A stretch of DNA of 64,000 nucleotides from Bacteroidia bacterium (GTDB taxonomy: Bacteria > Bacteroidota > Bacteroidia > Flavobacteriales > Flavobacteriaceae), in contig JAUIKY010000014.1 of assembly GCA_030430535.1 (NCBI GenBank), positions 1 through 64,000 of the forward strand, read 5' to 3'. A program made the position numbers and the translations under genes. The notes beneath the pieces were generated by a model. That model worked only from the letters and a program-made list of their open reading frames with translations, did not search any database and had not been told where the DNA came from. Positions 1-64,000 of this stretch are shown in pieces (within the stretch, counting starts at the first letter, position 1; the number at the start of each line of letters is the position of its first letter).

Positions 1-59
1 CTTTAACACAAGGTTTTAAAGGTGACCTATTAGGTGACCTCATAATGGTACAGGACTAA
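1..59 (+). CDS. 3' end of an unidentified gene (partial)
   Basis: A reading frame is open from the left edge (codons from base 3) and ends at TAA 57-59. It gives a C-terminus reading LTQGFKGDLLGDLIMVQD. The tail has ordinary amino-acid composition and is followed about 55 bases later by a strong hairpin terminator, which fits the end of a plus-strand gene. Only about 19 codons are visible, so no family can be named. The direct repeat AGGTGACCT at 20-28 and 32-40 is simply the two GDL codon runs. Confidence 0.35.
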   Translation, partial: LTQGFKGDLLGDLIMVQD

Positions 60-113
60 AACAGTAATAAATAAAGGCATTAAGAGATAGGTTCACTTAC
101 CTCTTTCTCCGCA

Positions 114-150
114 AAAACCCTGTAAACGTTTTGTTTACAGGGTTTTGTTT
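114..150. terminator. bidirectional intrinsic terminator
   Basis: Perfect 14-bp stem: arm 114-127 (AAAACCCTGTAAAC) and arm 133-146, with a 5-base loop. T-rich sequence follows on the plus strand and an A-run precedes it, giving a T-run on the minus strand. It sits between the plus-strand gene ending at 59 and the minus-strand copper protein ending at 169, so it can serve both. Confidence 0.85.
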
Positions 151-168
151 TTTTGGTATTTATTTTAA

Positions 169-486
169 TTAAACCATATGCACCCTACACTCTTGGGCAC
201 AAGCTATACAGGCTTCGGCACAGGCTTGGCAGTGCTCATGGTCGTGCTGTTGGCATTGTTGCGCACACCATTCGCAGATTTCGGCGCACAAGCGGCAATA
301 TTTACTTGCAAAGGGACTGCCGGCCAACATAAATTTGATGCAGATCAAACAGGCATCGATACATTGCAAACAACAATTGGGGCAATCGTTGTTACTTTCT
401 TTGCCCAGCATTTCGGTTAAACATTTTTGACATTCCACCAAACATTTCTGGCAGGCTTCTATACAACTTTCATAACTACGTACCAT
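169..486 (-). CDS. Cys-rich four-helix-bundle copper-storage protein (Csp-like)
   Basis: 105 aa with 21 cysteines, mostly in CxxxC and CxxC spacings along predicted helices (for example ESCIEACQKCLVECQKC near the N-terminus). This is the hallmark of the four-helix-bundle copper-binding family (Csp/DUF326), in which cysteines line the core of the bundle and hold many Cu(I) ions. There is no signal peptide, so a cytosolic Csp3-like protein is expected rather than an exported Csp1. A His-rich stretch (QQHDHEH) lies at about residues 79-85. The length is normal for the family. It is the last gene of the leftmost minus-strand group, about 100 bases after the MscS gene, and ends in front of a strong terminator. 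Copper storage is inferred from family and cysteine pattern. Confidence 0.88.
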   Translation of the reverse strand: MVRSYESCIEACQKCLVECQKCLTEMLGKESNNDCPNCCLQCIDACLICIKFMLAGSPFASKYCRLCAEICEWCAQQCQQHDHEHCQACAEACIACAQECRVHMV

Positions 487-583
487 AACTTGTTACTTTT
501 TTGAATTAACAATCAATGCTTAAAGTTAAGTAGCAATTCAAAGCTATTTTTGCTCTTATAATCTGAATATTAACTTAAATCGA

Positions 584-1483
584 TTAGGATTCGTCAGCAT
601 CCTTTTCAATATTAAGATGCAATTTATTTTTGTTGAAATCTAACGTACGGATAGGGAACGGAATGTTGATTCCTGCTTCATCAAAGTGCGATTTAATAAG
701 TTTTATAGCCGTATGCTTGGCTGTGTGCTCATGTTTTGGTTTTGATAAATCTATCCAAAAACGGGTCATGAAATTGATGGAGCTATCACCAAATTCGGTG
801 AAGAAAAACTCAACGCCTTCTCCTTCTTTTTGTTCAAATTTTTCAGAAATTATTTTTACCACCAAATCTTCAACTTTTTGTAAATCACTTTCGTAGCCTA
901 CGCCACAAGTCACCGCAATGCGGCTTCTGTCTGTAATTGAATAGTTGGTAAAGGCATCATCAACAAACTTAGAGTTTGGTACAATTACATAATTATTATC
1001 TGTACGCCTTAAAACGATATTCCTTAGGCTAATTTCAGAAACATATCCCTTTATATCATTGGTTTCAATGTAATCGCCTATCCTGATTTTTGGCATAAAT
1101 GACAGCACCAAGCCGCCAACGGTATTGCTCAATGTGCCTTGCAGTGCTAAACCTATGGCCAAACCAACCACACCGGCACCGGCAAGAATACTGGTTAACA
1201 CCTTATTGAGGTCTAAAACCCCCAAAGCCACAAAAAAGCCTATTAAAATAACCGTAACAAATATTATTTTTGAGATAATGTCCTGAATGGATTTTTGCTG
1301 AATTCTAGACAGTATAAATCTCCTAAAAACTTTTCTTACCCCCCTCGCTATAAAATAAAATGCCACCATAACCACTATGGCCAAGGCAAGGTTTGGCAAT
1401 TTTAAAATAATGGCCTCCATCCAGCCATCCAATTTTTCCCATAGACTATTTACCGCTTCTTCAATTGAAAATTTTTCTTCCAT
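584..1483 (-). CDS. MscS-family mechanosensitive ion channel
   Basis: 299 aa. Three hydrophobic segments lie at about residues 27-46, 70-92 and 97-125. The third is Gly/Ala rich and leads into the MscS beta domain (QGTLSNTVGGLVLSF then MPKIRIGDYIE). A C-terminal alpha/beta domain ends near IRTLDFNKNK. The arrangement is that of a small-conductance osmotic release channel in the inner membrane. It lies 34 bases downstream of the AI-2E permease gene on the same strand, probably in one transcript with it. This is one of two MscS-type genes in the window; the other (17022-17849) has a different neighbourhood and topology. Confidence 0.9.
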   Translation of the reverse strand: MEEKFSIEEAVNSLWEKLDGWMEAIILKLPNLALAIVVMVAFYFIARGVRKVFRRFILSRIQQKSIQDIISKIIFVTVILIGFFVALGVLDLNKVLTSILAGAGVVGLAIGLALQGTLSNTVGGLVLSFMPKIRIGDYIETNDIKGYVSEISLRNIVLRRTDNNYVIVPNSKFVDDAFTNYSITDRSRIAVTCGVGYESDLQKVEDLVVKIISEKFEQKEGEGVEFFFTEFGDSSINFMTRFWIDLSKPKHEHTAKHTAIKLIKSHFDEAGINIPFPIRTLDFNKNKLHLNIEKDADES

Positions 1484-1517
1484 GTTTATATTTTTAACGT
1501 AATATCACTTTACTTTT

Positions 1518-2534
1518 TTATAATTTGTCTGCATGTCCCTGTCCATATTCCCGTTTGTAAATCTTTACCACAATTAAAAGCAAACTGATTAACAACGGTC
1601 CAAAAATCAAACCGATGAACCCAAATAACGGAATACCCACTATAACTCCGAAAAGCGTGATTAATGGGTGTACATCGTCAAGCTTTTTAAGCACAAATAG
1701 CCTGATGATGTTATCGGTCGACCCAACGATAACGATACCATAAATTAAAATACCCCAAGCCTGAAAGGTATCTCCATTTGAGAGTGTTAACAAAAACACA
1801 GGAACAGACCCCAACATACTGCCAATAAATGGAATCATGGAACCAATAGTTACGATTACCATCCAGAAAAAGGGGTTTTCAATACCAAAAATCAAGAAGC
1901 CTATTAGTGCCACCACACCTTGTGCTATGGCTACCAAAGGTATTCCTAATGCATTGGCACGAACCATTTCTCGTGTTTTTTTTCCTATAATCTCTAAATT
2001 GTCATCTCCTATTGGGATGTATTCATATAGGGATTCGCGAAGCTCTTTTCGGTTGGTCAACATGTAATATAGCAAAAAATACATAATGGTAATAGCTATA
2101 AATGTGGCAAATGTGCCACCGGCCAAATCCTGAAGGTTTTTCGATACCCAGCCAGAAACTGCACTGGCATCAATTTCTGAAGTAAGATCATAGCCGTAGC
2201 GGTTTTCAATATTGCCCAGCTGCAGTTTTAAGGCTGAAACCACCTTTTCTGAATTAGTTACGGCCTTACTAATTTTATTGCCCAGCATCCAAACCGCACC
2301 ACTTAATGGCAATAAAATAACAATAAATGACAACAACATTAAAACGCCTGCTGCCAAATTAGGATGCCAGCCTTTTTTGGTTAGCCTATGCATAAAATCT
2401 TTTAACAGCACATATAGGGTAACCGCTCCCAACACCCCCGAAAAATAAGGAAGTACTTCCTTAAAAATAAGACCACCAATTAGTGCTATCAACAAAAGCA
2501 CAAAAATTTGACGAATTACCTGAGCTTTAATCAT
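1518..2534 (-). CDS. AI-2E family transporter (membrane permease)
   Basis: 338 aa, very hydrophobic, about eight membrane segments. Layout is typical of the AI-2E/UPF0118 family: paired N-terminal helices (FVLLLIALIGGLIF, then a second near residue 30), a central soluble stretch (about 90-140), and a C-terminal block with IPFIGSMLGSVP and the ending GLIFGPLLISLLL. Members include autoinducer-2 exporters and Na+/H+ antiporters, so the substrate cannot be read from sequence. It is 24 bases from the Rho_N-like gene upstream and 34 from mscS downstream, consistent with an operon. Confidence 0.85.
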   Translation of the reverse strand: MIKAQVIRQIFVLLLIALIGGLIFKEVLPYFSGVLGAVTLYVLLKDFMHRLTKKGWHPNLAAGVLMLLSFIVILLPLSGAVWMLGNKISKAVTNSEKVVSALKLQLGNIENRYGYDLTSEIDASAVSGWVSKNLQDLAGGTFATFIAITIMYFLLYYMLTNRKELRESLYEYIPIGDDNLEIIGKKTREMVRANALGIPLVAIAQGVVALIGFLIFGIENPFFWMVIVTIGSMIPFIGSMLGSVPVFLLTLSNGDTFQAWGILIYGIVIVGSTDNIIRLFVLKKLDDVHPLITLFGVIVGIPLFGFIGLIFGPLLISLLLIVVKIYKREYGQGHADKL

Positions 2535-2558
2535 GTTAACCTTAATTTATAAAAAAAA

Positions 2559-2798
2559 TTAATTGTTCCTCAAAGCATTTATGAGTTCCTTTTTATTCAT
2601 TTTAGAACGTCCATCTATGCCCACGTTTTTTGCTTGGTTGTATAGCGCTTCCTTGGTCCATTCTTCATACGGTTTGGCCTTACCGCCTTTTTTGCCAGCA
2701 TCTGGCGTGTTGGCTATACGTGCAGCCTTCTGTTTGCTATAACCTTTATCCCGAAGGGCTTCGTATTGCTCTTCATTCTTTATGCTTGGAATACCCAT
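2559..2798 (-). CDS. small Rho_N-domain protein (DUF7218-like)
   Basis: 79 aa, basic. The N-terminal half is a short YEALRDKGYSKQKAARIAN helix-turn-helix-like stretch. The C-terminal half (EEWTKEALYNQAKNVGI then SKMNKKELINAL) matches the Rho termination factor N-terminal fold, a small SAP-like nucleic-acid-binding domain. Such proteins are common in bacteria and often sit among stress genes; a nucleic-acid-binding role is inferred. It lies between the YihY gene (107 bases upstream) and the AI-2E permease gene. Confidence 0.75.
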   Translation of the reverse strand: MGIPSIKNEEQYEALRDKGYSKQKAARIANTPDAGKKGGKAKPYEEWTKEALYNQAKNVGIDGRSKMNKKELINALRNN

Positions 2799-2905
2799 AA
2801 TTCACTAATTTTTATGTTCCTCACCAATATTCAAAAACCAACAGAAATAGATTAACGTTGTTGCATAAAAAGTTAACTTTATTCATAAATAACAACAATA
2901 AGCAT

Positions 2906-3823
2906 TTAAGATGGTGTTGCTTTTTTGTTTTTAGATGTTTTTGTAGGTGTGATACCATGCCCATAGCGTTCTGCATACACCCAGGTGAATTCTGCTCCAA
3001 AAAACAAAATCAAGCAAGAGTAAGATACCCATAGTAGCACTAAAACAATGGTTCCAGCGGCCCCGTATGTAGACCCCGGATTGGCCTCTCCAAAATAAAG
3101 TCCTAGTAAAAATTTTCCAAAAACAAATAAAACCGAAGTCAATAGAGCCCCCACCCATACACTTTTCCATCGTATTTTAACATCGGGAAGATATCTGAAT
3201 ATCAAGGCAAACAAAACCGTAATTATACCTACAGAAACCAAAAAATCCAACGTATAAGCAATATACAAAATAAAGTCTGGAAGCACGCTACGTATGTAAT
3301 CATTTAGAGCTGAAATGGCAGTTGTAACCATAAAGCTTATCAATAACAAAAATCCAACAGCGAGGATAAAAGCAAAACTTCTAGTGCGGTCTATCAGCAT
3401 TTTTATAATACTGCTTTTTTTGTCTACTTCAACACACCATATTTGGTTTAAAGAGAGCTGCAAATGATAAAATACGCCAGTAGCGCCAAAAACCAAAGTA
3501 CAAATACCCAACACTGTGGCCACAATATTTTTATTTTCACTTTGTGTTTCCTGTACCATTGTCCTTATTGAATTAGCCGCATCGCTGCCTAAAGCCTGTG
3601 AAATTTCGTCCGTTAGCCGACCTTGAACAATATCGACACCCCATACCGACCCGACCAAGTTAATTATAATCACTAGCAATCCAGGAAGGGAAAGGACCGC
3701 ATAATAAGCTACAACCGCACTTAACCTGAAGGGATCGTTGGCATCCCATGCCTTGTAAGTCTGCTTTACCAAAGATGGCAAATGCTGTAGTTTAAATTTA
3801 TTTTCATTTGCAATTTTCTTCAT
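2906..3823 (-). CDS. YihY/BrkB-family inner-membrane protein
   Basis: 305 aa with about six membrane segments. The conserved family opening is visible: AWDANDPFRLSAVVAYYAVLS with LPGLLVII, then a GATGVFYHLQLSLNQIW block near residue 118, and a C-terminal LWVSYSCLILFFGAEFTW motif. The family was once called ribonuclease BN in error; its biochemical role is unsettled. First gene of the minus-strand group 3823-169. Its upstream region is shared, divergently, with the rhamnose operon. Confidence 0.88.
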   Translation of the reverse strand: MKKIANENKFKLQHLPSLVKQTYKAWDANDPFRLSAVVAYYAVLSLPGLLVIIINLVGSVWGVDIVQGRLTDEISQALGSDAANSIRTMVQETQSENKNIVATVLGICTLVFGATGVFYHLQLSLNQIWCVEVDKKSSIIKMLIDRTRSFAFILAVGFLLLISFMVTTAISALNDYIRSVLPDFILYIAYTLDFLVSVGIITVLFALIFRYLPDVKIRWKSVWVGALLTSVLFVFGKFLLGLYFGEANPGSTYGAAGTIVLVLLWVSYSCLILFFGAEFTWVYAERYGHGITPTKTSKNKKATPS

Positions 3824-4130
3824 GTACCTTTTATTTTTCTTTTTTGCAGTTAGAATTCACTCTAATCTAAAAATAGTGTTTTTATAAAAAAAATATTTTA
3901 TTGATATATTCAACCCAACCCCAATAACAGCGATGAATACCATACAAACCAATCATTTTTAAAATGGAAATGAAAAATCTAAATTTTGCGTCAAAACAAT
4001 CCGTGTTAATATCCACAAAAAAGACGTGTTTTTTTTACATTTGTTGTTTGCCAAATAAAGAATTGTTGAAAAAACCACATAAATCTCAAAATGCAGTACA
4101 GTACAGGATAGAATCATTCTAATCTTAACA

Positions 4131-4138
4131 TATTTTTG
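4131..4138 (+). promoter_or_regulatory. -7 box of the rhamnose operon promoter
   Basis: TATTTTTG fits the Bacteroidota -7 consensus TAnnTTTG exactly and lies 23 bases before the ATG at 4162. I see no TTG at the expected distance upstream (4081-4130 has none), so an activator may be needed. The rest of the 338-base gap 3824-4161 is AT-rich with no gene. A short ACAGTACAGTACAG-like run at about 4093-4105 could be an operator, but that is a guess. Confidence 0.5.
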
Positions 4139-4161
4139 TAGTATAACTTTTTAAAAACAAC

Positions 4162-6267
4162 ATGAGCACAGTAACAAAAAACTTCAAATACGTAGATTAT
4201 CTTTGGGATAACGAAAAAGCAGAAAGCTTAGGAGACGACCAAGTCGCTTTATTCTTATACCGTTCTAACATATTAGGAGCAGATTTAAGAATCACAAATT
4301 ATGGCGGTGGAAACACCAGCTGCAAAACCATTGAAAAAGACCCTTTAACCAATGAAGAGGTTGAAGTAATGTGGGTAAAAGGTTCTGGTGGAGACATTGG
4401 TACGTTAACCCGTTCTGGTATTGCTGGGCTATATACCAACAGACTACGCGATTTAAAGAATGTTTACGGCGGATTGGAAGATGAAGACCGTATGGTAGGC
4501 TTGTTTAACCACTGTATCTACGACTTAGACAGTAAAGCGCCATCTATCGATACCCCGTTACATGGCTTGTTACCGTTCAAACATATTGACCACTTGCACC
4601 CCGATGCCCTTATTGCCGTAGCTGCCGCCAAAGACAGCGAAAAAGTAACTAAAGAAATTTGGGGCGACACTATGGGATGGGTGCCTTGGCAACGTCCTGG
4701 TTTCGATTTGGGCCTTCAATTGGAAAAATGCTTAAACGACAACCCAGGTATTAGAGGCATCGTTTTAGGAAGCCACGGATTATTTACTTGGGGAGACACT
4801 TCATACGAGTGCTACATGAACAGTTTGGAAGTTATTGAAAAGGCTTCTGAATATATCGAAAATAAAATCAAGGAAAAAGGTTCAGTTTTTGGAGGACAAA
4901 AAGTAGAGAGTCTTCCAAAAGAAGAGCGTTTGGAAAAAGCAGCGCAATTAATGCCTTTATTAAGAGGGCTTTGTTCTTCTGAAAACCAAATGATAGGTCA
5001 CTTCTCTGATACCGATGTAGTGATGGAATACATCAATAGTAATGATTTGGAAAGATTGGCTCCTATGGGAACATCTTGCCCAGACCACTTCTTGCGTACT
5101 AAAATCCAACCACTGGTATTAACTCTTGATGCCAATGAAGATTTATCGGATGCTGATGCCGTTCTTAAAAAATTAGAGCCTGCATTTGAGCAGTACAGAC
5201 AAGAATATGCCGATTACTACAATACTTGCAAAAGAGACAATAGTCCGGCTATGCGCGACCCTAACCCGGTAATCATTATTTATCCTGGCGTAGGTATGTT
5301 CAGTTTTGCTAAAAACAAACAAACCACACGTGTGGCGAGCGAGTTTTACATCAACGCCATTAACGTAATGCGTGGTGCCGAAGCGATTACTGAATACACG
5401 TCTTTACCAAGACAGGAAGCTTTTGATATTGAGTACTGGTTGTTGGAGGAAGCTAAATTGCAACGTATGCCAAAAGAGCAACCATTATCTCGTAAAATAG
5501 CATTGGTTACTGGTGCTGGCGGAGGTATTGGTAAAGCTATTGCCGATAAATTAGCTGCGGAAGGCGCCAACGTAGTATTGACCGATATTAACGAAGATAG
5601 CCTAAAAGAAGCCCACGCTACTTACAAGCGCGATGTTTCAACTTATGCGGTTTGCGATGTAACCAATTACGATTCTATAGTTAATGCTTATAAAAAAGCT
5701 TGTATTGAGTTTGGTGGGGTTGATATTGTTGTACACAGCGCAGGATTGGCCATTTCTAAACCTATTGAAGAAACCACCCAAAAAGATTGGGATTTGTTAC
5801 AAGACGTTTTAGTAAAAGGTCAGTTTGAATTGGCTAAAGCCGGTGTTGAAGTCATGCGTAAGCAAAACCTTGGCGGAAACTTCATCAGTATCGCTAGTAA
5901 AAACGGATTGGTTTCAGGACCAAACAACGTTGGTTACGGTACTGCTAAAGCGGCACAACAGCACATGTCTCGCCTATTGGCTGCCGAATTGGCAAAAGAT
6001 AAAATACGTGTAAACGTAGTAAACCCAGATGGTGTTATTGTAGGCAGTAAAATTTGGGAAGGTGCTTGGGCCGAAGGTCGTGCCAAAGCTTATGGTATTA
6101 CTGTAGAGGAACTTCCTGCACATTACGCCAAAAGAAACTTATTGAACGAAATTATATACCCAGAAGATATTGCCAACGGCGTATTTTCTTTAGTAGGTAT
6201 TTTAGATAAAAGTACCGGAAACATTATTAATGTTGATGGAGGAATGGCAAATGCCTTTGTAAGATAG
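4162..6267 (+). CDS. bifunctional rhamnulose-1-phosphate aldolase / short-chain dehydrogenase
   Basis: 701 aa, two enzymes in one chain. The N-terminal part (about residues 20-420) is a class II aldolase with zinc-ligand motifs HLHPDA (about 144-146) and GSHGLF (about 204). The C-terminal part (about 440-701) is a short-chain dehydrogenase with the TGAGGGIG nucleotide-binding motif (about 450) and the YxxxK catalytic pair in YGTAKAA (about 593). This matches the RhaE-RhaW fusion known from Bacillus subtilis (YuxG), which splits L-rhamnulose 1-phosphate to dihydroxyacetone phosphate and L-lactaldehyde and then oxidises the aldehyde to L-lactate. First gene of the operon, followed by its own hairpin at 6292-6335. 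Substrate assignment is from family and neighbours. Confidence 0.92.
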   Translation: MSTVTKNFKYVDYLWDNEKAESLGDDQVALFLYRSNILGADLRITNYGGGNTSCKTIEKDPLTNEEVEVMWVKGSGGDIGTLTRSGIAGLYTNRLRDLKNVYGGLEDEDRMVGLFNHCIYDLDSKAPSIDTPLHGLLPFKHIDHLHPDALIAVAAAKDSEKVTKEIWGDTMGWVPWQRPGFDLGLQLEKCLNDNPGIRGIVLGSHGLFTWGDTSYECYMNSLEVIEKASEYIENKIKEKGSVFGGQKVESLPKEERLEKAAQLMPLLRGLCSSENQMIGHFSDTDVVMEYINSNDLERLAPMGTSCPDHFLRTKIQPLVLTLDANEDLSDADAVLKKLEPAFEQYRQEYADYYNTCKRDNSPAMRDPNPVIIIYPGVGMFSFAKNKQTTRVASEFYINAINVMRGAEAITEYTSLPRQEAFDIEYWLLEEAKLQRMPKEQPLSRKIALVTGAGGGIGKAIADKLAAEGANVVLTDINEDSLKEAHATYKRDVSTYAVCDVTNYDSIVNAYKKACIEFGGVDIVVHSAGLAISKPIEETTQKDWDLLQDVLVKGQFELAKAGVEVMRKQNLGGNFISIASKNGLVSGPNNVGYGTAKAAQQHMSRLLAAELAKDKIRVNVVNPDGVIVGSKIWEGAWAEGRAKAYGITVEELPAHYAKRNLLNEIIYPEDIANGVFSLVGILDKSTGNIINVDGGMANAFVR

Positions 6268-6291
6268 TTATTAGAGTTAGTTTTAGTTCAA

Positions 6292-6335
6292 AAAACTTCC
6301 ATAGCATATTAAATTATATATGGGAGTTTTTTTTT
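6292..6335 (+). terminator. intrinsic terminator or attenuator after the aldolase/dehydrogenase gene
   Basis: 12-bp stem with one G-U pair (6292-6303 with 6319-6330), a 15-base loop, and nine T from 6327. It lies inside the operon, between genes 1 and 2, so it may lower expression of the downstream genes rather than stop transcription fully. Confidence 0.75.
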
Positions 6336-6414
6336 AAAATCAAGTCCATATATTTGGATTCAGCAAAACAATCTCAATTATACACAACTTTCTTTGTTGT
6401 AAATTTTTAAACTC

Positions 6415-7695
6415 ATGAAAATAGAACAGAACCATATTCAAGATTCGAATAAAAAAAGCCTTCAATCGCACCAAGAGCAGTTTGATTTTTTATCAAATAG
6501 CCTAGCAAAAAAAGGTGCCGATGTACAAGGTATTATCAATAAACTAAAAGACTTCCAAGTAGCCATTCCCAGTTGGGCATTGGGTGCTGGAGGCACTAGA
6601 TTTGGGCGTTTTTCATTCTACGGAGAGCCCTCTAGTTTAGAACAAAAAATACATGATGTTGGCATATTGCACGCCCTAACCCAAACGGCAGGTGCCGTTT
6701 CGCTTCATATTCCTTGGGATATTCCACAGGATTATGCAGCCATTAAAGAAATCGCCAACGGATTGAACATAAAGTTCGACGCCGTAAACTCCAACACCTT
6801 CCAAGACCAAAAGGATGCCAAGGAAACTTACAAATACGGTTCGCTGAGCAATACTAGCGAAGCAGTAAGACAACAAGCTATTCAGCATAACTTGGATGTA
6901 ATCAACATCGGTGATAAATTAGGGTCAAAAAGTTTAACCGTTTGGTTGGCCGATGGGTCTTGCTTCCCTGGCCAAAACAACTTCCAAACGGCACTTCAAA
7001 ACACCGAGAACAGCTTAAAGGAAATCTACAAAGGCTTGCCCAACGATTGGAGCATGTTAATCGAGTACAAACCTTACGAGCCTAATTTTTACAGTACGGT
7101 TATCCAAGATTGGGGCACCTCGTTTATGTTGGCCAATGCTTGTGGCGATAAAGCTTATTCGTTGGTGGATTTGGGGCATCATTTGCCAAACAGCAATATT
7201 GAGCAAATTGTTTCCATATTAATGTCTAAAGCCAAATTAGGTGGTTTCCACTTTAACGACAGCAAATATGGCGATGACGATCTAACCGTTGGAAGCATCA
7301 AGCCTTATGCCCTGTTCCTAATTTTTAACGAATTGGTTTACGGTATGCAAAACAACCCAGACAATCCAGATTTAGCTTGGATGATTGATGCCAGCCACAA
7401 CGTAAAAGACCCCTTGGAAGATTTAATACAATCTTTAGAGGCCATTCAGGAAGCTTACGCCAAAGCTTTGTTAATTGACCAAACAGAACTAAAAGCTGCT
7501 CAGTTGAACAACGATGTGGTAAAATGCCAAGAAATCCTTCAGGATGCTTTTAGAACCGATGTACGCCCATTATTGGCAGAAGCTAGATTAAAAGCTGGCG
7601 GTGCTCTAAGCCCAATAAACGCTTACCGCGCCTTAGACGTAAGAAATCAACTTATAGACGAAAGAGGCAAGCACACCGTTGCTACAGGATTATAA
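6415..7695 (+). CDS. rhaI: L-rhamnose isomerase, RhaI type
   Basis: 426 aa, the usual length of the Pseudomonas stutzeri-type L-rhamnose isomerase group, a TIM barrel related to xylose isomerase and distinct from E. coli RhaA. Metal-ligand regions can be picked out: LIEYKPYEP (Glu at about 217), YSLVDLGHH (Asp about 249), GGFHFNDSKYGDDDL (His about 283 and the Asp cluster). Substrate loop GAGGTRFGRF lies at about 57-66. It converts L-rhamnose to L-rhamnulose in the cytoplasm. The gene starts 147 bases after the previous stop. No separate consensus promoter is seen, only TAAATTTT at about 6401. Confidence 0.9.
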   Translation: MKIEQNHIQDSNKKSLQSHQEQFDFLSNSLAKKGADVQGIINKLKDFQVAIPSWALGAGGTRFGRFSFYGEPSSLEQKIHDVGILHALTQTAGAVSLHIPWDIPQDYAAIKEIANGLNIKFDAVNSNTFQDQKDAKETYKYGSLSNTSEAVRQQAIQHNLDVINIGDKLGSKSLTVWLADGSCFPGQNNFQTALQNTENSLKEIYKGLPNDWSMLIEYKPYEPNFYSTVIQDWGTSFMLANACGDKAYSLVDLGHHLPNSNIEQIVSILMSKAKLGGFHFNDSKYGDDDLTVGSIKPYALFLIFNELVYGMQNNPDNPDLAWMIDASHNVKDPLEDLIQSLEAIQEAYAKALLIDQTELKAAQLNNDVVKCQEILQDAFRTDVRPLLAEARLKAGGALSPINAYRALDVRNQLIDERGKHTVATGL

Positions 7696-7708
7696 TTTAT
7701 TTTAAGAG

Positions 7709-7831
7709 GCTATCTGAAAAGTGACTGTTATGTCATTAAGAATTAAGCGATGAATCCTCTAAATATAAAATCTACATTTTATACATGCAAGAGGTTCTTC
7801 ATTTCATTTAGAATGACACTTTTCAGATAGC
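7709..7831. repeat. 123-bp imperfect palindrome made of two facing extragenic repeats
   Basis: Perfect 15-bp ends GCTATCTGAAAAGTG (7709-7723) and its reverse complement (7817-7831). Inside them are two inward-facing copies of a TGTCATT...GAATCCTCT-like unit (about 7731-7760, and reversed at about 7788-7816). This resembles the GTCATTCTGA...GAAGAATC family of interspersed repeats found between genes in many bacteria. It lies between the isomerase and kinase genes and would fold into a long hairpin in the operon mRNA. Confidence 0.75.
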
Positions 7832-7894
7832 ATCTTAGACCCCAAACCAACACTAACCCACCAAAAAAAGTTATTTCAAAATTAAACAGACGAA

Positions 7895-9265
7895 ATGATA
7901 AACGTAACGGCGGTATTTGATATAGGAAAAACCAATAAAAAATTCTTCCTTTTTGATAAAGATTACAAAGAAGTATATAAAGAATATTCTAAATTCGACG
8001 AAATTGTTGATGAAGACGGCCATCCCACCGAAAATTTAAGCGCATTACAAAATTGGCTGAAAGGTGTTTTCGAAAATATTTTGAACGCAAAGGAGTTTAA
8101 TGTAACCGCCATTAACTTTTCAACTTACGGTGCCAGCTTTGTGCACCTCGACGAAAATGGAGAGGTACTCACACCGCTTTACAATTACACAAAGGTAATC
8201 GACCAAAGTGTGATAGATTCTTTTATTGAAAAATACGGGCCTAAAGAAGATTTTTTGAAAACTACCGGGTGTTTCGATTTGAGTCTCTTAAATTCTGGTT
8301 TACAGTTGTATTGGATCAAGCACACCAAGCCAGAAATATTTAAAAAGATAAAATATTCGCTTCACCTTCCGCAATACCTTAGTTATATTTTTACTGGCAT
8401 CCCTTTAAGTGAATATACCAGTATTGGCTGCCATACAGCACTTTGGGACTATACCAAAAAAGATTACCATAATTGGGTTTACAAAGAGGAATTGCATAAA
8501 ATTTTGCCACCTATCGTTTCTACCGAAACGAGCATAAACATGAACTACAACGGAAAACGCATCAAAATTGGTGTAGGCATTCATGACAGTTCATCGGCTT
8601 TGCTGCCTTATGTAAGAAGTGTTAAGAAAAAATTCGTTTTGGTTTCTACCGGAACTTGGAGCATTACGCTAAACCCGTTTGCAGAACATGCCATTGTTGA
8701 AGATACCGATGCCGAAGATTCCATAAATTACATGCGAATCAACGGGAAACCAGTTAAGGCCACCCGTGTATTTCTGGGTAACGAATATAAAATTCAGGTT
8801 ACCAAGTTGAGTGAACAATTCGGGGTTGATGAAGATTATCACCGTCACGTAAAATTTGATTACGATTTATATTCTGAAATTATGCACGACTTTAAACACA
8901 TGTTTAAATGGGAAAGCATAAAGGATGAAAACATGCCAGACAAAACCGAAATCACCTACGATAAATTTGAACATGCCTACCATCAATTAATGACCGAACT
9001 TGTACTCTTACAGGTAAAAAGTATTCGCGACGTAGTTGGAGGTGAAGAAATAAAAAGACTTTATGTTGATGGCGGTTTTAGCGATAACGACCTTTTCGTG
9101 AAGTTACTGTCGCACTATTTCAGAAACATGAAATTGCGCACTACAGATTCCTCATTGGGCTCGGCATTGGGTGCTGCCATTTCTATTTCAGATAAAAAAT
9201 TGAATTCCAAATTTCTCAAAAAAAATTATTCATTGAAAAAACACGTTCCGTTTATAACCAAATAA
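7895..9265 (+). CDS. FGGY-family carbohydrate kinase (rhamnulokinase role)
   Basis: 456 aa. The N-terminal phosphate-binding turn is DIGKTN (residues 9-14). A second ATPase-fold half contains VLVSTGTWS (about 252) and YVDGGFSDN (about 391), the motifs of FGGY sugar kinases. Between isomerase and aldolase genes, it should phosphorylate L-rhamnulose at O-1 with ATP. It is divergent from E. coli RhaB, which is why no symbol is given; an L-fuculokinase role is also possible. It starts 199 bases after the isomerase, the gap being filled by the palindromic repeat. Confidence 0.82.
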   Translation: MINVTAVFDIGKTNKKFFLFDKDYKEVYKEYSKFDEIVDEDGHPTENLSALQNWLKGVFENILNAKEFNVTAINFSTYGASFVHLDENGEVLTPLYNYTKVIDQSVIDSFIEKYGPKEDFLKTTGCFDLSLLNSGLQLYWIKHTKPEIFKKIKYSLHLPQYLSYIFTGIPLSEYTSIGCHTALWDYTKKDYHNWVYKEELHKILPPIVSTETSINMNYNGKRIKIGVGIHDSSSALLPYVRSVKKKFVLVSTGTWSITLNPFAEHAIVEDTDAEDSINYMRINGKPVKATRVFLGNEYKIQVTKLSEQFGVDEDYHRHVKFDYDLYSEIMHDFKHMFKWESIKDENMPDKTEITYDKFEHAYHQLMTELVLLQVKSIRDVVGGEEIKRLYVDGGFSDNDLFVKLLSHYFRNMKLRTTDSSLGSALGAAISISDKKLNSKFLKKNYSLKKHVPFITK

Positions 9266-9360
9266 AAAAAGCTGGAAATCAATTGTTTTTAAAAGTAAAC
9301 TGAACAACAATTCAATAGTAATACTGGTGAGAATATAAACATTATATAAAACCCTGTAAA

Positions 9361-10650
9361 ATGTCGAAAAACCTCAAATTAGAACATCCCAGAGACCAGA
9401 TTACTAGAATTATTAGTAGAATTTACAAACGCGGAATGACCACCACATCGGGTGGCAATATTTCAATAATTGATGATAATGGCGATATTTGGGTTACCCC
9501 ATCGGCCATCGATAAAGGTTCGCTTAGAGCCTCTGATATTATCTGCGTAAAAAAAGATGGCACCATTGTTGGGAAGCACAAACCATCCTCAGAGTTCCCC
9601 TTCCATAAAGCAATATATGAAGCCAGACCAGATATAAAATCGGTTATCCATGCCCACCCTCCTGCACTGGTGTCTTTCAGTATTGTTAGAAAAATTCCCA
9701 ACACCAATATAATATCGCAAGCAAAGCATATTTGTGGCCCAATTGGATATGCCAAATACGAATTGCCCGGCAGTGATAAATTAGGCGAAGTAATCGCCGA
9801 TGAGTTTAAAAAAGGTTATAAAGCCGTTATCATGGAAAATCATGGTACAGTATTGGGCGGCAGTGATTTAACCGATGCTTTCGAACGTTTTGAAATGCTG
9901 GAGTTTTGCGCCCGAACCATTTTATACGGCTCGCAAATAGGCACGCCAAACTATTTAACCGACGAAGAAATTAATAGTTTTGAGAAACAAGCCGCACACA
10001 TGCTTCCCGAAATGGAAAGCACTGAACATTTGCCCGACGAGGTTGAAAAGCGTTTACAAATTTGTAATATCGTTAAACGTTCCTGCGAGCAAGGGTTAAT
10101 GATTAGTTCTTACGGTACGGTTTCTATGCGTTGGAAAGACAATGATTTTTTAATCACCCCTACCGATGTAAGCCGTTGGGATATGAGTTTGGAGGATATT
10201 GTGCAGATAAAAGGCGGAAAAAGGGAAAAAGGGAAAATCCCAAGTAGGGCGACTTGGATTCATCAGGAAATTTACAAGAACAACCCTGGGGTAAATTCCA
10301 TTATCATGACGCAATCGCCGTATTTAATGGCTTTTGGTATAACAAAATCTTATTTAAATGTGCGCACCATTCCGGAAAGTTGGATTTTTCTGCAAGATAT
10401 TCCATCGGTAAAATATGGCACACATTTTAAGTTTAACAACAACTCCGAAATTGTTGAAAACTGCACCACAGCTTTAATTATTGAAAATGATTCTGTAATT
10501 ATAACCGGCGATAAATTACTACAGACTTTTGATTACCTTGAAGTCGCCGAATTTAGTGCAAAATCGATTGTTATGGGCGCTTCACTTGGGGATATGGTTC
10601 CTATAAACGATGAGCAAGTTGAAGAATTGAGAAAGAAATTTTTAACCTAA
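9361..10650 (+). CDS. tandem class II aldolase/adducin protein with a decayed second domain
   Basis: 429 aa made of two class II aldolase/adducin domains. The first (about 1-200) keeps SSEFPFH, VIHAHPPA (about 96-98) and MENHGTV (about 160), the Glu and three His that hold zinc in L-fuculose-1-phosphate aldolase. The second (about 225-425) has the same fold cues (SSYGTVSMRW, ITPTDVSRWD, ALIIENDSV) but the equivalents are SRATWIH, IMTQSPYL and IENDSV, so the metal ligands are gone. The operon already has an aldolase, so this enzyme may act on another sugar phosphate such as L-fuculose-1-P, or the second half may be structural or regulatory. The exact substrate cannot be read. Confidence 0.83.
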   Translation: MSKNLKLEHPRDQITRIISRIYKRGMTTTSGGNISIIDDNGDIWVTPSAIDKGSLRASDIICVKKDGTIVGKHKPSSEFPFHKAIYEARPDIKSVIHAHPPALVSFSIVRKIPNTNIISQAKHICGPIGYAKYELPGSDKLGEVIADEFKKGYKAVIMENHGTVLGGSDLTDAFERFEMLEFCARTILYGSQIGTPNYLTDEEINSFEKQAAHMLPEMESTEHLPDEVEKRLQICNIVKRSCEQGLMISSYGTVSMRWKDNDFLITPTDVSRWDMSLEDIVQIKGGKREKGKIPSRATWIHQEIYKNNPGVNSIIMTQSPYLMAFGITKSYLNVRTIPESWIFLQDIPSVKYGTHFKFNNNSEIVENCTTALIIENDSVIITGDKLLQTFDYLEVAEFSAKSIVMGASLGDMVPINDEQVEELRKKFLT

Positions 10651-10691
10651 TAAGCAAAATAAATCAGTACTAACTAAACAAAATACCACAT

Positions 10692-12107
10692 ATGGCATTA
10701 TCACACGTAGAAGAAGAAATTATTGAAGACATTGCAGGAGGCGAATTTGAACGCACGCCTGTACCCAAATCCAATTTAAAAAGCTGGAAAAGTTTCCTCG
10801 GTATGTATGCGGGAGAGCATGCCGCAGGTACTGAATTTATGATTGGGCCATTATTTTTAACTGCCGGTGTTAGTGCTTTCGATTTATTGGTAGGGCTTTT
10901 GCTTGGGAATTTATTGGCCGTTATATCTTGGCGTTTCCTTACAGCCGAAATTGCCGTTAAAAACAGGCTTACCCTTTATTTTCAATTGGAAAAAATAAGT
11001 GGCAAAAACTTGGTTACGGCCTACAATCTGGCCAATGGTGTCCTCTTTTGTTTTTTAGCCGGATCCATGATTACGGTTTCTGCCACGGCTGTGGGTATTC
11101 CTTTTGATATGCCTATGCCAAAACTCGACGATACTATGCCCAACGGCCTAACCTGGATCATCATTGTGATTCTAATTGGTGCCGTTATATCCATCATCGC
11201 TGCTAAAGGTTACGATACTGTTTCAAAAGCCGCGAACTGGATGTCTCCGGTTATTGTATTGGCATTTATAGCATGTGGTATTGTTGCCCTTAACCAATTG
11301 GGCGTTTCTAGCTTTTCTGATTTTTGGGACATTTGGGGCGAAGGAAAAGAGCCTTTCCCTGGGCAAATAAAATACACTTTTTGGCACGTATTGATTTGGT
11401 CTTGGTTTGCTAACAGTGCTATGCATATTGGAATGTCTGACCTTTCGGTTTTCCGATTTGCAAAAAAAGCAAGTTCTGGTTGGACCACTGCTGCCGGTAT
11501 GTACGTAGGTCATTATATGGCTTGGATTGCAGCTTGCTTATTATATGCGGTATATTTACAAACTCCAGAAGCTCAAGCTTTTTTAAGCAATGGCGAAGCT
11601 CCCCCAGTTGCTCCCGGGCCTTTAGCCAATAATGCCATAGGTGTTTTTGGAATAATAGCTGTAGTTTTAGCAGGTTGGACCACGGCCAACCCAACCATTT
11701 ATAGAGCTGGATTGGCTTTTCAGGCTATTCTACCTAAATTATCAACAGCAAAAGTGACAATATTAGCTGGTACTATTGCAACCATCGCTGGGTTGTTTCC
11801 TGCTTTTGCGATGAAACTTCTAGGATTCGTTGCACTGTATGGCTTTATTTTAGCTCCAGTTGGTGCCATTATCGTGTTTGAGCACTTTTTCCATGATAAA
11901 TTTGGTATCATTAAAAACTATGCTGAAGAAGCCAATATTAAGTTTAACAAGTCTGTACTTTTAGCATGGGCTATAAGTTTCGGGTTGTTTTATTTCATTT
12001 CGGTACAATTTGATGTATTCTTATCTTTTGTAACATTACCTGCTTGGTTGTTGTGCGGTATTTTGTTTTTAATTTTCAGCAAGCAATTTCAAAAGAAAAT
12101 CAAATAG
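10692..12107 (+). CDS. NCS1-like (cytosine/purine permease superfamily) transporter
   Basis: 471 aa, about twelve membrane segments, with a soluble N-terminus of about 35 residues. MYAGEHAAGTEFMIGPLF, near the first helix, and the long repeated Gly-rich helices (GLLLGNLLAVISWRF) recall nucleobase:cation symport-1 permeases. Last gene of the operon, 41 bases after the aldolase and followed by a strong terminator. Position suggests it imports the sugar feeding the pathway, which would be unusual for NCS1-like proteins; no RhaT or MFS sugar permease is present. Fold is moderately sure; substrate is inference. Confidence 0.75.
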   Translation: MALSHVEEEIIEDIAGGEFERTPVPKSNLKSWKSFLGMYAGEHAAGTEFMIGPLFLTAGVSAFDLLVGLLLGNLLAVISWRFLTAEIAVKNRLTLYFQLEKISGKNLVTAYNLANGVLFCFLAGSMITVSATAVGIPFDMPMPKLDDTMPNGLTWIIIVILIGAVISIIAAKGYDTVSKAANWMSPVIVLAFIACGIVALNQLGVSSFSDFWDIWGEGKEPFPGQIKYTFWHVLIWSWFANSAMHIGMSDLSVFRFAKKASSGWTTAAGMYVGHYMAWIAACLLYAVYLQTPEAQAFLSNGEAPPVAPGPLANNAIGVFGIIAVVLAGWTTANPTIYRAGLAFQAILPKLSTAKVTILAGTIATIAGLFPAFAMKLLGFVALYGFILAPVGAIIVFEHFFHDKFGIIKNYAEEANIKFNKSVLLAWAISFGLFYFISVQFDVFLSFVTLPAWLLCGILFLIFSKQFQKKIK

Positions 12108-12134
12108 TTTTCACTTAACATTTTATTATAATTT

Positions 12135-12170
12135 AAAAGCTTTTATTCCCAGTGGAGTAAAAGCTTTTTT
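12135..12170 (+). terminator. intrinsic terminator of the rhamnose operon
   Basis: Perfect 11-bp stem AAAAGCTTTTA (12135-12145) with 12158-12168, a 12-base loop, and a run of T. It lies 27 bases after the permease stop codon. Confidence 0.88.
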
Positions 12171-12245
12171 TAAAGTTTAGCTCAATACTTATCTTCAAAT
12201 AGATTAATAACTTACGGCACTAATAAAGGTTGCTTTGAGCCAAAA

Positions 12246-12280
12246 AAAACGTAAAGCTACAACAAATAAATTTACGTTTT
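12246..12280. terminator. second hairpin, terminator-like
   Basis: 10-bp stem AAAACGTAAA (12246-12255) with 12271-12280. An A-run lies on its left side, so on the minus strand it would be followed by T residues. It could end minus-strand transcripts from the 12.7-15.4 kb gene, which stops 450 bases away. I see nothing else in 12171-12414. Confidence 0.4.
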
Positions 12281-12414
12281 ACAACCAATATATCTGTTGA
12301 AGTTAATTCTTAACTCAATCAATTTCAAAGTAATTGGATTAACGTCCATTATTCTTAGTAAATAGACTCCATTTTTTTTGAAATACATCATCGCAAATTA
12401 CGTTACCCTGTTAA

Positions 12415-12537
12415 TTAAAATCTTGCTCCCACAGTAATATCCTGCTTAACTAATTTGTTCTATGGCACAAAAACTCCATTAAAAGTAGCCTTTTTAAGCC
12501 TATATAAGTTTGCGAAGTCTCTGGTTTCATTTTGACC
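12415..12537 (-). pseudogene. decayed 3' end of an outer-membrane beta-barrel gene (candidate)
   Basis: On the minus strand one frame reads RDFANLYRLKKATFNGVFVP, an in-frame TAG (12460-12462), then NKLVKQDITVGARF and TAA at 12415-12417. The ending with alternating residues and a terminal Phe is typical of outer-membrane barrels such as TonB-dependent receptors. Upstream the frame is closed by TGA at 12538-12540, so no full gene remains. It may be the remnant of a receptor that once accompanied the neighbouring sugar operon. Alternatively it is chance coding potential. Confidence 0.35.
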
Positions 12538-12551
12538 TCATAAGGTCAAAA
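12530..12551. repeat. 22-bp perfect palindrome
   Basis: TTTTGACCT (12530-12538), a 4-base CATA loop, and AGGTCAAAA (12543-12551). It may be a small hairpin or a protein-binding site; nearby genes give no clue. The rest of 12552-12729 is downstream of the minus-strand glycosidase and shows no gene. Confidence 0.5.
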
Positions 12552-12729
12552 CCGAAACCTAAAAGCTTTCGGGACCTATTTAGATTCACATTTTATTCAT
12601 GGGCACCTCATCTATTATTAAGTTTTGATTTAAACCTTCACAAAAATTCCAAAAACCATTGTTCCTTTTAAACGAAAGAATTAGTTAAACCAAACTATCC
12701 ACGATGTTTCTACCAATTCCTCATCCATT

Positions 12730-15351
12730 TCAATCCTCATTCATTTCCATAATTAAATTGGCAATTAAGGCCGTCCAACCCGTTTGGTGCGAGGCGCCCA
12801 GTCCTTTACCGGTATCACCATCAAAAAACTCATAAAACAAGTGTAAGTTTTTAAAATGTTCATCTTTTGTGAACTTTTTATCGGGATCATCGGCGTGATA
12901 TTGAAATTTTCCATCGGCATTGGGCTCAAAAAGTTTGGTCAATCGTTTAGTGAGCTCATTGGCAATTTGCTTTAAATTGAGTTTATTGCCCGACCCGGTT
13001 GGGAATTCGTACTGGTAAGTTGGGCCATAAAACTTGTAATATTTTCGCAACGACTGGATAATCATATAATTTATGGGCATCCAAATAGGCCCACGCCAAT
13101 TGGAGTTTCCTCCAAACATATTGGAACGGCTTTCGCCCGGCTCGTATTGAATTTGGTGGTAACCGTGGTATTGGAATACATACGGGTGTTTCTCGTGATA
13201 CTTTGAAAGCGACCTGATACCGTAATCGGAAAGGAATTCCTCTTCATCAAGCAATCGTTTTAAAAGATGCTCCAACCTAAAGGCCCGCATAATGGAAAAC
13301 AAGTAGTTTCCTTCACTGTTGGGGTCGTCCAAATTAGAAATGAGCGATGCCAAATCTGGCCGTGTGCGGATAATGGTGTTGGCCCGGCTTCTAAAATCCT
13401 TTAATTCCTCGAAAAGGTCTTTATGCATAATCTCTACAGCAAACATCGGGATAACGCCAACCAATGAGCGTACTTTTAGTCTATCGGTTACTCCGCTGGA
13501 CATTTCAACAACATCATAATAAAAATTATCTTGATCGTCCCACAGCGAAATATCCTTTTTACCAATATGGTGCATGGCCCAGGCAATATTTAAAAAGTGC
13601 CTAAAAAATTTGGCCGCTGCCTCTTCGTAAATGTTATTGGTTTTAGCTAACTCTAACGACATACGCAACATGTTTAATGCAAACATAGCCATCCAACTTG
13701 TAGCATCGGCCTGTTGCATTCGGGTAATGCCGGGTGGCATGTGGTTCCGGTCAAACACCCCAATATTGTCCAGCCCTAAAAAACCGCCTTCAAATAGATC
13801 GGTGCCACTTTTGTCCTTTTGGTTTACCCACCAAGTAAAATTGAGCAACAACTTTTGGAATGCCGTTTCCAAAAATTTGGTATCGGCCTTCCCCGTATAA
13901 TTCTTATCTTTTTCGTAAACGTGCCATACCGCCCACGAATGCACGGGGGGATTAACATCACTGAAATTCCACTCGTACGCCGGAATTTGCCCATTGGGAT
14001 GCATATAGCTTTCCTTTAGCACCAATAACAGTTGCTCTTTTGCAAAAAACGGATCCACCTCAACAAACGAGGCCATGTGAAAAGCCAAATCCCAAGCGGC
14101 ATACCACGGGTATTCCCATTTATCGGGCATTGAAATAATGTGCCTATTTGTGAGGTGCTGCCAACTGAAATTTCTAAGGTTTACACGATTGGGTTGAATT
14201 TCCCCAGGTCCTCCAAACAGCCATTTGAACACATCGAAATAATAGAACTGTTTGGTCCATAATAGTCCTGCAAAAGCACTTTTTGCAATAGACCGATGAC
14301 TTTCTGGCAAATTGCTTTTAAGTGTTTGGCTGTAAAACTCCTCGCACTCTTCAATACGGTTGTTAAAAATAGCATCAAATTCCGCCCAAGGGTCTTCCAA
14401 TTTAGTTTTGCTTAACCTTAAACGAACGGTTTTCGACTCGCCAGCCTTCAATTTCAATTTGTACCAAACGGCACATTTCGAGCCGGTTTTATCTGGATTT
14501 ACAGTAGGCTTTCCGTTTACAACATGCTCGTTAATACCATCTTTTACGTATTCTACATCGTTTGGAATATTGTAAATACGCTTGTTATTGGTTTCGTTTT
14601 CGCAAAATAATTGTTCGCCATTTTCGTGGTAAAAATAATACCGTCCGTTTCTGGTACTTCGTGATAGTACACTGGAATGGGATAGCGATCTCATACTGGG
14701 GCGGGTGTGCTTTTGGTTATGCTTCCAGAAATTTCGGAACCATAAATGTGGTAGCACATGTATTTCGGCAGCTTTTGAGCCTCTGTTAACCACAGTAATC
14801 TTCATCAAGATATCATCCACATCAGCCTTAGCATATTCAATAAAACAATCAAAATAAGCATTGTTTTTAAAGCTATGGGTATCCAACAGCTCGTACTCAA
14901 ACTCATCACGACTTCGTTGGTTGCTGTGCACCAAATCTGAATACGGGAATTCGTTTTGCGGATATTTATAAAGGAATTTACAGTAGGAATGCGTTGGCGA
15001 ACTCACCTGATGGAAATACAGTTCCTTGACATCTTCGCCATGGTTCCCTTGGTTATTAGTCAAACCGAAGAGACGTTCTTTCAAAATTTTATCCTTGCCA
15101 TTCCAAAAAGCAGGTGCTAAACATAAAATTTCGCGGGCATCGCAAAAGCCGGCAATCCCCTCTTCGCCCCACCTAAATGCATTGCTTCGTGCTTTATCGT
15201 GGTCTATAAACTCCCATGAAGTACCATGCTCGCTATAGTCTTCCCGTACCGTCCCCCATTGTCTATCGGCCAAATATGGACCCCATTTTTTCCAAGTTTT
15301 ATATGTATTTGCTTCTTTTAACCGTTCTGCTTCTAGACCTTTTTGAACCAT
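12730..15351 (-). CDS. GH63-like glucosidase/mannosylglycerate hydrolase family protein
   Basis: 873 aa, no signal peptide, so probably cytoplasmic. Family cues are KKWGPYLADRQWGTVREDYS at the N-terminus (about 22-41), GEEGIAGFCDAREILCLAPA, the central LLWTKQFYYFDV (about 360), the KWEYPWYAAWDLAFHMA motif (about 408-424) with its conserved Asp, NIGVFDRNHMPP, and the C-terminal SNWRGPIWMPINYM and LGASHQTGWTALIA. These belong to the (alpha/alpha)6-barrel GH63 group. Members cleave alpha-glucosides or mannosyl/glucosylglycerate; the exact substrate is open. It stands alone between two long gaps and is convergent with the rhamnose operon. The 221 bases upstream (15352-15572) show no motif I trust. 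Confidence 0.85.
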   Translation of the reverse strand: MVQKGLEAERLKEANTYKTWKKWGPYLADRQWGTVREDYSEHGTSWEFIDHDKARSNAFRWGEEGIAGFCDAREILCLAPAFWNGKDKILKERLFGLTNNQGNHGEDVKELYFHQVSSPTHSYCKFLYKYPQNEFPYSDLVHSNQRSRDEFEYELLDTHSFKNNAYFDCFIEYAKADVDDILMKITVVNRGSKAAEIHVLPHLWFRNFWKHNQKHTRPSMRSLSHSSVLSRSTRNGRYYFYHENGEQLFCENETNNKRIYNIPNDVEYVKDGINEHVVNGKPTVNPDKTGSKCAVWYKLKLKAGESKTVRLRLSKTKLEDPWAEFDAIFNNRIEECEEFYSQTLKSNLPESHRSIAKSAFAGLLWTKQFYYFDVFKWLFGGPGEIQPNRVNLRNFSWQHLTNRHIISMPDKWEYPWYAAWDLAFHMASFVEVDPFFAKEQLLLVLKESYMHPNGQIPAYEWNFSDVNPPVHSWAVWHVYEKDKNYTGKADTKFLETAFQKLLLNFTWWVNQKDKSGTDLFEGGFLGLDNIGVFDRNHMPPGITRMQQADATSWMAMFALNMLRMSLELAKTNNIYEEAAAKFFRHFLNIAWAMHHIGKKDISLWDDQDNFYYDVVEMSSGVTDRLKVRSLVGVIPMFAVEIMHKDLFEELKDFRSRANTIIRTRPDLASLISNLDDPNSEGNYLFSIMRAFRLEHLLKRLLDEEEFLSDYGIRSLSKYHEKHPYVFQYHGYHQIQYEPGESRSNMFGGNSNWRGPIWMPINYMIIQSLRKYYKFYGPTYQYEFPTGSGNKLNLKQIANELTKRLTKLFEPNADGKFQYHADDPDKKFTKDEHFKNLHLFYEFFDGDTGKGLGASHQTGWTALIANLIMEMNED

Positions 15352-15572
15352 ATTGATATGTGAATTAGTGAATTATAAAAAACTTTTTGGTGTTAATGAA
15401 AACCACCACACCAAAAAGCAACCGCTCTATGTTTCTTATTAAAAATAAGTTATTTTTAGAAATAAATAATGCCGCCGAAAAAGTATTATTTAATTGTTTA
15501 TTTGTACGATTTATTTTGATAACCGATTAAAAAACACGGATATAAATTGACAAAACAACACTTTAATGGATT

Positions 15573-16862
15573 TTAATCTGCTATTGCAGCATTTACCAAA
15601 ACCCTAAATTTGACCGAAGTGTCATCGTTTTTTGTTCGTTGGGTTTGCTTCATTAAAATGCCAATTAGGTTTTCTTTTGGATCGGCAAAATATTGTGTAT
15701 TAAAATAACCGCCCCATTCAAACGTACCTTCGCTGCCACTGCCTCCCAATTCGTGTTTTTTCTTATCTACCAAACCAAAGGCCAAACCATGAACGGCAGT
15801 AATATCTTCTGAGATATATGGAATTTGATTGGTTAAAATAGTTTCAACCGTAGTTCGACTTAACAATCGCTTGCCATTCAACTCACCCCCGTTCAAATAC
15901 ATGTTTAAAAACTTGGCATAATCGGATGCGGTACTGGTAAGCCCCGCACCTCCAGAAAAGAAGCGTTTTGCGCCTTTTTTAGGATAATCGGTATCGTAAA
16001 AGGTTATCGGGAATTTCACCCATTGTCCATTTTCAAAAGTTTGCACAGTTACCAATCTATCGTATTTAGATTCGGGCAAATAAAACTGGGTATCTTCCAT
16101 TCCCAGAGGCTGAAAAATTCGTGTTTTAAAAAATTCATCTAATGGCATTCCTGAAATAATTTCAATAAAATACCCTAATACATCAATGCTTTCGCTATAA
16201 GTAAACCGCTCGCCCGGATTATGGTGTAATGGCAGTTTGGCTAGTATTTTTACGCTTTCTTCTATGCTGATGTTTTTGGTAGTGAACAAATCGGTCACCC
16301 CAGCTTTGGTGTATATTTTCTTAAACTTCGGGTCGCTATCAATTTGTCCATAACCCAGCCCCGAAGTATGAGTAAGCAGGTGCCTAATGGTAATCTGCTT
16401 ATCGGCAGGTGTGGTGGTAAACGACGAATCGGCTTCATTGAACGATTGCAAAAGTGTTGGCTTACCAAACTCGGGGATGTATTTTGAAATCGGATCCTCC
16501 AAACCAAATTTTCCTTCTTCCCAAAGCATCATAACAGCTGTTGAAGTAATGGCTTTTGTTTGTGAAGCAATCCTGAAAATGGCATTTTTTTCCAGAACTT
16601 TTCCCGACGCATTATCGGCCAAGCCAAAGGCTTTGTGGTACACTATTTTTCCATTTCTGGAAATTAAAGCTACCGCTCCTGGCACTTTATCTTCTTCAAT
16701 TGACTGGGAAAGCATGGAATCAATCCTACTTAATCTTTGGGTAGATATGCCTTCATTTAAAACATCTGCTGAAACATGCTGTTCTTCTTTAACTGATGTT
16801 TGTTTTTTAAAACAAGAGGTGATTAAAATAGCGGTTGAAAGTGCAAATATTAGTTTTTTCAT
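15573..16862 (-). CDS. serine hydrolase of the class C beta-lactamase family, lipoprotein
   Basis: 429 aa. The N-terminus is a lipoprotein signal with LITSC, Cys17 being the likely lipidated residue. The catalytic SxxK is SQTK at residues 100-103. The YxN position reads YSE at about 222-224, so Asn is replaced by Glu, as seen in some esterase-like relatives. A Gly-rich HELGGSGSEGTFEWGG block replaces the KTG motif. This points to an envelope esterase or peptidase (S12 type) rather than an antibiotic-degrading beta-lactamase. Single gene. Confidence 0.85.
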   Translation of the reverse strand: MKKLIFALSTAILITSCFKKQTSVKEEQHVSADVLNEGISTQRLSRIDSMLSQSIEEDKVPGAVALISRNGKIVYHKAFGLADNASGKVLEKNAIFRIASQTKAITSTAVMMLWEEGKFGLEDPISKYIPEFGKPTLLQSFNEADSSFTTTPADKQITIRHLLTHTSGLGYGQIDSDPKFKKIYTKAGVTDLFTTKNISIEESVKILAKLPLHHNPGERFTYSESIDVLGYFIEIISGMPLDEFFKTRIFQPLGMEDTQFYLPESKYDRLVTVQTFENGQWVKFPITFYDTDYPKKGAKRFFSGGAGLTSTASDYAKFLNMYLNGGELNGKRLLSRTTVETILTNQIPYISEDITAVHGLAFGLVDKKKHELGGSGSEGTFEWGGYFNTQYFADPKENLIGILMKQTQRTKNDDTSVKFRVLVNAAIAD

Positions 16863-16920
16863 TAGTATAGCTGGTTTGTTTATCTGTTAATACTTGCTAA
16901 TTTAGCCTTTAATTTGAAAC

Positions 16921-16955
16921 AAAAAAATCCCTTTCCGGTTAACCGAAAAGGGATT
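16921..16955 (-). terminator. intrinsic terminator of the sigma/MscS operon
   Basis: 15-base arms 16926-16940 and 16941-16955 (AATCCCTTTCCGGTT against AACCGAAAAGGGATT, one mismatch). Run of A at 16921-16927 becomes a T-run on the minus strand after the hairpin. It lies downstream of the MscS gene ending at 17022. Confidence 0.85.
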
Positions 16956-17021
16956 ATAAGATGTAGAGAGCTTTTGGGCATGCAGAAAAATAACCAACCA
17001 AATTTTAACCCTAACTTAAAG

Positions 17022-17849
17022 TTAATCCCGCACGCTTACTTGGCTCTCTACTATATCATTTATGGGCACTATTATCTTTCCTTCTTTTGTTTTTAAGGTT
17101 ATTGAAACATTATTAATCGATTCCACTTCGCCTTTTATTTGTCCAAATTCAATGACTTGTCCTATTTCATAAGTTTTTCTGGCATAAAAGGTTTTTAACA
17201 GATCGGCCACAATTCTTTGGGCTCCAAAACCAAATGCCAACGCAAAGGCCAATAAAAAAGCAGCCAAAATCATGGTGACGTTGCTTGTAATAATTTCGGT
17301 ATCTACCCCTGCTTGGTTTAAAGCTGTTATGGAAACAAACAATAAAAGCAAGAAAAACACAATCTGACTTACAAATTTTGAACCCGATAGATCCATAGAT
17401 TCAAAAAATGATTTGATGGCTTTTTTAACAAAATTGGCCAACAGCAAACCAATGGTAAAAAGGATTAATGCCGAAAACAACTTGGGTAAATACCCCAGAA
17501 AATCCTGTATCTCGGCCGAAACCATAGTAAGGTTCAAAATATCGGTTACAACAATAAGTATCATGATATACATGATCCATTTTACAAACTGGGTGGTAAT
17601 TTTTATAACATCGAAATTGAGTTTTTTACCATCAAAAATTTCAATATCGTTTATTTTATCGTCCAGTTTATCGGCCTTGGCAAATTTTAATGCTTTTCTT
17701 ACTATACCAACCAAAAGTTTGGTTAACAACCAACCAATTATTATAATAGCTATAGCTCCCAAAATATTAGGAATAACTTTTGCTACCTCGGCCGTCATAG
17801 CCGACAGCGAAGCCATTACACTTTCGTTCCAAGCAGTAATTTTGTCCAT
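17022..17849 (-). CDS. MscS-family small membrane channel with multiple N-terminal helices
   Basis: 275 aa with about four membrane segments (about 22-50, 87-107, 120-145, 163-210), then a short MscS-like beta domain (ALAFGFGAQRIVADLLKTFYARKTYEIGQVIEFGQIKGEVESINN, split across about 205-250) and a C-terminus (KEGKIIVPINDIVESQVSV) without the large MscS alpha/beta domain. This is the TM-helix-repeat type of MscS relative. It is the third gene of an operon with an ECF-like sigma factor and a 57-aa protein, 20 bases after the latter. Confidence 0.83.
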   Translation of the reverse strand: MDKITAWNESVMASLSAMTAEVAKVIPNILGAIAIIIIGWLLTKLLVGIVRKALKFAKADKLDDKINDIEIFDGKKLNFDVIKITTQFVKWIMYIMILIVVTDILNLTMVSAEIQDFLGYLPKLFSALILFTIGLLLANFVKKAIKSFFESMDLSGSKFVSQIVFFLLLLFVSITALNQAGVDTEIITSNVTMILAAFLLAFALAFGFGAQRIVADLLKTFYARKTYEIGQVIEFGQIKGEVESINNVSITLKTKEGKIIVPINDIVESQVSVRD

Positions 17850-17869
17850 AGTCCGTTATTTTATTAAGG

Positions 17870-18043
17870 TTACTCTTTCCTTTTTTTTATGGTTTGTTCT
17901 ATAATTTTTGCTGGGTCTACAGAGAATAGTTTAGCTAGATCCATAAGCAATTTTGCCATGGCAATATCGCTCATAACCTTTGCTTTGAGTTCTTCTGGAA
18001 CTTCCTTAAGCGGCTGGTTTATGTGTTTAAACGGGTTTTCCAT
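17870..18043 (-). CDS. 57-aa protein translationally coupled to the sigma factor gene
   Basis: Read directly from the minus strand: ATG 18043-18041 and TAA 17872-17870. It begins MENPFKHINQPLKEVPEEL and ends EQTIKKRKE. The middle is an amphipathic helix (KVMSDIAMAKLLMDLAKLF). No signal or membrane segment. Its ATG shares one base with the TAA of the sigma gene (TAATG), so it is almost certainly translated by coupling to it. Family not recognised. Size and position allow a regulator of the sigma factor, but nothing proves it. Confidence 0.8.
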   Translation of the reverse strand: MENPFKHINQPLKEVPEELKAKVMSDIAMAKLLMDLAKLFSVDPAKIIEQTIKKRKE

Positions 18044-18618
18044 TAGTTAAACTTCTCATTATATACTTTCAACAACTTATCTTTTGCACGTTTAACACGC
18101 ATTTTCACTGCACTTTCTCCAATATCCAAAACACTCTCTAGTTCTTTTACGGAAAGGCTATCTTGGTATTTTAGCAACAATATCATTTTTTCGTCTGGAG
18201 AAATAAGCTCTAAGGCTTCCTTCAATCTATCCACCCGCATATTTATAAAACCATCATCGCCATCGTCGTCTTCCGATAGGTTTTCAATGTCTTTATAATC
18301 GACCGACTGTTTTTCAAACTTTTTGGCCGTATTTCTAGTTACATAATTAACACAATGGTTATACGTAAAAGCATATAGCCAAGTTGAAAATTTTGATTTC
18401 TCTTTGAAACTCCCCAATTTAACAAAGAGCTTCAAAAATACATCTTGAGCTAAATCTTTGGCTTCGTCTTCATCCTTTGAAAACCCGTAACATTTGTTAA
18501 ACACCAACCCAGCATATCTATCGTACAAAATTTCAAAAAGCAACGTGTTATTGGTTTTAACAATTGCCTTTACCAAATCTTCATCTGATAACTTATTAAT
18601 GTCGTTGAGGGTTTTCAA
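18043..18618 (-). CDS. sigma-70 family RNA polymerase sigma factor (ECF type)
   Basis: 191 aa. Region 2 is at about 24-95 (LYDRYAGLVFNKCYGF, DEAKDLAQDVFLKLFVKL, FSTWLYAFTYNHCVNYV). An acidic linker (ENLSEDDDGDDG) separates it from region 4 at about 135-185 (LSVKELESVLDIGESAVKMR), the helix-turn-helix that reads the -35 element. It directs RNA polymerase to a special promoter set, unknown here. No classical membrane anti-sigma gene follows; instead the 57-aa gene overlaps its stop and an MscS gene comes next. The 251 bases upstream (18619-18869) show no clear promoter. Confidence 0.9.
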   Translation of the reverse strand: MKTLNDINKLSDEDLVKAIVKTNNTLLFEILYDRYAGLVFNKCYGFSKDEDEAKDLAQDVFLKLFVKLGSFKEKSKFSTWLYAFTYNHCVNYVTRNTAKKFEKQSVDYKDIENLSEDDDGDDGFINMRVDRLKEALELISPDEKMILLLKYQDSLSVKELESVLDIGESAVKMRVKRAKDKLLKVYNEKFN

Positions 18619-18869
18619 TTTAGCTAATCGCCATTAGTTGTTTATTAACATTAAGACGCATTTATTTTTAAAAGGTCACAAAAAAAGTAACATAAAAATT
18701 CAATTTTATTTTATGTTTGAGTCCTAAAGGTTGCAAGCATTTGTAAATACTCTTAATCCATTTACTACTTCACACTTATTACAATAATACGCAAAAAACC
18801 AAACGCATAAACCATACTGTAAAATCGTCTAATTATTTTTATAAAACTAGTAGTTAAGGAATTTAATAT

Positions 18870-19862
18870 TTAACTCAGCAATGAATAACGTATCAGGAAT
18901 TTTCCGTTTTTAAGCCACCTGACCCAGCCTTTCCCAACAGCGTCAAAATTATCATTGACCAGCGCAACAAACATCCATTCACCCGAAATACGCAACGGCT
19001 TCATAAAACTGTGTGTGATATTTATTTTGCTTGCATGATCCATTGGCTTTAAATGTACGGAAAACGCGTTTGAATCCAAAAACTCAACGCTATGCACGGT
19101 CAAAAAAAACTCAGGCCAATATAAAATTCGTCCTTGATGCTTGTCAACATAAACCGTTTTATTGCTTAAAGTATTCACGACAACCTCAACAAGTTCTTGG
19201 GTTACAGATTGCACTTTAAAATATAGCAAACCGTAATCGAGTTTTAAATGGTCTGGCATTAGCCAAGGCGGTGCAGTAATTATTTTGTAGCCTCCGTATT
19301 CGGACTTTTTGAATGTGATGCTGTCTGTAGGACTATGTTCCATCAATGATTTTTCCAAATTGGGGCTTCCATAAAAATAAAGCACGTTATTTTCTGAAAA
19401 ATTTGGAGTAAACATACCTAAACCCAAGTCGCTTTCATTGGATTGAAAATCGGTTCTGTACAATTTCGCCATGGGTTCGGCCTCCGAAGAAATAGGTTTT
19501 GTCTGCTCTTCGTTTTTTGGAGTTTTGGGTTGCTCGATTTTTTGTTTTTCCAATGCCTTTGCCTTTTGTTTTTCTAAATACTTAACGTGAAAATAGGCCC
19601 AGAATCCAACGATTGAAATAGCCAATGCTATATTAATCTTAAAAACGACCTCACGTTCAAATTTATAGGCGACTAAAAGCGCAACCAAAAGCCCGACAAA
19701 AATCCCCACAACACCATAGCCCAAAACGATAGCACCACCGGCCAAACCTTGATTTTTTCCTGCACCAACTAACCCCGCATAACTCAAACCTACAAAAAAG
19801 CTAAAAACGAGCATTAAAAAGTAAAACAGAAAGCTGTACCCCTTTAACATTTTATGCGCCAT
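18870..19862 (-). CDS. membrane protein of unknown function, partner of the VWA protein
   Basis: 330 aa. Three N-terminal hydrophobic segments (about 10-33, 40-66, 75-92), then a Lys/Glu/Gln-rich linker (about 93-130) and a soluble domain of about 200 residues with many aromatic residues and beta-like stretches (DYGLLYFKVQSV, GRILYWPEFFLTVHSVEFL). I do not recognise the family. It starts 2 bases after the stop of the VWA gene, so the two are co-translated and probably work together at the envelope. Confidence 0.75.
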   Translation of the reverse strand: MAHKMLKGYSFLFYFLMLVFSFFVGLSYAGLVGAGKNQGLAGGAIVLGYGVVGIFVGLLVALLVAYKFEREVVFKINIALAISIVGFWAYFHVKYLEKQKAKALEKQKIEQPKTPKNEEQTKPISSEAEPMAKLYRTDFQSNESDLGLGMFTPNFSENNVLYFYGSPNLEKSLMEHSPTDSITFKKSEYGGYKIITAPPWLMPDHLKLDYGLLYFKVQSVTQELVEVVVNTLSNKTVYVDKHQGRILYWPEFFLTVHSVEFLDSNAFSVHLKPMDHASKINITHSFMKPLRISGEWMFVALVNDNFDAVGKGWVRWLKNGKFLIRYSLLS

Positions 19863-19864
19863 GA

Positions 19865-21259
19865 TTAAAAGTTTATGTTTTTAGTAAAGGTTTCCCCTTG
19901 CTTAATCTCCATGGTAAAGGTTTCACTTTTCCCTCGGAACCCCTCAGTCAAGACCTTCAGGGTCACCTCGTACACCCCGGGATTTAAAATAAATTCTTTA
20001 GGGTTGTTATTTGGCGATGTATAGGTGCGGCCACCCGTCACCCCTTTGTTAGCACTTTTTTCCTTGATATTTACCGTAGCATCAACCAAAGCACCTCCAC
20101 CCGAAGCACCAATTAAGGCAATACCACTTTTGAATTCGTGCTTGGCTTCAACCGTTTTTCCCGATTGCACTTCAACATCTTCTATTTTAAAAGTTGTATT
20201 AAGTCCTTTAATTCTAAGTGCCACCAACTCGATATCATAAACACCAGCATTCACTTCTATCATTTTTGGGCGACCATATGTACGGCTTCCGCCCACAACC
20301 TCGCCACTTTTCGTTATAATTTTACTAGTAGAATCCCAGCCTTCACCATTATTCAGGGTGATAATATTTATTTTTCCGCCATCAAAACTTACGGTTTCAT
20401 GCCCCATTTTACCTTCAACACTTTCAACGGTAAGCGAAGTACCTTTTATCCTGGTGTTTTCCAGAGGCTGGATTTGAAGGTCGTATTTACCGGGAGGCAA
20501 ATACAGAAACGAAGTGTCTCTGTACGTTCTGCCCGCATCAACTTCTTCTTTTGTGCCTTTTTTATAGGCTCTTACCCAAGCATCAACAGGTTGTTCGTTT
20601 TTGGTGGCATAAATTGAAAAATTCCCTTTTGGGTCATCAACCGTTTGAGAAGTGGCTTCGGTTAACACTTCTTGCAAACCGCTGGCATTGGCCGCATCAT
20701 GGTAACTCCCATCACCAGCATTTGCAGCACATTTTAGCTGCTCCTTTTCACCTTCTTTTAAACCAAACCCAACAATGTGCAATTTAAATTCAATGCCGTC
20801 TAATTTGGCTTTTGATACAACATCGCAAATATCGCCATCACAGGACTCAATACCATCGGTTATTAAAATGATAGTAGCCTTGGTTTTATTTTCTTTAAGT
20901 GAATTTATTGCGATTGTCGCCGACCGCGCCAAAGGTGTTTTTCCTAAAGAGTTTATTTCTTTAACCTCGTTTATTACATTGTCTTTTGATTTGTTTTTTA
21001 AATTAACGAGGTACTCAATATCATTACAATCCCCTTTTTTTCTATGCCCATAAACCAATAAACCTATGTTTTGATTTTCGGGAAGATTGCCAACAGTTTC
21101 CGCCAAAACATCGGCGGCAATTTCCTTTTTGGTTTTATCTTCCAACTTGCCCCACATAGAACCACTGGCATCATAAATAAACAAAATGGGAGAAACCTCC
21201 TGCGCATGAGGCTTCAAGAATAAACAAAAAACAACGAATAATAATGCTAACTTTTTCAC
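19865..21259 (-). CDS. secreted VWA-domain protein with three tandem RTY beta modules
   Basis: 464 aa with a GTG start at 21259 and a signal peptide (KKLALLFVVFCLFLKPHAQ). The VWA domain (about 25-200) has an intact metal site: DASGS (about 30-34), TPLARS, and ITDGIESCDGDIC. Two Cys in the last motif and one near ECAAN-like LKCAANAG suggest a disulfide, as in secreted VWA proteins. After it come three modules of about 80 residues, each with an RTY signature followed by a G(K/V)Y turn: AGRTYRDT...PPGKYD, GSRTYGRP...NAGVYD, GGRTYTSP...NPGVYE. Probably a periplasmic or surface binding protein. Co-transcribed with the membrane gene downstream. Confidence 0.85.
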   Translation of the reverse strand: MKKLALLFVVFCLFLKPHAQEVSPILFIYDASGSMWGKLEDKTKKEIAADVLAETVGNLPENQNIGLLVYGHRKKGDCNDIEYLVNLKNKSKDNVINEVKEINSLGKTPLARSATIAINSLKENKTKATIILITDGIESCDGDICDVVSKAKLDGIEFKLHIVGFGLKEGEKEQLKCAANAGDGSYHDAANASGLQEVLTEATSQTVDDPKGNFSIYATKNEQPVDAWVRAYKKGTKEEVDAGRTYRDTSFLYLPPGKYDLQIQPLENTRIKGTSLTVESVEGKMGHETVSFDGGKINIITLNNGEGWDSTSKIITKSGEVVGGSRTYGRPKMIEVNAGVYDIELVALRIKGLNTTFKIEDVEVQSGKTVEAKHEFKSGIALIGASGGGALVDATVNIKEKSANKGVTGGRTYTSPNNNPKEFILNPGVYEVTLKVLTEGFRGKSETFTMEIKQGETFTKNINF

Positions 21260-21458
21260 AGGTTTTAATTTTAATAGTTCAAAAAAGACATAAGATAGTC
21301 ACTATACATATAGCATATTATTGCGCACTAGGGGAGAAAAAATAACTTAGTATTTAAGTGAAGTAGATTTTAGTTATGTAAGATAGCGAATTAACGCATT
21401 TAAAACAAGGCCTTGAATTTGAATAACAGACACATAGCCATTAGAAAGTTATGCCAAT

Positions 21459-21490
21459 AAAAAAAAGCGGACTTGTTTAAGTCCGCTTTT
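21459..21490 (-). terminator. intrinsic terminator of lpdA
   Basis: 12-bp perfect stem AAAAGCGGACTT (21463-21474) with 21479-21490 and a GTTT loop. The A-run to its left gives T residues on the minus strand. It lies 33 bases beyond the lpdA stop codon. Confidence 0.9.
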
Positions 21491-21523
21491 GTATAGTAAT
21501 CCCAAATTATTGGGAATAGCAAT

Positions 21524-22924
21524 TTATATGTGGAGTGCTCTATCTTCAGTTGCTGCAAGCGCCGCTTCTTTAATAGCTTCCGTAAACGTTGGGTGGGCAT
21601 GGCTCATACGCGAAATATCTTCGGCCGATGCTCTGAATTCCATGGCTACAACAGCTTCGGCAATCATATCGGCAGCACGGGCACCAACCATGTGTACGCC
21701 CAAAATTTCGTCTGTATTTTTATCGGCCAATACTTTTACAAATCCGTCAATATCCATACTTGCTCTGGCACGCCCTAAAGCACGCATTGGGAATTGCCCC
21801 GATTTGTATTCCACACCGGCCTCTTTTAACTGCTCTTCGGTTTTACCTACAGCAGCTACCTCTGGCCAAGTGTAAACCACACCCGGAATTAAATTATAAT
21901 CGATATGCGGTTTTTGTCCTGCTAAAGTTTCTGCCACAAACACACCTTCTTCCTCTGCTTTGTGTGCTAACATCGCGCCTTTTACCACATCGCCAATCGC
22001 ATAAATATTAGATGCCGATGTTTGTAAATGATCGTTTACTTCAATTTGCCCTCTGTCGTTTACTTTCACGCCAGCGGCTTCGGCATTCAACCCATCGGTG
22101 TACGGACGACGCCCTACAGACACCAAACAGTAATCGCCTTTAAATTCTACTTCTTCACCTTTTTTGTTATCGGCTTTTACTATAACCTCATCGCCTTTTC
22201 TTTCAACCGATTTTACTTTATGGGAAACATTAATGCCGAATTTTTGTTTCTTCAACACTTTGTTCAATTCTTTTGAAAGTCCGCCATCCATAGTCGGGAT
22301 AATACGGTCCATAAACTCAACCACAGAAACCTCGGCTCCCAAACGTTTGTAAACTTGACCAAGCTCCAAACCGATTACACCACCACCAATAATGATTAAA
22401 TGTTTTGGTATTTCCTTTAGTTTTAAAGCTTCGGTTGAAGTAATGATGCGTTCTTTGTCAATGTCGATAAATGGCAAAGTTGACGGCTTACTTCCAGTAG
22501 CAATAATGGTGTTTTTTGCTTCAATTTCGGTAGTTTCCTCACCAGCAATAGTAATATGTGTAGCGTCCTTAAAACTTCCTAAACCTTGGTAAACGTCAAT
22601 ATTGTTTTTCTTCATTAAAAAATCAATACCGCCAGTAGTTTGATCGACCACCGCTTGCTTACGGGCAATCATTTTTTCCAAATTCACCTTAACATCGCCG
22701 GGGATTTCAATACCATGCTCTTCAAAGTGTTTTATGGCATCTTCGTAATGGTGCGAAGAATCCAACAGTGCTTTACTAGGGATGCATCCCACGTTTAAAC
22801 AAGTACCTCCTAAAGTAGAGTATTTTTCTATTATGGCAGTTTTCATGCCCAATTGTGCGCAACGGATAGCTGCTACATATCCGCCAGGACCGGAGCCTAT
22901 TACGGCTACATCATATGAGTTCAT
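21524..22924 (-). CDS. lpdA: dihydrolipoyl dehydrogenase (E3)
   Basis: 466 aa, normal length. FAD-binding GSGPGG at residues 10-15; redox pair Cys42 and Cys47 in GGTCLNVGCIPSKALL; NAD-binding GGGVIGLELG at about 179-188; second FAD motif IYAIGDVV at about 309; active-site SHAHPTFTEAIKEA near the C-terminus (His and Glu). It reoxidises the lipoamide of the 2-oxoacid dehydrogenase complexes and the glycine cleavage system, using NAD. It has its own promoter (22962-22991) and terminator, so it is a single-gene unit apart from the E1/E2 genes. Confidence 0.97.
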   Translation of the reverse strand: MNSYDVAVIGSGPGGYVAAIRCAQLGMKTAIIEKYSTLGGTCLNVGCIPSKALLDSSHHYEDAIKHFEEHGIEIPGDVKVNLEKMIARKQAVVDQTTGGIDFLMKKNNIDVYQGLGSFKDATHITIAGEETTEIEAKNTIIATGSKPSTLPFIDIDKERIITSTEALKLKEIPKHLIIIGGGVIGLELGQVYKRLGAEVSVVEFMDRIIPTMDGGLSKELNKVLKKQKFGINVSHKVKSVERKGDEVIVKADNKKGEEVEFKGDYCLVSVGRRPYTDGLNAEAAGVKVNDRGQIEVNDHLQTSASNIYAIGDVVKGAMLAHKAEEEGVFVAETLAGQKPHIDYNLIPGVVYTWPEVAAVGKTEEQLKEAGVEYKSGQFPMRALGRARASMDIDGFVKVLADKNTDEILGVHMVGARAADMIAEAVVAMEFRASAEDISRMSHAHPTFTEAIKEAALAATEDRALHI

Positions 22925-22961
22925 ATTTTTATTTTGAAATTCTTTATTTTTTAACCAAAAT

Positions 22962-22991
22962 CAAAAATACGAATGTTTTATGGTAGCACAA
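22962..22991 (-). promoter_or_regulatory. lpdA: lpdA promoter, TTG-N19-TATTTTTG
   Basis: On the minus strand TTG (22991-22989), exactly 19 bases, then TATTTTTG (22969-22962). This is the Bacteroidota sigma-A consensus with ideal spacing. The box ends 38 bases before the ATG at 22924. The remaining sequence to 23212 is AT-rich with no gene. Confidence 0.8.
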
Positions 22992-23212
22992 TAAAAAAGG
23001 GACGTTTATGGAATGAAATATCGATTTTCGATTAATAGTTTAATAATTTTCCCTAAATCGTAAATATAAACTGAAATTTTAACATATTTTTTTCCATCAC
23101 TTAAACAAATTGCTCAATCGTTTAACTTATCATGTTATTTTCAGTTTTCAATTTGAAATTAGGTCTATTTTTTTCAGCCCAAACTATTTTTTTGTATCTT
23201 AATGATTCACAT

Positions 23213-23374
23213 TGAACTCATCTTAATTTTTTTGATTGAAGCGAAAATGAGATTTTTTGAGTTTAATTGAAGCTTTTTTTGAGTTGCATAGCTGGGCTAC
23301 GGAAATAAAAAAAGGCGAAAAGTAGCCTCAAAAAGGCCATTTTTTAGCCAAGTAAAAAAGTTAAGATGAGTTCA
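23213..23374. repeat. 162-bp element with perfect 14-bp terminal inverted repeats
   Basis: Ends are TGAACTCATCTTAA (23213-23226) and its exact reverse complement (23361-23374), each continued inward by a T-run or A-run of six or more after one mismatch. A nested inverted repeat GGCTAC (23295-23300) / GTAGCC (23322-23327) and T6-GAG/CTC-A5 stretches lie inside. No open reading frame of note. It ends 21 bases before the dodecin start codon. It may be a MITE-like element or an RNA structure in the dodecin leader. I see no clear target duplication. Confidence 0.7.
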
Positions 23375-23395
23375 TTAAATTAAAACCAAAATATT

Positions 23396-23605
23396 ATGGA
23401 TGAGCATATTTATAAAAAGATTGAAATTGTAGGCACTTCGGCCAAATCGAGCGACGATGCCATTGAAAACGCCATTAAAAAAGCTTCAAAATCGGTACAA
23501 AACCTACGGTGGTTTGAGGTTATCGATACACGCGGCAATATCAAAGAAGGCAAGGTGGATATGTGGCAGGTTACGGTAAAATTGGGCTTTACCATGAAAA
23601 ATTAA
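23396..23605 (+). CDS. dodecin family flavin-binding protein
   Basis: 69 aa, the typical dodecin size. IYKKIEIVGTSAKSSDDAIE is the first strand and helix, AIKKASKSVQNLRWFEV carries the conserved Trp that stacks on the flavin, and EGKVDMWQVTVKLGF is the last strand. Dodecins form hollow twelve-subunit spheres that store riboflavin, FMN or related flavins in the cytoplasm. The start codon is only 21 bases from the inverted-repeat element, so that element must supply or interrupt its leader and promoter. Confidence 0.93.
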   Translation: MDEHIYKKIEIVGTSAKSSDDAIENAIKKASKSVQNLRWFEVIDTRGNIKEGKVDMWQVTVKLGFTMKN

Positions 23606-23640
23606 TGAAGCACCCTATATATTTCTCAGTTGAAATTATG

Positions 23641-23648
23641 TAGTTTTG
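23641..23648 (+). promoter_or_regulatory. smpB: -7 box directly before smpB
   Basis: TAGTTTTG matches TAnnTTTG and ends only six bases before the ATG at 23655, so the transcript would start at or next to the start codon (leaderless). No TTG is seen at 17-23 bases upstream. It overlaps a TTG that would give a three-codon-longer frame, which argues for the ATG. Confidence 0.45.
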
Positions 23649-23654
23649 TGCGTC

Positions 23655-24113
23655 ATGCAAAAAAACATCAACATACAGAACAAAAAAGCTAAGTTTCAAT
23701 ATGAAATTTTAGATAAATACACCGCTGGGATTGTTCTGTCGGGTACCGAAATCAAATCGATTAGAAACAGTAAAGCCTCTATTGCCGAAAGTTTTTGCGA
23801 GTTCAACGACCGTGGCGAACTGTTTGTTGTAAACATGACCATTGAAGAATACAAATACGGCACCCATTACAACCACAGGCCTAAAGCCGAACGCAAATTG
23901 CTCCTTAACAAGAGGGAACTGAAAAAGCTTAACAAAGAAGTTCAAAACACGGGGCTGACCATTATTCCGTTGCGATTGTTTATCAACGAAAATGGTTTGG
24001 CCAAGTTGGTTATTGCCCTAGCGAAAGGTAAAAAGCTTTACGACAAGCGTGACACCATAAAAGACCGCGACAACAAGCGTAATTTGGATAGAATAAAAAA
24101 AGCCTACAATTAA
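23655..24113 (+). CDS. smpB: SsrA-binding protein
   Basis: 152 aa from the ATG at 23655 (beginning [18 protein letters not shown]). Signature stretches: [41 protein letters not shown], and the basic tail [20 protein letters not shown], which becomes helical inside the ribosome decoding centre. It brings tmRNA to stalled ribosomes for trans-translation. The next gene's longest frame overlaps its stop, but the real start of that gene lies at 24176. Confidence 0.95.
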
Positions 24114-24175
24114 TGTTTATGGCTTGTTTTTTGATGAACATGGACAACACTAACTTATCAAATAAAACAAAAACC

Positions 24176-24733
24176 ATGAAATACCCTTTGGCGCTCCTAA
24201 TTGCCATTTTCTTCTGTTTACAAATCCAAGCCCAAAACGACCCAAAAAAGGAAGAGAATACTGAAGAAACCGAAGAAAAGGTTTTAGACACCACGGCCGT
24301 TTATACCCTAAACAAAACCATTAAAGCACTGTACAGTTCTATTTCAGGTGAAAAGGAAGAAAAAAGAAACTGGAAGCAATTTCATTATCTTTTTAAGCCC
24401 GAAGCTAAAATGGTGGTTTCGCATTTGAATGACGATTTTGTTTACGACACTAGATATTTAAGTCCGAAAGATTACAAAAAAACGTCTGAAAAATGGATGA
24501 TGGAACATGGCTTTATTGAAAAGGAAATCCATAGAAAAGTCGAGCATTTTGGTAATATCGTGCACGTTTTCAGTACTTATGAAGCGTTTTATTCAAATAG
24601 TGACGATGAACCCTTTATGCGCGGCGTTAACAGCATTCAATTGTTTTACGACGGCACCCGCTGGTGGATTGTAAACATTATGTGGGCACAGGAAAACGAC
24701 GAAAACCCTATTCCAAAAAAATATTTGCCTTAA
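24176..24733 (+). CDS. secreted NTF2-like protein of unknown function
   Basis: 185 aa from the ATG at 24176, chosen because it begins a clean signal peptide (MKYPLALLIAIFFCLQIQAQ). An acidic linker (KKEENTEETEEK) leads to one domain with helix-rich start (NKTIKALYSSISGEKEEKRNW) and a C-terminal sheet (RKVEHFGNIVHVFSTYEAF, NSIQLFYDGTRWWIVNIMW). This order is like NTF2/SnoaL-like folds, with a Trp-Trp pair in the last strand. A periplasmic or surface ligand-binding role is possible. It sits between smpB and the hydrolase gene (10-base gap to the latter). Confidence 0.75.
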   Translation: MKYPLALLIAIFFCLQIQAQNDPKKEENTEETEEKVLDTTAVYTLNKTIKALYSSISGEKEEKRNWKQFHYLFKPEAKMVVSHLNDDFVYDTRYLSPKDYKKTSEKWMMEHGFIEKEIHRKVEHFGNIVHVFSTYEAFYSNSDDEPFMRGVNSIQLFYDGTRWWIVNIMWAQENDENPIPKKYLP

Positions 24734-24743
24734 TTTTTTATCA

Positions 24744-26618
24744 ATGAATTTACTTTCCAAAAAACACTCCATTCTGCTGACGTTAACTTTTACCCTATTT
24801 TCAGCTTTTGCCCAAGAAAAGGCCAAACCCGTTTTTGCAGATGGCGAAGCCCAGATTGTTGAGGCTTTTAACACCCCCGAAAAATGGATCCGACATGATT
24901 TATTTGTAGAAACCACTTTTGATACCGATGGAGATGGTAAGCTAGACCGTATGCATGTTGATGTAACCAGACCTTACCAAACCGAAACCGAAGGTTTAAA
25001 ATTGCCCGTAATTTATGAGTCCAGCCCATATTATGCAGGTGTTGCCCCAGAGGTTGATGGCGTGTATTGGGATGTAAAACACGAGTTGGGAGAACAAGCA
25101 AAAGAACGCGTTCATCCAGAAGTTATCCGCCTTGGTGAGCGCCCCATAATTTCAAATTCACAAATCAAAACTTGGGTTCCCCGCGGTTATATTGTTGTTC
25201 ACTCTTCTTCCCCTGGAACGGGACTTTCGCAAGGTTCTCCAACAGTAGGAGGCGACAACGAATCCCTAGCTCCAAAAGCTGTAATCGATTGGTTGAACGG
25301 CCGAGCCAAAGGATACACCGAGCCGTATGGAAACGAAGAAGTAAAAGCCTATTGGACCACCGGAAAAGTAGGAATGACGGGCACGTCGTACAATGGTACG
25401 CTCCCCTTAGCCGCAGCAACTACAGGCGTTGACGATTTGGAAGTTATTATTCCAGTAGCACCGAACACCTCGTATTACCACTATTACCGTTCTAACGGAT
25501 TAGTGCGCTCTCCATGGGGTTATCTAGGCGAAGATATTGATGTTCTGTACGACTACATACATAGTGGTGGCGAGGAGGTTTTAGCAACGAATACACCTAT
25601 TAACGATGCGAACACCTCTGAAAAAATAACTAAAAGAGCTTACAGCAATAAAATAATACGTGATACCGAAATGAAAAACGGTATGGATCGAGCTACAGGC
25701 GATTACAATGCATTTTGGGCTGGTCGGGATTATCTGAACGATATGGCCCCTATGAAAGCAGCTATGTTGATGTCTCACGGTTTTAACGACTGGAATGTCA
25801 TGCCAGAGCACAGCTACCGCATCTACAAAAAAGCCAAAGAAATGGGGTTGGAAACGGCTATTTATTACCATCAGTTTGGTCATGGTGGCCCACCGCCAAT
25901 CAACATGATGAATAAATGGTTTACACACTATTTGTTCGGGATTGACAATGGGATTGAAAACGAACCCAACAAAGCATGGATTGTTCGTGAAGGCGACAAC
26001 ATAGAAACCCCAACACCCTATAAAGACTATCCAAACCCAGAAGCCAAAAATGTAACTTTTTACCTTTCGTCCGGTGCTCCAAAAACTGGTGGATTAACCA
26101 TTTCAAAACAGACAAAACAAGGAATAGAAACCTTAGTGGACAACTATTCGTTTAGCGGCGAGGCGCTAGCGCAAGCAGAAATCACCAATCACAGGTTGCT
26201 TTATGTTACGCCAAAACTCACCAAAGACCTCCATATTTCGGGCGTACCGAAAATAACCGTAAAAGTGGCAAGCAATAAACCTGCGGCAAATTTATCGGTG
26301 TGGTTGGTTTCATTGCCTTGGAATTCTGGCCGAATGACAAAAATTACGGACAATATTATCACTCGAGGATGGGCGGATATCCAAAACTACAAATCCTTAA
26401 CCAAAAGCGAACCCTTGAAACCCGGTAAATTCTATGAAATCACTTTTGATTTACAACCCGACGACCAAGTGATAAAAGCAGGACAGCAAATCGGTTTAAT
26501 GATTTTTTCTAGCGACAAGGATTTTACCCTTCACCCAAATCCAGGTACTGAACTAACTTTGGATCTAGATGGCACCAGCCTAAACTTACCTATTGTTGGT
26601 GGATTAGAAAAATTTTAA
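24744..26618 (+). CDS. CocE/NonD or Xaa-Pro dipeptidyl-peptidase (S15) family hydrolase, secreted
   Basis: 624 aa with a signal peptide ending near FSAFAQ. The alpha/beta-hydrolase core starts DLFVETTFDTDGDGKLDRMHVDV; the oxyanion region is VIYESSPYYAG; the nucleophile elbow is GMTGTSYNG (Ser at about 214); a later Asp lies in MLMSHGFNDWNV and the His in YYHQFGHGG. The C-terminal jelly-roll domain (about 430-620) is that of X-Pro dipeptidyl-peptidases. Length and order fit peptidase family S15, which removes X-Pro dipeptides, or an acyl-ester hydrolase of the same fold. Probably periplasmic. Confidence 0.88.
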   Translation: MNLLSKKHSILLTLTFTLFSAFAQEKAKPVFADGEAQIVEAFNTPEKWIRHDLFVETTFDTDGDGKLDRMHVDVTRPYQTETEGLKLPVIYESSPYYAGVAPEVDGVYWDVKHELGEQAKERVHPEVIRLGERPIISNSQIKTWVPRGYIVVHSSSPGTGLSQGSPTVGGDNESLAPKAVIDWLNGRAKGYTEPYGNEEVKAYWTTGKVGMTGTSYNGTLPLAAATTGVDDLEVIIPVAPNTSYYHYYRSNGLVRSPWGYLGEDIDVLYDYIHSGGEEVLATNTPINDANTSEKITKRAYSNKIIRDTEMKNGMDRATGDYNAFWAGRDYLNDMAPMKAAMLMSHGFNDWNVMPEHSYRIYKKAKEMGLETAIYYHQFGHGGPPPINMMNKWFTHYLFGIDNGIENEPNKAWIVREGDNIETPTPYKDYPNPEAKNVTFYLSSGAPKTGGLTISKQTKQGIETLVDNYSFSGEALAQAEITNHRLLYVTPKLTKDLHISGVPKITVKVASNKPAANLSVWLVSLPWNSGRMTKITDNIITRGWADIQNYKSLTKSEPLKPGKFYEITFDLQPDDQVIKAGQQIGLMIFSSDKDFTLHPNPGTELTLDLDGTSLNLPIVGGLEKF

Positions 26619-26632
26619 CGGCAAACAGTTCC

Positions 26633-27172
26633 ATGGGAAAACAACTTCCAGAAATTACGCCCGAACTTCAAAAATTCATTAAAAAGCAACATATCTTTTT
26701 TGTGGGCACAGCGGCTACCGATGGCCGAGTAAATGTATCTCCAAAAGGTTATGATTCGTTGCGTGTGTTGGGTCCGAATAAACTGGTGTGGCTCAATTTA
26801 ACAGGAAGCGGTAACGAAACGGCGGCACACCTTTTAAAGAACCACCGCATGACCATTATGTTCTGCGCTTTTGAAGGCAAACCACTTATTTTAAGGCTTT
26901 ACGGACAGGCTAAAATTTATCATGAAGCGGATGCCGAATTTCAACAACATATTAACTTGTTTGAAGAAAATACGGGCTCTAGGCAAATTATCGTGATGGA
27001 TATTGATTTAGTGCAAACCTCCTGCGGGTATTCCATTCCGTTTATGGACTACAAAGAAGAACGCGAACAGCTAAACGCGTGGAGCACCAAACAGGGCAGG
27101 GAAAAAATAAAAACCTACCAACAGGAAAAAAATGCAAAAAGTATTGATGGGTTTGAAACGGAGATTCGTTAA
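26633..27172 (+). CDS. pyridoxamine 5'-phosphate oxidase-like FMN-binding protein
   Basis: 179 aa. The split-barrel start is visible (FIKKQHIFFVGTAATDGRVNVSPKG), followed by WLNLTGSGNETAAHLLKN and RMTIMFCAFEGKPLILRLYGQAKIY. This subgroup is annotated as PNPOx family and is common in flavobacteria; most members reduce or bind flavin or F420-like cofactors, and the substrate is unknown. It starts 14 bases after the hydrolase gene, likely one transcript. Converges with the lipoprotein gene ending at 27209. Confidence 0.85.
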   Translation: MGKQLPEITPELQKFIKKQHIFFVGTAATDGRVNVSPKGYDSLRVLGPNKLVWLNLTGSGNETAAHLLKNHRMTIMFCAFEGKPLILRLYGQAKIYHEADAEFQQHINLFEENTGSRQIIVMDIDLVQTSCGYSIPFMDYKEEREQLNAWSTKQGREKIKTYQQEKNAKSIDGFETEIR

Positions 27173-27208
27173 AGGGGGGGTAACCTTGAACTTAGTTTTT
27201 TACCTCTA

Positions 27209-27904
27209 CTACTTTGTATTGTCAATTAGCCAAGCTGGTTTTAACTCTTTCGATTTAGCCAGCTCTTTTTTCAATTTTTCCCTTTCAAAATCAAATTCTG
27301 AATATTCAGATCTTTCATATAACAAGTTATAAGCAGATTGATTGAACCCGTAATTTTTTAAAGTGTAAAAATCAAATTCTGCTTTTTCTGAATTTAGATT
27401 ATTGTTATCAAATTCAATTTTTAACAATTCGACCAAGGTATCATTTACAAACTGAGGTTCATACTTTAGCTCACTATCATTTAATCTTGTTGAGTTTAAT
27501 TCTTTTATAATTTCGAAAACAATGGAGTCATTATCCTCAAGCTTTCTCCGTTTCCAAAATTCAAAATAATATTTAGATTGAGTTTCTGGCTTATTGTAAG
27601 TAAGCTGCAAGCTATCTATTAATTCCCAAAAATTCCTTTTGATGTAAATATTTTGTACCAGAAATTCTTTTTCACTTTTAAAAATTAGCTTGTTCAACTT
27701 GCTATAACCAATTTTTTTAAATGACTCATGAATCATTTTTAAATTTTCAGGTTTTCTTACCCAAACATTTTTGGTCCAGTCAGAATTTCTTAAATCAAAA
27801 AATGAAGTTTGATTTTCAAAATAATATTCCCTTTCTTGTTTGTTTTGGTCATTACAGCAAAAAAGGAGCGTAAATAGAACACCTAAAATCAAAGTTTTTT
27901 TCAT
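27209..27904 (-). CDS. unknown lipoprotein
   Basis: 231 aa from the ATG at 27904, chosen because it starts a signal peptide with a Cys pair (MKKTLILGVLFTLLFCCND). The mature part is charged and rich in Asn, Glu, Lys and Phe, with several YFEF/YYFE stretches and a helical C-terminus (FDFEREKLKKELAKSKELK). I recognise no family. It uses more AT-rich codons than its neighbours (frequent AAA, TTT, AAT), which may mark transfer or weak selection. It begins 25 bases after the pcm stop. Confidence 0.65.
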   Translation of the reverse strand: MKKTLILGVLFTLLFCCNDQNKQEREYYFENQTSFFDLRNSDWTKNVWVRKPENLKMIHESFKKIGYSKLNKLIFKSEKEFLVQNIYIKRNFWELIDSLQLTYNKPETQSKYYFEFWKRRKLEDNDSIVFEIIKELNSTRLNDSELKYEPQFVNDTLVELLKIEFDNNNLNSEKAEFDFYTLKNYGFNQSAYNLLYERSEYSEFDFEREKLKKELAKSKELKPAWLIDNTK

Positions 27905-27929
27905 TTGGAAACGTAAAATAAATAACACC

Positions 27930-28571
27930 CTAATTCTTATCCTCCAAAAGCGGCACAAACCTAAACGCGCCAAACTCCTCTTTATCGAATTCCTTTGGTC
28001 CTTTGCGGGTAAACATGGTCATTTCCTGCACATCGTCGCCTACGGGAATCACCAATCGGCCACCAATTTTCAGCTGGCTCAATAACGGTTTCGGCACATA
28101 AGGGGCTCCTGCAGTAACCAAAATACCATCAAAAGGCGCTTCTTCTTTCAGCCCGATATAACCATCACCAAAAATGAGTTTTTTGGCCCGGTAACCCAAT
28201 TTGGGCAAAAACTTACTGGTTTTTTTAAACAGTTCGTTTTGGCGTTCAATACTATAAACCCTAGCGCCCATTTCGCACAGCACAGCCGTTTGGTAACCGC
28301 TACCCGTGCCAATTTCTAAAATTTTATCACCCTTTTTTATTTGGAGCAATTCCGTTTGGAACGCCACCGTATAGGGTTGCGAAATGGTTTGATCGGCTGC
28401 AATCGGGAAGGCTTTATCCACATAAGCATAATGCAAAAAGCCCGAGTCCATAAACAAATGCCGGGGTATGTTGTTAATGGCATTTAAAACGGCTTTATCA
28501 ACTATACCTTTGTGCTTTAACTCGTTAACCAATTGCTGGCGCAATCCCTTATGCTTAAATGTATCTTTCAA
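27930..28571 (-). CDS. pcm: protein-L-isoaspartate O-methyltransferase
   Basis: 213 aa with TTG as apparent start codon (28571). Class I methyltransferase motif I is KILEIGTGSGYQTA (about 83-96), preceded by the Pcm-specific IAADQTISQPYTVAFQTELL block (about 57-77), and followed by VYSIERQ and FDGILVTAGAPYVPKPLL. It methylates isoaspartyl residues in aged proteins using S-adenosylmethionine, the first step of their repair. First gene of a minus-strand pair with the unknown lipoprotein. Confidence 0.93.
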   Translation of the reverse strand: MKDTFKHKGLRQQLVNELKHKGIVDKAVLNAINNIPRHLFMDSGFLHYAYVDKAFPIAADQTISQPYTVAFQTELLQIKKGDKILEIGTGSGYQTAVLCEMGARVYSIERQNELFKKTSKFLPKLGYRAKKLIFGDGYIGLKEEAPFDGILVTAGAPYVPKPLLSQLKIGGRLVIPVGDDVQEMTMFTRKGPKEFDKEEFGAFRFVPLLEDKN

Positions 28572-28668
28572 TTTTGGTGGTGTTAGAATCGATAAAATTA
28601 CTCAAAACATTTTAAAGCTTAAAAGCAATTTCGGCAGAATTTAGTTTTCAGATTTTAAAAGCAAACGA

Positions 28669-28689
28669 CCTCGGACCAAGCTCACGAGG
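28669..28689. repeat. small REP-like hairpin
   Basis: CCTCG (28669-28673) and CGAGG (28685-28689) enclose an 11-base loop, followed by CTTTTG. Located in the divergent gap between pcm and the oxidoreductase gene, so it is not a terminator of either. It looks like a GC-richer extragenic hairpin in an AT-rich gap. The rest of 28572-28781 shows nothing. Confidence 0.4.
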
Positions 28690-28781
28690 CTTTTGTAAGA
28701 AAAACTATTTTCATTTGGATACAAGTATTGGAGCAATTAAATCTCGATTACCACGCTAAAAATTAAAGTGAATTCCTTAAT

Positions 28782-28807
28782 TTGACGTTTTAATTATCTT
28801 ATTTTTG
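28782..28807 (+). promoter_or_regulatory. promoter-like TTG-N15-TATTTTTG
   Basis: TTG (28782-28784) and TATTTTTG (28800-28807), 17 bases before the ATG at 28825. The -7 box is exact; the 15-base spacing is short of the usual 17-23. Confidence 0.5.
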
Positions 28808-28824
28808 TTGAAAACGTAAAAATT

Positions 28825-29784
28825 ATGCTAAAAGCAGGTGTACTTGGTGCCGGGCACTTAGGAAAAATCCATTTAAGACTCCTTAAACAATCTGATAAAT
28901 ACGAACTGGTGGGTTTTTATGATGCCGATGAAGCGCACGGCAAAAAAATAGAAGCCGAATTTGGCTACAAATTCTTCAATTCAATAGATTCACTGATTGA
29001 TGCCGTTGATATGGTAGATATTGTTACGCCTACTCTATCGCATTTTGAATGTGCCAAACAAGCCATTGCCAAGGGCAAGCACATTTTTATTGAAAAACCC
29101 ATTACCAACACTGTTGAGGAAGCCGAAGAAATCAGGCGTCTTTTGGCCCAAAACAACCTGCGCGGACAAGTGGGGCATGTTGAGCGGTTCAACCCGGCTT
29201 ATTTAGCGGTGAAAAACGACATTAAATCGCCCATGTTTATAGAGACCCACCGTTTGGCGGAATTCAACCCAAGAGGCACCGATGTTCCCGTGGTTTTGGA
29301 TTTAATGATCCATGATATCGATATTATTTTGAGTATCGTTAAGTCGAAAATCAAGCATATTTCGGCCAGTGGCGTGGCGGTAATCAGTGATACGCCCGAT
29401 ATTGCCAATGCCCGATTGGAATTTGAAAACGGCTGTGTAGCCAACCTAACGGCAAGTCGTATTTCTCTTAAAAAAATGCGGAAAGCGCGTTTCTTCCAGA
29501 AGGACGCTTATATTTCTGTGGATTTCCTCACAAAAAAATGTGAAGTGGTGAAAATGAAGGATGCCCCTGAAAATCCGGGCGATTTCGATATGATTCTCCA
29601 AAATGCCGAAGGGGTGAAAAAACAAATCTATTTTGACAACCCGGCGATACCCGAAAACAATTCTATTTTAGATGAATTGGAATCGTTTGCCGAAGCTATA
29701 AAACACAACCGTGCGCCTGAGGTTACGCTGCACGATGGTACCGAAGCGCTAAGAGTTGCCAACCAGATTATTGATAGTTTTTAG
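28825..29784 (+). CDS. Gfo/Idh/MocA family NAD(P)-dependent oxidoreductase
   Basis: 319 aa. N-terminal Rossmann domain opens LKAGVLGAGHLGKIHLRLL; the family's lysine motif is IFIEKPIT (about 91-98); the second domain has GQVGHVERFNPA and VVLDLMIHDIDIIL, giving the conserved His-Asp. Enzymes of this family oxidise or reduce sugars, inositols or amino-sugar intermediates; this subtype, next to a 3-hydroxyacyl-CoA dehydrogenase gene in flavobacteria, has no known substrate. Gap of 112 bases to the next gene. Confidence 0.88.
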   Translation: MLKAGVLGAGHLGKIHLRLLKQSDKYELVGFYDADEAHGKKIEAEFGYKFFNSIDSLIDAVDMVDIVTPTLSHFECAKQAIAKGKHIFIEKPITNTVEEAEEIRRLLAQNNLRGQVGHVERFNPAYLAVKNDIKSPMFIETHRLAEFNPRGTDVPVVLDLMIHDIDIILSIVKSKIKHISASGVAVISDTPDIANARLEFENGCVANLTASRISLKKMRKARFFQKDAYISVDFLTKKCEVVKMKDAPENPGDFDMILQNAEGVKKQIYFDNPAIPENNSILDELESFAEAIKHNRAPEVTLHDGTEALRVANQIIDSF

Positions 29785-29896
29785 GAGCGGAAGATGCAAA
29801 CTTAAAGTTGGAAGTACAAAATGGCAAGACCAAATACTTATGACCGAACACCAACTAACAACTATTCAATAACGGACTTATAAAAACACTACGCTT

Positions 29897-30784
29897 ATGA
29901 AAAACATTGCAGTTATTGGCGCAGGCACCATGGGTAATGGCATTGCACATACCTTTGCCCAAAACGGTTTTAAAGTTAACTTGATTGATGTTAGCGAAGC
30001 TTCTTTAAAACGAGGCATGGACACCATTTCTAGAAATTTGGATAGAATGGTAGCCAAAGAAAAAATTACCGAAGCCGATAAAACGGCTACATTGGCAAAC
30101 ATTTCTACGTTTACCAAAATTTTAAACGGCACACAGAAAGCCGATTTAGTGGTTGAAGCCGCTACTGAAAACCTGAATTTAAAACTCCGCATTTTTAAGG
30201 AATTGGACGAAACTTGTGACGAAAACACCATTTTGGCCACCAACACCTCGTCAATTTCCATTACGCAAATTGCTGCCGCAACCACTAAACCCGAACGTGT
30301 TATCGGGATGCATTTTATGAACCCCGTACCCATTATGGCGTTGGTTGAAGTTATCCGGGGTTACAATACTTCACATGAAGTGACCCAAACGATTATGGAA
30401 CTTTCAAAAAAATTGGGAAAAACCCCAGTTGAAGTGAACGATTACCCTGGGTTTGTAGCCAACCGAATTTTAATGCCCATGCTTAACGAAGCCATCGAAA
30501 CGCTTTACAATGGCGTGGCCGGCGTTGAAGAAATCGATACCGTAATGAAACTGGGTATGGCGCACCCCATGGGGCCTTTGCAATTGGCCGATTTTATTGG
30601 ATTGGACGTTTGCCTTTCTATTTTGAATGTGATGTACAACGGTTTTAAAAACCAAAAATACGCCCCCTGTCCCCTTTTGGTCAATATGGTAAATGCAGGT
30701 AAACTGGGCGTAAAATCGGGCGAAGGTTTTTATGATTATTCGGAAAGCAAAAAAGCGGAAAAAGTTTCTAGACAGTTTAAATAG
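29897..30784 (+). CDS. 3-hydroxybutyryl-CoA dehydrogenase
   Basis: 295 aa. NAD site IGAGTMGNGIAHTFAQNG at residues 6-23; ATNTSSISITQIA (about 114-126) carries the substrate-binding Ser; catalytic His in GMHFMNPVPIM (about 139); C-terminal dimer domain starts DYPGFVANRILMPMLNEA and includes KLGMAHPMGPLQLADFIGLD. Single-domain enzyme of the Hbd/PaaH type that interconverts (S)-3-hydroxybutyryl-CoA and acetoacetyl-CoA with NAD(P). Probably used in short-chain acyl-CoA metabolism. Confidence 0.94.
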   Translation: MKNIAVIGAGTMGNGIAHTFAQNGFKVNLIDVSEASLKRGMDTISRNLDRMVAKEKITEADKTATLANISTFTKILNGTQKADLVVEAATENLNLKLRIFKELDETCDENTILATNTSSISITQIAAATTKPERVIGMHFMNPVPIMALVEVIRGYNTSHEVTQTIMELSKKLGKTPVEVNDYPGFVANRILMPMLNEAIETLYNGVAGVEEIDTVMKLGMAHPMGPLQLADFIGLDVCLSILNVMYNGFKNQKYAPCPLLVNMVNAGKLGVKSGEGFYDYSESKKAEKVSRQFK

Positions 30785-30794
30785 TCTCCAATTG

Positions 30795-30831
30795 GCAGCA
30801 CTCAGTTCGATATCATCTAACAGAGTGCTGC
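30795..30831. repeat. 9-bp inverted repeat in the gap after the hydroxybutyryl-CoA dehydrogenase gene
   Basis: GCAGCACTC (30795-30803) pairs with GAGTGCTGC (30823-30831) across a 19-base loop. No T-run follows on the plus strand, so it is not a standard terminator. It may stabilise the upstream message. Confidence 0.55.
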
Positions 30832-30853
30832 TAACTGTTAACTAAAAAAAAGC

Positions 30854-32092
30854 ATGGCCAAAGTACTCCCCTTTAAAGCTGTAAAACCAACTCCCGATAA
30901 AGTGGCATTGGTAGCGTCGCGCTCGTACCAAAGCTATAGCCCGGCGGAAATGGAGTCTATTTTAAGCACCAATCCCTATTCGTTTTTAAACATAGTTAAC
31001 CCCAGCTACAAACACCAAAACGTTTTCAAAAAGAAAAAACGTTACACTTTGGTAAAAAACCGTTACCACGAATTTAAAAACCAAGGCATTTTAAAACAGG
31101 ACGACAAAGCTTGCTACTACATATACAAAATAAATAAAAGTAACGGGGTATCGTTTTCGGGCATTACAGCGGCGGCCAGTACCGAAGACTACAAAAACGA
31201 TGTGATAAAAAAGCATGAAGATACCATTGCACACCGCGAAAACATGTTCAAGGATTACCTAAAAACGGTGGGGTTCAATGCTGAACCCGTACTGCTAACC
31301 TACCCTGACAACAAACCAATTGCTAAAATTATTACTGCAATGCAAACAACACCCCCAGAGTTTGAATTCTTAACCGGCAATCAAGATACTCATCAACTAT
31401 GGAAAATAGAAAACGAAACCACTATAGATCAAATTTCAACTGAATTTAAAAACATAAAAGCTATTTATATTGCTGATGGTCACCACCGCTCGGCGTCGTC
31501 TTATTTATTGGCCGAAAGCTTGAAAAGCGAGAATGAAAACCATACCGGAGACGAACCCTATAATTTTTTTATGGCGTTTTTTATTGAGGAATCAGAACTT
31601 AAGGTTTATGAATTCAACCGACTGGTGAAGGATTTAAACGGACTTTCAAAAACAGCCTTTTTAGGGCAGCTAAACAAAGTCTTTAAAATAGAAAATCGAG
31701 GCATTGATGTTTTTAAGCCCACTAAAAAACACCTATTCAGCATGTACCTTGATGGCGAATTTTACGCACTATCGCTTCGCAAAAACCGTTATAATTTTCA
31801 AAATGCTTTGGATGCCTTGGATGCGCAAATACTTTTCCAAACGGTACTGAAACCTATTTTGGGCATTTCCGATTTACGGAACAATTCGCGCCTTGATTAT
31901 TTACACGGCAAAAACAGCCTGTCGGAAATTAAACTCAAAGTGGATAGCGGTGCGTTTGCTGTTGGTTTTGGTCTTTTACCCACCACCATTAAAGAAATAA
32001 AAGCCATTGCCGACCAAGGATTGACCATGCCTCCTAAAAGCACGTTTATACAGCCTAAATTAAGTAGTGGCGTAACCATTTACGAATTTTAA
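30854..32092 (+). CDS. DUF1015 family protein
   Basis: 412 aa. The family's marks are present: the N-terminal LPFKAVKPTPDKVALVASRSYQ, the FLNIVNPS block, and the highly conserved IADGHHRSASSYL at about 205-217, plus a late GISDLRNNSRLDYLHG. The function of DUF1015 proteins is not established; the His-rich ADGHHR motif suggests metal or nucleotide chemistry. Encoded between hydroxybutyryl-CoA dehydrogenase and YggS, on one strand, with a gap of about 90 bases to yggS. Confidence 0.9.
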   Translation: MAKVLPFKAVKPTPDKVALVASRSYQSYSPAEMESILSTNPYSFLNIVNPSYKHQNVFKKKKRYTLVKNRYHEFKNQGILKQDDKACYYIYKINKSNGVSFSGITAAASTEDYKNDVIKKHEDTIAHRENMFKDYLKTVGFNAEPVLLTYPDNKPIAKIITAMQTTPPEFEFLTGNQDTHQLWKIENETTIDQISTEFKNIKAIYIADGHHRSASSYLLAESLKSENENHTGDEPYNFFMAFFIEESELKVYEFNRLVKDLNGLSKTAFLGQLNKVFKIENRGIDVFKPTKKHLFSMYLDGEFYALSLRKNRYNFQNALDALDAQILFQTVLKPILGISDLRNNSRLDYLHGKNSLSEIKLKVDSGAFAVGFGLLPTTIKEIKAIADQGLTMPPKSTFIQPKLSSGVTIYEF

Positions 32093-32180
32093 GCTTTTAT
32101 AAACTTGTTACATCAACCTGTCACAGCAAAATCATCAAACAGACGAAAAATCTTAAAAATTTAAGTTATATTTAGACAAT

Positions 32181-32849
32181 ATGAGCATTAAAGACAATCT
32201 TGAAAAAATAAAATCCTCGTTGCCAAGCCACGTTACATTAGTGGCCGTTTCTAAAACGAAACCCCTAAGCGACATTATGGAAGCCTATAATGCCGGGCAG
32301 CGCGTTTTTGGCGAGAACAAAATTCAGGATATGGCCGAAAAGTATGAAGCCCTTCCCAAAGATATTGAATGGCACATGATTGGGCATGTGCAACGTAACA
32401 AAGTAAAATATATGGCACCGTTTGTGTCATTGATTCATGGAGTAGATAATTTTAAATTACTCGAGGAAATTGACAAACAGGCCAAAAAAAACAAACGTAT
32501 TATTGACTGTTTACTGCAAATAAAAATAGCTGAAGAAGATTCAAAATTTGGAATGACCTTGGATGAAGCTTTAGAGATTTTAAAATCTGGAATCTTTTCG
32601 CAACTAAAAAACATTAGGGTTACCGGGGTTATGGGCATGGCTACTTTTATCGATGATGACACCCAAATCACAAATGAATTCAATGTTTTAAAATCGGCTT
32701 TTGAAGAACTGAAAAAAATTGAAGCACCAAACTTTCAGCCCAAAACCATAAGCATGGGCATGAGTGGCGATTATCCATTAGCCATTGCATGCGGGAGTAA
32801 TATGGTTAGGATAGGAAGTAGTATTTTTGGGGAGAGAAATCAACACTAA
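32181..32849 (+). CDS. YggS-family pyridoxal-phosphate homeostasis protein
   Basis: 222 aa. Lys25 in LVAVSKTKP is the PLP-binding lysine. Other family motifs: FGENKIQDMAEKYEAL, WHMIGHVQRNK, and SMGMSGDYPLAIACGSNMVRIGSSIFGER at the C-terminus. It binds PLP without known catalysis and balances vitamin B6 and amino-acid pools. Its stop codon (32847-32849) lies in the same frame as, and only 12 bases before, the apparent start of the exonuclease gene. Confidence 0.94.
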   Translation: MSIKDNLEKIKSSLPSHVTLVAVSKTKPLSDIMEAYNAGQRVFGENKIQDMAEKYEALPKDIEWHMIGHVQRNKVKYMAPFVSLIHGVDNFKLLEEIDKQAKKNKRIIDCLLQIKIAEEDSKFGMTLDEALEILKSGIFSQLKNIRVTGVMGMATFIDDDTQITNEFNVLKSAFEELKKIEAPNFQPKTISMGMSGDYPLAIACGSNMVRIGSSIFGERNQH

Positions 32850-32861
32850 AAACCACAGATT

Positions 32862-34226
32862 ATTTACGCAATACTCGACATAGAAACCACTGGCGGAAAG
32901 TACAATGAGGAAGGCATTACCGAAATAGCCATTTACAAATACGATGGCCATGAGGTGGTGGATCAATTTATAAGTTTGGTAAACCCCGAGCGCGAAATAC
33001 AGCCCTTTGTGGTAAACCTAACGGGCATAAACAGCAACATGTTACGCAGTGCCCCAAAATTTTATGAAGTAGCCAAACGTATTGTTGAGATTACCGACGA
33101 GTGCATTTTGGTAGCCCACAATGCCAATTTTGATTACCGCATTTTAAAAACCGAGTTTAAACGCTTAGGCTTTGATTACGAACGAAAATCGTTGTGTACG
33201 GTCGAGCTTTCCAAAAACTTAATACCAGGGCAACCCTCGTACAGTTTAGGTAAATTGGTACGCTCGTTGGGCATTCCAGTGACCGACCGCCATAGGGCTT
33301 CGGGCGATGCATTGGCCACCGTGAAACTTTTTAAAGTACTGCTGAACAAAGACACCGGAAAAGATATCGTTAAACAGTCCATCAAGTCGAACCCCAAGCA
33401 TCAACTAGAACCGCGGCACATTGATATTATTGAAAGTTTGCCATCAACCACAGGAGTCTATTACATTCATAAATCGGATGGCGAAATCATCTATATCGGG
33501 AAGAGCAACAACATAAAAAAGCGCATCAACCAACATTTTACGGGCACCAACGCCAAATCAAAGAAGATTCAAGCAAAGGTATCGGCGGTGACTTACGAAT
33601 CAACGGGCAGTGAATTAGTAGCGCTTTTAAAGGAAAGTGAAGAGATAAAAAAGAACAGACCTATTTACAACCGTGCTTTAAGGCGTTCCATCTTTACCCA
33701 TGCACTCTATAGTTTTGTTGACGAAAACGGTTATATCAACTTAAAAATTGACATTGCAGATGGTCGAAAAAAACCCATTACCACTTTCAGCAACAGGCAA
33801 AGCGGAAAAAGTTTCATCACTAAAGCAGTCGAGGATTTCAATCTGTGCCAAAAACTCGCTGGATTGTATAAAACAAAATCCAGTTGTTTCAACTACGATA
33901 TAAAAGAATGTCAAGGGGCTTGCATACAAAAAGAATCCCCAGAATCCTATAACAAAAGGGTAAGGCAGCTTATTGAAAAAAATAGCTATGCCAACAAAAA
34001 CATGGTAATCATTGACCGTGGCCGTGATGTGGACGAACGCAGTGCCATATTGATTAAAGATGGTATCTTTCAAGGTGTTGGTTATTTCAACCTGAATTAT
34101 CAAATCAATAATATTGATGTTTTGGAGTCCATCATCACCCCTATGCAAAACAATAGGGATGTACAGCACATCATACAGAGTTATCTCAGAAAAAATAAGC
34201 GCTTAAAAATACTAACACTAAACTAA
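32862..34226 (+). CDS. DEDD exonuclease / GIY-YIG nuclease fusion without an ATG start
   Basis: About 454 aa. The coding frame reads back past the first GTG (32955) through YAILDIETTGG, which holds the exonuclease motif I Asp and Glu, up to the yggS TAA. There is no ATG, GTG or TTG in that stretch; the best candidates are ATT at 32862 or 32859. The DnaQ-like domain (about 1-165) also has VAHNANFDYRI and HRASGDALATVKL. A GIY-YIG domain follows (TTGVYYIHKSDGEIIYIGKS), then a UvrC-like Cys segment (CFNYDIKECQGACIQ). This matches the DnaQ-UvrC-like fusion known in several phyla, probably acting in DNA repair or proofreading. Confidence 0.72.
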   Translation: MYAILDIETTGGKYNEEGITEIAIYKYDGHEVVDQFISLVNPEREIQPFVVNLTGINSNMLRSAPKFYEVAKRIVEITDECILVAHNANFDYRILKTEFKRLGFDYERKSLCTVELSKNLIPGQPSYSLGKLVRSLGIPVTDRHRASGDALATVKLFKVLLNKDTGKDIVKQSIKSNPKHQLEPRHIDIIESLPSTTGVYYIHKSDGEIIYIGKSNNIKKRINQHFTGTNAKSKKIQAKVSAVTYESTGSELVALLKESEEIKKNRPIYNRALRRSIFTHALYSFVDENGYINLKIDIADGRKKPITTFSNRQSGKSFITKAVEDFNLCQKLAGLYKTKSSCFNYDIKECQGACIQKESPESYNKRVRQLIEKNSYANKNMVIIDRGRDVDERSAILIKDGIFQGVGYFNLNYQINNIDVLESIITPMQNNRDVQHIIQSYLRKNKRLKILTLN

Positions 34227-34228
34227 AC

Positions 34229-36196
34229 ATGAACAAAACTACCTTCACCTTTCTATTCTTAGCTTTTTCGCTGTTAGCCTTTTCGCAAGATACCGATGAC
34301 ACTCCTGTTTTTAGAGTATCGCTTTCCGACCTCAGGATGAATGCCTACCCCAAAGATTCTACCGCCAACGCCCTTGTTTTATACGAGTTTGGAAATAGCC
34401 ATGTTGACCCCAGGGATTACGATTTAAGAACCGAGAAAAAACATAAAATTAAAATCTTCAACAAAGAAGGGTTTGATAATGCGAACGTTACCCTGTACCT
34501 TTATCAAAGCAATGGTAATGCATACGAAAGTGTCAAGGATATTGTCGGCACAACGTACAACCTTGAAAATGGTAAAGTAACAATAACAAAACTGGACAAA
34601 AAGAACATTTATCGTGAGGAGTACAACGAAAATATCACCATGGTAAAGTTCACATTGCCCAATGTAAAAGAAGGTTCTGTGATTACGTATGGCTACAGTT
34701 TAAGGTCGCCTTACATGCGAAAATACCACGGATGGGAATTTCAAGATGAGATCCCAAAAGTGTACAGCGAATACAACACCAGCATTCCGGCCAATTGGGA
34801 ATACAGCATTAAACTTATTGGGGGCAAAAAACTTTCAATAAACGAAACAAAAACTAAAGAAGCTTGCCTAACTGGAGGCAACGGACTTTCTGCCAATTGT
34901 TTTGAAGCACGGTATGCTATGAGAGATATCCCTGCGTTTATTGATGAAGATTTTATGACATCTAGACTAAATTATCTGGCAAGGATAGAATATGAGCTAA
35001 AGACATTTAACAGTTTTAACGGCACAAAACAAGACTACACCAGAACATGGGAGGATGTTGACAAAGAAATTAGAACCGAAAAAGATATTGGAAAGCAACT
35101 TAAAAAATCGGTTGATGCCGATGAACTGTTGAGCCAAGATATCATCAATGAAAGTGACCCACTAAAAAAAGCCAAAGCCATTTATAAATACGTGCAAAAT
35201 GACTATACTTGGAATGGTGATTACAAAATTTTCTCGGATGTTTCCGTAAAGGACTTAATCAAAAACAAATCGGGTAATGTTTCTTCCATGAACATTTTAC
35301 TCAATAGCCTTTTAAATGAAAGTGGCATTGACGCCAAGCCCGTATTACTTTCAACAAGGGAAAATGGTTTTGCCACAAAAATATATCCTGTTATTACCGA
35401 TTTTAACTATTTGATCGTTCAAGCTACCATAAATAACAAATCGTATTTATTGGATGCTACCGACCCTTATTTAAACTTTGGTGGGTTGCCCTTTAGATGT
35501 TTAAATATGTACGGACGTTTGTTGGATTTTGAAAACGGCAGCCAATGGATCGACATCACCCCAGAGAAACCGTCCAATGTATTTTATAAAGCCGATTTAA
35601 GTATTGATGCCGAACAAAACGTTTCGGGATACATTAATGCCAAATATTCGGGCTACCACGCCCTAAGCACCAAAAAAAGATACTTTTCCAATAAAGAATC
35701 GTACATCGAAAAGTTGGAAAACAATGCGCCATTTTTAGAGATTTCCAATCACGAAGCCCTATCAAAAGAAAAAGATAGTCCCACGTTTTCAGAAAAGTAT
35801 CAAGTAAAATACAATCTAGATACCACAGGCGAAAATATTTACTTAAACCCTATTTTGACTAAATTTTTCAGTTCGAACCCTTTTAAACTTCAAGAACGCA
35901 CCTACCCCATCGATTTTGGCTATAAAGACACGTTTATTTATATGTTCAGTTTGAAATTTAACGATGATTACAGCATTGTTGAAATGCCAAAAGACTTTAT
36001 TTCGGTGTTGCCAAACAGCACGGGTACATTAAGATTTTCCACAAAACAAGTAGGTAATTCAATTCATTTGATGATGAAATTTAATTTTAAAGAAGCTGTT
36101 TACGCGCCCGAATATTACCCCTATTTAAAAAAGTTTATGGCTAAAATTATCGACACTCAAAACAACTCCTTAATTTTGCTAAAACTCAACACGTAA
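34229..36196 (+). CDS. DUF3857 / transglutaminase-like secreted protein
   Basis: 655 aa with a signal peptide (TTFTFLFLAFSLLAFSQ). DUF3857 beta domain at about 60-230 (KIKIFNKEGFDNANVTLYLY, FTLPNVKEGSVITYGYSL), then a transglutaminase-like region (about 300-420: AKAIYKYVQNDYTWNGDYK, then the NILLNSLLNESGIDAKPVLLS stretch). The usual catalytic Cys is replaced by Ser in GNVSSMNI, so it is likely non-catalytic. Common in Bacteroidota envelopes. It begins two bases after the exonuclease gene stop. Confidence 0.86.
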   Translation: MNKTTFTFLFLAFSLLAFSQDTDDTPVFRVSLSDLRMNAYPKDSTANALVLYEFGNSHVDPRDYDLRTEKKHKIKIFNKEGFDNANVTLYLYQSNGNAYESVKDIVGTTYNLENGKVTITKLDKKNIYREEYNENITMVKFTLPNVKEGSVITYGYSLRSPYMRKYHGWEFQDEIPKVYSEYNTSIPANWEYSIKLIGGKKLSINETKTKEACLTGGNGLSANCFEARYAMRDIPAFIDEDFMTSRLNYLARIEYELKTFNSFNGTKQDYTRTWEDVDKEIRTEKDIGKQLKKSVDADELLSQDIINESDPLKKAKAIYKYVQNDYTWNGDYKIFSDVSVKDLIKNKSGNVSSMNILLNSLLNESGIDAKPVLLSTRENGFATKIYPVITDFNYLIVQATINNKSYLLDATDPYLNFGGLPFRCLNMYGRLLDFENGSQWIDITPEKPSNVFYKADLSIDAEQNVSGYINAKYSGYHALSTKKRYFSNKESYIEKLENNAPFLEISNHEALSKEKDSPTFSEKYQVKYNLDTTGENIYLNPILTKFFSSNPFKLQERTYPIDFGYKDTFIYMFSLKFNDDYSIVEMPKDFISVLPNSTGTLRFSTKQVGNSIHLMMKFNFKEAVYAPEYYPYLKKFMAKIIDTQNNSLILLKLNT

Positions 36197-36218
36197 TCTT
36201 TTAGTATTTTAGAGCTCT

Positions 36219-37052
36219 ATGGAAAAATCGAGCAGATTTAGCAGGTGGCAAGCAAAAATTCATGAAGTGATATATGGCACCCATACCCGTGCAGGAAAGC
36301 TTTTTGACATTGTTTTACTCATAGCCATTATTTACAGCATCATTATTGTGATGCTGGAAAGCGTTGAATCTTTCGACAATAAATACCATGATTTTTTTAA
36401 TATTTCCGAATGGGTCATTACCATCCTTTTTACAATAGAGTATATTTTAAGAGTTATATGTGTAAAGAAACCTAAAAAATACGTTTTAAGTTTTTATGGT
36501 ATCGTTGATTTACTGTCAACCCTACCTAAATACATTTCATTCTTTATTTTAGACACTCATTTTTTAGCCGTTTTCAGAGCCTTGCGCTTACTGAGAGTGT
36601 TCAGGATTTTGAAGTTAATTCGATACGTTGGCGAATCGAACAAACTTATACGGGCATTGCGAAACAGTCGTTCTAAAATTTTCATTTTTATATTTTTTGT
36701 ATTTATTATTTCCATCATTCTAGGCACGGTAATGTACTTAATTGAAGGGCCGCAAAACGGTTTTAAAAGCATTCCGCAAAGTATTTATTGGTGTATTGTA
36801 ACCCTCACCACGGTTGGTTTTGGTGATATTACACCACAAACTGCCGTGGGGCAAATATTGGCAACTATTATTATGATTATTGGTTACGGCATTATTGCGG
36901 TACCCACGGGTATTGTTTCTGCCGAATATGCTTCAACAAAAGGAAAATCGCCTAACCACCAAAACTCTTCTTGCACAAACTGTGGATCGGATATTATTTT
37001 AGATGATGCGGCATACTGCAGAAAATGTGGCCATAAATTAAAAGATGAGTAA
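36219..37052 (+). CDS. voltage-gated K+ channel family protein with C-terminal zinc ribbon
   Basis: 277 aa. Six-helix channel: S1 about 27-47, S2 about 59-80, S3 about 90-110, S4 with spaced Arg/Lys (VFRALRLLRVFRILKLIRYV, about 117-136), S5 about 150-172, pore and selectivity filter TLTTVGFGD (about 197-205), S6 about 215-235. After S6 comes a short linker and a C4 zinc ribbon (CTNCGSD...CRKCGHK, about 251-273). It should conduct potassium across the inner membrane. The last 8 bases overlap the start of miaA, so the two are coupled. Confidence 0.9.
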   Translation: MEKSSRFSRWQAKIHEVIYGTHTRAGKLFDIVLLIAIIYSIIIVMLESVESFDNKYHDFFNISEWVITILFTIEYILRVICVKKPKKYVLSFYGIVDLLSTLPKYISFFILDTHFLAVFRALRLLRVFRILKLIRYVGESNKLIRALRNSRSKIFIFIFFVFIISIILGTVMYLIEGPQNGFKSIPQSIYWCIVTLTTVGFGDITPQTAVGQILATIIMIIGYGIIAVPTGIVSAEYASTKGKSPNHQNSSCTNCGSDIILDDAAYCRKCGHKLKDE

Positions 37053-37965
37053 ATATTTAATTTCAATAATTGGTCCAACCGCCATAGGAAAAACGCGTTT
37101 GAGTATTAAATTGGCACAGCATTTTAATACCGAAATCGTTTCGGCCGATTCGCGCCAGTTTTTTAAAGAAATGCAAATCGGCACCGCTGCCCCCACTCCC
37201 GACGAACTCCATGCGGCCAAGCACCATTTTATACACCACAAATCCATTCATGACGATTATAACGTTGGAGCCTTCGAGCGCGACGCCATAAACCTCTTGA
37301 ATACCTTATTTAAAAAACACGATGTGGTTATTATGGTAGGCGGTTCGGGTTTGTATGTAGATGCCGTGGTTAATGGCCTCGATGATTTCCCGGATGTTGA
37401 CGGCAGCATCCGAGACGCATTGAATACCGATTTGGAAGAAAAAGGTCTCCCCCATTTACAGGAAAAACTAAAAGTTTTAGACCACATTTCCTATAACAGT
37501 ATTGCCATTGATAATCCGCATCGTGTTATCCGTGCTTTGGAAATCTGCATCGGTACCGGGCAGCCCTACTCTTCTTTTTTGAACAAAGAAAAAGACAAGC
37601 GCAAATTTAAAACCATAAGTATTGGGCTTTCCGCCGAAAGGTCAACCATTTACAAGCGTATTGAGCAACGGGTGGATATGATGGTGGACGAGGGTTTATT
37701 GGATGAAGCCAAAAGCCTGATTCCAAACAAACACTTAAATGCATTAAATACGGTGGGGTACAAAGAACTGTTCAATTATTTTGAAGGTGAATGGACGTTG
37801 GATTTTGCCATTTCTGAAATCAAAAAAAATACGCGACGCTTCGCCAAACGTCAACTAACGTGGTTTAGAAAAAAAGAAGGAACATTGTGGTTTGATTATT
37901 TAACTCCATCAAAGGCTATTATTGATGCGGTTAATGAAAAAATTTCTGCTAAGGAAGAAAGGTAA
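37045..37965 (+). CDS. miaA: tRNA dimethylallyltransferase
   Basis: 306 aa. P-loop GPTAIGKT (about 10-17), EIVSADSRQFFKEMQIGTA (about 29-47) with the tRNA-contacting region, GGSGLYVDAVVNGL (about 99-112), and NTRRFAKRQLTWFRK near the C-terminus. It adds the isopentenyl group to A37 of tRNAs that read UNN codons. The start overlaps the ion channel gene by 8 bases. It is the last gene of the plus-strand run from 28.8 kb and converges on the adhesin-like gene ending at 38017. Confidence 0.95.
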   Translation: MSKYLISIIGPTAIGKTRLSIKLAQHFNTEIVSADSRQFFKEMQIGTAAPTPDELHAAKHHFIHHKSIHDDYNVGAFERDAINLLNTLFKKHDVVIMVGGSGLYVDAVVNGLDDFPDVDGSIRDALNTDLEEKGLPHLQEKLKVLDHISYNSIAIDNPHRVIRALEICIGTGQPYSSFLNKEKDKRKFKTISIGLSAERSTIYKRIEQRVDMMVDEGLLDEAKSLIPNKHLNALNTVGYKELFNYFEGEWTLDFAISEIKKNTRRFAKRQLTWFRKKEGTLWFDYLTPSKAIIDAVNEKISAKEER

Positions 37966-38016
37966 ACTAATTCAGGGCTAAACTCAGAGCATTTAAATCT
38001 CGGTTATCGAGTAAAA

Positions 38017-39522
38017 TTATTTCATAATTACATCGCTGTATTTGGCATTCACCACAATGCTTTTTCCACTATTTGCACTCGTGGATGAAAAATTGGATGT
38101 ACTGCCCTTTGTTTTATTTTTAGGGTGTAAAAACTGCGAATGTGTGCCTTTGTAGTTAACGCTACACTCCACTTTTGGAAGCGCAATTACTGCGTTACTA
38201 TTTTGTAAAATCACGTTTAAATTGGAAAAGGTATCTTCAATTGCAGCAATAGTCAAGTCGCCAATATTGCCATCAATCACGGCACTGCCCGAAAGTTTAT
38301 CCACATCCACATTTGAAGATACGGCGTTTAACACCAAGTGGTTGACGTGCTCCAAATCAGCATGTTTTACATAATTTAAGTTAAGTTCGCCCAAATTCCA
38401 ATGCGACACAAAAACCGGCGAATAGGAAGCATTGATGGAAGTTAAACTTCCATCAATGCGTTGTGCTTTAAACTTGGCATGCGACACATTGGCCTCCAAA
38501 TTATCAACATTGGCAGCGAATTCTATTTCGCCATACCTAACGTTCACCTTCAACTTGGCCTTTTTGGGCATTTTAATTTTAATGGTTTTCTTGGCGTCAA
38601 TGCTCGACTTTTCTTCAATAATTTTGATTACTTTTTTATCCCGCTCTTTGGCTTGTTTGGCGTGTTCCTTGGCACGTTCTTTATGGGCTTCCATTCTGGC
38701 TTGGTGGGCTTCTGCTATGCGTTCGGCATTTTCAGCATGTCTTTCCGCTTGGGCTTCCATGCGTTCGGCATAGCGCTCGCCCCATTCGGCCATTTTTTCG
38801 GCGAAAGCTTCTTGGTTCCAATGGCTTTCAAATTGCTTGGCCCATGCTTCCATCTGTTTGCCATAGTTTTCGCCCCATTCTTTCCCGAACTTTTCGCCCC
38901 AAGCCTGCATCTTTTTTTCAAAATCCTTTCCGAATTTCGATTCAAACTGCTCGGTGTATTTCTTTAAATACTTTTCGCCATCCTTTTTATAGGCTTCATA
39001 ATCAAAATGAAAACTGCGAATGCCTTCGGGCAACTCTGGTAATTCGGGTAATTCTGGCATTTCTGGCATTTTTGGTAATTCGGGAATCTCAGGAACTTCA
39101 ACAACATGCACGTCGAAATCCATTTCCGGCATTTCTGCCAATTCGTACTTCAGTTCCTTTAAAATGACTTTAACATCATCGTCCCCACTAGTGCGCATCA
39201 CCCAATGTGGCGAACCGCCACCGGTGGCATTAATCGATATTTGGCTTTGGGTGGCATCAACATCCACCTTCCACGATTTAAGCGCTTTTTGCAATTGATC
39301 ATCGCTCAACTTTTCGCCCTCCATGTAGGCTTCAATTTCCACTACATCTTTGTTCCAAGTATCGAACACAATATTGCAATGGTTCGAATTCAAATCGATA
39401 ACCACGTCTTTATCCACTTTAATGGATTGTGACACTTTGGTCAATCTATTTTGTGCCCACAGGCTTCCCATAACAAGGAAGCATAAGGCAAAAAGGTTCA
39501 TTTTTACGATTTTACTGTTCAT
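38017..39522 (-). CDS. DUF4097-like beta-repeat protein with a long charged helical insert, secreted
   Basis: 501 aa with a signal peptide (MNLFALCFLVMGSLWAQ after a short basic N-terminus). A beta-strand domain (about 35-130: DVVIDLNSNHCNIVFDTWNKDV) is followed by a proline hinge of MPELPE-like repeats (about 150-170), a helix of about 150 residues rich in Glu, Lys, Ala, Met and His (for example WGERYAERMEAQAERHAENA), then a right-handed beta domain (about 330-501: KKTIKIKMPKKAKLKVNVRYG, later SVNYKGTHSQFLHPKNKT). Such putative-adhesin folds are often controlled by ECF sigma factors, as here. Third gene of the sigma/anti-sigma operon, 13 bases after the second. Confidence 0.75.
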   Translation of the reverse strand: MNSKIVKMNLFALCFLVMGSLWAQNRLTKVSQSIKVDKDVVIDLNSNHCNIVFDTWNKDVVEIEAYMEGEKLSDDQLQKALKSWKVDVDATQSQISINATGGGSPHWVMRTSGDDDVKVILKELKYELAEMPEMDFDVHVVEVPEIPELPKMPEMPELPELPELPEGIRSFHFDYEAYKKDGEKYLKKYTEQFESKFGKDFEKKMQAWGEKFGKEWGENYGKQMEAWAKQFESHWNQEAFAEKMAEWGERYAERMEAQAERHAENAERIAEAHQARMEAHKERAKEHAKQAKERDKKVIKIIEEKSSIDAKKTIKIKMPKKAKLKVNVRYGEIEFAANVDNLEANVSHAKFKAQRIDGSLTSINASYSPVFVSHWNLGELNLNYVKHADLEHVNHLVLNAVSSNVDVDKLSGSAVIDGNIGDLTIAAIEDTFSNLNVILQNSNAVIALPKVECSVNYKGTHSQFLHPKNKTKGSTSNFSSTSANSGKSIVVNAKYSDVIMK

Positions 39523-39535
39523 TTTTTGATTGTTT

Positions 39536-40108
39536 TTAGATGGATTGTACCACGTTGTTGGTGTTTGAAACTTTTAATGATTTTATTTGATTACCAAGGC
39601 GGTACAGTAAATTTAAACGGAGTTTTAAGTTGTCGATTAAGGCATTAATGGTAAGTTCGCTAGGTCCAGATTCGGTCAGCTCCACCGATAGGCGTTTGTA
39701 CTCTTTGTCCAATTCATTTAATTGCGATAAATAGCCATCAAAAAGCTCTTTGGTTTCTGGCGTGTATTCAATTTTAGAAAGTTCCAAATTAATACTGGCC
39801 AGATAATAATCTTCCACTTTTTTTAATCCGGGTGAAATATCGCCCAACGATTTCGTTTCGACTACAGGAGTTCTTGCTACACTATTATCGCTTTCAATGG
39901 GAGGGGTTTCAAAAAACTTAAACGCTCCAAACCCCAAGCCTAAAAGCACCACAATACTTGCTGCCACTTTTAACCAACTAAAAGGCTTCCTTTTGGCAAC
40001 GGGCATGGCTTTGTCCAGTTTTTCCAAAAACCGTGCTTGGTGGTTTTCCGGCATATTTTCGCCCGAAACCGCATCGTTTTTAAATAATTCTCTAATATCT
40101 TGTGCCAT
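39536..40108 (-). CDS. anti-sigma-factor-like membrane protein
   Basis: 190 aa. N-terminal cytosolic part of about 43 residues (DIRELFKNDAVSGENMPENHQARFLEKL), one membrane segment at about 44-65 (SWLKVAASIVVLLGLGFGAF), and an extracytoplasmic helical part (LNELDKEYKRLSVEL, LIDNLKLRLNLLYRLGNQI). Its start overlaps the end of the sigma gene by 17 bases, the usual layout for a sigma factor and its membrane anti-sigma partner. No zinc anti-sigma HxxxCxxC motif is seen, so binding to sigma is inferred from context. Confidence 0.75.
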   Translation of the reverse strand: MAQDIRELFKNDAVSGENMPENHQARFLEKLDKAMPVAKRKPFSWLKVAASIVVLLGLGFGAFKFFETPPIESDNSVARTPVVETKSLGDISPGLKKVEDYYLASINLELSKIEYTPETKELFDGYLSQLNELDKEYKRLSVELTESGPSELTINALIDNLKLRLNLLYRLGNQIKSLKVSNTNNVVQSI

Positions 40109-40643
40109 TTTTTTGGTGTGTTAATAAGGTTTGTAACTTGGTTTTACCTCTCGACAATTGTGTTCGCGAAGCCACTTCCGAAATCCCGAGAATCTCTGAA
40201 ATTTCCTGATGGTCGTACCCTTCAATTAAATACAGCATCACTACATACTGGTATTTATCGGGCAATTTGCCAATGGCCGCTTTCACATCGTTTAGGGTAA
40301 CTGTATCTTCAACCAACCATTTGTCGTTTTTTGGTGTATCGACCACTTTAAGGTGCACCTCGTTCAACTCTACAAGTTGATGTTTTTTCGATTTTAAAAC
40401 GTCGATACATGTATTAACCACAATGCGTTTCAACCAAGCGCCAAAAGTAACTTCGGCCTCAAATTGATGCAGTTTTTCAAAAGCTTTTATAAACGCTTCC
40501 TGCACCGCATCTTCGGCATCGGCGGCATCTTTCAAAAACCGTTTGGCCACAATATACATCCCGTTGCAGTACTGGTTGTATAACTGCAATTGTGCTTTAC
40601 GGTTGTTCTGTTTACATTGTTCTATAATGTCAACTTGAAACAT
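40092..40643 (-). CDS. ECF RNA polymerase sigma factor
   Basis: 183 aa. Region 2 (about 10-80): LYNQYCNGMYIVAKRFLKDAADAEDAVQEAFIKAFEKL and FGAWLKRIVVNTCIDVL. Region 4 (about 115-175): IGKLPDKYQYVVMLYLIEGY and HQEISEILGISEVASRTQLSRGKTKL. Standard length and order for an ECF sigma factor. First gene of a three-gene operon with an anti-sigma-like membrane protein and a secreted adhesin-like protein. The 150 bases upstream are shared divergently with the DUF2911 gene. Confidence 0.93.
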   Translation of the reverse strand: MFQVDIIEQCKQNNRKAQLQLYNQYCNGMYIVAKRFLKDAADAEDAVQEAFIKAFEKLHQFEAEVTFGAWLKRIVVNTCIDVLKSKKHQLVELNEVHLKVVDTPKNDKWLVEDTVTLNDVKAAIGKLPDKYQYVVMLYLIEGYDHQEISEILGISEVASRTQLSRGKTKLQTLLTHQKNGTRY

Positions 40644-40791
40644 GCTTGATGAGCTTCTGGTTTTGGTTAGTTCACTTTAAAGACGATCAAAAAAACAAGG
40701 TGTTGCAAAAAACTTATATTTTTTTTTCAGGGGGTGCATAACAAAGCTAAATAAATATACGTTTGCATTTTAGCAGTTATACCTTTTAAAT

Positions 40792-40799
40792 TATATTTG
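40792..40799 (+). promoter_or_regulatory. -7 box of the DUF2911 gene
   Basis: TATATTTG, exact TAnnTTTG, 21 bases before the ATG at 40821. A TTG at 40763-40765 is 26 bases upstream, longer than ideal. Confidence 0.5.
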
Positions 40800-40820
40800 T
40801 GCCTCTATAAAATGCTCTAT

Positions 40821-41375
40821 ATGAACACTTTTTTAAAACGCCTTTTAATCCTACTATCTATTATTGCTTTGGGTTTGTTTTTATACTCTGCTTTTGTTGA
40901 AAATATTTTTGACAGCAGATTGAGCCCGAAGGACACGGTAGAGTTTAAACTGAACGATTTAAAAATGAAGGTGTTTTATAACCGTCCCTATAAAAAGGAG
41001 AGGGAAATTTTTGGCGGCTTGGTACCTTATAACCAAGTTTGGCGTACGGGAGCCAACGAAGCCACTACATTTGAAACCAACCAACCTTTAGAAATAAAAG
41101 GCATGGAATTACCTGCAGGAAAATATACGCTATGGACGGTTCCTAAAGATTCCACTTGGTCGGTCATGTTCAATTCCAAACAATATTCTTGGGGGGTTAA
41201 TGCCCAAATGCAGCCTATGTGGGATCCCAACTATGATGTTTTGAATGTTGAAGTGCCCGTTCAGCAACTAGACCATACGGTAGAACAATTTACCATTGCA
41301 TTCGATAATTCTACCGATAACCTGGCACTTACCATGGCCTGGGACGATGTTAAGATTGCCGTACCGTTGAAATAA
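40821..41375 (+). CDS. DUF2911 family membrane-anchored or secreted protein
   Basis: 184 aa from the ATG at 40821; an upstream ATG at 40812 is also possible, but the frame before it overlaps the promoter box. N-terminal hydrophobic segment FLKRLLILLSIIALGLFLYSAF acts as anchor or signal. DUF2911 domain: MKVFYNRPYKKEREIFGGLV, PYNQVWRTGANEATTFETN, YTLWTVPKDSTWSVMFN and the closing LAMTW-like LALTMAWDDVKIAVP. The role is unknown; the family is common in Bacteroidota envelopes. Confidence 0.88.
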   Translation: MNTFLKRLLILLSIIALGLFLYSAFVENIFDSRLSPKDTVEFKLNDLKMKVFYNRPYKKEREIFGGLVPYNQVWRTGANEATTFETNQPLEIKGMELPAGKYTLWTVPKDSTWSVMFNSKQYSWGVNAQMQPMWDPNYDVLNVEVPVQQLDHTVEQFTIAFDNSTDNLALTMAWDDVKIAVPLK

Positions 41376-41468
41376 GTTCGCAGTATTCAGTCGCAGTTAG
41401 TCTTCAGTCAACTCAAAAGTTCCAAATTCAAGCCGCTGAAAACATCTTCGGCCTTCCAACTTCACGCT

Positions 41469-41503
41469 TTGTGTTCTTCGCTTTTTCAATCAAAATAAAT
41501 TTG
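41469..41503 (+). promoter_or_regulatory. meaB: promoter-like TTG-N24-TAAATTTG before meaB
   Basis: TTG (41469-41471) and TAAATTTG (41496-41503), 26 bases before the GTG start. Spacing is one base beyond the usual range. The preceding 41376-41460 is low-complexity CAGT/TTCAGTC-type sequence without a gene. Confidence 0.45.
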
Positions 41504-41529
41504 TAATTTAGGAGTACATTCGAGAATTC

Positions 41530-42603
41530 GTGGCAAAAAAAAACAAATCGGCTTTAAGTGAAAAAAAAGGTGTTTCAATTTCCGAAACCACCAACCCCAA
41601 TTCCATAAAATCCTATAAGGAAAATCGAAAAACCGAAATTGCTTCTGAAATATTGATTGAGGGTATTTTAAAACGAGATATCACCATACTTGCCCGGGCC
41701 ATTACGTTAATTGAAAGCAAAAACCCCACACACGCTCATCAAGCAAAAACCATTATAGAGGCTTGTTTGCCACATGCCCACAACTCCGTACGAATTGGAA
41801 TTACCGGTGTTCCGGGCGTTGGGAAAAGCACCTTTATTGAAGCCTTGGGAAAGCACCTCACCGACCTCGGTAAACGGGTAGCCGTTTTGGCCATAGACCC
41901 GAGCAGCAGTATTACAAAAGGAAGTATTTTGGGCGATAAAACCCGAATGGAACAATTGGCAAAAAACAACAATGCCTTTATTCGTCCCTCAGCCTCTGGC
42001 GAATCTTTGGGCGGTGTGGCCAGAACCACCCGTGAAACCACTATTTTATGTGAAGCCGCCGGTTTTGATGTCATTCTTATTGAAACCGTTGGGGTTGGTC
42101 AAAGCGAAACCGCCGTGCACAGCATGGTCGATTTCTTTTTGTTGCTGAAACTGCCCGGTGCCGGAGACGAACTACAAGGTATGAAGCGTGGCATTATTGA
42201 AATGGCCGATGCCATTGCCATCAACAAAGCCGATGGTGACAACCTAAAACCAGCTAAACTGGCGCAAACCGAGTTTAAAAGAGCCCTTCACCTCTACCCC
42301 GAAAAAGACTCCCAATGGCAACCACAGGTGTTGCTTTGTAGCGCCATAAACGGTACAGGCATCGATGACATCTGGAAAATGATTTTAGATTTTGTGAAGG
42401 CAACCACCAAAAACGGATATTTCAATAAAAAAAGAAACAAACAGAGCGAATATTGGCTCATTCAAACCATTGAAAGCCAATTAAAATCTCGTTTTTTTGA
42501 GCAGCCAAAAATCAAAAAAGAACTCGACAAACAGTTAAAACGTATTGCAGAAAATAAAACCACGGCATTTGCCGCGGCCGACTATTTGCTCAGTCTGGAG
42601 TAA
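41530..42603 (+). CDS. meaB: methylmalonyl-CoA mutase-associated G-protein chaperone
   Basis: 357 aa with a GTG start. G-domain: GVPGVGKSTFIEAL (about 94-107), the switch region VLAIDPSSSITKGSILGDKTRM, GVARTTRETTILCEAAGFDVILIETVGVGQSE with the ETVG switch, and NKADGDN as base-recognition motif. This is the MeaB/ArgK family, which guards loading of adenosylcobalamin onto methylmalonyl-CoA mutase. The mutase genes are not in the window. It is convergent with the PAP2 gene, seven bases apart. Confidence 0.93.
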   Translation: MAKKNKSALSEKKGVSISETTNPNSIKSYKENRKTEIASEILIEGILKRDITILARAITLIESKNPTHAHQAKTIIEACLPHAHNSVRIGITGVPGVGKSTFIEALGKHLTDLGKRVAVLAIDPSSSITKGSILGDKTRMEQLAKNNNAFIRPSASGESLGGVARTTRETTILCEAAGFDVILIETVGVGQSETAVHSMVDFFLLLKLPGAGDELQGMKRGIIEMADAIAINKADGDNLKPAKLAQTEFKRALHLYPEKDSQWQPQVLLCSAINGTGIDDIWKMILDFVKATTKNGYFNKKRNKQSEYWLIQTIESQLKSRFFEQPKIKKELDKQLKRIAENKTTAFAAADYLLSLE

Positions 42604-42609
42604 CCGAAA

Positions 42610-43191
42610 TTATTTTTCTTTCAGCTGAAACCTACTTTGCAAGTATTTGTCCAACCTGTAAAACATGTAGCCCGATAAACCGCCAAACAAAGCCCCGGAA
42701 AGTACATCCAACGGATAGTGCACGCCAATATAAATTCTGCTGTAGCCCATTCCCAATGCCCAAACCACCATTAAATATGGAATGTATTTGTATTTTGATT
42801 TTAGCATATAACTAGTAAAAATAGCCACAGCCATAGAGTTTGAGGCATGCCCTGAAAAATAGCCAAAACGCCCACCACAATAGGGTTTTACCAAACGCAT
42901 TAAATCCATCACACTTTCTTCATGACAGGGCCTTAAGCGTTGAAAAAAATAGCCTTTAAAAAGATTGGAAACCTGATCGGTAAATAAAATCATTAGCGCC
43001 ACAACGACCAATGTCAATACAAACATTTTAGTTTTCAACTGCCTGTACATCAAATAAGTAAGTACAGTATAAAAGGGAATCCAATTGAATTTTGTAGTGT
43101 ACAACATCCACCAGCCATCCCATGTTTCAGACCCCAGTCCGTTTAAATAAATAAATAATTCCTTATCGAGTTCTATCAGTTGTTCTATCAT
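42610..43191 (-). CDS. PAP2-family membrane phosphatase
   Basis: 193 aa with about five membrane segments. The three phosphatase motifs are present: KGYFFQRLRP (about 91-100), FGYFSGHASNS (about 118-128), and YSRIYIGVHYPLDVLSG (about 150-166), with catalytic His in the last two. It removes phosphate from phosphatidic acid, undecaprenyl pyrophosphate or similar lipids at the inner membrane. It begins three bases after the stop of a 76-aa gene, so the two are co-transcribed. Confidence 0.92.
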   Translation of the reverse strand: MIEQLIELDKELFIYLNGLGSETWDGWWMLYTTKFNWIPFYTVLTYLMYRQLKTKMFVLTLVVVALMILFTDQVSNLFKGYFFQRLRPCHEESVMDLMRLVKPYCGGRFGYFSGHASNSMAVAIFTSYMLKSKYKYIPYLMVVWALGMGYSRIYIGVHYPLDVLSGALFGGLSGYMFYRLDKYLQSRFQLKEK

Positions 43192-43194
43192 AAA

Positions 43195-43425
43195 CTACTC
43201 TTCGTATTTTGCGATTTCTGCATCATAAAACTCGGTTGCCAACTTAATGGCATTTTCGGTTTCGGTTTGCAGTTCTTTTTGGTCTTCGGCATCAAAATCC
43301 TCAAACCATTCCACTTCATCATTTTCAAGATTGATGATAAATCTAGGAAATTCGGTATGGATAACAAAAATAGCATTAGGATAATCGGAGTTATCACCTA
43401 AAATAAACTTGGGTAGGGTCATCAT
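43195..43425 (-). CDS. conserved small acidic protein
   Basis: 76 aa, acidic. It has a beta-rich first half (LPKFILGDNSDYPNAIFVIH then FPRFIINLENDEVEWFEDF) and a helical end (ENAIKLATEFYDAEIAKYEE). No signal or membrane segment. It lies between the MATE gene (six bases upstream) and PAP2 (three bases downstream). The tight spacing supports it as a real gene. Family not recognised with certainty. Confidence 0.75.
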   Translation of the reverse strand: MMTLPKFILGDNSDYPNAIFVIHTEFPRFIINLENDEVEWFEDFDAEDQKELQTETENAIKLATEFYDAEIAKYEE

Positions 43426-43431
43426 TTGAAA

Positions 43432-44808
43432 TTAATTATTGGACAAAATTAGCTTTTTCGTTAGAAAATGAAACCGAATATACAACAAAATTGCGGCAAC
43501 GGTCAATCCGGCCAGAAGTCCGAACCAAATGCCCATGCTAGCTAATACCTGTTCTTTTCCTAAAAACCACGAAATGGGAAACCCCACCACCCAATAGGAA
43601 ATAAACACCAGTACCATGGGCACTTTTACATCTTGAAGTCCGCGGAGCGCCCCTAAAACCAACACCTGTATGCTATCGCTTATCTGAAACACTGCCGCAA
43701 CCAGCAACAGTTTTGATGCAATTTGCATCACTTCCCTATTATCCATCGCATTTTCAACATCGTTATAATCGAGATAGAGTTTAGGCAATTGCGTATGAAA
43801 AATTAAAAACAGAATAGCGAACCCCGTTGCCAGAATAATGCCAAGAAAGAAAATGGAATGGGCTATTCGGCGGAGTTCCAAATAATTTTTCAATCCTTTT
43901 TGATTTCCCACACGAACCATAGCTGCTACGCTTAAACCAGTGGCCACCATAAAGGTCATGGAACTTAAATTTAGGGCAATTTGGTTGGCGGCTTGCGGAT
44001 TTTTACCCAAAAGCCCACTGAGCCAAATCGCTGCCGTAAAAATGGCCACTTCAAAAAACATCTGCATGGCACTGGGCATACCCAAATTGGTTATCTTTTT
44101 CAGCATCCATCTATCTAAAACAAAAAACTTGATCTTGGTGACATAGTTTTTTGATTTATCATGTTTTGCCAACAAATACCAAATATGAGCCACCATCACC
44201 AACCTAGAAATTAAAGTACCGTAGGCCGCACCTACAATGCCCAATTCTGGCATGCCCAGTTTTCCGAAAATAAAAACATAGTTTAAAACCACATTGATGA
44301 TATTCGCTAAAATAGTAGCGTACATCGGGTATTTTGTCATGGAGAGTCCGTCGCTAAATTGCTTGAACGCTTGAAAAACAATCAACGGAATTAACGACAC
44401 GGCCACCAAATCTAAATAAGGAATAGCCAGTTGAACAACCTCTAAGGGCTGTTTCATCAAATACATAATGGGCTTGGCAAAAAACACTAATAAAAACAGC
44501 AAAACCCCTAAAACGGTGCACAAGAAAAGTCCGTGTTTAAAGGACGATTTTCCGTTTAAAAAATTCTGTTCCGCATCGGCTTCTGCAATAAGCGGTGTAA
44601 TGGCAGTAGAAAAACCAATTCCCAAAGACATAGCTATGAACATAAAACTATTGCCCAATGATACCGCAGCCAACTCGGCCGTGCCCAGCTGGCCCACCAT
44701 AATATTGTCGATAAAACTAACAAACGTATGCCCTAACATGCCTAGCATAACAGGTGCAGCCAGCTGCCAATTGTATTTGAATTCTTTGGTGTACTGTGAT
44801 ATTTGCAT
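43432..44808 (-). CDS. MATE family multidrug/Na+ efflux protein
   Basis: 458 aa, twelve membrane segments. Opening LAAPVMLGMLGHTFVSFIDNIMVGQLGTAELAAVSLGNS is the typical MATE TM1-TM2 with its pseudo-repeat at about 240 (LGMPSAMQMFFEVAIFTAAIWLSGLLG). It exports drugs or metabolites using Na+ or H+ gradients. First gene of a minus-strand operon with the 76-aa and PAP2 genes. A TACTTTTG box ends only four bases before its ATG. Confidence 0.93.
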   Translation of the reverse strand: MQISQYTKEFKYNWQLAAPVMLGMLGHTFVSFIDNIMVGQLGTAELAAVSLGNSFMFIAMSLGIGFSTAITPLIAEADAEQNFLNGKSSFKHGLFLCTVLGVLLFLLVFFAKPIMYLMKQPLEVVQLAIPYLDLVAVSLIPLIVFQAFKQFSDGLSMTKYPMYATILANIINVVLNYVFIFGKLGMPELGIVGAAYGTLISRLVMVAHIWYLLAKHDKSKNYVTKIKFFVLDRWMLKKITNLGMPSAMQMFFEVAIFTAAIWLSGLLGKNPQAANQIALNLSSMTFMVATGLSVAAMVRVGNQKGLKNYLELRRIAHSIFFLGIILATGFAILFLIFHTQLPKLYLDYNDVENAMDNREVMQIASKLLLVAAVFQISDSIQVLVLGALRGLQDVKVPMVLVFISYWVVGFPISWFLGKEQVLASMGIWFGLLAGLTVAAILLYIRFHFLTKKLILSNN

Positions 44809-44812
44809 TTGG

Positions 44813-44847
44813 CAAAAGTAAAGTATAGGGTTGGTTTTTTAATCCAA
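44813..44847 (-). promoter_or_regulatory. promoter-like TTG-N24-TACTTTTG directly before the MATE gene
   Basis: On the minus strand TTG (44847-44845) and TACTTTTG (44820-44813). Only four bases separate the box from the ATG at 44808, so the message would be leaderless, or the true start is internal. Confidence 0.4.
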
Positions 44848-44941
44848 TTTCACTTGTTCTTTTGAATCTAACCCGAAATTAACAAATGTTAATTTTTCTG
44901 TAAATAAGTCCAAATCACTATCCTTTTCGTATATTTACTAT

Positions 44942-45062
44942 ATTCTCTTGAGAATTAAATAGCATCCTACGAGACAGTTAAGTTTAATTTTTAGGGATTT
45001 AAAACACAAAACTTAAAGTTTCTGAAATACAGAGGAGAAATAAAATTTCTTCTCTGTTTTTT
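44942..45062 (+). ncRNA. candidate small RNA with intrinsic terminator
   Basis: Both flanking genes lie on the minus strand, yet this 260-base gap carries a plus-strand terminator: perfect 12-bp stem with one G-U (45029-45040 with 45046-45057) followed by six T. Upstream are TATATTTA (44930-44937), one base off the -7 consensus, a small hairpin ATTCT...AGAAT (44942-44955), and a bulged stem ATCCTA...TAGGGAT (44964-44969 with 44992-44998). No open reading frame of useful length. A transcript of about 110-120 bases would be expected. The exact 5' end is a guess. Confidence 0.5.
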
Positions 45063-45071
45063 GTTTAATCG

Positions 45072-46016
45072 CTAATTAAAATTTAATACCGCTTTTTTAG
45101 CCATTTCAAATTCTTGTACAATATCTCTCACAATTTGGCGCACCGGTTTTATATCATGAATAAGCCCAGATATCTGACCGATTTCCAGCTCACCTTCATC
45201 TAAATCGCCTTCAAACATACCTCTTTTGGCCCGCCCCCTGCCCAACAAATCTTTTAACTGTTCAACTGTTGGCGATGTTTTATATAGTTCTTGAACATCA
45301 TTGTAGAACTTATTTTTAATCAAACGTACAGGTGCCAGTTCTTTTAAGGTTAATTGAGTATCTCCCTCTTTGGCCTTAACTACGGCCTGTTTAAAATTGA
45401 TGTGTGAGGAGCTTTCTTCGCTAGCTGCAAACCGGCTTCCTATTTGCACGCCGTCTGCCCCCAAAACCATAGCAGCCAGCATTGCCTTTCCGGTGGCTAT
45501 GCCTCCAGCCGCAATCAAAGGAATGGTTACTTGCTCCTTTACCATAGGTATTAGGGTTAAAGTGGTGGTTTCATCCCTCCCATTATGCCCACCGGCTTCA
45601 AAACCTTCGGCTACGATGGCATTCACCCCAGCTTCCTGTGCTTTCAGTGCAAACTTCACACTGCTAACGACATGAACCACTGTAATACCGCGTTCCTGCA
45701 ACCATGCCGTCCAGGTTTTTGGGTTCCCCGCTGAAGTAAACACAATCTTCACCCCTTCATCTACAATAATATCCATAATTTTTTCAATATCGGGGTATAA
45801 CATTGGCACGTTCACACCAAAAGGATTATCCGTCGCCTTTTTGCATTTTTGGATGTGCTCACGGAGTATTTCCGGATACATCGAACCGGCCCCGATGAGT
45901 CCTAAAACACCAGAGTTACTGGCTGCCGATGCCAACCGCCAACCACTATTCCAAACCATACCAGCCTGAATAATGGGATATTTAATATTAAAAAGCTGCG
46001 TTATTCTATTGGGCAT
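45072..46016 (-). CDS. nitronate monooxygenase / NAD(P)H-dependent flavin oxidoreductase
   Basis: 314 aa, TIM barrel. Family cues: ITQLFNIKYPIIQAGMVW at the N-terminus, GVLGLIGAGSMYPE, FGVNVPMLYPD, NAIVAEGFEAGGHNGRDETTTLTL (FMN phosphate and active-site His), and IPLIAAGGIATGKAMLAAMVLGADGVQIGSRFAASEES. It oxidises alkyl nitronates or reduces enoyl substrates with FMN. The ATG follows the stop of the subtilase gene directly (TAAATG), so it is the last gene of the mnmA operon. Confidence 0.92.
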   Translation of the reverse strand: MPNRITQLFNIKYPIIQAGMVWNSGWRLASAASNSGVLGLIGAGSMYPEILREHIQKCKKATDNPFGVNVPMLYPDIEKIMDIIVDEGVKIVFTSAGNPKTWTAWLQERGITVVHVVSSVKFALKAQEAGVNAIVAEGFEAGGHNGRDETTTLTLIPMVKEQVTIPLIAAGGIATGKAMLAAMVLGADGVQIGSRFAASEESSSHINFKQAVVKAKEGDTQLTLKELAPVRLIKNKFYNDVQELYKTSPTVEQLKDLLGRGRAKRGMFEGDLDEGELEIGQISGLIHDIKPVRQIVRDIVQEFEMAKKAVLNFN

Positions 46017-47630
46017 TTACCTTTTTATGAGTTTAAGGGTTTTTGATGCTTTTGATGACTGAATGTTTACAAAATATACACCTGCTAATAGTGAAGAAAT
46101 ACTTATCTGCAAGTGATTCTGTGTGGATGTTAAATCCAAAATACACTTCCCATAGGCATCAAAAATGTTTATTCTGTAAAAATTGTGTTGATTAAAGCTG
46201 AAGAACAATTCATTTGAAGCCGGATTGGGAAACATTTTTACGGTCATTTCGTTTTCATCCGTAACATGGACTACTCCTAACGCATTGCTTAATGCCAGTT
46301 CTAGATTGGGAGTCCCGTAACCTAAAAAGTTATCCGGACTTTCAAATTGTGATGCCGACTCTCTTACCATTTGCATTAATTCTGCATTGGTTTTTTCGGG
46401 TAACGCTTGCCACAAGCAAGCCATTGCTCCTGCCATAATGGGCGAACTAAACGATGTTCCATTAGCTGTTGCTATAGCATCATCATCCCGAACAACAAAA
46501 CTGCCTTGGCCCTGAGCAACAACGTCTGGTTTTTGGGTAGGTTGAAACGAACTGCCCACCGAGCTAAATGAGGCATAGTTACCATCGGCATTTACTGCGC
46601 CTATTGAGAACACTCCAGGAGAATCGGCTGGAGCACCTATTCCGCCATTGCCTGAATTTCCAGCAGAATTTAATACCAACAAACCTTTTTCAAAAGCGAT
46701 ATTGGCTCCCCGTGAAACAAAAGTGGTAGTTCCGTTAAAATCTGATGTATTATAAGCATAGTTAGGATTGTCATAGCTTTTACCGTAGCCAAGTGATGAG
46801 TTTATGATGTCCACACCCAAACTATCGGCGCGTTCGGCTGCTTCAACCCAGTAACTTTCTTCCACAGGGTTTTCACTGGTTCCATCTTCTGTAGTAAACA
46901 AATAATAAGCGGCATCTGGTGCCGTACCTACGTATTCGCCCTCGATATATGCCGCCATTGTACTGAGTACCAAAGTGCCATGATTACCTACTGCATTCGT
47001 GAATACATCATCATCTCTATTTACAAAATCATAACTCCCAACTATGTTTTCTGCATTCCTTATACGTTGGAAAGCGGCCATGTTATTAACGTTGGAAAAT
47101 CCGCCATCGAGCACTGCAATAGTTACCCCAAAGCCCGTGTAATTTAATAAATGCAGTTGGTTGCCATTAATCATTTCAATTTGATTAAGAGCTTCTCCAT
47201 AATTAAAAACTGTTGATGCCGTTTCAAATTTAGACCTCTCTTTCTCTTCTTCAATTTTTGAAGCGTTTTTACTTTTATCAGCGAAGTCAATTGACTCGAT
47301 AAAAGAAAAAGTAGTGAGTAAGTTTTCAATATCGGATTGGCTGCCCCTAACATGAACTGCATTCATCCATTTCGATTTGGCCAAAACAGTAATTCCTGAA
47401 GTATTTTTAAGTTGGGAAATATAATTTTCGTTTACCGGCACATCTCGTTCATCAATGGTTATGCCGTGCCTGGCTTTTCTATCTACGGCCTTTTGAGTTA
47501 GGATTTCAATGGGATTGTCTATGGCATTCGATACATTTTCTTTATCGACCAAATATACCCAAGCATCTTCCTGGGCTAAGGCTATAAGCTGAAAAAAAAG
47601 AAAAACACAGAAAACAGTTCCCTTTGCCAT
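46017..47630 (-). CDS. secreted S8 (subtilisin-like) serine protease with T9SS sorting domain
   Basis: 537 aa. Signal peptide AKGTVFCVFLFFQLIALAQ. A propeptide-like part (about 25-125) precedes the catalytic domain with the triad Asp in VAVLDGGFS (about 172), His in NHGTLVLS (about 214), and Ser in GTSFSSPIMAGAMA (about 395). The last 75 residues form a type A T9SS domain: VKMFPNPASNELFF, YRINIFDAYGKCI, and SLLAGVYFVNIQ with a closing KTLKLIKR. So it should be exported through the type IX system. It sits between mnmA and nitronate monooxygenase genes. Confidence 0.93.
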   Translation of the reverse strand: MAKGTVFCVFLFFQLIALAQEDAWVYLVDKENVSNAIDNPIEILTQKAVDRKARHGITIDERDVPVNENYISQLKNTSGITVLAKSKWMNAVHVRGSQSDIENLLTTFSFIESIDFADKSKNASKIEEEKERSKFETASTVFNYGEALNQIEMINGNQLHLLNYTGFGVTIAVLDGGFSNVNNMAAFQRIRNAENIVGSYDFVNRDDDVFTNAVGNHGTLVLSTMAAYIEGEYVGTAPDAAYYLFTTEDGTSENPVEESYWVEAAERADSLGVDIINSSLGYGKSYDNPNYAYNTSDFNGTTTFVSRGANIAFEKGLLVLNSAGNSGNGGIGAPADSPGVFSIGAVNADGNYASFSSVGSSFQPTQKPDVVAQGQGSFVVRDDDAIATANGTSFSSPIMAGAMACLWQALPEKTNAELMQMVRESASQFESPDNFLGYGTPNLELALSNALGVVHVTDENEMTVKMFPNPASNELFFSFNQHNFYRINIFDAYGKCILDLTSTQNHLQISISSLLAGVYFVNIQSSKASKTLKLIKR

Positions 47631-47650
47631 AAAAAAATTTTTATGACAAT

Positions 47651-48838
47651 TTACGAAATAACTCCCGATCCAACTAATTCATCTTCAACATACCAAGCAA
47701 CAAATTGCCCCTCGGTTATCGCCGATTGTAAGTTTTCGAATTCTACATATAGGCCGTTTTCCACTTGGTGTAAAGTCGCTTTTTCCAATGGCTGACGATA
47801 ACGTATGCGGGCCTTTACCTGCATGGTTTCTCCATTTTGAAGCTCTAAATCCTCGCGTACCCAATGCAGTTCTTCATTGCTTACAAACAATGCCTTTTTC
47901 AGTAAACCCGGGTGGTTTTTACCCTGCCCAGTATAAATTATGTTTTCTTCAACATCGGTTTCAATTACAAACAAAGGTTCTGGTGTTCCGCCAACGGCCA
48001 AGCCTTTTCGCTGTCCTTTGGTAAAATAATGTGCTCCTTGATGCTTGCCCACCACTTTTCCGTCATCGATTTTATATTGTAGTTTTCGTGATAGGTAATT
48101 TAGTTTCTCCTCTTCAGAATCGAAATGCGGCTCCTCGTTGTTAAATAATTCTTGTTCCTTCGGAATTTCAACAATAACACCTTCTTTGGGTTTTAGTTGC
48201 TGCTGAAGAAAATCCGGCAATTTTACCTTTCCTATAAAACAGAGTCCTTGTGAATCTTTCTTTTCGGCGGTTACCAAATCTAGTTTTGAGGCAATTTTAC
48301 GTACTTCTGGCTTAGTCAATTCGCCAATGGGAAACAACGATTTACTCAACTGCTCCTGCGAAAGCTGACACAAAAAATACGATTGGTCTTTATTCCCGTC
48401 AACACCTGCCAAAAGCTGGTAGATTTCCTTGCCCTCTTTTTCGATGGTGCCTTTTCGGCAATAGTGTCCGGTGGCTACATAATCGGCCCCCAACTCTAAA
48501 GCGATATTCATAAACACATCGAATTTTATCTCCCGGTTGCAAAGCACATCGGGGTTTGGTGTTCGTCCTTTTTCATATTCATGGAACATGTAATCGACTA
48601 TACGCTCTTTGTATTGCTCGCTTAAATCGACCGTTTGAAAAGGAATACCCAACTTCTCGGCTACCAACATGGCATCGTTGCTGTCATCCAACCACGGGCA
48701 CTCATTCGAAATGGTAACGGAGTCGTCGTGCCAATTTTTCATAAATAGTCCGATAACCTCGTAGCCCTGTTCCTTAAGTAAATATGCCGCAACACTAGAA
48801 TCCACACCACCTGAAAGCCCTATAACTACCCGTTTCAT
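47651..48838 (-). CDS. mnmA: tRNA-specific 2-thiouridylase
   Basis: 395 aa from the ATG at 48838, chosen because the first codons of the longer frame overlap a TATCTTTG promoter box (48864-48857). PP-loop motif GLSGGVDSS at residues 7-15; catalytic Cys in [11 protein letters not shown] (about 103) and in [11 protein letters not shown] (about 205); GHYCRKG; C-terminal barrel with GQGKNHPGL. It thiolates U34 of tRNAs for Lys, Glu and Gln. First gene of a minus-strand operon with a subtilase 20 bases downstream. Confidence 0.94.
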
Positions 48839-48983
48839 TTTAAAAATTTTAATGTGCAAAGATACATATAAATCTATTAGTTATTCCATATCAACGTTGA
48901 ATGATTGAAAAGTCAACCCTTAATTTTGTTTCATGCATTTTTCATTTTTTTAAACAAAACAATACTTTTGTTTAATTTTTTAG

Positions 48984-48991
48984 TATATTTG
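48984..48991 (+). promoter_or_regulatory. -7 box of the FAS1 lipoprotein gene
   Basis: TATATTTG, exact TAnnTTTG, 25 bases before the ATG at 49017. The nearest TTG (48968-48970) is only 13 bases upstream. Confidence 0.45.
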
Positions 48992-49016
48992 TTAAACAAG
49001 CAAAATAATAAAAGCT

Positions 49017-49988
49017 ATGAACACTTTAAAATCAATTACAAAAATTACCTCACTGATCATGATAATGTTTTTAATCGTATCATGTAGTGACGACGACAAC
49101 ACTACCATGCAACCATTAAATATTGTTGAAACCGCTCAGGCAACTAGCGAATTGAGCATACTTGTTGATGCGGTGGTGCAGGCTGGTTTGGCAGATGCAC
49201 TTTCTGCCCCCGGGAACAAAACGGTGTTAGCCCCAACCAATGCGGCATTTATGGCCTTTTTAGAAGACAAAGGATTCAACTCGCTATCTGAAGTACCTAA
49301 TGCCGTTTTGACACAAATTTTATTGAACCATGTTATTGCAGACGTGAATATTTATTCCTCTTCATTGGCAAATACTTCTGGATATACAAATACTATGGCC
49401 AGTGGCCCTAACGGTACTAATTTGAGCTTGTTTTACGATGGTTCATCTGGTGTGATGTTTAACGGAATGGCATCAGTACAAATCGCCGATATTGAAACTT
49501 CGAACGGGGTGGTACACGTTATAGACCATGTTATAGACTTGCCCACTATAGCCACTTTTGCCACAACCAATCCGGCCCTATCCATTTTGGTTGATGCTCT
49601 GGCTTACGCCGATACAGGTTCTCCTACCGTACCCTACGTCAACACGGTTTCTGATGCTGAGGCAGGTCCATTTACTGTTTTCGCCCCCACTAATGATGCT
49701 TTTGCATCGTTGTTAACCGAACTTCAAGTTAACGCTTTAGCAGACATCCCAACATCTACTGTAGATGCTGTTTTATTGCACCACATTGTGAATGCTAACG
49801 TACAATCATCACAGTTAGCCACAGGAACCGTAACAACATTAGGAGGCGATATACAAGCAGACGCAAGTGCCTTTACTTTAACCGATGCTAATGGAAGAAC
49901 AAGCAACATCGTTACATCGTTAGTTGATATTCAAGCCTCAAATGGCGTTGTACATGTTATAGACAAGGTTATATTGCCTCCACTTTAA
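49017..49988 (+). CDS. FAS1 (fasciclin) domain lipoprotein
   Basis: 323 aa. Lipoprotein signal ending LIVSC, then an acidic DDDN spacer. Two FAS1 domains at about 40-175 and 185-322. Each has the H1 motif (APGNKTVLAPTNAAF; GPFTVFAPTNDAF) and an H2 motif ending NGVVHVIDHVI or NGVVHVIDKVI. FAS1 proteins mediate adhesion on the cell surface or in the matrix. The Bacteroidota acidic +2/+3 residues favour surface export. Single gene with its own -7 box and a terminator shared with the next, convergent gene. Confidence 0.93.
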   Translation: MNTLKSITKITSLIMIMFLIVSCSDDDNTTMQPLNIVETAQATSELSILVDAVVQAGLADALSAPGNKTVLAPTNAAFMAFLEDKGFNSLSEVPNAVLTQILLNHVIADVNIYSSSLANTSGYTNTMASGPNGTNLSLFYDGSSGVMFNGMASVQIADIETSNGVVHVIDHVIDLPTIATFATTNPALSILVDALAYADTGSPTVPYVNTVSDAEAGPFTVFAPTNDAFASLLTELQVNALADIPTSTVDAVLLHHIVNANVQSSQLATGTVTTLGGDIQADASAFTLTDANGRTSNIVTSLVDIQASNGVVHVIDKVILPPL

Positions 49989-50026
49989 AATTTTTGGTTG
50001 GTTAGTTAAAAAAAGTGCTATGAATG

Positions 50027-50056
50027 AAAAACTCCTTAATTATTTAAGGAGTTTTT
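50027..50056. terminator. bidirectional terminator
   Basis: 13-bp stem AAAAACTCCTTAA (50027-50039) with 50044-50056, loop TTAT. T-run follows on plus and, by the left A-run, on minus. It ends both the FAS1 gene and the convergent MORN gene. Confidence 0.9.
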
Positions 50057-50061
50057 TTAGT

Positions 50062-50733
50062 TTAAAACGTTTCTTGTTTGGCCAAATTACCATTTTCGTA
50101 ATATTTCCAAACGCCATGTTTTTCAGAATTTTTATAGTTGCCTTCACAAACCAATTCTCCATTTTTATTGAAAAATTTTGCAGGTCCTTCCAACTCTCCA
50201 TTTTCGTAGTGATACGATTTTACAATAACATTGTTTTCAGAATACCACACCGACTCACCATGAAGTTTTCCCGCTACATAATTTTGTTTTTCGGCCACTT
50301 GTTCATTTGGATAATACACAAAACGTTCACCATCCAGTTGCCCTTTATCATTGTAATGCTCCAACGTTAAAAGGTTTTCATTATTTTTTTGATAATATTT
50401 CCAAGTGCCTACATAAGTTTTTCCATTCATTTGGCCTTCACTGACCAATTTTCCTGTAGAAGTAAAAAACTTTACTTCAGCTAATTCATTTTCTGGATTG
50501 AATTGTTTTGTAGCCGATAAAACCGCTCTGTTCTTATAATTTTTATAGAATTTAAAAAGCCCTATTTCCTTTCCATGAAAAAATTCGCCCTCGTACCTTA
50601 ACACATCTGTCCCTTCATACTTTTTTTGCCATTTTCCGTGTCGCTTTCCGTTGTCATCAAACTGGTTAAAACTTTGAGCTACAACAACACCGCTAAAAAG
50701 TAGAGAAATTAATAAAACATATATAACCTTCAT
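50062..50733 (-). CDS. MORN-repeat-variant (YwqK-like) secreted protein
   Basis: 223 aa with a signal peptide (MKVIYVLLISLLFSGVVVAQ). At least six imperfect repeats of about 22 residues with the YxxGxLxGE or FxxxGKLVSEG pattern (for example GKLHGESVWYSENN, GELEGPAKFFNKNGELV, NSEKHGVWKYYENGN). Such MORN-variant proteins are often labelled YwqK antitoxin, but here there is no toxin partner and the protein is exported. A surface or envelope role is likely. It lies downstream of yidC, separated by the yidC terminator. Confidence 0.82.
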   Translation of the reverse strand: MKVIYVLLISLLFSGVVVAQSFNQFDDNGKRHGKWQKKYEGTDVLRYEGEFFHGKEIGLFKFYKNYKNRAVLSATKQFNPENELAEVKFFTSTGKLVSEGQMNGKTYVGTWKYYQKNNENLLTLEHYNDKGQLDGERFVYYPNEQVAEKQNYVAGKLHGESVWYSENNVIVKSYHYENGELEGPAKFFNKNGELVCEGNYKNSEKHGVWKYYENGNLAKQETF

Positions 50734-50783
50734 CTTGATTTTATTTTAGATTATTAACGCTAATATTGAAACTTTCTTGTAGC

Positions 50784-50819
50784 AAAAAAGCTGCCAATAT
50801 TGATTTTATAGCAGCTTTT
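50784..50819 (-). terminator. intrinsic terminator of yidC
   Basis: 9-bp stem AAAAGCTGC (50786-50794) with 50811-50819 and a 16-base loop. The A-run at 50784-50789 gives T on the minus strand. It is about 90 bases past the yidC stop. Confidence 0.75.
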
Positions 50820-50833
50820 AGACTTAGGTTTAG

Positions 50834-50891
50834 ATTCCCGTTTTCACGGGAATGACAACTTCAACTGAAACCCCGACACGGAGCGTCGAGG
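50834..50891. repeat. two short hairpins, extragenic repeat in the yidC 3' untranslated region
   Basis: Perfect 8-bp stem ATTCCCGT/ACGGGAAT (50834-50841 with 50846-50853) followed by CCCCGAC...GTCGAGG (about 50871-50891, one mismatch). It is far richer in G+C than its surroundings and resembles interspersed repeats seen in many Bacteroidota genomes. Confidence 0.6.
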
Positions 50892-50910
50892 AATTCTTTT
50901 TGACAAAAAA

Positions 50911-52803
50911 CTATTTCCGTTTGTTTTGCATCTGCCTTTGTTGCTCGGCCTGCTCCATCATTTCGGCCATTTTCTTCTGGAAACGGTTTTGTTTTTTGGG
51001 TTGTTTCTTTTTCTCTTGGATTTGGGCGTGGATTTTATCTTCATCCAAAATAAAATTCTTGATTACCAAAATGATTCCGATACTAATCAAGTTCGAAATG
51101 AAATAGTACAAACTCAAACCTGATGCATAGTTGTTAAAGAAAAACAACATCATTATGGGTGAGAAGTACATCATATACTTCATCATTTTTGCCATATCGG
51201 GCATACCCTCCTGCTGTGGTGCGGTTTGTACGTTTTGCCCAGTGGTTAATCGCATATAAAAGAAAATAGCGATGGAGGCCAAAATAGGGAACAAACTCAC
51301 GTGGTTACCATAAAACGGAATGTTAAACGGCAAGTTGGCGATAACGTCATACGACGATAAATCGTCTGCCCAAAGGAAACTTTTTTGCCTTAAATCGAAG
51401 GCCGATGGGAAAAACTGGAACAATGCATAAAACACCGGCAACTGAATAAGCGCTGGCAAACAACCTGCCATGGGGCTTGCTCCCGCTTTGGTCTGTAGGG
51501 CCAATGTTTCCTGTTGCGCCTTCATTTTGTTGTTTTTGTACTTTTCACGAATCTCGTCCAATTCGGGTTTCAATATTTTCATTTTGGCCTGAGACAAAAA
51601 CTGCTTGTACTGCACAAACGACAGACAGATTTTCACGAGAATAGTCATCACCACAATAGCAATTCCGTACGGCATAAAACTACCCAAAAAGGCGAACAAC
51701 GGCATAAACACATAGCGGTTTATCCAGCCGAAAATACCCCAGCCAAAAGGCACAATTTCATCCAGGTTTCTATCGTAAGCGTTCAGTACTTTAAAATCAC
51801 TGGGGCCATAGTACCAATCCATACTTTGGTTGATTTCACCACCCTGCAATTCTAGAGGTATTTTTGAAGCAAACAACTTGGTATAAACCGTATCGACGGC
51901 TTCATCTTCCACTAAATTCTGCGCTGTTAGTTGAGCGCTTTTAAATGGCGTGTCTGTTAACAATACCGAAGTAAAGAAATGCTGCTTGTAGCCAATCCAC
52001 GATACGTCTTCAATACTTTCGTCGGCATCGCGGGCACCTGTATAATCATCCTTTCCATCTTCGTATTCGTAGTGGATATCGGTATATCGGTTTTCGTACG
52101 AAATACTTTTGGCATGACGGTAGCCTTTCAATTTCCAGTCTAAATTAATTTGCTGAGACCCGTTTATTACATTCGAAAGCCCTTGCGAACGCACCGTAAA
52201 GCCCATCATGTAATCGTTATCCTTTAGCTCGTAGCGGTACTCTAAAAACTTGGTTTCTGAAACTTTCAATTTCATGGAAACCACCGTTAAATCACCATTT
52301 TTGGTAACCGAAGGCACAAAAGGTAAATCTTGGGTATTCAACACACGGCTGTCGGTTGTTCCGAAATTAATATTGAATGCCGCATTGTTATCTTTTACCA
52401 AATAAATAGGATCAGCATTGAAATCGACAAACTTCTTTAACTTTACTTCTGAAAGTGCTCCACCTTTATGACTAAATTTTAGAGCTAATAAATCGGTTTC
52501 AACCAAAGTTTCGCCTTCTGACGATTGCATCGCAGAATAAGCAAACGCGCCCAATTTATTTTTCAATTGCACTTGCTGCAATGAATCCAAACCAGAACCT
52601 ACTACAAAATCGGTTTTGGTGTTCGCTACATTTTGCTGTTGTTCTTTAGCCTTTTGCTCGGCTTCAACTTGTTCTTGCTTGGCTTTTTCTTGGGCTTCCA
52701 ACTCTTCTGGAGTAGGTTGGTTTTGCCAAAGCATGTAGGCTAATATTCCGAAAATTAGGATGAACCCAATAATCGAATTGATATCTAACTTTTTTTCTTC
52801 CAT
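50911..52803 (-). CDS. yidC: membrane protein insertase YidC
   Basis: 630 aa, normal for the Gram-negative form. TM1 at about 9-24 (IIGFILIFGILAYMLW), a Gln/Lys/Glu-rich linker, the large periplasmic P1 beta-sandwich (about 70-350), then a core of five helices (from LFAFLGSFMPYGIAIVVMTILVKICL, about 370). The family motif is seen in QTKAGASPMAGCLPALIQLPVFYALFQFFP. The C-terminus is very basic (KKKQPKKQNRFQKKMAEMM). It inserts and folds inner-membrane proteins with or without Sec. It is encoded after pyrG on the same strand, 83 bases away. Confidence 0.96.
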   Translation of the reverse strand: MEEKKLDINSIIGFILIFGILAYMLWQNQPTPEELEAQEKAKQEQVEAEQKAKEQQQNVANTKTDFVVGSGLDSLQQVQLKNKLGAFAYSAMQSSEGETLVETDLLALKFSHKGGALSEVKLKKFVDFNADPIYLVKDNNAAFNINFGTTDSRVLNTQDLPFVPSVTKNGDLTVVSMKLKVSETKFLEYRYELKDNDYMMGFTVRSQGLSNVINGSQQINLDWKLKGYRHAKSISYENRYTDIHYEYEDGKDDYTGARDADESIEDVSWIGYKQHFFTSVLLTDTPFKSAQLTAQNLVEDEAVDTVYTKLFASKIPLELQGGEINQSMDWYYGPSDFKVLNAYDRNLDEIVPFGWGIFGWINRYVFMPLFAFLGSFMPYGIAIVVMTILVKICLSFVQYKQFLSQAKMKILKPELDEIREKYKNNKMKAQQETLALQTKAGASPMAGCLPALIQLPVFYALFQFFPSAFDLRQKSFLWADDLSSYDVIANLPFNIPFYGNHVSLFPILASIAIFFYMRLTTGQNVQTAPQQEGMPDMAKMMKYMMYFSPIMMLFFFNNYASGLSLYYFISNLISIGIILVIKNFILDEDKIHAQIQEKKKQPKKQNRFQKKMAEMMEQAEQQRQMQNKRK

Positions 52804-52886
52804 TGTTTAATGTTTAGACCTGACCAGTTAAGAAAACCAGCCAGGCCTTTTTTAATATCGTTGTGTTAAATCAAAAAACTAACCAT

Positions 52887-54560
<1,674 letters not shown>

Positions 54561-54692
54561 TTAAAACAGTTATTGCCGAAATGTTTTTTAGTTATTTAAA
54601 GAGGAGTTGTTAACAACGTTTTGCTACGGCTTTTTCCATGCCTTAAAATGCACAAAAACACTGAATTTCAAAATATTAAAACCTATAGAAAC

Positions 54693-54724
54693 AAAAAAAG
54701 CAAGTTCGTTTTGAACTTGCTTTT
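54693..54724 (-). terminator. intrinsic terminator of tRNA-Tyr
   Basis: 12-bp perfect stem AAAAGCAAGTTC (54696-54707) with 54713-54724, 5-base loop; seven A on the left give seven T on the minus strand. It starts one base past the tRNA 3' end. Confidence 0.92.
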
Positions 54725-54725
54725 G

Positions 54726-54808
54726 TGGGGAGAGCAGGATTCGAACCTGCGAAGTTAAAAAACAACAGATTTACAGTCTGTCCTCGTTGGCCGCTTGAGT
54801 ATCTCCCC
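54726..54808 (-). tRNA. tRNA-Tyr (anticodon GTA)
   Basis: 83 bases on the minus strand. Acceptor stem GGGGAGA pairs with TCTCCCC and is followed by discriminator A; CCA is not encoded. Anticodon loop CTGTAAA gives GTA. T arm GCAGGTTCGAATCCTGC. The long variable arm fits a class II tRNA, as expected for bacterial tRNA-Tyr. The gene has its own consensus promoter and terminator, so it is a single-tRNA unit. Confidence 0.96.
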
Positions 54809-54819
54809 AAAACCGAGCG

Positions 54820-54849
54820 CAAATATATTATTGTTTATTTATTCTGCAA
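54820..54849 (-). promoter_or_regulatory. tRNA-Tyr promoter, TTG-N19-TATATTTG
   Basis: On the minus strand TTG (54849-54847), exactly 19 bases, then TATATTTG (54827-54820). The box ends 11 bases before the mature tRNA 5' end. Confidence 0.82.
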
Positions 54850-54908
54850 ACAAAAAAGATACTATTTTTATAAAATTTAGTGCAACGGCTGTAGTGGCTT
54901 GGTTTTTG

Positions 54909-54916
54909 TAAATTTG
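54909..54916 (+). promoter_or_regulatory. -7 box directly before the 54.9 kb gene
   Basis: TAAATTTG, exact consensus, ending six bases before the ATG at 54923. It would give a leaderless message. No TTG at 17-23 bases upstream. Confidence 0.45.
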
Positions 54917-54922
54917 GTACCC

Positions 54923-55702
54923 ATGAAACATTTACTTCATTTTATATTCTTTTTTGCTTTTTTGGGTTTTTCCCAAGAACACATTGACGCCAGAGTTATT
55001 GATTCTACCCAAATAAAATTAGACCACCTAATCTCCATTGATAATTTTGGCACCACCTATTTCACCCACCAAAACGTGTTTTACAAAAAAACGCCGGAAA
55101 AAAGTCTATCTTACAACAACCTGCAATTGGGGCCAATTTACTCAACCGATGCATTCAATCCGTTAAAAATTAATTTATTTTACAAAGACTTCAATACTGT
55201 TATTATTTTGGATAACCGATTGGCAGAAATCTCTAAGATTGATTTCAACTCCGTTTCTCCTTATAAAAATGTGAGCCATGTTTCAACAGGTTTCGATAAT
55301 TCCATATGGATTTTCAACCAAGATTTGCAAAAATTAGAACTTTTTGACTACAAGAACAATAGCACTAGAGCACAAACCGCCCCTGTTCAAAGCCCTGTTT
55401 TAGACCTTGAGAGTAATTACAATTATTGTTGGCTGCTTACACAAAACTACCTTTATGTGTACAATTATTTTGGTTCATTGGTGCACAAAATAAAAAATAC
55501 GGGTTTCACTTCTATTGACGTTTCGGGAGAAAATCTAGTGTTTAAACAAAATAATTCGCTATTCTTTTTAAAAGCCGATAGCATAACCCCACAAGAAATA
55601 AAAATTCCGCATTTATCGATAAAGGGGTTTTCGCTTACCAACGAAACCTTGTATATTTACAACAGCGAAACACTTTATAAATTGCAATTAAAAACCCTTT
55701 AA
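54923..55702 (+). CDS. secreted beta-propeller-like protein of unknown function
   Basis: 259 aa from the ATG at 54923 (the longer frame overlaps the promoter box). Signal peptide MKHLLHFIFFFAFLGFSQ. The mature part is a series of beta strands with recurring aromatic turns (IDNFGTTYFTHQNVFYK, FDNSIWIFNQDLQKLELFDY, NYCWLLTQNYLYVYNYFGSL, NETLYIYNSETLYKLQL), which looks like a small propeller. I do not recognise a named family with confidence. It is four bases upstream of the deoxynucleoside kinase gene, so they are co-transcribed. Confidence 0.75.
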   Translation: MKHLLHFIFFFAFLGFSQEHIDARVIDSTQIKLDHLISIDNFGTTYFTHQNVFYKKTPEKSLSYNNLQLGPIYSTDAFNPLKINLFYKDFNTVIILDNRLAEISKIDFNSVSPYKNVSHVSTGFDNSIWIFNQDLQKLELFDYKNNSTRAQTAPVQSPVLDLESNYNYCWLLTQNYLYVYNYFGSLVHKIKNTGFTSIDVSGENLVFKQNNSLFFLKADSITPQEIKIPHLSIKGFSLTNETLYIYNSETLYKLQLKTL

Positions 55703-55706
55703 AACC

Positions 55707-56321
55707 ATGCATATTGCTGTTGCCGGAAACATTGGCGCCGGAAAAACCACCCTAACCAAATTACTCGCCAAACACTACAATTGGGAAGCCCAACTGGAAG
55801 ATGTTGTAGACAACCCTTACTTGGACGATTTTTACAACCAAATGGCACGATGGAGTTTTAATTTACAAGTGTATTTCCTAAATAGCCGATTTAGGCAAGT
55901 GCTGCAAATTAGGCAAAGTGGCAAGGATATTATCCAAGACCGTACCATTTATGAAGATGCCCATATTTTCGCACCCAACCTACACGCCATGGGTTTGATG
56001 ACCAATAGGGATTTTGAAAACTATTCATCGCTGTTTGATTTAATGCAATCGTTGGTACAAGGTCCCGATGTGTTGATTTACCTGCGCAGCTCCATTCCTA
56101 ATTTGGTTTCTCAAATTCATAAACGGGGCCGTGATTACGAAAACTCCATTAGCATTGATTATTTAAGCCGATTAAACGAACGCTACGAGGCATGGATTCA
56201 TGGTTACGACAAAGGTAAGCTACTGATTATTGATGTGGATAATTTGAATTTTGTTGACAACCCAGAAGACTTGGGCTACGTAATCAACACTATTGATGCC
56301 GAAATTAACGGCCTATTTTAA
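55707..56321 (+). CDS. deoxynucleoside kinase
   Basis: 204 aa. P-loop GNIGAGKTTL (about 7-16), the substrate Glu in LEDVVDNPYLDDFY (about 30-43), the DRTIYED motif (DRS-like, about 77-83) with the catalytic Glu/Arg, and an arginine-rich lid in QIHKRGRDYE (about 140). Family members phosphorylate dA/dG or dC/dT for salvage; the specificity cannot be read. Its 3' end overlaps the end of the convergent App1-like gene by four bases. Confidence 0.93.
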   Translation: MHIAVAGNIGAGKTTLTKLLAKHYNWEAQLEDVVDNPYLDDFYNQMARWSFNLQVYFLNSRFRQVLQIRQSGKDIIQDRTIYEDAHIFAPNLHAMGLMTNRDFENYSSLFDLMQSLVQGPDVLIYLRSSIPNLVSQIHKRGRDYENSISIDYLSRLNERYEAWIHGYDKGKLLIIDVDNLNFVDNPEDLGYVINTIDAEINGLF

Positions 56322-57319
56322 GGTGCGATAAAACCATTTTTTTTGGCATGTGCTATGGCTTCTTCACTATTCTCCACTAAAAGAACAGGTGAAATTTTAA
56401 AATTTTCATAAAGTCGTTTTACACGTTGCATTTTAGATTTATGGTTTACACTACGCAAATAAATAGCCATAATATTTTTTGGGTAAGCCTGGGCAATTTC
56501 CATGTAAATATCGGGGTCGTGCTCGCCGCTATCTCCAATGAGGATAAATTTTAATTCCGGATAGGTTTTCAAAAGATTCAAAATCTCCTTTTGTTTTTGG
56601 GGCTTTTCGCCTTTTACTTTTTTTGAAAATGGCCTCGGAAAGCTTCTTAAAATAATGGGGCCTTTGGGAAAATTGTTCTTCTTTAAAAAATATTCCAAAT
56701 ACCGGTACAAATTCCAAGGGCTGTGGCTTACGTAAAATATAGGATTGGCTTCGTGCCCTGTTTTTCCACGGTGTAGTAAATGATAAAATTCGGGAGTTCC
56801 CTCCAGGGCCAACCGTCTTCCTGCCGAAGTTAAAAACGTATTGATAAGGACACGCCACTTTAAAATGGAAACCAATCCGGTATGCAAGATGGTATCGTCA
56901 ATATCACTGATGACTCCGAATGAACTATTTTGGGATGGTATGAGCATTTCTCCCGGAAAACGGTTATCAGACTGGATCGATCGTTTTAAATTTTGTGCTT
57001 CAAAGGAAAATTCTAGATTCACCCAACCTTCAGCATTTATATATTCACTTAGGTTCTCTACGTGTTCATCTAACAGAAAATAGCCTTGGTGGTTGGTTTT
57101 GGTATAGAAAAACTTATCGTCACCGAGTTTGACCCTTATTTTCGTATGTTTTATTTCATCGGTTTCAAACCGTTTCCAGGCATTAATCAGTAATTTAAAT
57201 GCTCCTTTTTTTTCGAGGTCAATATTTTCATCTTCTAATGCCCTTCCTCGTAAATACAAGCGATTGGAACTACCGTAAGTTTGAAATGCAATAATTTGAA
57301 GCGGGTCTTTTTTAAACAT
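56318..57319 (-). CDS. App1-like phosphatidate phosphatase (DUF2183)
   Basis: 333 aa. The HAD-type phosphatase motif is FGVISDIDDTILHTGLV (DxDxT, about 139-144). Other conserved parts: NPIFYVSHSPWNLYRYLEYFL and KFILIGDSGEHDPDIYMEIA (about 260-279), the usual closing motif. The first 130 residues form a beta-sandwich-like region (YFLLDEHVENLSEYI). The yeast relative App1 dephosphorylates phosphatidate; here no signal peptide is seen. It follows the MgtC-like gene by six bases on the minus strand. Confidence 0.88.
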   Translation of the reverse strand: MFKKDPLQIIAFQTYGSSNRLYLRGRALEDENIDLEKKGAFKLLINAWKRFETDEIKHTKIRVKLGDDKFFYTKTNHQGYFLLDEHVENLSEYINAEGWVNLEFSFEAQNLKRSIQSDNRFPGEMLIPSQNSSFGVISDIDDTILHTGLVSILKWRVLINTFLTSAGRRLALEGTPEFYHLLHRGKTGHEANPIFYVSHSPWNLYRYLEYFLKKNNFPKGPIILRSFPRPFSKKVKGEKPQKQKEILNLLKTYPELKFILIGDSGEHDPDIYMEIAQAYPKNIMAIYLRSVNHKSKMQRVKRLYENFKISPVLLVENSEEAIAHAKKNGFIAP

Positions 57320-57325
57320 ACGTTT

Positions 57326-58591
57326 TTATAAATGCCATGAATTAGGCCACAACCAAAAAATAAATAAACCAGCAACCAGAGAAATCCCAAAGGACAACAT
57401 CACCCATTTAGCCAATTCCTTGCTTCCCATAACCACTGCCATAATACCTTTAAAAACTAAATTTGATAATGATGCCAATAAAATCAATTTCCAACCAACA
57501 GTCGCTTGAAGGCTTCCCTCTCGCATCAGCTCCGACAAAGATAAGGTAATAGCATCAACATCTGTTAATCCACTTATAATCGATACAATATACAATGCAT
57601 TGTTACCAAATTCCTCTTTTGCAAAAGCAACTGCCAATAGAATAAAACCATAAAGGAGTCCGAAAACAATGGCACTTTTTAATTGCGCAGGATTTTTGGG
57701 TTCGGGCATTTTGTCATCAGATTGGTCTTTGTTAATTAAATAAAACAACACCGAACAAACCACCAATATCACCACAATTTCTGCAACAATGGGCACGGCA
57801 ACAACTCCCAATGCTCCGGGAACCACTACACCAACCTCAACCAAAACCCGCACCATGGAAATAGCACTGGCAATAGTTATTACAAAAGCAGCCACTTTAC
57901 TTATAGAGGTATTATCAGCGGTTTTTCGGGCATAGCTCACTGTGGTTGCCGTACTACTTATCAAGCCCCCTAAAACACCATTTGAAATGATTCCAGTTTT
58001 TTTCCCAACAAACTTATAAATAAAGTATCCTATCACACTAATACCCACAATTAAGGTTACCATTAACCAAATATTTCTAGGATTAAGCACATCGAACGGT
58101 CCAAAGGTTTTGTTTGGCAAAATGGGAAGAATAACCAAACTTATCCCTACTAGAGTAAATATGGCCACTAAATCTTTTTCGCTAAGCTTATCAATAAAAC
58201 CGTGCATATGCTCTTTAGCATAAAGCAAAATAGCAAGCGTAGCCCCTATCATAGCTCCTATTACTTGGTTTCCAAGCACAACGTAAGCTCCAATGGCAAA
58301 CATTAAAAGTGCCGCCACTTCTGTGGTCTGGCCCACATCAGCTTCTTCGTATTTTTTCAGCTTAACGATATTGGCCATAATCAGCATGGCCGTAATACAA
58401 AGCCCAAGTACCGGCAGCACAAAAGGATTATTGTATTCAAGAGTTAAAAAACCAGAAATTGCCCCTAACACAGAAATTAATGTAAAGGTTCTTACGCCTG
58501 CTATTTTATCTTTGGTGCTTTCACGCTGAAGTCCCACTAAAAGCCCAAGTCCAAATGCAATGGCCAATGTGGCTAAATTATCGTAATCCAT
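57326..58591 (-). CDS. MgtC/SapB-DUF4010 family membrane protein
   Basis: 421 aa, about twelve membrane segments. The N-terminal MgtC-like helices have the family signature LAIAFGLGLLVGLQRE and AGVRTFTLISVLGAISGFL (about 10-48). The C-terminal half is DUF4010 (GGLISSTATTVSYARKT, about 211-227; ISGLTDVDAITLSLSEL, about 340). MgtC proteins are linked to Mg2+ shortage and acid survival; the transported solute of this long form is unknown. Six bases upstream of the App1-like gene. Confidence 0.88.
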   Translation of the reverse strand: MDYDNLATLAIAFGLGLLVGLQRESTKDKIAGVRTFTLISVLGAISGFLTLEYNNPFVLPVLGLCITAMLIMANIVKLKKYEEADVGQTTEVAALLMFAIGAYVVLGNQVIGAMIGATLAILLYAKEHMHGFIDKLSEKDLVAIFTLVGISLVILPILPNKTFGPFDVLNPRNIWLMVTLIVGISVIGYFIYKFVGKKTGIISNGVLGGLISSTATTVSYARKTADNTSISKVAAFVITIASAISMVRVLVEVGVVVPGALGVVAVPIVAEIVVILVVCSVLFYLINKDQSDDKMPEPKNPAQLKSAIVFGLLYGFILLAVAFAKEEFGNNALYIVSIISGLTDVDAITLSLSELMREGSLQATVGWKLILLASLSNLVFKGIMAVVMGSKELAKWVMLSFGISLVAGLFIFWLWPNSWHL

Positions 58592-58708
58592 AGTAAATTA
58601 AAGATAAGAAAAAAAAGACAAGCGAAGGAAAGCACTCGATAAAATAAAGGCAGGTTTTAAAAACTTAAAAACTAGAGTCTTTACCTACCCTTCAATGATA
58701 TGCCCACA

Positions 58709-59653
58709 CTACTTTAAAGTGAACACAATAAACATAAACACACCGTAACCCAACATTAAAACAAAGCCTTTTACCCTACTTATTTGCAAACGCTTTGGTA
58801 AAAACACCATGGGTAATAATACGGCTGCAAAACCGAGCATCCAGAATAAATCGTTAGTAAGAATTTGGGGTTCGGTAACCGGAATGGGTTTTACCAATGC
58901 CGTTAGTCCCAAAACGGAGCCGATATTAAAAATATTTGATCCAAGTAAATTCCCAAGCGATATGGCTTTTTCCTGTTTTGCCGCTGCTATAACCGAAGCT
59001 GCCAATTCAGGCACGCTAGTACCAATGGCTATTAAAGATACACCTATTACAGCCTCACTAACACCTATTGAACGTGCTATTTCCTTAGAGCCTTCAACCA
59101 ACCATTCGCTCCCAAAGTAAAGTGAAAGCGCTCCTATAAGCAGCCAAATCACAATTTTAAAATTAGATACTACAGCCAAGGTTTCGTCAACCTCATCTAC
59201 GGCTGCATATTTTTTGGTGTTCTTAATAAGAATCGCCAAAAACAACAATAAACCAATGAATAAAATAACGCCTTCAAACGCTGAAAGCAAACTGTCGTTA
59301 AACAAAAAATAATACAGAACTATTGAAAACACCATCATTACTGGCCAATTGAGTTTATAAAAAGACGAGTCGACCGCTATGGCACCAACCATGGCCGTTA
59401 CACCCAAAACCAAACCAATGTTGGCTATGTTTGATCCCACAACATTATTAATTGCAATGGCCGGAGAACCCGATAAAGCAGCCTGAAGACTTACCAATAA
59501 CTCCGGAGCAGATGTAGCGAAAGAAACTACAGTCATCCCGATAACCATTTTTGAAATATTGAACTTAAACGATAATGCTACCGATGAGCGAACCAAGAAC
59601 TCACCACCAACAACCAATAAAACAAACCCAAGGATAACCAATAAGATGCTCAT
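58709..59653 (-). CDS. calcium/sodium antiporter (CaCA family)
   Basis: 314 aa from the ATG at 59653, chosen because it starts at the first membrane helix (MSILLVILGFVLLVVGGEF). About ten helices. The two inverted alpha repeats are seen in full: TVVSFATSAPELLVSLQAA with NNVVGSNIANIGLVLG (about 50-90), and IAIGTSVPELAASVIAA with GNLLGSNIFNIGSVLG (about 205-245). It exchanges Ca2+ for Na+ or H+ at the inner membrane (YrbG/NCX type). Single gene. Confidence 0.94.
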   Translation of the reverse strand: MSILLVILGFVLLVVGGEFLVRSSVALSFKFNISKMVIGMTVVSFATSAPELLVSLQAALSGSPAIAINNVVGSNIANIGLVLGVTAMVGAIAVDSSFYKLNWPVMMVFSIVLYYFLFNDSLLSAFEGVILFIGLLLFLAILIKNTKKYAAVDEVDETLAVVSNFKIVIWLLIGALSLYFGSEWLVEGSKEIARSIGVSEAVIGVSLIAIGTSVPELAASVIAAAKQEKAISLGNLLGSNIFNIGSVLGLTALVKPIPVTEPQILTNDLFWMLGFAAVLLPMVFLPKRLQISRVKGFVLMLGYGVFMFIVFTLK

Positions 59654-59690
59654 AACTATTTTTTTTTGCGAATATAAATGAAACAAAACT

Positions 59691-59706
59691 CCTAAATATG
59701 TTTAGG
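59691..59706. promoter_or_regulatory. short palindrome upstream of the Na+/Ca2+ exchanger
   Basis: CCTAAA (59691-59696), four bases, TTTAGG (59701-59706). It lies about 40 bases before the exchanger start and could be an operator. The rest of 59707-60087 is AT-rich with no gene I can support. Confidence 0.35.
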
Positions 59707-60087
59707 AATATGAATTTTAGATTTCTCCCCTAAATTTCATTTCAAATCAACTCGGGAAGACTTTCCACTTAAAAATCAGAAAAAGATGAATTAGGCTAAA
59801 AATCCCGTTTTAAAAATAAAAGGTCCCTTGACTTTTAAAAACAATAGCAAAAATAGCCTTGACATATTTCAATATTAAACAAAAAAAATGAATTTTATAT
59901 TTATTTTAAAACATACATAAAGCAGTAATGTTTCTTTTTAAAACTAAAATCATTTTTTTAATTACAAATTAGTATTCAAATTCATCGATTTTATTTAAAA
60001 CATTTGGCAAACAGGTTGGTAAACTTATATCTTCAAAAAACGCAAACAAAAAACCGTTTGTAAACTAACCTTTAAAACCTAAAAATT

Positions 60088-60147
60088 ATGATTACACTTG
60101 CTAAACTCTTAATTGGAATAATTCTTTACATCTTTTCAATTATTTAA
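60088..60147 (+). CDS. possible 19-aa hydrophobic peptide
   Basis: ATG 60088 to TAA 60147 encodes MITLAKLLIGIILYIFSII, one membrane helix. It could be a small membrane protein or a leader peptide of the next small gene. Coding is not proven: no box upstream was found and such short frames occur by chance. Confidence 0.25.
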   Translation: MITLAKLLIGIILYIFSII

Positions 60148-60282
60148 CTTAAAATATGTAAAACTTAGTCTAGAATAAGTTTTACTATTTTTGTAACAGC
60201 AAGCATCATTTTAGGTATCGGCATTTTTTAAAAATGACACTTTAAATGCTGCTTTGTCTTTAAAGGACTGAAAAAAAGCAAC

Positions 60283-60435
60283 ATGAGGAAACAACTTTTT
60301 AAACTATTGGCAAAAATCAATAAAGCGTTGTTGCCAAGCTACTCAAAACAGCAATTAGATCTATCGAAAGCTACAAAATTGCAAATGGCCATTATTGGTT
60401 GGCGTTGGTATGTTACCAAAAATGCGCTAGATTAG
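60283..60435 (+). CDS. conserved 50-aa basic protein
   Basis: ATG 60283 to TAG 60435, beginning MRKQLFKLLAKINKALLPSY and ending RWYVTKNALD. It has an amphipathic basic N-terminus, a short KQQLDLSKATKLQMAI helix and a WRWY aromatic cluster. I recall close relatives as 50-60-aa proteins in many Flavobacteriia, sometimes mislabelled SsrA-binding protein (real smpB is at 23655). A TATTTTTG box at 60186-60193 lies 90 bases upstream. Function unknown. Confidence 0.72.
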   Translation: MRKQLFKLLAKINKALLPSYSKQQLDLSKATKLQMAIIGWRWYVTKNALD

Positions 60436-60497
60436 TTATCTTTGAATGTTTAAGTTTCATTATGTTTTAAGTATTAGCCCAAATCCTACTAAAACCT

Positions 60498-62735
60498 ATG
60501 CATAAAATTATCGTCCTTTTTATTTGTTCGCTGTTTTTTGTGCCGTATTTAAATGCACAGAATAAAACGGTGCGCACCACATTTTATCAGGATGGTTTTT
60601 TATCTAAACACCATAACGATTTTTCTGAAACCATTGCCGAATTCAACCAAAACGACGTTTGCACTGTCCTTGAATATTTGGGAAAGGACATTTACAAAAT
60701 TAGGTATAAAGGTAAAATAGGATATGTTTCGGTTGATGACCTTGAAGTTAACGAGAGCATGATGGACCTTTACTACGCTTTTCAAGACGAAGCCAAACAA
60801 CGGGCCATTGAAGAAAGAAAGCAGAAAGAAAATAACTTAGCTCAAGACTCTGAAAAAAAACAGGATCCTATTAACAAAGCCAATGAGCAACAGCGATTGG
60901 CCCTGCTCGAAAAGCAACGGTTGGACTCCATCGCCAAAGTTGAAGAGCAAAAACGCCTGGCACTGATTGCCCAACGCAAAAAGGATTCATTGGTAAAAGC
61001 TAAAGAAATAGAAAGGGCGGAACTCTTGGCACAGAAAAGAGCCGATTCGATTGCTGAAATTAAAGAACAACAACGATTGGCACTTCTAGAAAAACAGCGT
61101 TTGGACTCCATCGCAAAAGCAGAAAAACAAAAGCGTTTGGCATTGATTGCTCAGCGGAAAAAGGATTCCTTAGACAAAATAAAAGAAATCGAAAGACTGA
61201 AAATGTTGGCACAGAAAAGAGCCGATTCGATTGCTGAATTAAAAGAACAACAACGATTGGCGCTGCTCGAAAAACAGCGATTGGACTCCATCGCAAAAGC
61301 GGAAGAACAAAAACGCCTGGCACTGATTGCCCAACGGAAAAAGGATTCATTGGCAAAAGCTAAAGAAATAGAAAGGGCGGAACTCTTGGCTCAAAAACGA
61401 GCTGATTCTATTGCTGAATTAAAAGAACAACAACGATTGGCGCTGCTCGAAAAACAGCGATTGGACTCCATCGCTAAAGTTGAAGAGCAAAAGCGTTTGG
61501 CACTGATTACCCAACGGAAAAAGGATTCCTTAGACAAAATAAAAGAAATCGAAAGACTGAAAATGTTGGCACAGAAAAGAGCCGATTCGATTGCTGAAAT
61601 CAAAGAACAACAGCGATTGGCGCTGCTCGAAAAACAGCGTTTGGACTCCATCGCAAAAGCGGAAGAACAAAAACGCCTGGCACTGATTGCCCAACGGAAA
61701 AAGGATTCATTGGCAAAAGCTAAAGAAATAGAAAGGGCGGAACTCTTGGCACAAAAACGAGCTGATTCTATTGCTGAAATTAAAGAACAACAACGATTGG
61801 CGCTGCTCGAAAAACAGCGATTGGACTCCATCGCAAAAGCGGAAGAACAAAAACGTTTGGCATTGATTGCTCAGCGGAAAAAGGATTCCTTAGACAAAAT
61901 AAAAGAAATCGAAAGACTGAAAATGTTGGCACAGAAAAGAGCCGATTCGATTGCTAAAATTGAAGAAATAGTTCGCAAGGCCATTATGGCCCAAAGAAAA
62001 AGAGATTCCATCGCCAGAATCAAAGAACAACAACGATTGGCGCTGCTCGAAAAACAGCGTTTGGACTCCATCGCAAAAGCGGAAGAACAAAAACGTTTGG
62101 CACTGATTGCCCAACGCAAAAAAGACTCCTTGGCCGAAATAGAAGCACAACAAAAGAAACTTCAAGAACTAAAAAGCAAAGCCTATTTGGCCAAAGCTAA
62201 GGCTGAACGCCATGCGCAGCTAGAAATGGAAGCAAACAGCAAAACTACTAATGAGGTTACCACACCCGTTGCAACCACAAAAGCCACATCCAAAGCATCG
62301 GACAGAAGCACTTCGTGCAATTACCTAATTAATGAATACGACGACTTTTACAAAATTAAGAACATACAAACCGAACCCTATTCGCTCAGTAAAAACCTCA
62401 ACATAGAATTATACCGACACGGCAAAAAATTGAATGTCTTTTTTAATCTATCCGAAAGTTTGGGCTGTGCCAGCTACATGTCGCATAATCGGTCGAGCGT
62501 AAAAGTTAGACTGGAAAACAATCAAACGGTTTCATTTTATCATTCGTGGGGTGTTGAATGTGGTAATTTTGCGTTTAAGGGACGTATATCTACATCGCAA
62601 ATTAATCAGCTGCTTAGCTCGCCTATTAAATCCATTTTACTTCGTGGCACCAAATCATCAACAGAAATTACCGATATTTCCGACAAATACTTTTTTATTG
62701 ATAAGCTACATTGTTTAGAACTTGAAAGCTTTTAG
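60498..62735 (+). CDS. secreted SH3-like protein with long tandem coiled-coil repeats
   Basis: 745 aa. Signal peptide MHKIIVLFICSLFFVPYLNAQ; a small SH3-like domain at about 22-90 (DVCTVLEYLGKDIYKIRYKGKIGYVSVDDLEV); then residues 130-489 are six units of 60 aa, each starting EQQRLALLEKQRLDSIAK and containing KRLALI(A/T)QRKKDSL. Units alternate between an A form (KAKEIERAELLAQ) and a B form (DKIKEIERLKMLAQ), followed by a 20-aa break and a seventh partial unit to about 550. The C-terminal domain (about 605-745) has four Cys and a beta-rich pattern. The repeat is a very long charged helix, probably a periplasmic or surface spacer between the two end domains. Confidence 0.85.
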   Translation: MHKIIVLFICSLFFVPYLNAQNKTVRTTFYQDGFLSKHHNDFSETIAEFNQNDVCTVLEYLGKDIYKIRYKGKIGYVSVDDLEVNESMMDLYYAFQDEAKQRAIEERKQKENNLAQDSEKKQDPINKANEQQRLALLEKQRLDSIAKVEEQKRLALIAQRKKDSLVKAKEIERAELLAQKRADSIAEIKEQQRLALLEKQRLDSIAKAEKQKRLALIAQRKKDSLDKIKEIERLKMLAQKRADSIAELKEQQRLALLEKQRLDSIAKAEEQKRLALIAQRKKDSLAKAKEIERAELLAQKRADSIAELKEQQRLALLEKQRLDSIAKVEEQKRLALITQRKKDSLDKIKEIERLKMLAQKRADSIAEIKEQQRLALLEKQRLDSIAKAEEQKRLALIAQRKKDSLAKAKEIERAELLAQKRADSIAEIKEQQRLALLEKQRLDSIAKAEEQKRLALIAQRKKDSLDKIKEIERLKMLAQKRADSIAKIEEIVRKAIMAQRKRDSIARIKEQQRLALLEKQRLDSIAKAEEQKRLALIAQRKKDSLAEIEAQQKKLQELKSKAYLAKAKAERHAQLEMEANSKTTNEVTTPVATTKATSKASDRSTSCNYLINEYDDFYKIKNIQTEPYSLSKNLNIELYRHGKKLNVFFNLSESLGCASYMSHNRSSVKVRLENNQTVSFYHSWGVECGNFAFKGRISTSQINQLLSSPIKSILLRGTKSSTEITDISDKYFFIDKLHCLELESF
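60885..61964 (+). repeat. six 180-bp tandem repeats, arranged as three 360-bp A-B pairs
   Basis: Units begin at 60885, 61065, 61245, 61425, 61605 and 61785, each exactly 180 bases. Units 1, 3, 5 share the A version and units 2, 4, 6 the B version, and units of a kind are almost identical in DNA as well as protein. A 60-base different stretch (61965-62024) and a partial unit (62025 to about 62140) follow. All inside the 745-aa gene. Confidence 0.92.
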
Positions 62736-62748
62736 TGTTCTTTAGTAT

Positions 62749-64000
62749 CTAATCGGTAATCACATAGGTTTCATTGGCCGTTGCGCCTTCCCAATCATCC
62801 GTCCTAAATGGAGGTGCAGGAAACCCCTCTTTATTGTAAAGGTTGCAATCACTGGCATCATCTGCCCAACCATACCGAACGGCCTTAGGAGCTTCAATAG
62901 CACCTGTGTAAAGAATCACTTTATCACCGGAAATAGCAGCTTTTACATAGTGAAAGACTTGATCTTGACCAGCAACTTCAAATCCTTTTAAATATCCGTA
63001 TTTATCGGTGGTCGTCAATACGCTACCTATGTTTTCAAAAGTTAAAATTATTTCATTTTCATTAATTTCCATCGATTGATATGTCGGTCCACTAAAAACA
63101 TTCCCTTTATCATGTACTTTATTTAAAGCAATGGCCGCTAAACGTTTACCTACATCTTGCTTGTTTGTTGGGTGAATGTCTTTTGGGTTGCCAATATCTG
63201 TGGTAACAGCCATTCCGGTATTGTTTACTGTTTCCAAAGTAAAATTTTGAGCCTCCCTTAATTCGGCCCATTTACTGCCTTTATTACTGTTACCACCAAA
63301 TTCGTCATAAGTCGATAATTGCACAAAATAGAACGGAAAATCGCCTTGCCCCCATTGGTGTCTCCAATCATTAATCATCAACGGAAAAGCCTTTTTATAC
63401 TGCTCTGCCCTATTGACATTGGCCTCGCCTTGATACCAAATTACACCTTGAAAAGCAAACGGAATCAATGGATTTACCATGGCATTGTACAATAAAGAAG
63501 GATAACTATTGGGGGAAAGTGAACTTTTAAAATCCACAACCTGAAATTTCCAATCTCCAGCCAAAGGAATTACTGTATCTCCTGTTGAAAGCTGCAAATC
63601 TTCCGCATTCCCCCAAATACCGCCACCGCCGGCATAATCGAATATTTTAATAGCTATAGTATTTTTTCCCTCTTTTAAAAGATTTTCGTCTATTTGGTAA
63701 ACGCGTTTTTCATCGTATCGTTTTGTGGTGCCTACAGCAACACTATTAACATAAGTGGTGTCTTGGTCATCAATTTTTGCCAACTCCAAAACAGCTTTTT
63801 TACCTGCGCTTTCTTTTGAAAGGGTGAACGATTTACGCATCCAAACCGTGCCATCCAATTCCCCTAATTCTTGATTTTCCCATAATTTTGGGGCATACAT
63901 TTCTGGCCATTTTGAATCATTATAACTTAATTCCTTAAAGTGTTTTTTATCAGAAACATCTGTTTTATACCCTTGCAAACGTTCAATACGGTCAGCAATT
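62749..64000 (-). CDS. sialate O-acetylesterase family protein (5' end cut by the window edge)
   Basis: At least 417 codons; the frame stays open to base 64000 and no convincing start lies inside, so the N-terminus with the GQSN nucleophile motif is outside. Visible parts: a galactose-binding-like insert (WMRKSFTLSKESAGKKAVLEL, VYQIDENLLKEGKNTIAIKIFDY), then the SASA hydrolase part with IPFAFQGVIWYQGEANVNRA, FPFYFVQLSTYDEFG, and the Asp-x-x-His end PKDIHPTNKQDVGKRLA. It removes acetyl groups from sialic acids or plant xylans and glycans (CE20-like). The ending is convergent with the repeat protein gene, 13 bases away. Confidence 0.87.
   Translation of the reverse strand, partial: IADRIERLQGYKTDVSDKKHFKELSYNDSKWPEMYAPKLWENQELGELDGTVWMRKSFTLSKESAGKKAVLELAKIDDQDTTYVNSVAVGTTKRYDEKRVYQIDENLLKEGKNTIAIKIFDYAGGGGIWGNAEDLQLSTGDTVIPLAGDWKFQVVDFKSSLSPNSYPSLLYNAMVNPLIPFAFQGVIWYQGEANVNRAEQYKKAFPLMINDWRHQWGQGDFPFYFVQLSTYDEFGGNSNKGSKWAELREAQNFTLETVNNTGMAVTTDIGNPKDIHPTNKQDVGKRLAAIALNKVHDKGNVFSGPTYQSMEINENEIILTFENIGSVLTTTDKYGYLKGFEVAGQDQVFHYVKAAISGDKVILYTGAIEAPKAVRYGWADDASDCNLYNKEGFPAPPFRTDDWEGATANETYVITD

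Follow-up and report, generated by a model that had tools for sequence, protein, structure and literature searches.

A Conserved Sigma Factor, Small Soluble Protein and MscS-Family Channel Unit in Bacteroidota with a Predicted Autoregulatory Promoter

Gene Layout of the Locus

The window analysed here is the whole stretch of 64,000 nt at positions 1 to 64,000 of contig JAUIKY010000014.1, from a Bacteroidia bacterium of the Flavobacteriaceae (assembly GCA_030430535.1). On its minus strand lie three consecutive genes, coding for a SigX-like ECF sigma factor (18043..18618; 191 aa, TTG start), a 57-aa protein (17870..18043; ATG start) considered here as a soluble partner and putative anti-sigma factor, and an MscS-family channel (17022..17849; 275 aa). 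The ATG of the small ORF begins on the last base of the sigma TAA codon (TAATG), a start within the sigma stop codon that the initial annotation had pointed out and that is read directly at 18043; the two genes thus share 1 nt, and the MscS start lies 20 nt downstream of the small ORF. A predicted autoregulatory promoter (GTGACCTTTTAAAAATAAATGCGTCTTA; 18652..18679, minus strand), with the motif GTGACY-N14-GYGTCTWA, is located 33 nt before the sigma TTG. Upstream on the same strand are genes for a 330-aa protein (18870-19862), which has hydrophobic stretches near its N-terminus and matches no family above cut-off, and for a VWA-domain protein (19865-21259).

The sigma factor matches the Pfam domains Sigma70_r2 (2.5e-14) and Sigma70_r4_2 (6.8e-10). 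Its best NCBIfam model is SigX (NF007222, 1.6e-29), with a score of 102.8 bits that is below the cut-off of 194 and leaves the protein outside the SigX equivalog. Among the 21 matches of this model across the whole genome, the window sigma is nevertheless the top one (102 bits vs 62 for the next). The channel presents the MS_channel_1st_1 (PF05552, 2.2e-20) and MS_channel_2nd (PF00924 beta domain, 1.4e-8) domains, and its best matches among solved MscS chains range from 2e-11 to 5e-10. The C-terminal alpha/beta cage domain was not found, as there is no Pfam match after residue 271 and the alignment to the 286-position MscS model ends at position 167, as it does in solved MscS chains of 286 residues, the length of E. 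coli MscS. The window channel stops where its beta domain does. The relatives of the channel are 268-295 aa long (n=107).

A Family of Small Soluble Proteins

The 57-aa product had been described in the initial annotation as uncharacterised and devoid of membrane segments and zinc motifs, a description that holds for the window protein and for most of its relatives. It has no Pfam family (best E 0.029, below cut-off) and no NCBIfam match, its top 19-residue hydropathy is 1.13, indicating no membrane segment, and it contains one His and no Cys. Among 107 small-protein relatives, with ORFs of 56-85 aa, the HxxxCxxC zinc motif occurs in none and only six reach a hydropathy of 1.6. The family is recognised by the conserved pattern NPF...VPxxLKxKVMxDIAxAKLxMDxAxLF; in a 66-row alignment P16 is invariant and N3, P4, F5, V23, M24, D26, K31, L32 and L39 are conserved in at least 90% of the rows. 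The weak matches of its members appear to be chance ones, namely DnaG_cat_HB, CheC and others in Pfam (1-3 of 66 members, E 0.01-0.09), those in NCBIfam (just 1-2 of 66 members), and fibrinogen (E 0.62) and FliG (E 0.9) in a sequence search of the PDB. In three loci (L083, L106, L113) the small gene is tandemly duplicated after sigma, the first copy in L113 being a 46-aa short form.

A short ORF without a named family could be a chance ORF or an artefact of an overlapping frame, and the initial annotation had made its proposal depend on conservation of the frame and on purifying selection in relatives. Both were found: a single-sequence search matched the small protein in 97 of the 299 family genomes, that of the window among them, and pN/pS of the small gene has a median of 0.127 and a maximum of 0.453 in 44 locus pairs with sigma pS <0.5, which are non-independent. 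As the frame is conserved together with its start spacing, and overlaps the sigma gene by 1 nt only, the artefact explanation can be regarded as refuted. Its conservation shows that the ORF codes for a member of a genuine protein family, with no match in either Pfam or NCBIfam.

Conservation of the Gene Order

The initial annotation had proposed that the three genes form a unit and that their order be searched across Bacteroidota; the unit was recovered in many Flavobacteriaceae and in close relatives of the sigma factor elsewhere in the class. In the 299-genome search, 80 of 101 match rows were read as loci, and a collection of named genomes provided 40 loci with the small protein, including Wocania (Flavobacteriaceae), Algibacter, Winogradskyella, Maribacter and others. 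Every one of the first 70 loci showed sigma, small and MscS matches. When these were joined by 47 more distant family loci and the profile matches (127 in all) and 14 duplicates were removed, 113 distinct loci found via the small protein remained, of which 109 present the order sigma-small(-small)-MscS. The other four lack an adjacent MscS gene and still have sigma beside the small gene; in L077, L113 and L115 the small gene follows sigma, and in L109 it precedes it. Of the 112 loci with adjacent sigma, 42 have the small start at -1 relative to the sigma stop, 68 show an overlap of the small gene with sigma, and in 104 the start falls between -20 and +12. The gap between the small and MscS genes is 2-56 nt, once 86 nt, with MscS starts chosen by script. 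Two observations concern individual loci of this set. In the comparison of L003 with L015, pN is 0.03 for sigma, 0.21 for the small gene and 0.15 for MscS, a pattern that an exchange of the sigma gene would produce, and L017, L020, L060 and L062 carry a second related sigma gene downstream of MscS, with no small gene after it.

Beyond the family the unit becomes rare. In the samples of the order (246 genomes) and the phylum (345 genomes), the small-protein profile matched 10 and 12 genomes, respectively, which for the most part belong to the family. Outside the family only two loci of the same class (L127, L128) and one of the same phylum (L129) hold up, each with sigma-small-MscS; three further profile matches (L125, L126, L130; E 0.003-0.005), with no sigma nearby and lying in 680-aa, 44-aa and stop-broken frames, were dropped before counting. 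A search with the window sigma against 295 genomes of the class returned 23 matches in 18 genomes at E <=1e-30. In the 12 genomes from other families of the class with a sigma at E <=5e-40 (L158-L169), an ORF of 64-89 aa and then MscS follow in 12 of 12, a count that excludes the window and one family member and in which L159 and L162 are the genomes of L127 and L128. In one of these (L163) the ORF has diverged too far for the small-protein profile. The nine weaker sigma matches in the class (L170-L178) are not trailed by a small ORF and MscS. Since sigma relatives in other families of the class share the unit and matches are sparse, the unit is old but scattered.

The sigma factor also tends to be missing where the small gene is. 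It was absent at 1e-25 from all 30 genomes of a first set lacking a small-gene match, the same query finding sigmas elsewhere, and with G038 from 31 of the 32 such genomes in which it was sought. In the exception, a 1.9-Mb genome (G046), the sigma is diverged and broken by an in-frame stop; it lies near an lpdA-like gene (L321), and no small or MscS gene follows it. As to mobile elements, plasmids gave no MscS match at 1e-8, downstream of the sigma of the one Spirosoma plasmid examined neither a small nor an MscS gene is annotated, and 44 pattern matches in viral contigs included no relatives.

A Predicted Promoter Motif Shared by Carriers of the Unit

An unbiased count of spaced words upstream of sigma brought out GTGAC...GTGTCT far above shuffled sequences; a first promoter guess, G[AT]AAC or GT[AG]AC followed by CGTC, had been found in 0 and 3 of 112 loci. 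Of the 112 loci, 65 carry the pattern GTGAC-N13..20-G[TC]GTCT ahead of sigma, 60 of these 65 with a spacing of 15, against a chance expectation of 0.0 in 50 mononucleotide shuffles; it occurs in 82 of 2000 280-nt tiles from the same loci, upstream-of-sigma sites included. The strict motif is absent before sigma in the other 47 loci, mostly the more distant ones.

At the genome scale the motif follows the unit. The window genome has two exact GTGACYN14GYGTCTWA sites, that of the operon and another 32 nt before a gene for a LysM protein. Sites are present in 39 of 40 carrier genomes, drawn from the 51 strongest small-protein matches in the family, and amount to 181, with none for the backwards-pattern control; in the remaining carrier (G140) the operon copy reads GTGACG. 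Of 40 genomes without a small-gene match, several of them small, only G046 contains the motif (6 sites; backwards control 1). The difference in motif presence is highly significant (Fisher p 3e-20), these genomes being non-independent. Among the first 31 genomes scanned, eight have sites (29 in total vs 3 backwards), corresponding to the window's own, six with a small-protein match and G1084, where a site precedes sigma; no sites were found in the carrier G015, whose operon copy also reads GTGACG, nor in the remaining 22. Because each of the 40 carriers has one small-gene match, about one site per genome would be that of the operon, and most sites lie elsewhere. The conservation of the motif suggests that sigma probably transcribes its own operon from GTGACY-N14-GYGTCTWA, and the presence of this predicted promoter motif before the Bacteroidota unit is a new element here.

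The Predicted Regulon

Potential targets were surveyed at 140 distinct sites in the fetched loci, which are a part of all sites and exclude most of those of the operon. An ORF of at least 60 aa starts within 300 nt in 115 of the 140, and 25 have none. The largest groups are a LysM protein (15 sites), which belongs to the NF008399 equivalog (193.8 bits vs a cut-off of 134) and whose group includes E. coli YgaU (the potassium-binding Kbp), a DUF2853 gene (15 sites), the sigma gene itself (13 sites, most operon sites being outside the fetched set) and an M48 protease related to BepA/LoiP below their cut-offs (12 sites). A ruvX gene further down accounts for six sites, DUF3078 and an RpoD-like primary sigma (below the RpoD cut-offs) for five each, OmpA, DUF2807, dodecin and an unannotated 88-aa frame for four each, and MscS, aquaporin Z (AqpZ, 379.7 bits vs 256) and DUF937 for two each; smaller unannotated groups and singletons, including DUF1508, DUF4197 and DUF2059, complete the survey. 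Taken as a prediction from motif positions, the list fits a response to water, potassium and envelope stress. The ECF motif SM6 of Flavobacterium psychrophilum was compared and set aside, since with its CGT -10 box and T9SS targets it reads, in the portion of the source considered, as a different regulon (PMC9723704).

Structure Prediction and Co-Variation

Two read-through proteins allowed the small protein to be modelled with AlphaFold beside either neighbour. The sigma-small protein of L060 (133-row alignment) reached a mean pLDDT of 88.5 and a pTM of 0.63, with the small part predicted to consist of a short helix (at NPF), a stretch in extended conformation with pLDDT around 90, and one long helix. 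The small-MscS protein of L062 (89 rows) reached 88.1 and 0.61, the pTM being moderate in both cases. By 10-residue blocks, the confidence of the small part is 71/90/96/91/81/85 in the sigma context and 73/80/91/83/72/61 in that of MscS, two models that differ in alignment depth, in block register and in the end that carries the small protein. This contrast gives weak support to sigma as the predicted partner. In a fold search with the sigma-small model, nearly all matches fell on the sigma part, which resembles ECF factors solved with anti-sigma factors. Mean-field DCA on 107 triplets (effective number 69) placed among the top-L pairs 88 of 10773 sigma-small, 71 of 15675 small-MscS and 159 of 51975 sigma-MscS pairs; these counts exceed six shuffled pairings each for all three protein pairs, with shared ancestry still included and not separable.

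Relation to Known Sigma Factor Systems

The initial annotation had suggested that the three-gene unit could sense membrane tension and feed it to transcription. The idea of a mechanosensing sigma factor/small protein/channel system is already known in one genus, Pseudomonas. The available parts of the corresponding reports describe SigX, an ECF102 factor, as forming a mechanosensing complex with the channel CmpX and the small soluble CfrX, a putative anti-sigma (PMC8999054), and place CfrX, termed a proposed or putative anti-sigma, in this complex with OprF and CmpX (PMC8999054, PMC10418997). The passages concerned in PMC7641640 show cfrX-cmpX to be under SigX, support the hypothesis that CfrX and CmpX help to regulate it, and give cfrX a product of 84 aa with a putative function only. 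Both cfrX and cmpX are lowered in a sigX mutant, according to an excerpt of PMC3832394, and a section of PMC10965496 cites earlier work in which a cmpX mutant transcribed less sigX and states, from its own experiments, that overexpression of cmpX in P. aeruginosa left sigX and cfrX transcripts unchanged. The operon is summarised in part of PMC8032927.

The unit described here shares with SigX-CfrX-CmpX an ECF sigma with SigX as its best NCBIfam model, a small soluble protein and an adjacent MscS-family channel, the prediction, here from motif evidence, that the small and channel genes are under the sigma factor, and a link to OmpA-type proteins, with an OmpA-type gene among the predicted targets here and OprF in Pseudomonas. 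The arrangement is different, since cmaX-cfrX-cmpX lies upstream of sigX in Pseudomonas, with the cfrX promoter inside cmaX (as laid out in part of PMC7641640), whereas here sigma leads and its stop is overlapped by the small gene. CfrX is also longer (84 aa against 57 aa here), and size class and position are parallels only. The unit is best filed as a putative Bacteroidota variant of the SigX-CfrX-CmpX kind, set beside CfrX by parallel. In searches of an open-access library, no description of the sigma/MscS unit, the small-protein family, the promoter or the regulon was recognised for Bacteroidota from titles and abstracts.

Two other classes of anti-sigma factor are pertinent. NepR, the anti-sigma of EcfG in Alphaproteobacteria, is likewise a small, soluble, helical protein without zinc that is encoded beside an ECF sigma. 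A sigma-NepR complex (5uxx) is among the structures whose sigma chain matches the sigma part of the sigma-small model; unlike NepR, however, the unit includes an MscS gene, and none of 66 small-protein members matches NepR in Pfam (E up to 0.1). The genes of zinc or membrane-bound class I anti-sigmas (RsiW, RseA, ChrR) directly follow that of the ECF sigma, but the small proteins considered here differ from them in having no HxxxCxxC, mostly no membrane segment and ORFs of 56-85 aa.

A Model for the Unit and Its Alternatives

It is most likely that the small protein is a minimal soluble regulator of an autoregulated envelope/osmotic-stress sigma, and it is probably an anti-sigma factor. The full model, which we hold about evenly poised between right and wrong, is an autoregulated ECF module for envelope or osmotic stress with the 57-aa protein as anti-sigma and MscS as tension sensor, similar to SigX-CfrX-CmpX. 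Sigma would transcribe its own operon from the conserved motif, and the 57-aa protein, coupled to it in translation, would hold it in unstressed cells, with the conserved NPF-VP segment and the long helix lying against sigma. The cage-less MscS may then sense membrane tension and relieve the inhibition, directly or via ion flow, this being the least certain step. From the motif evidence, the freed sigma would induce its own operon and the genes of the Kbp-like LysM protein, AqpZ, MscS, the M48 protease, OmpA and other envelope proteins. The model draws on the order kept in 109 of 113 loci and in 12 of 12 relatives in the class, on the absence of sigma from 31 of 32 genomes without the small gene, on a motif that tracks carriers (39/40 vs 1/40), on the predicted targets, on the AlphaFold contrast, on sigma remaining beside the small gene in the four MscS-less loci, and on the Pseudomonas precedent as far as it is set out in parts of PMC8999054 and PMC7641640. 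It is weakened by the three loci that keep sigma-small without MscS, by the strict motif missing in 47 of 112 loci, by the scatter of the unit outside the family, by the 25 of 140 sites without an ORF, by co-variation counts in which partners and shared ancestry are not separated, by the differences between the two AlphaFold models and by the nil effect of cmpX overexpression mentioned in a passage of PMC10965496.

In a rival explanation, sigma and the small protein would be a switch of their own, with another signal freeing sigma and MscS serving merely as an output gene, a safety valve. That L077, L113 and L115 do without an adjoining MscS is in line with this, as are the motif sites before other MscS and AqpZ genes elsewhere and, in the part of PMC10965496 concerned, the unchanged sigX and cfrX transcripts upon cmpX overexpression. 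The adjacent MscS is nevertheless kept in 109 of 113 loci and in other families of the class, more tightly than any other predicted target, and it lacks the cage domain, so that the safety-valve explanation appears rather unlikely, even though we are less sure of MscS as sensor, rather than output, than of the anti-sigma role. The same adjacency in 109 of 113 loci could mean that the 57-aa protein serves MscS as a regulatory subunit and has no contact to sigma. This is quite improbable, because the small gene overlaps that of sigma in 68 of 112 loci, stays beside it in the four loci without MscS and is modelled by AlphaFold with higher confidence in the sigma context, with the differences between models noted above. 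Finally, co-occurrence and coupling are compatible with an inhibitor and equally with an obligate subunit, and the small protein might thus be an activator or chaperone that helps sigma to bind polymerase or promoter. Little probability is given to this proposal, since autoregulated ECF factors usually need a brake and since the relevant parts of PMC8999054 and PMC10418997 speak of its counterpart in Pseudomonas as a putative or proposed anti-sigma.

Under the preferred anti-sigma model, the unit bears on whether MscS channels signal to transcription factors beyond releasing solutes, a question raised for Pseudomonas SigX and of which the unit would be a compact, conserved form in a second phylum. 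The unit further hints at what an unnamed family of small proteins, carried by about a third of the sampled genomes of the window's family (97 of 299), may do. The exact motif and the predicted targets can be used as readouts, with which a possible effect of membrane tension on gene expression can be tested, and the protein is small enough for binding and structural work. A broader proposal, which we regard as doubtful, is that several Bacteroidota lineages possess a switch in which membrane tension felt by a cage-less MscS is relayed to minimal soluble anti-sigma factors of a new family (about 57 aa), with neither a transmembrane anti-sigma nor a proteolytic cascade, and thereby to a regulon for water, potassium and the envelope, to which a candidate small RNA and the gene of an RpoD-like primary sigma would belong in some genomes.

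Other Motif Sites

In five genomes (L240, L255, L259, L265, L285) the motif is found about 110 nt upstream of the RpoD-like primary sigma gene, a position that suggests that the ECF factor may feed into a housekeeping-type sigma gene. Downstream of eight sites with no convincing ORF (L216:1529-1590, L217, L221, L279:329-390, L294, L315, L189, L249) lie a conserved GCTATTA segment, a pair of G-rich and C-rich arms and a T-run, which together resemble a candidate sigma-dependent small RNA; Rfam gave no match in 10 loci with the candidate RNA or the operon. In another genome (G008, contig 7; L185:1501-2048), four copies of the motif lie within about 550 nt upstream of ruvX, with no clear ORF between them.
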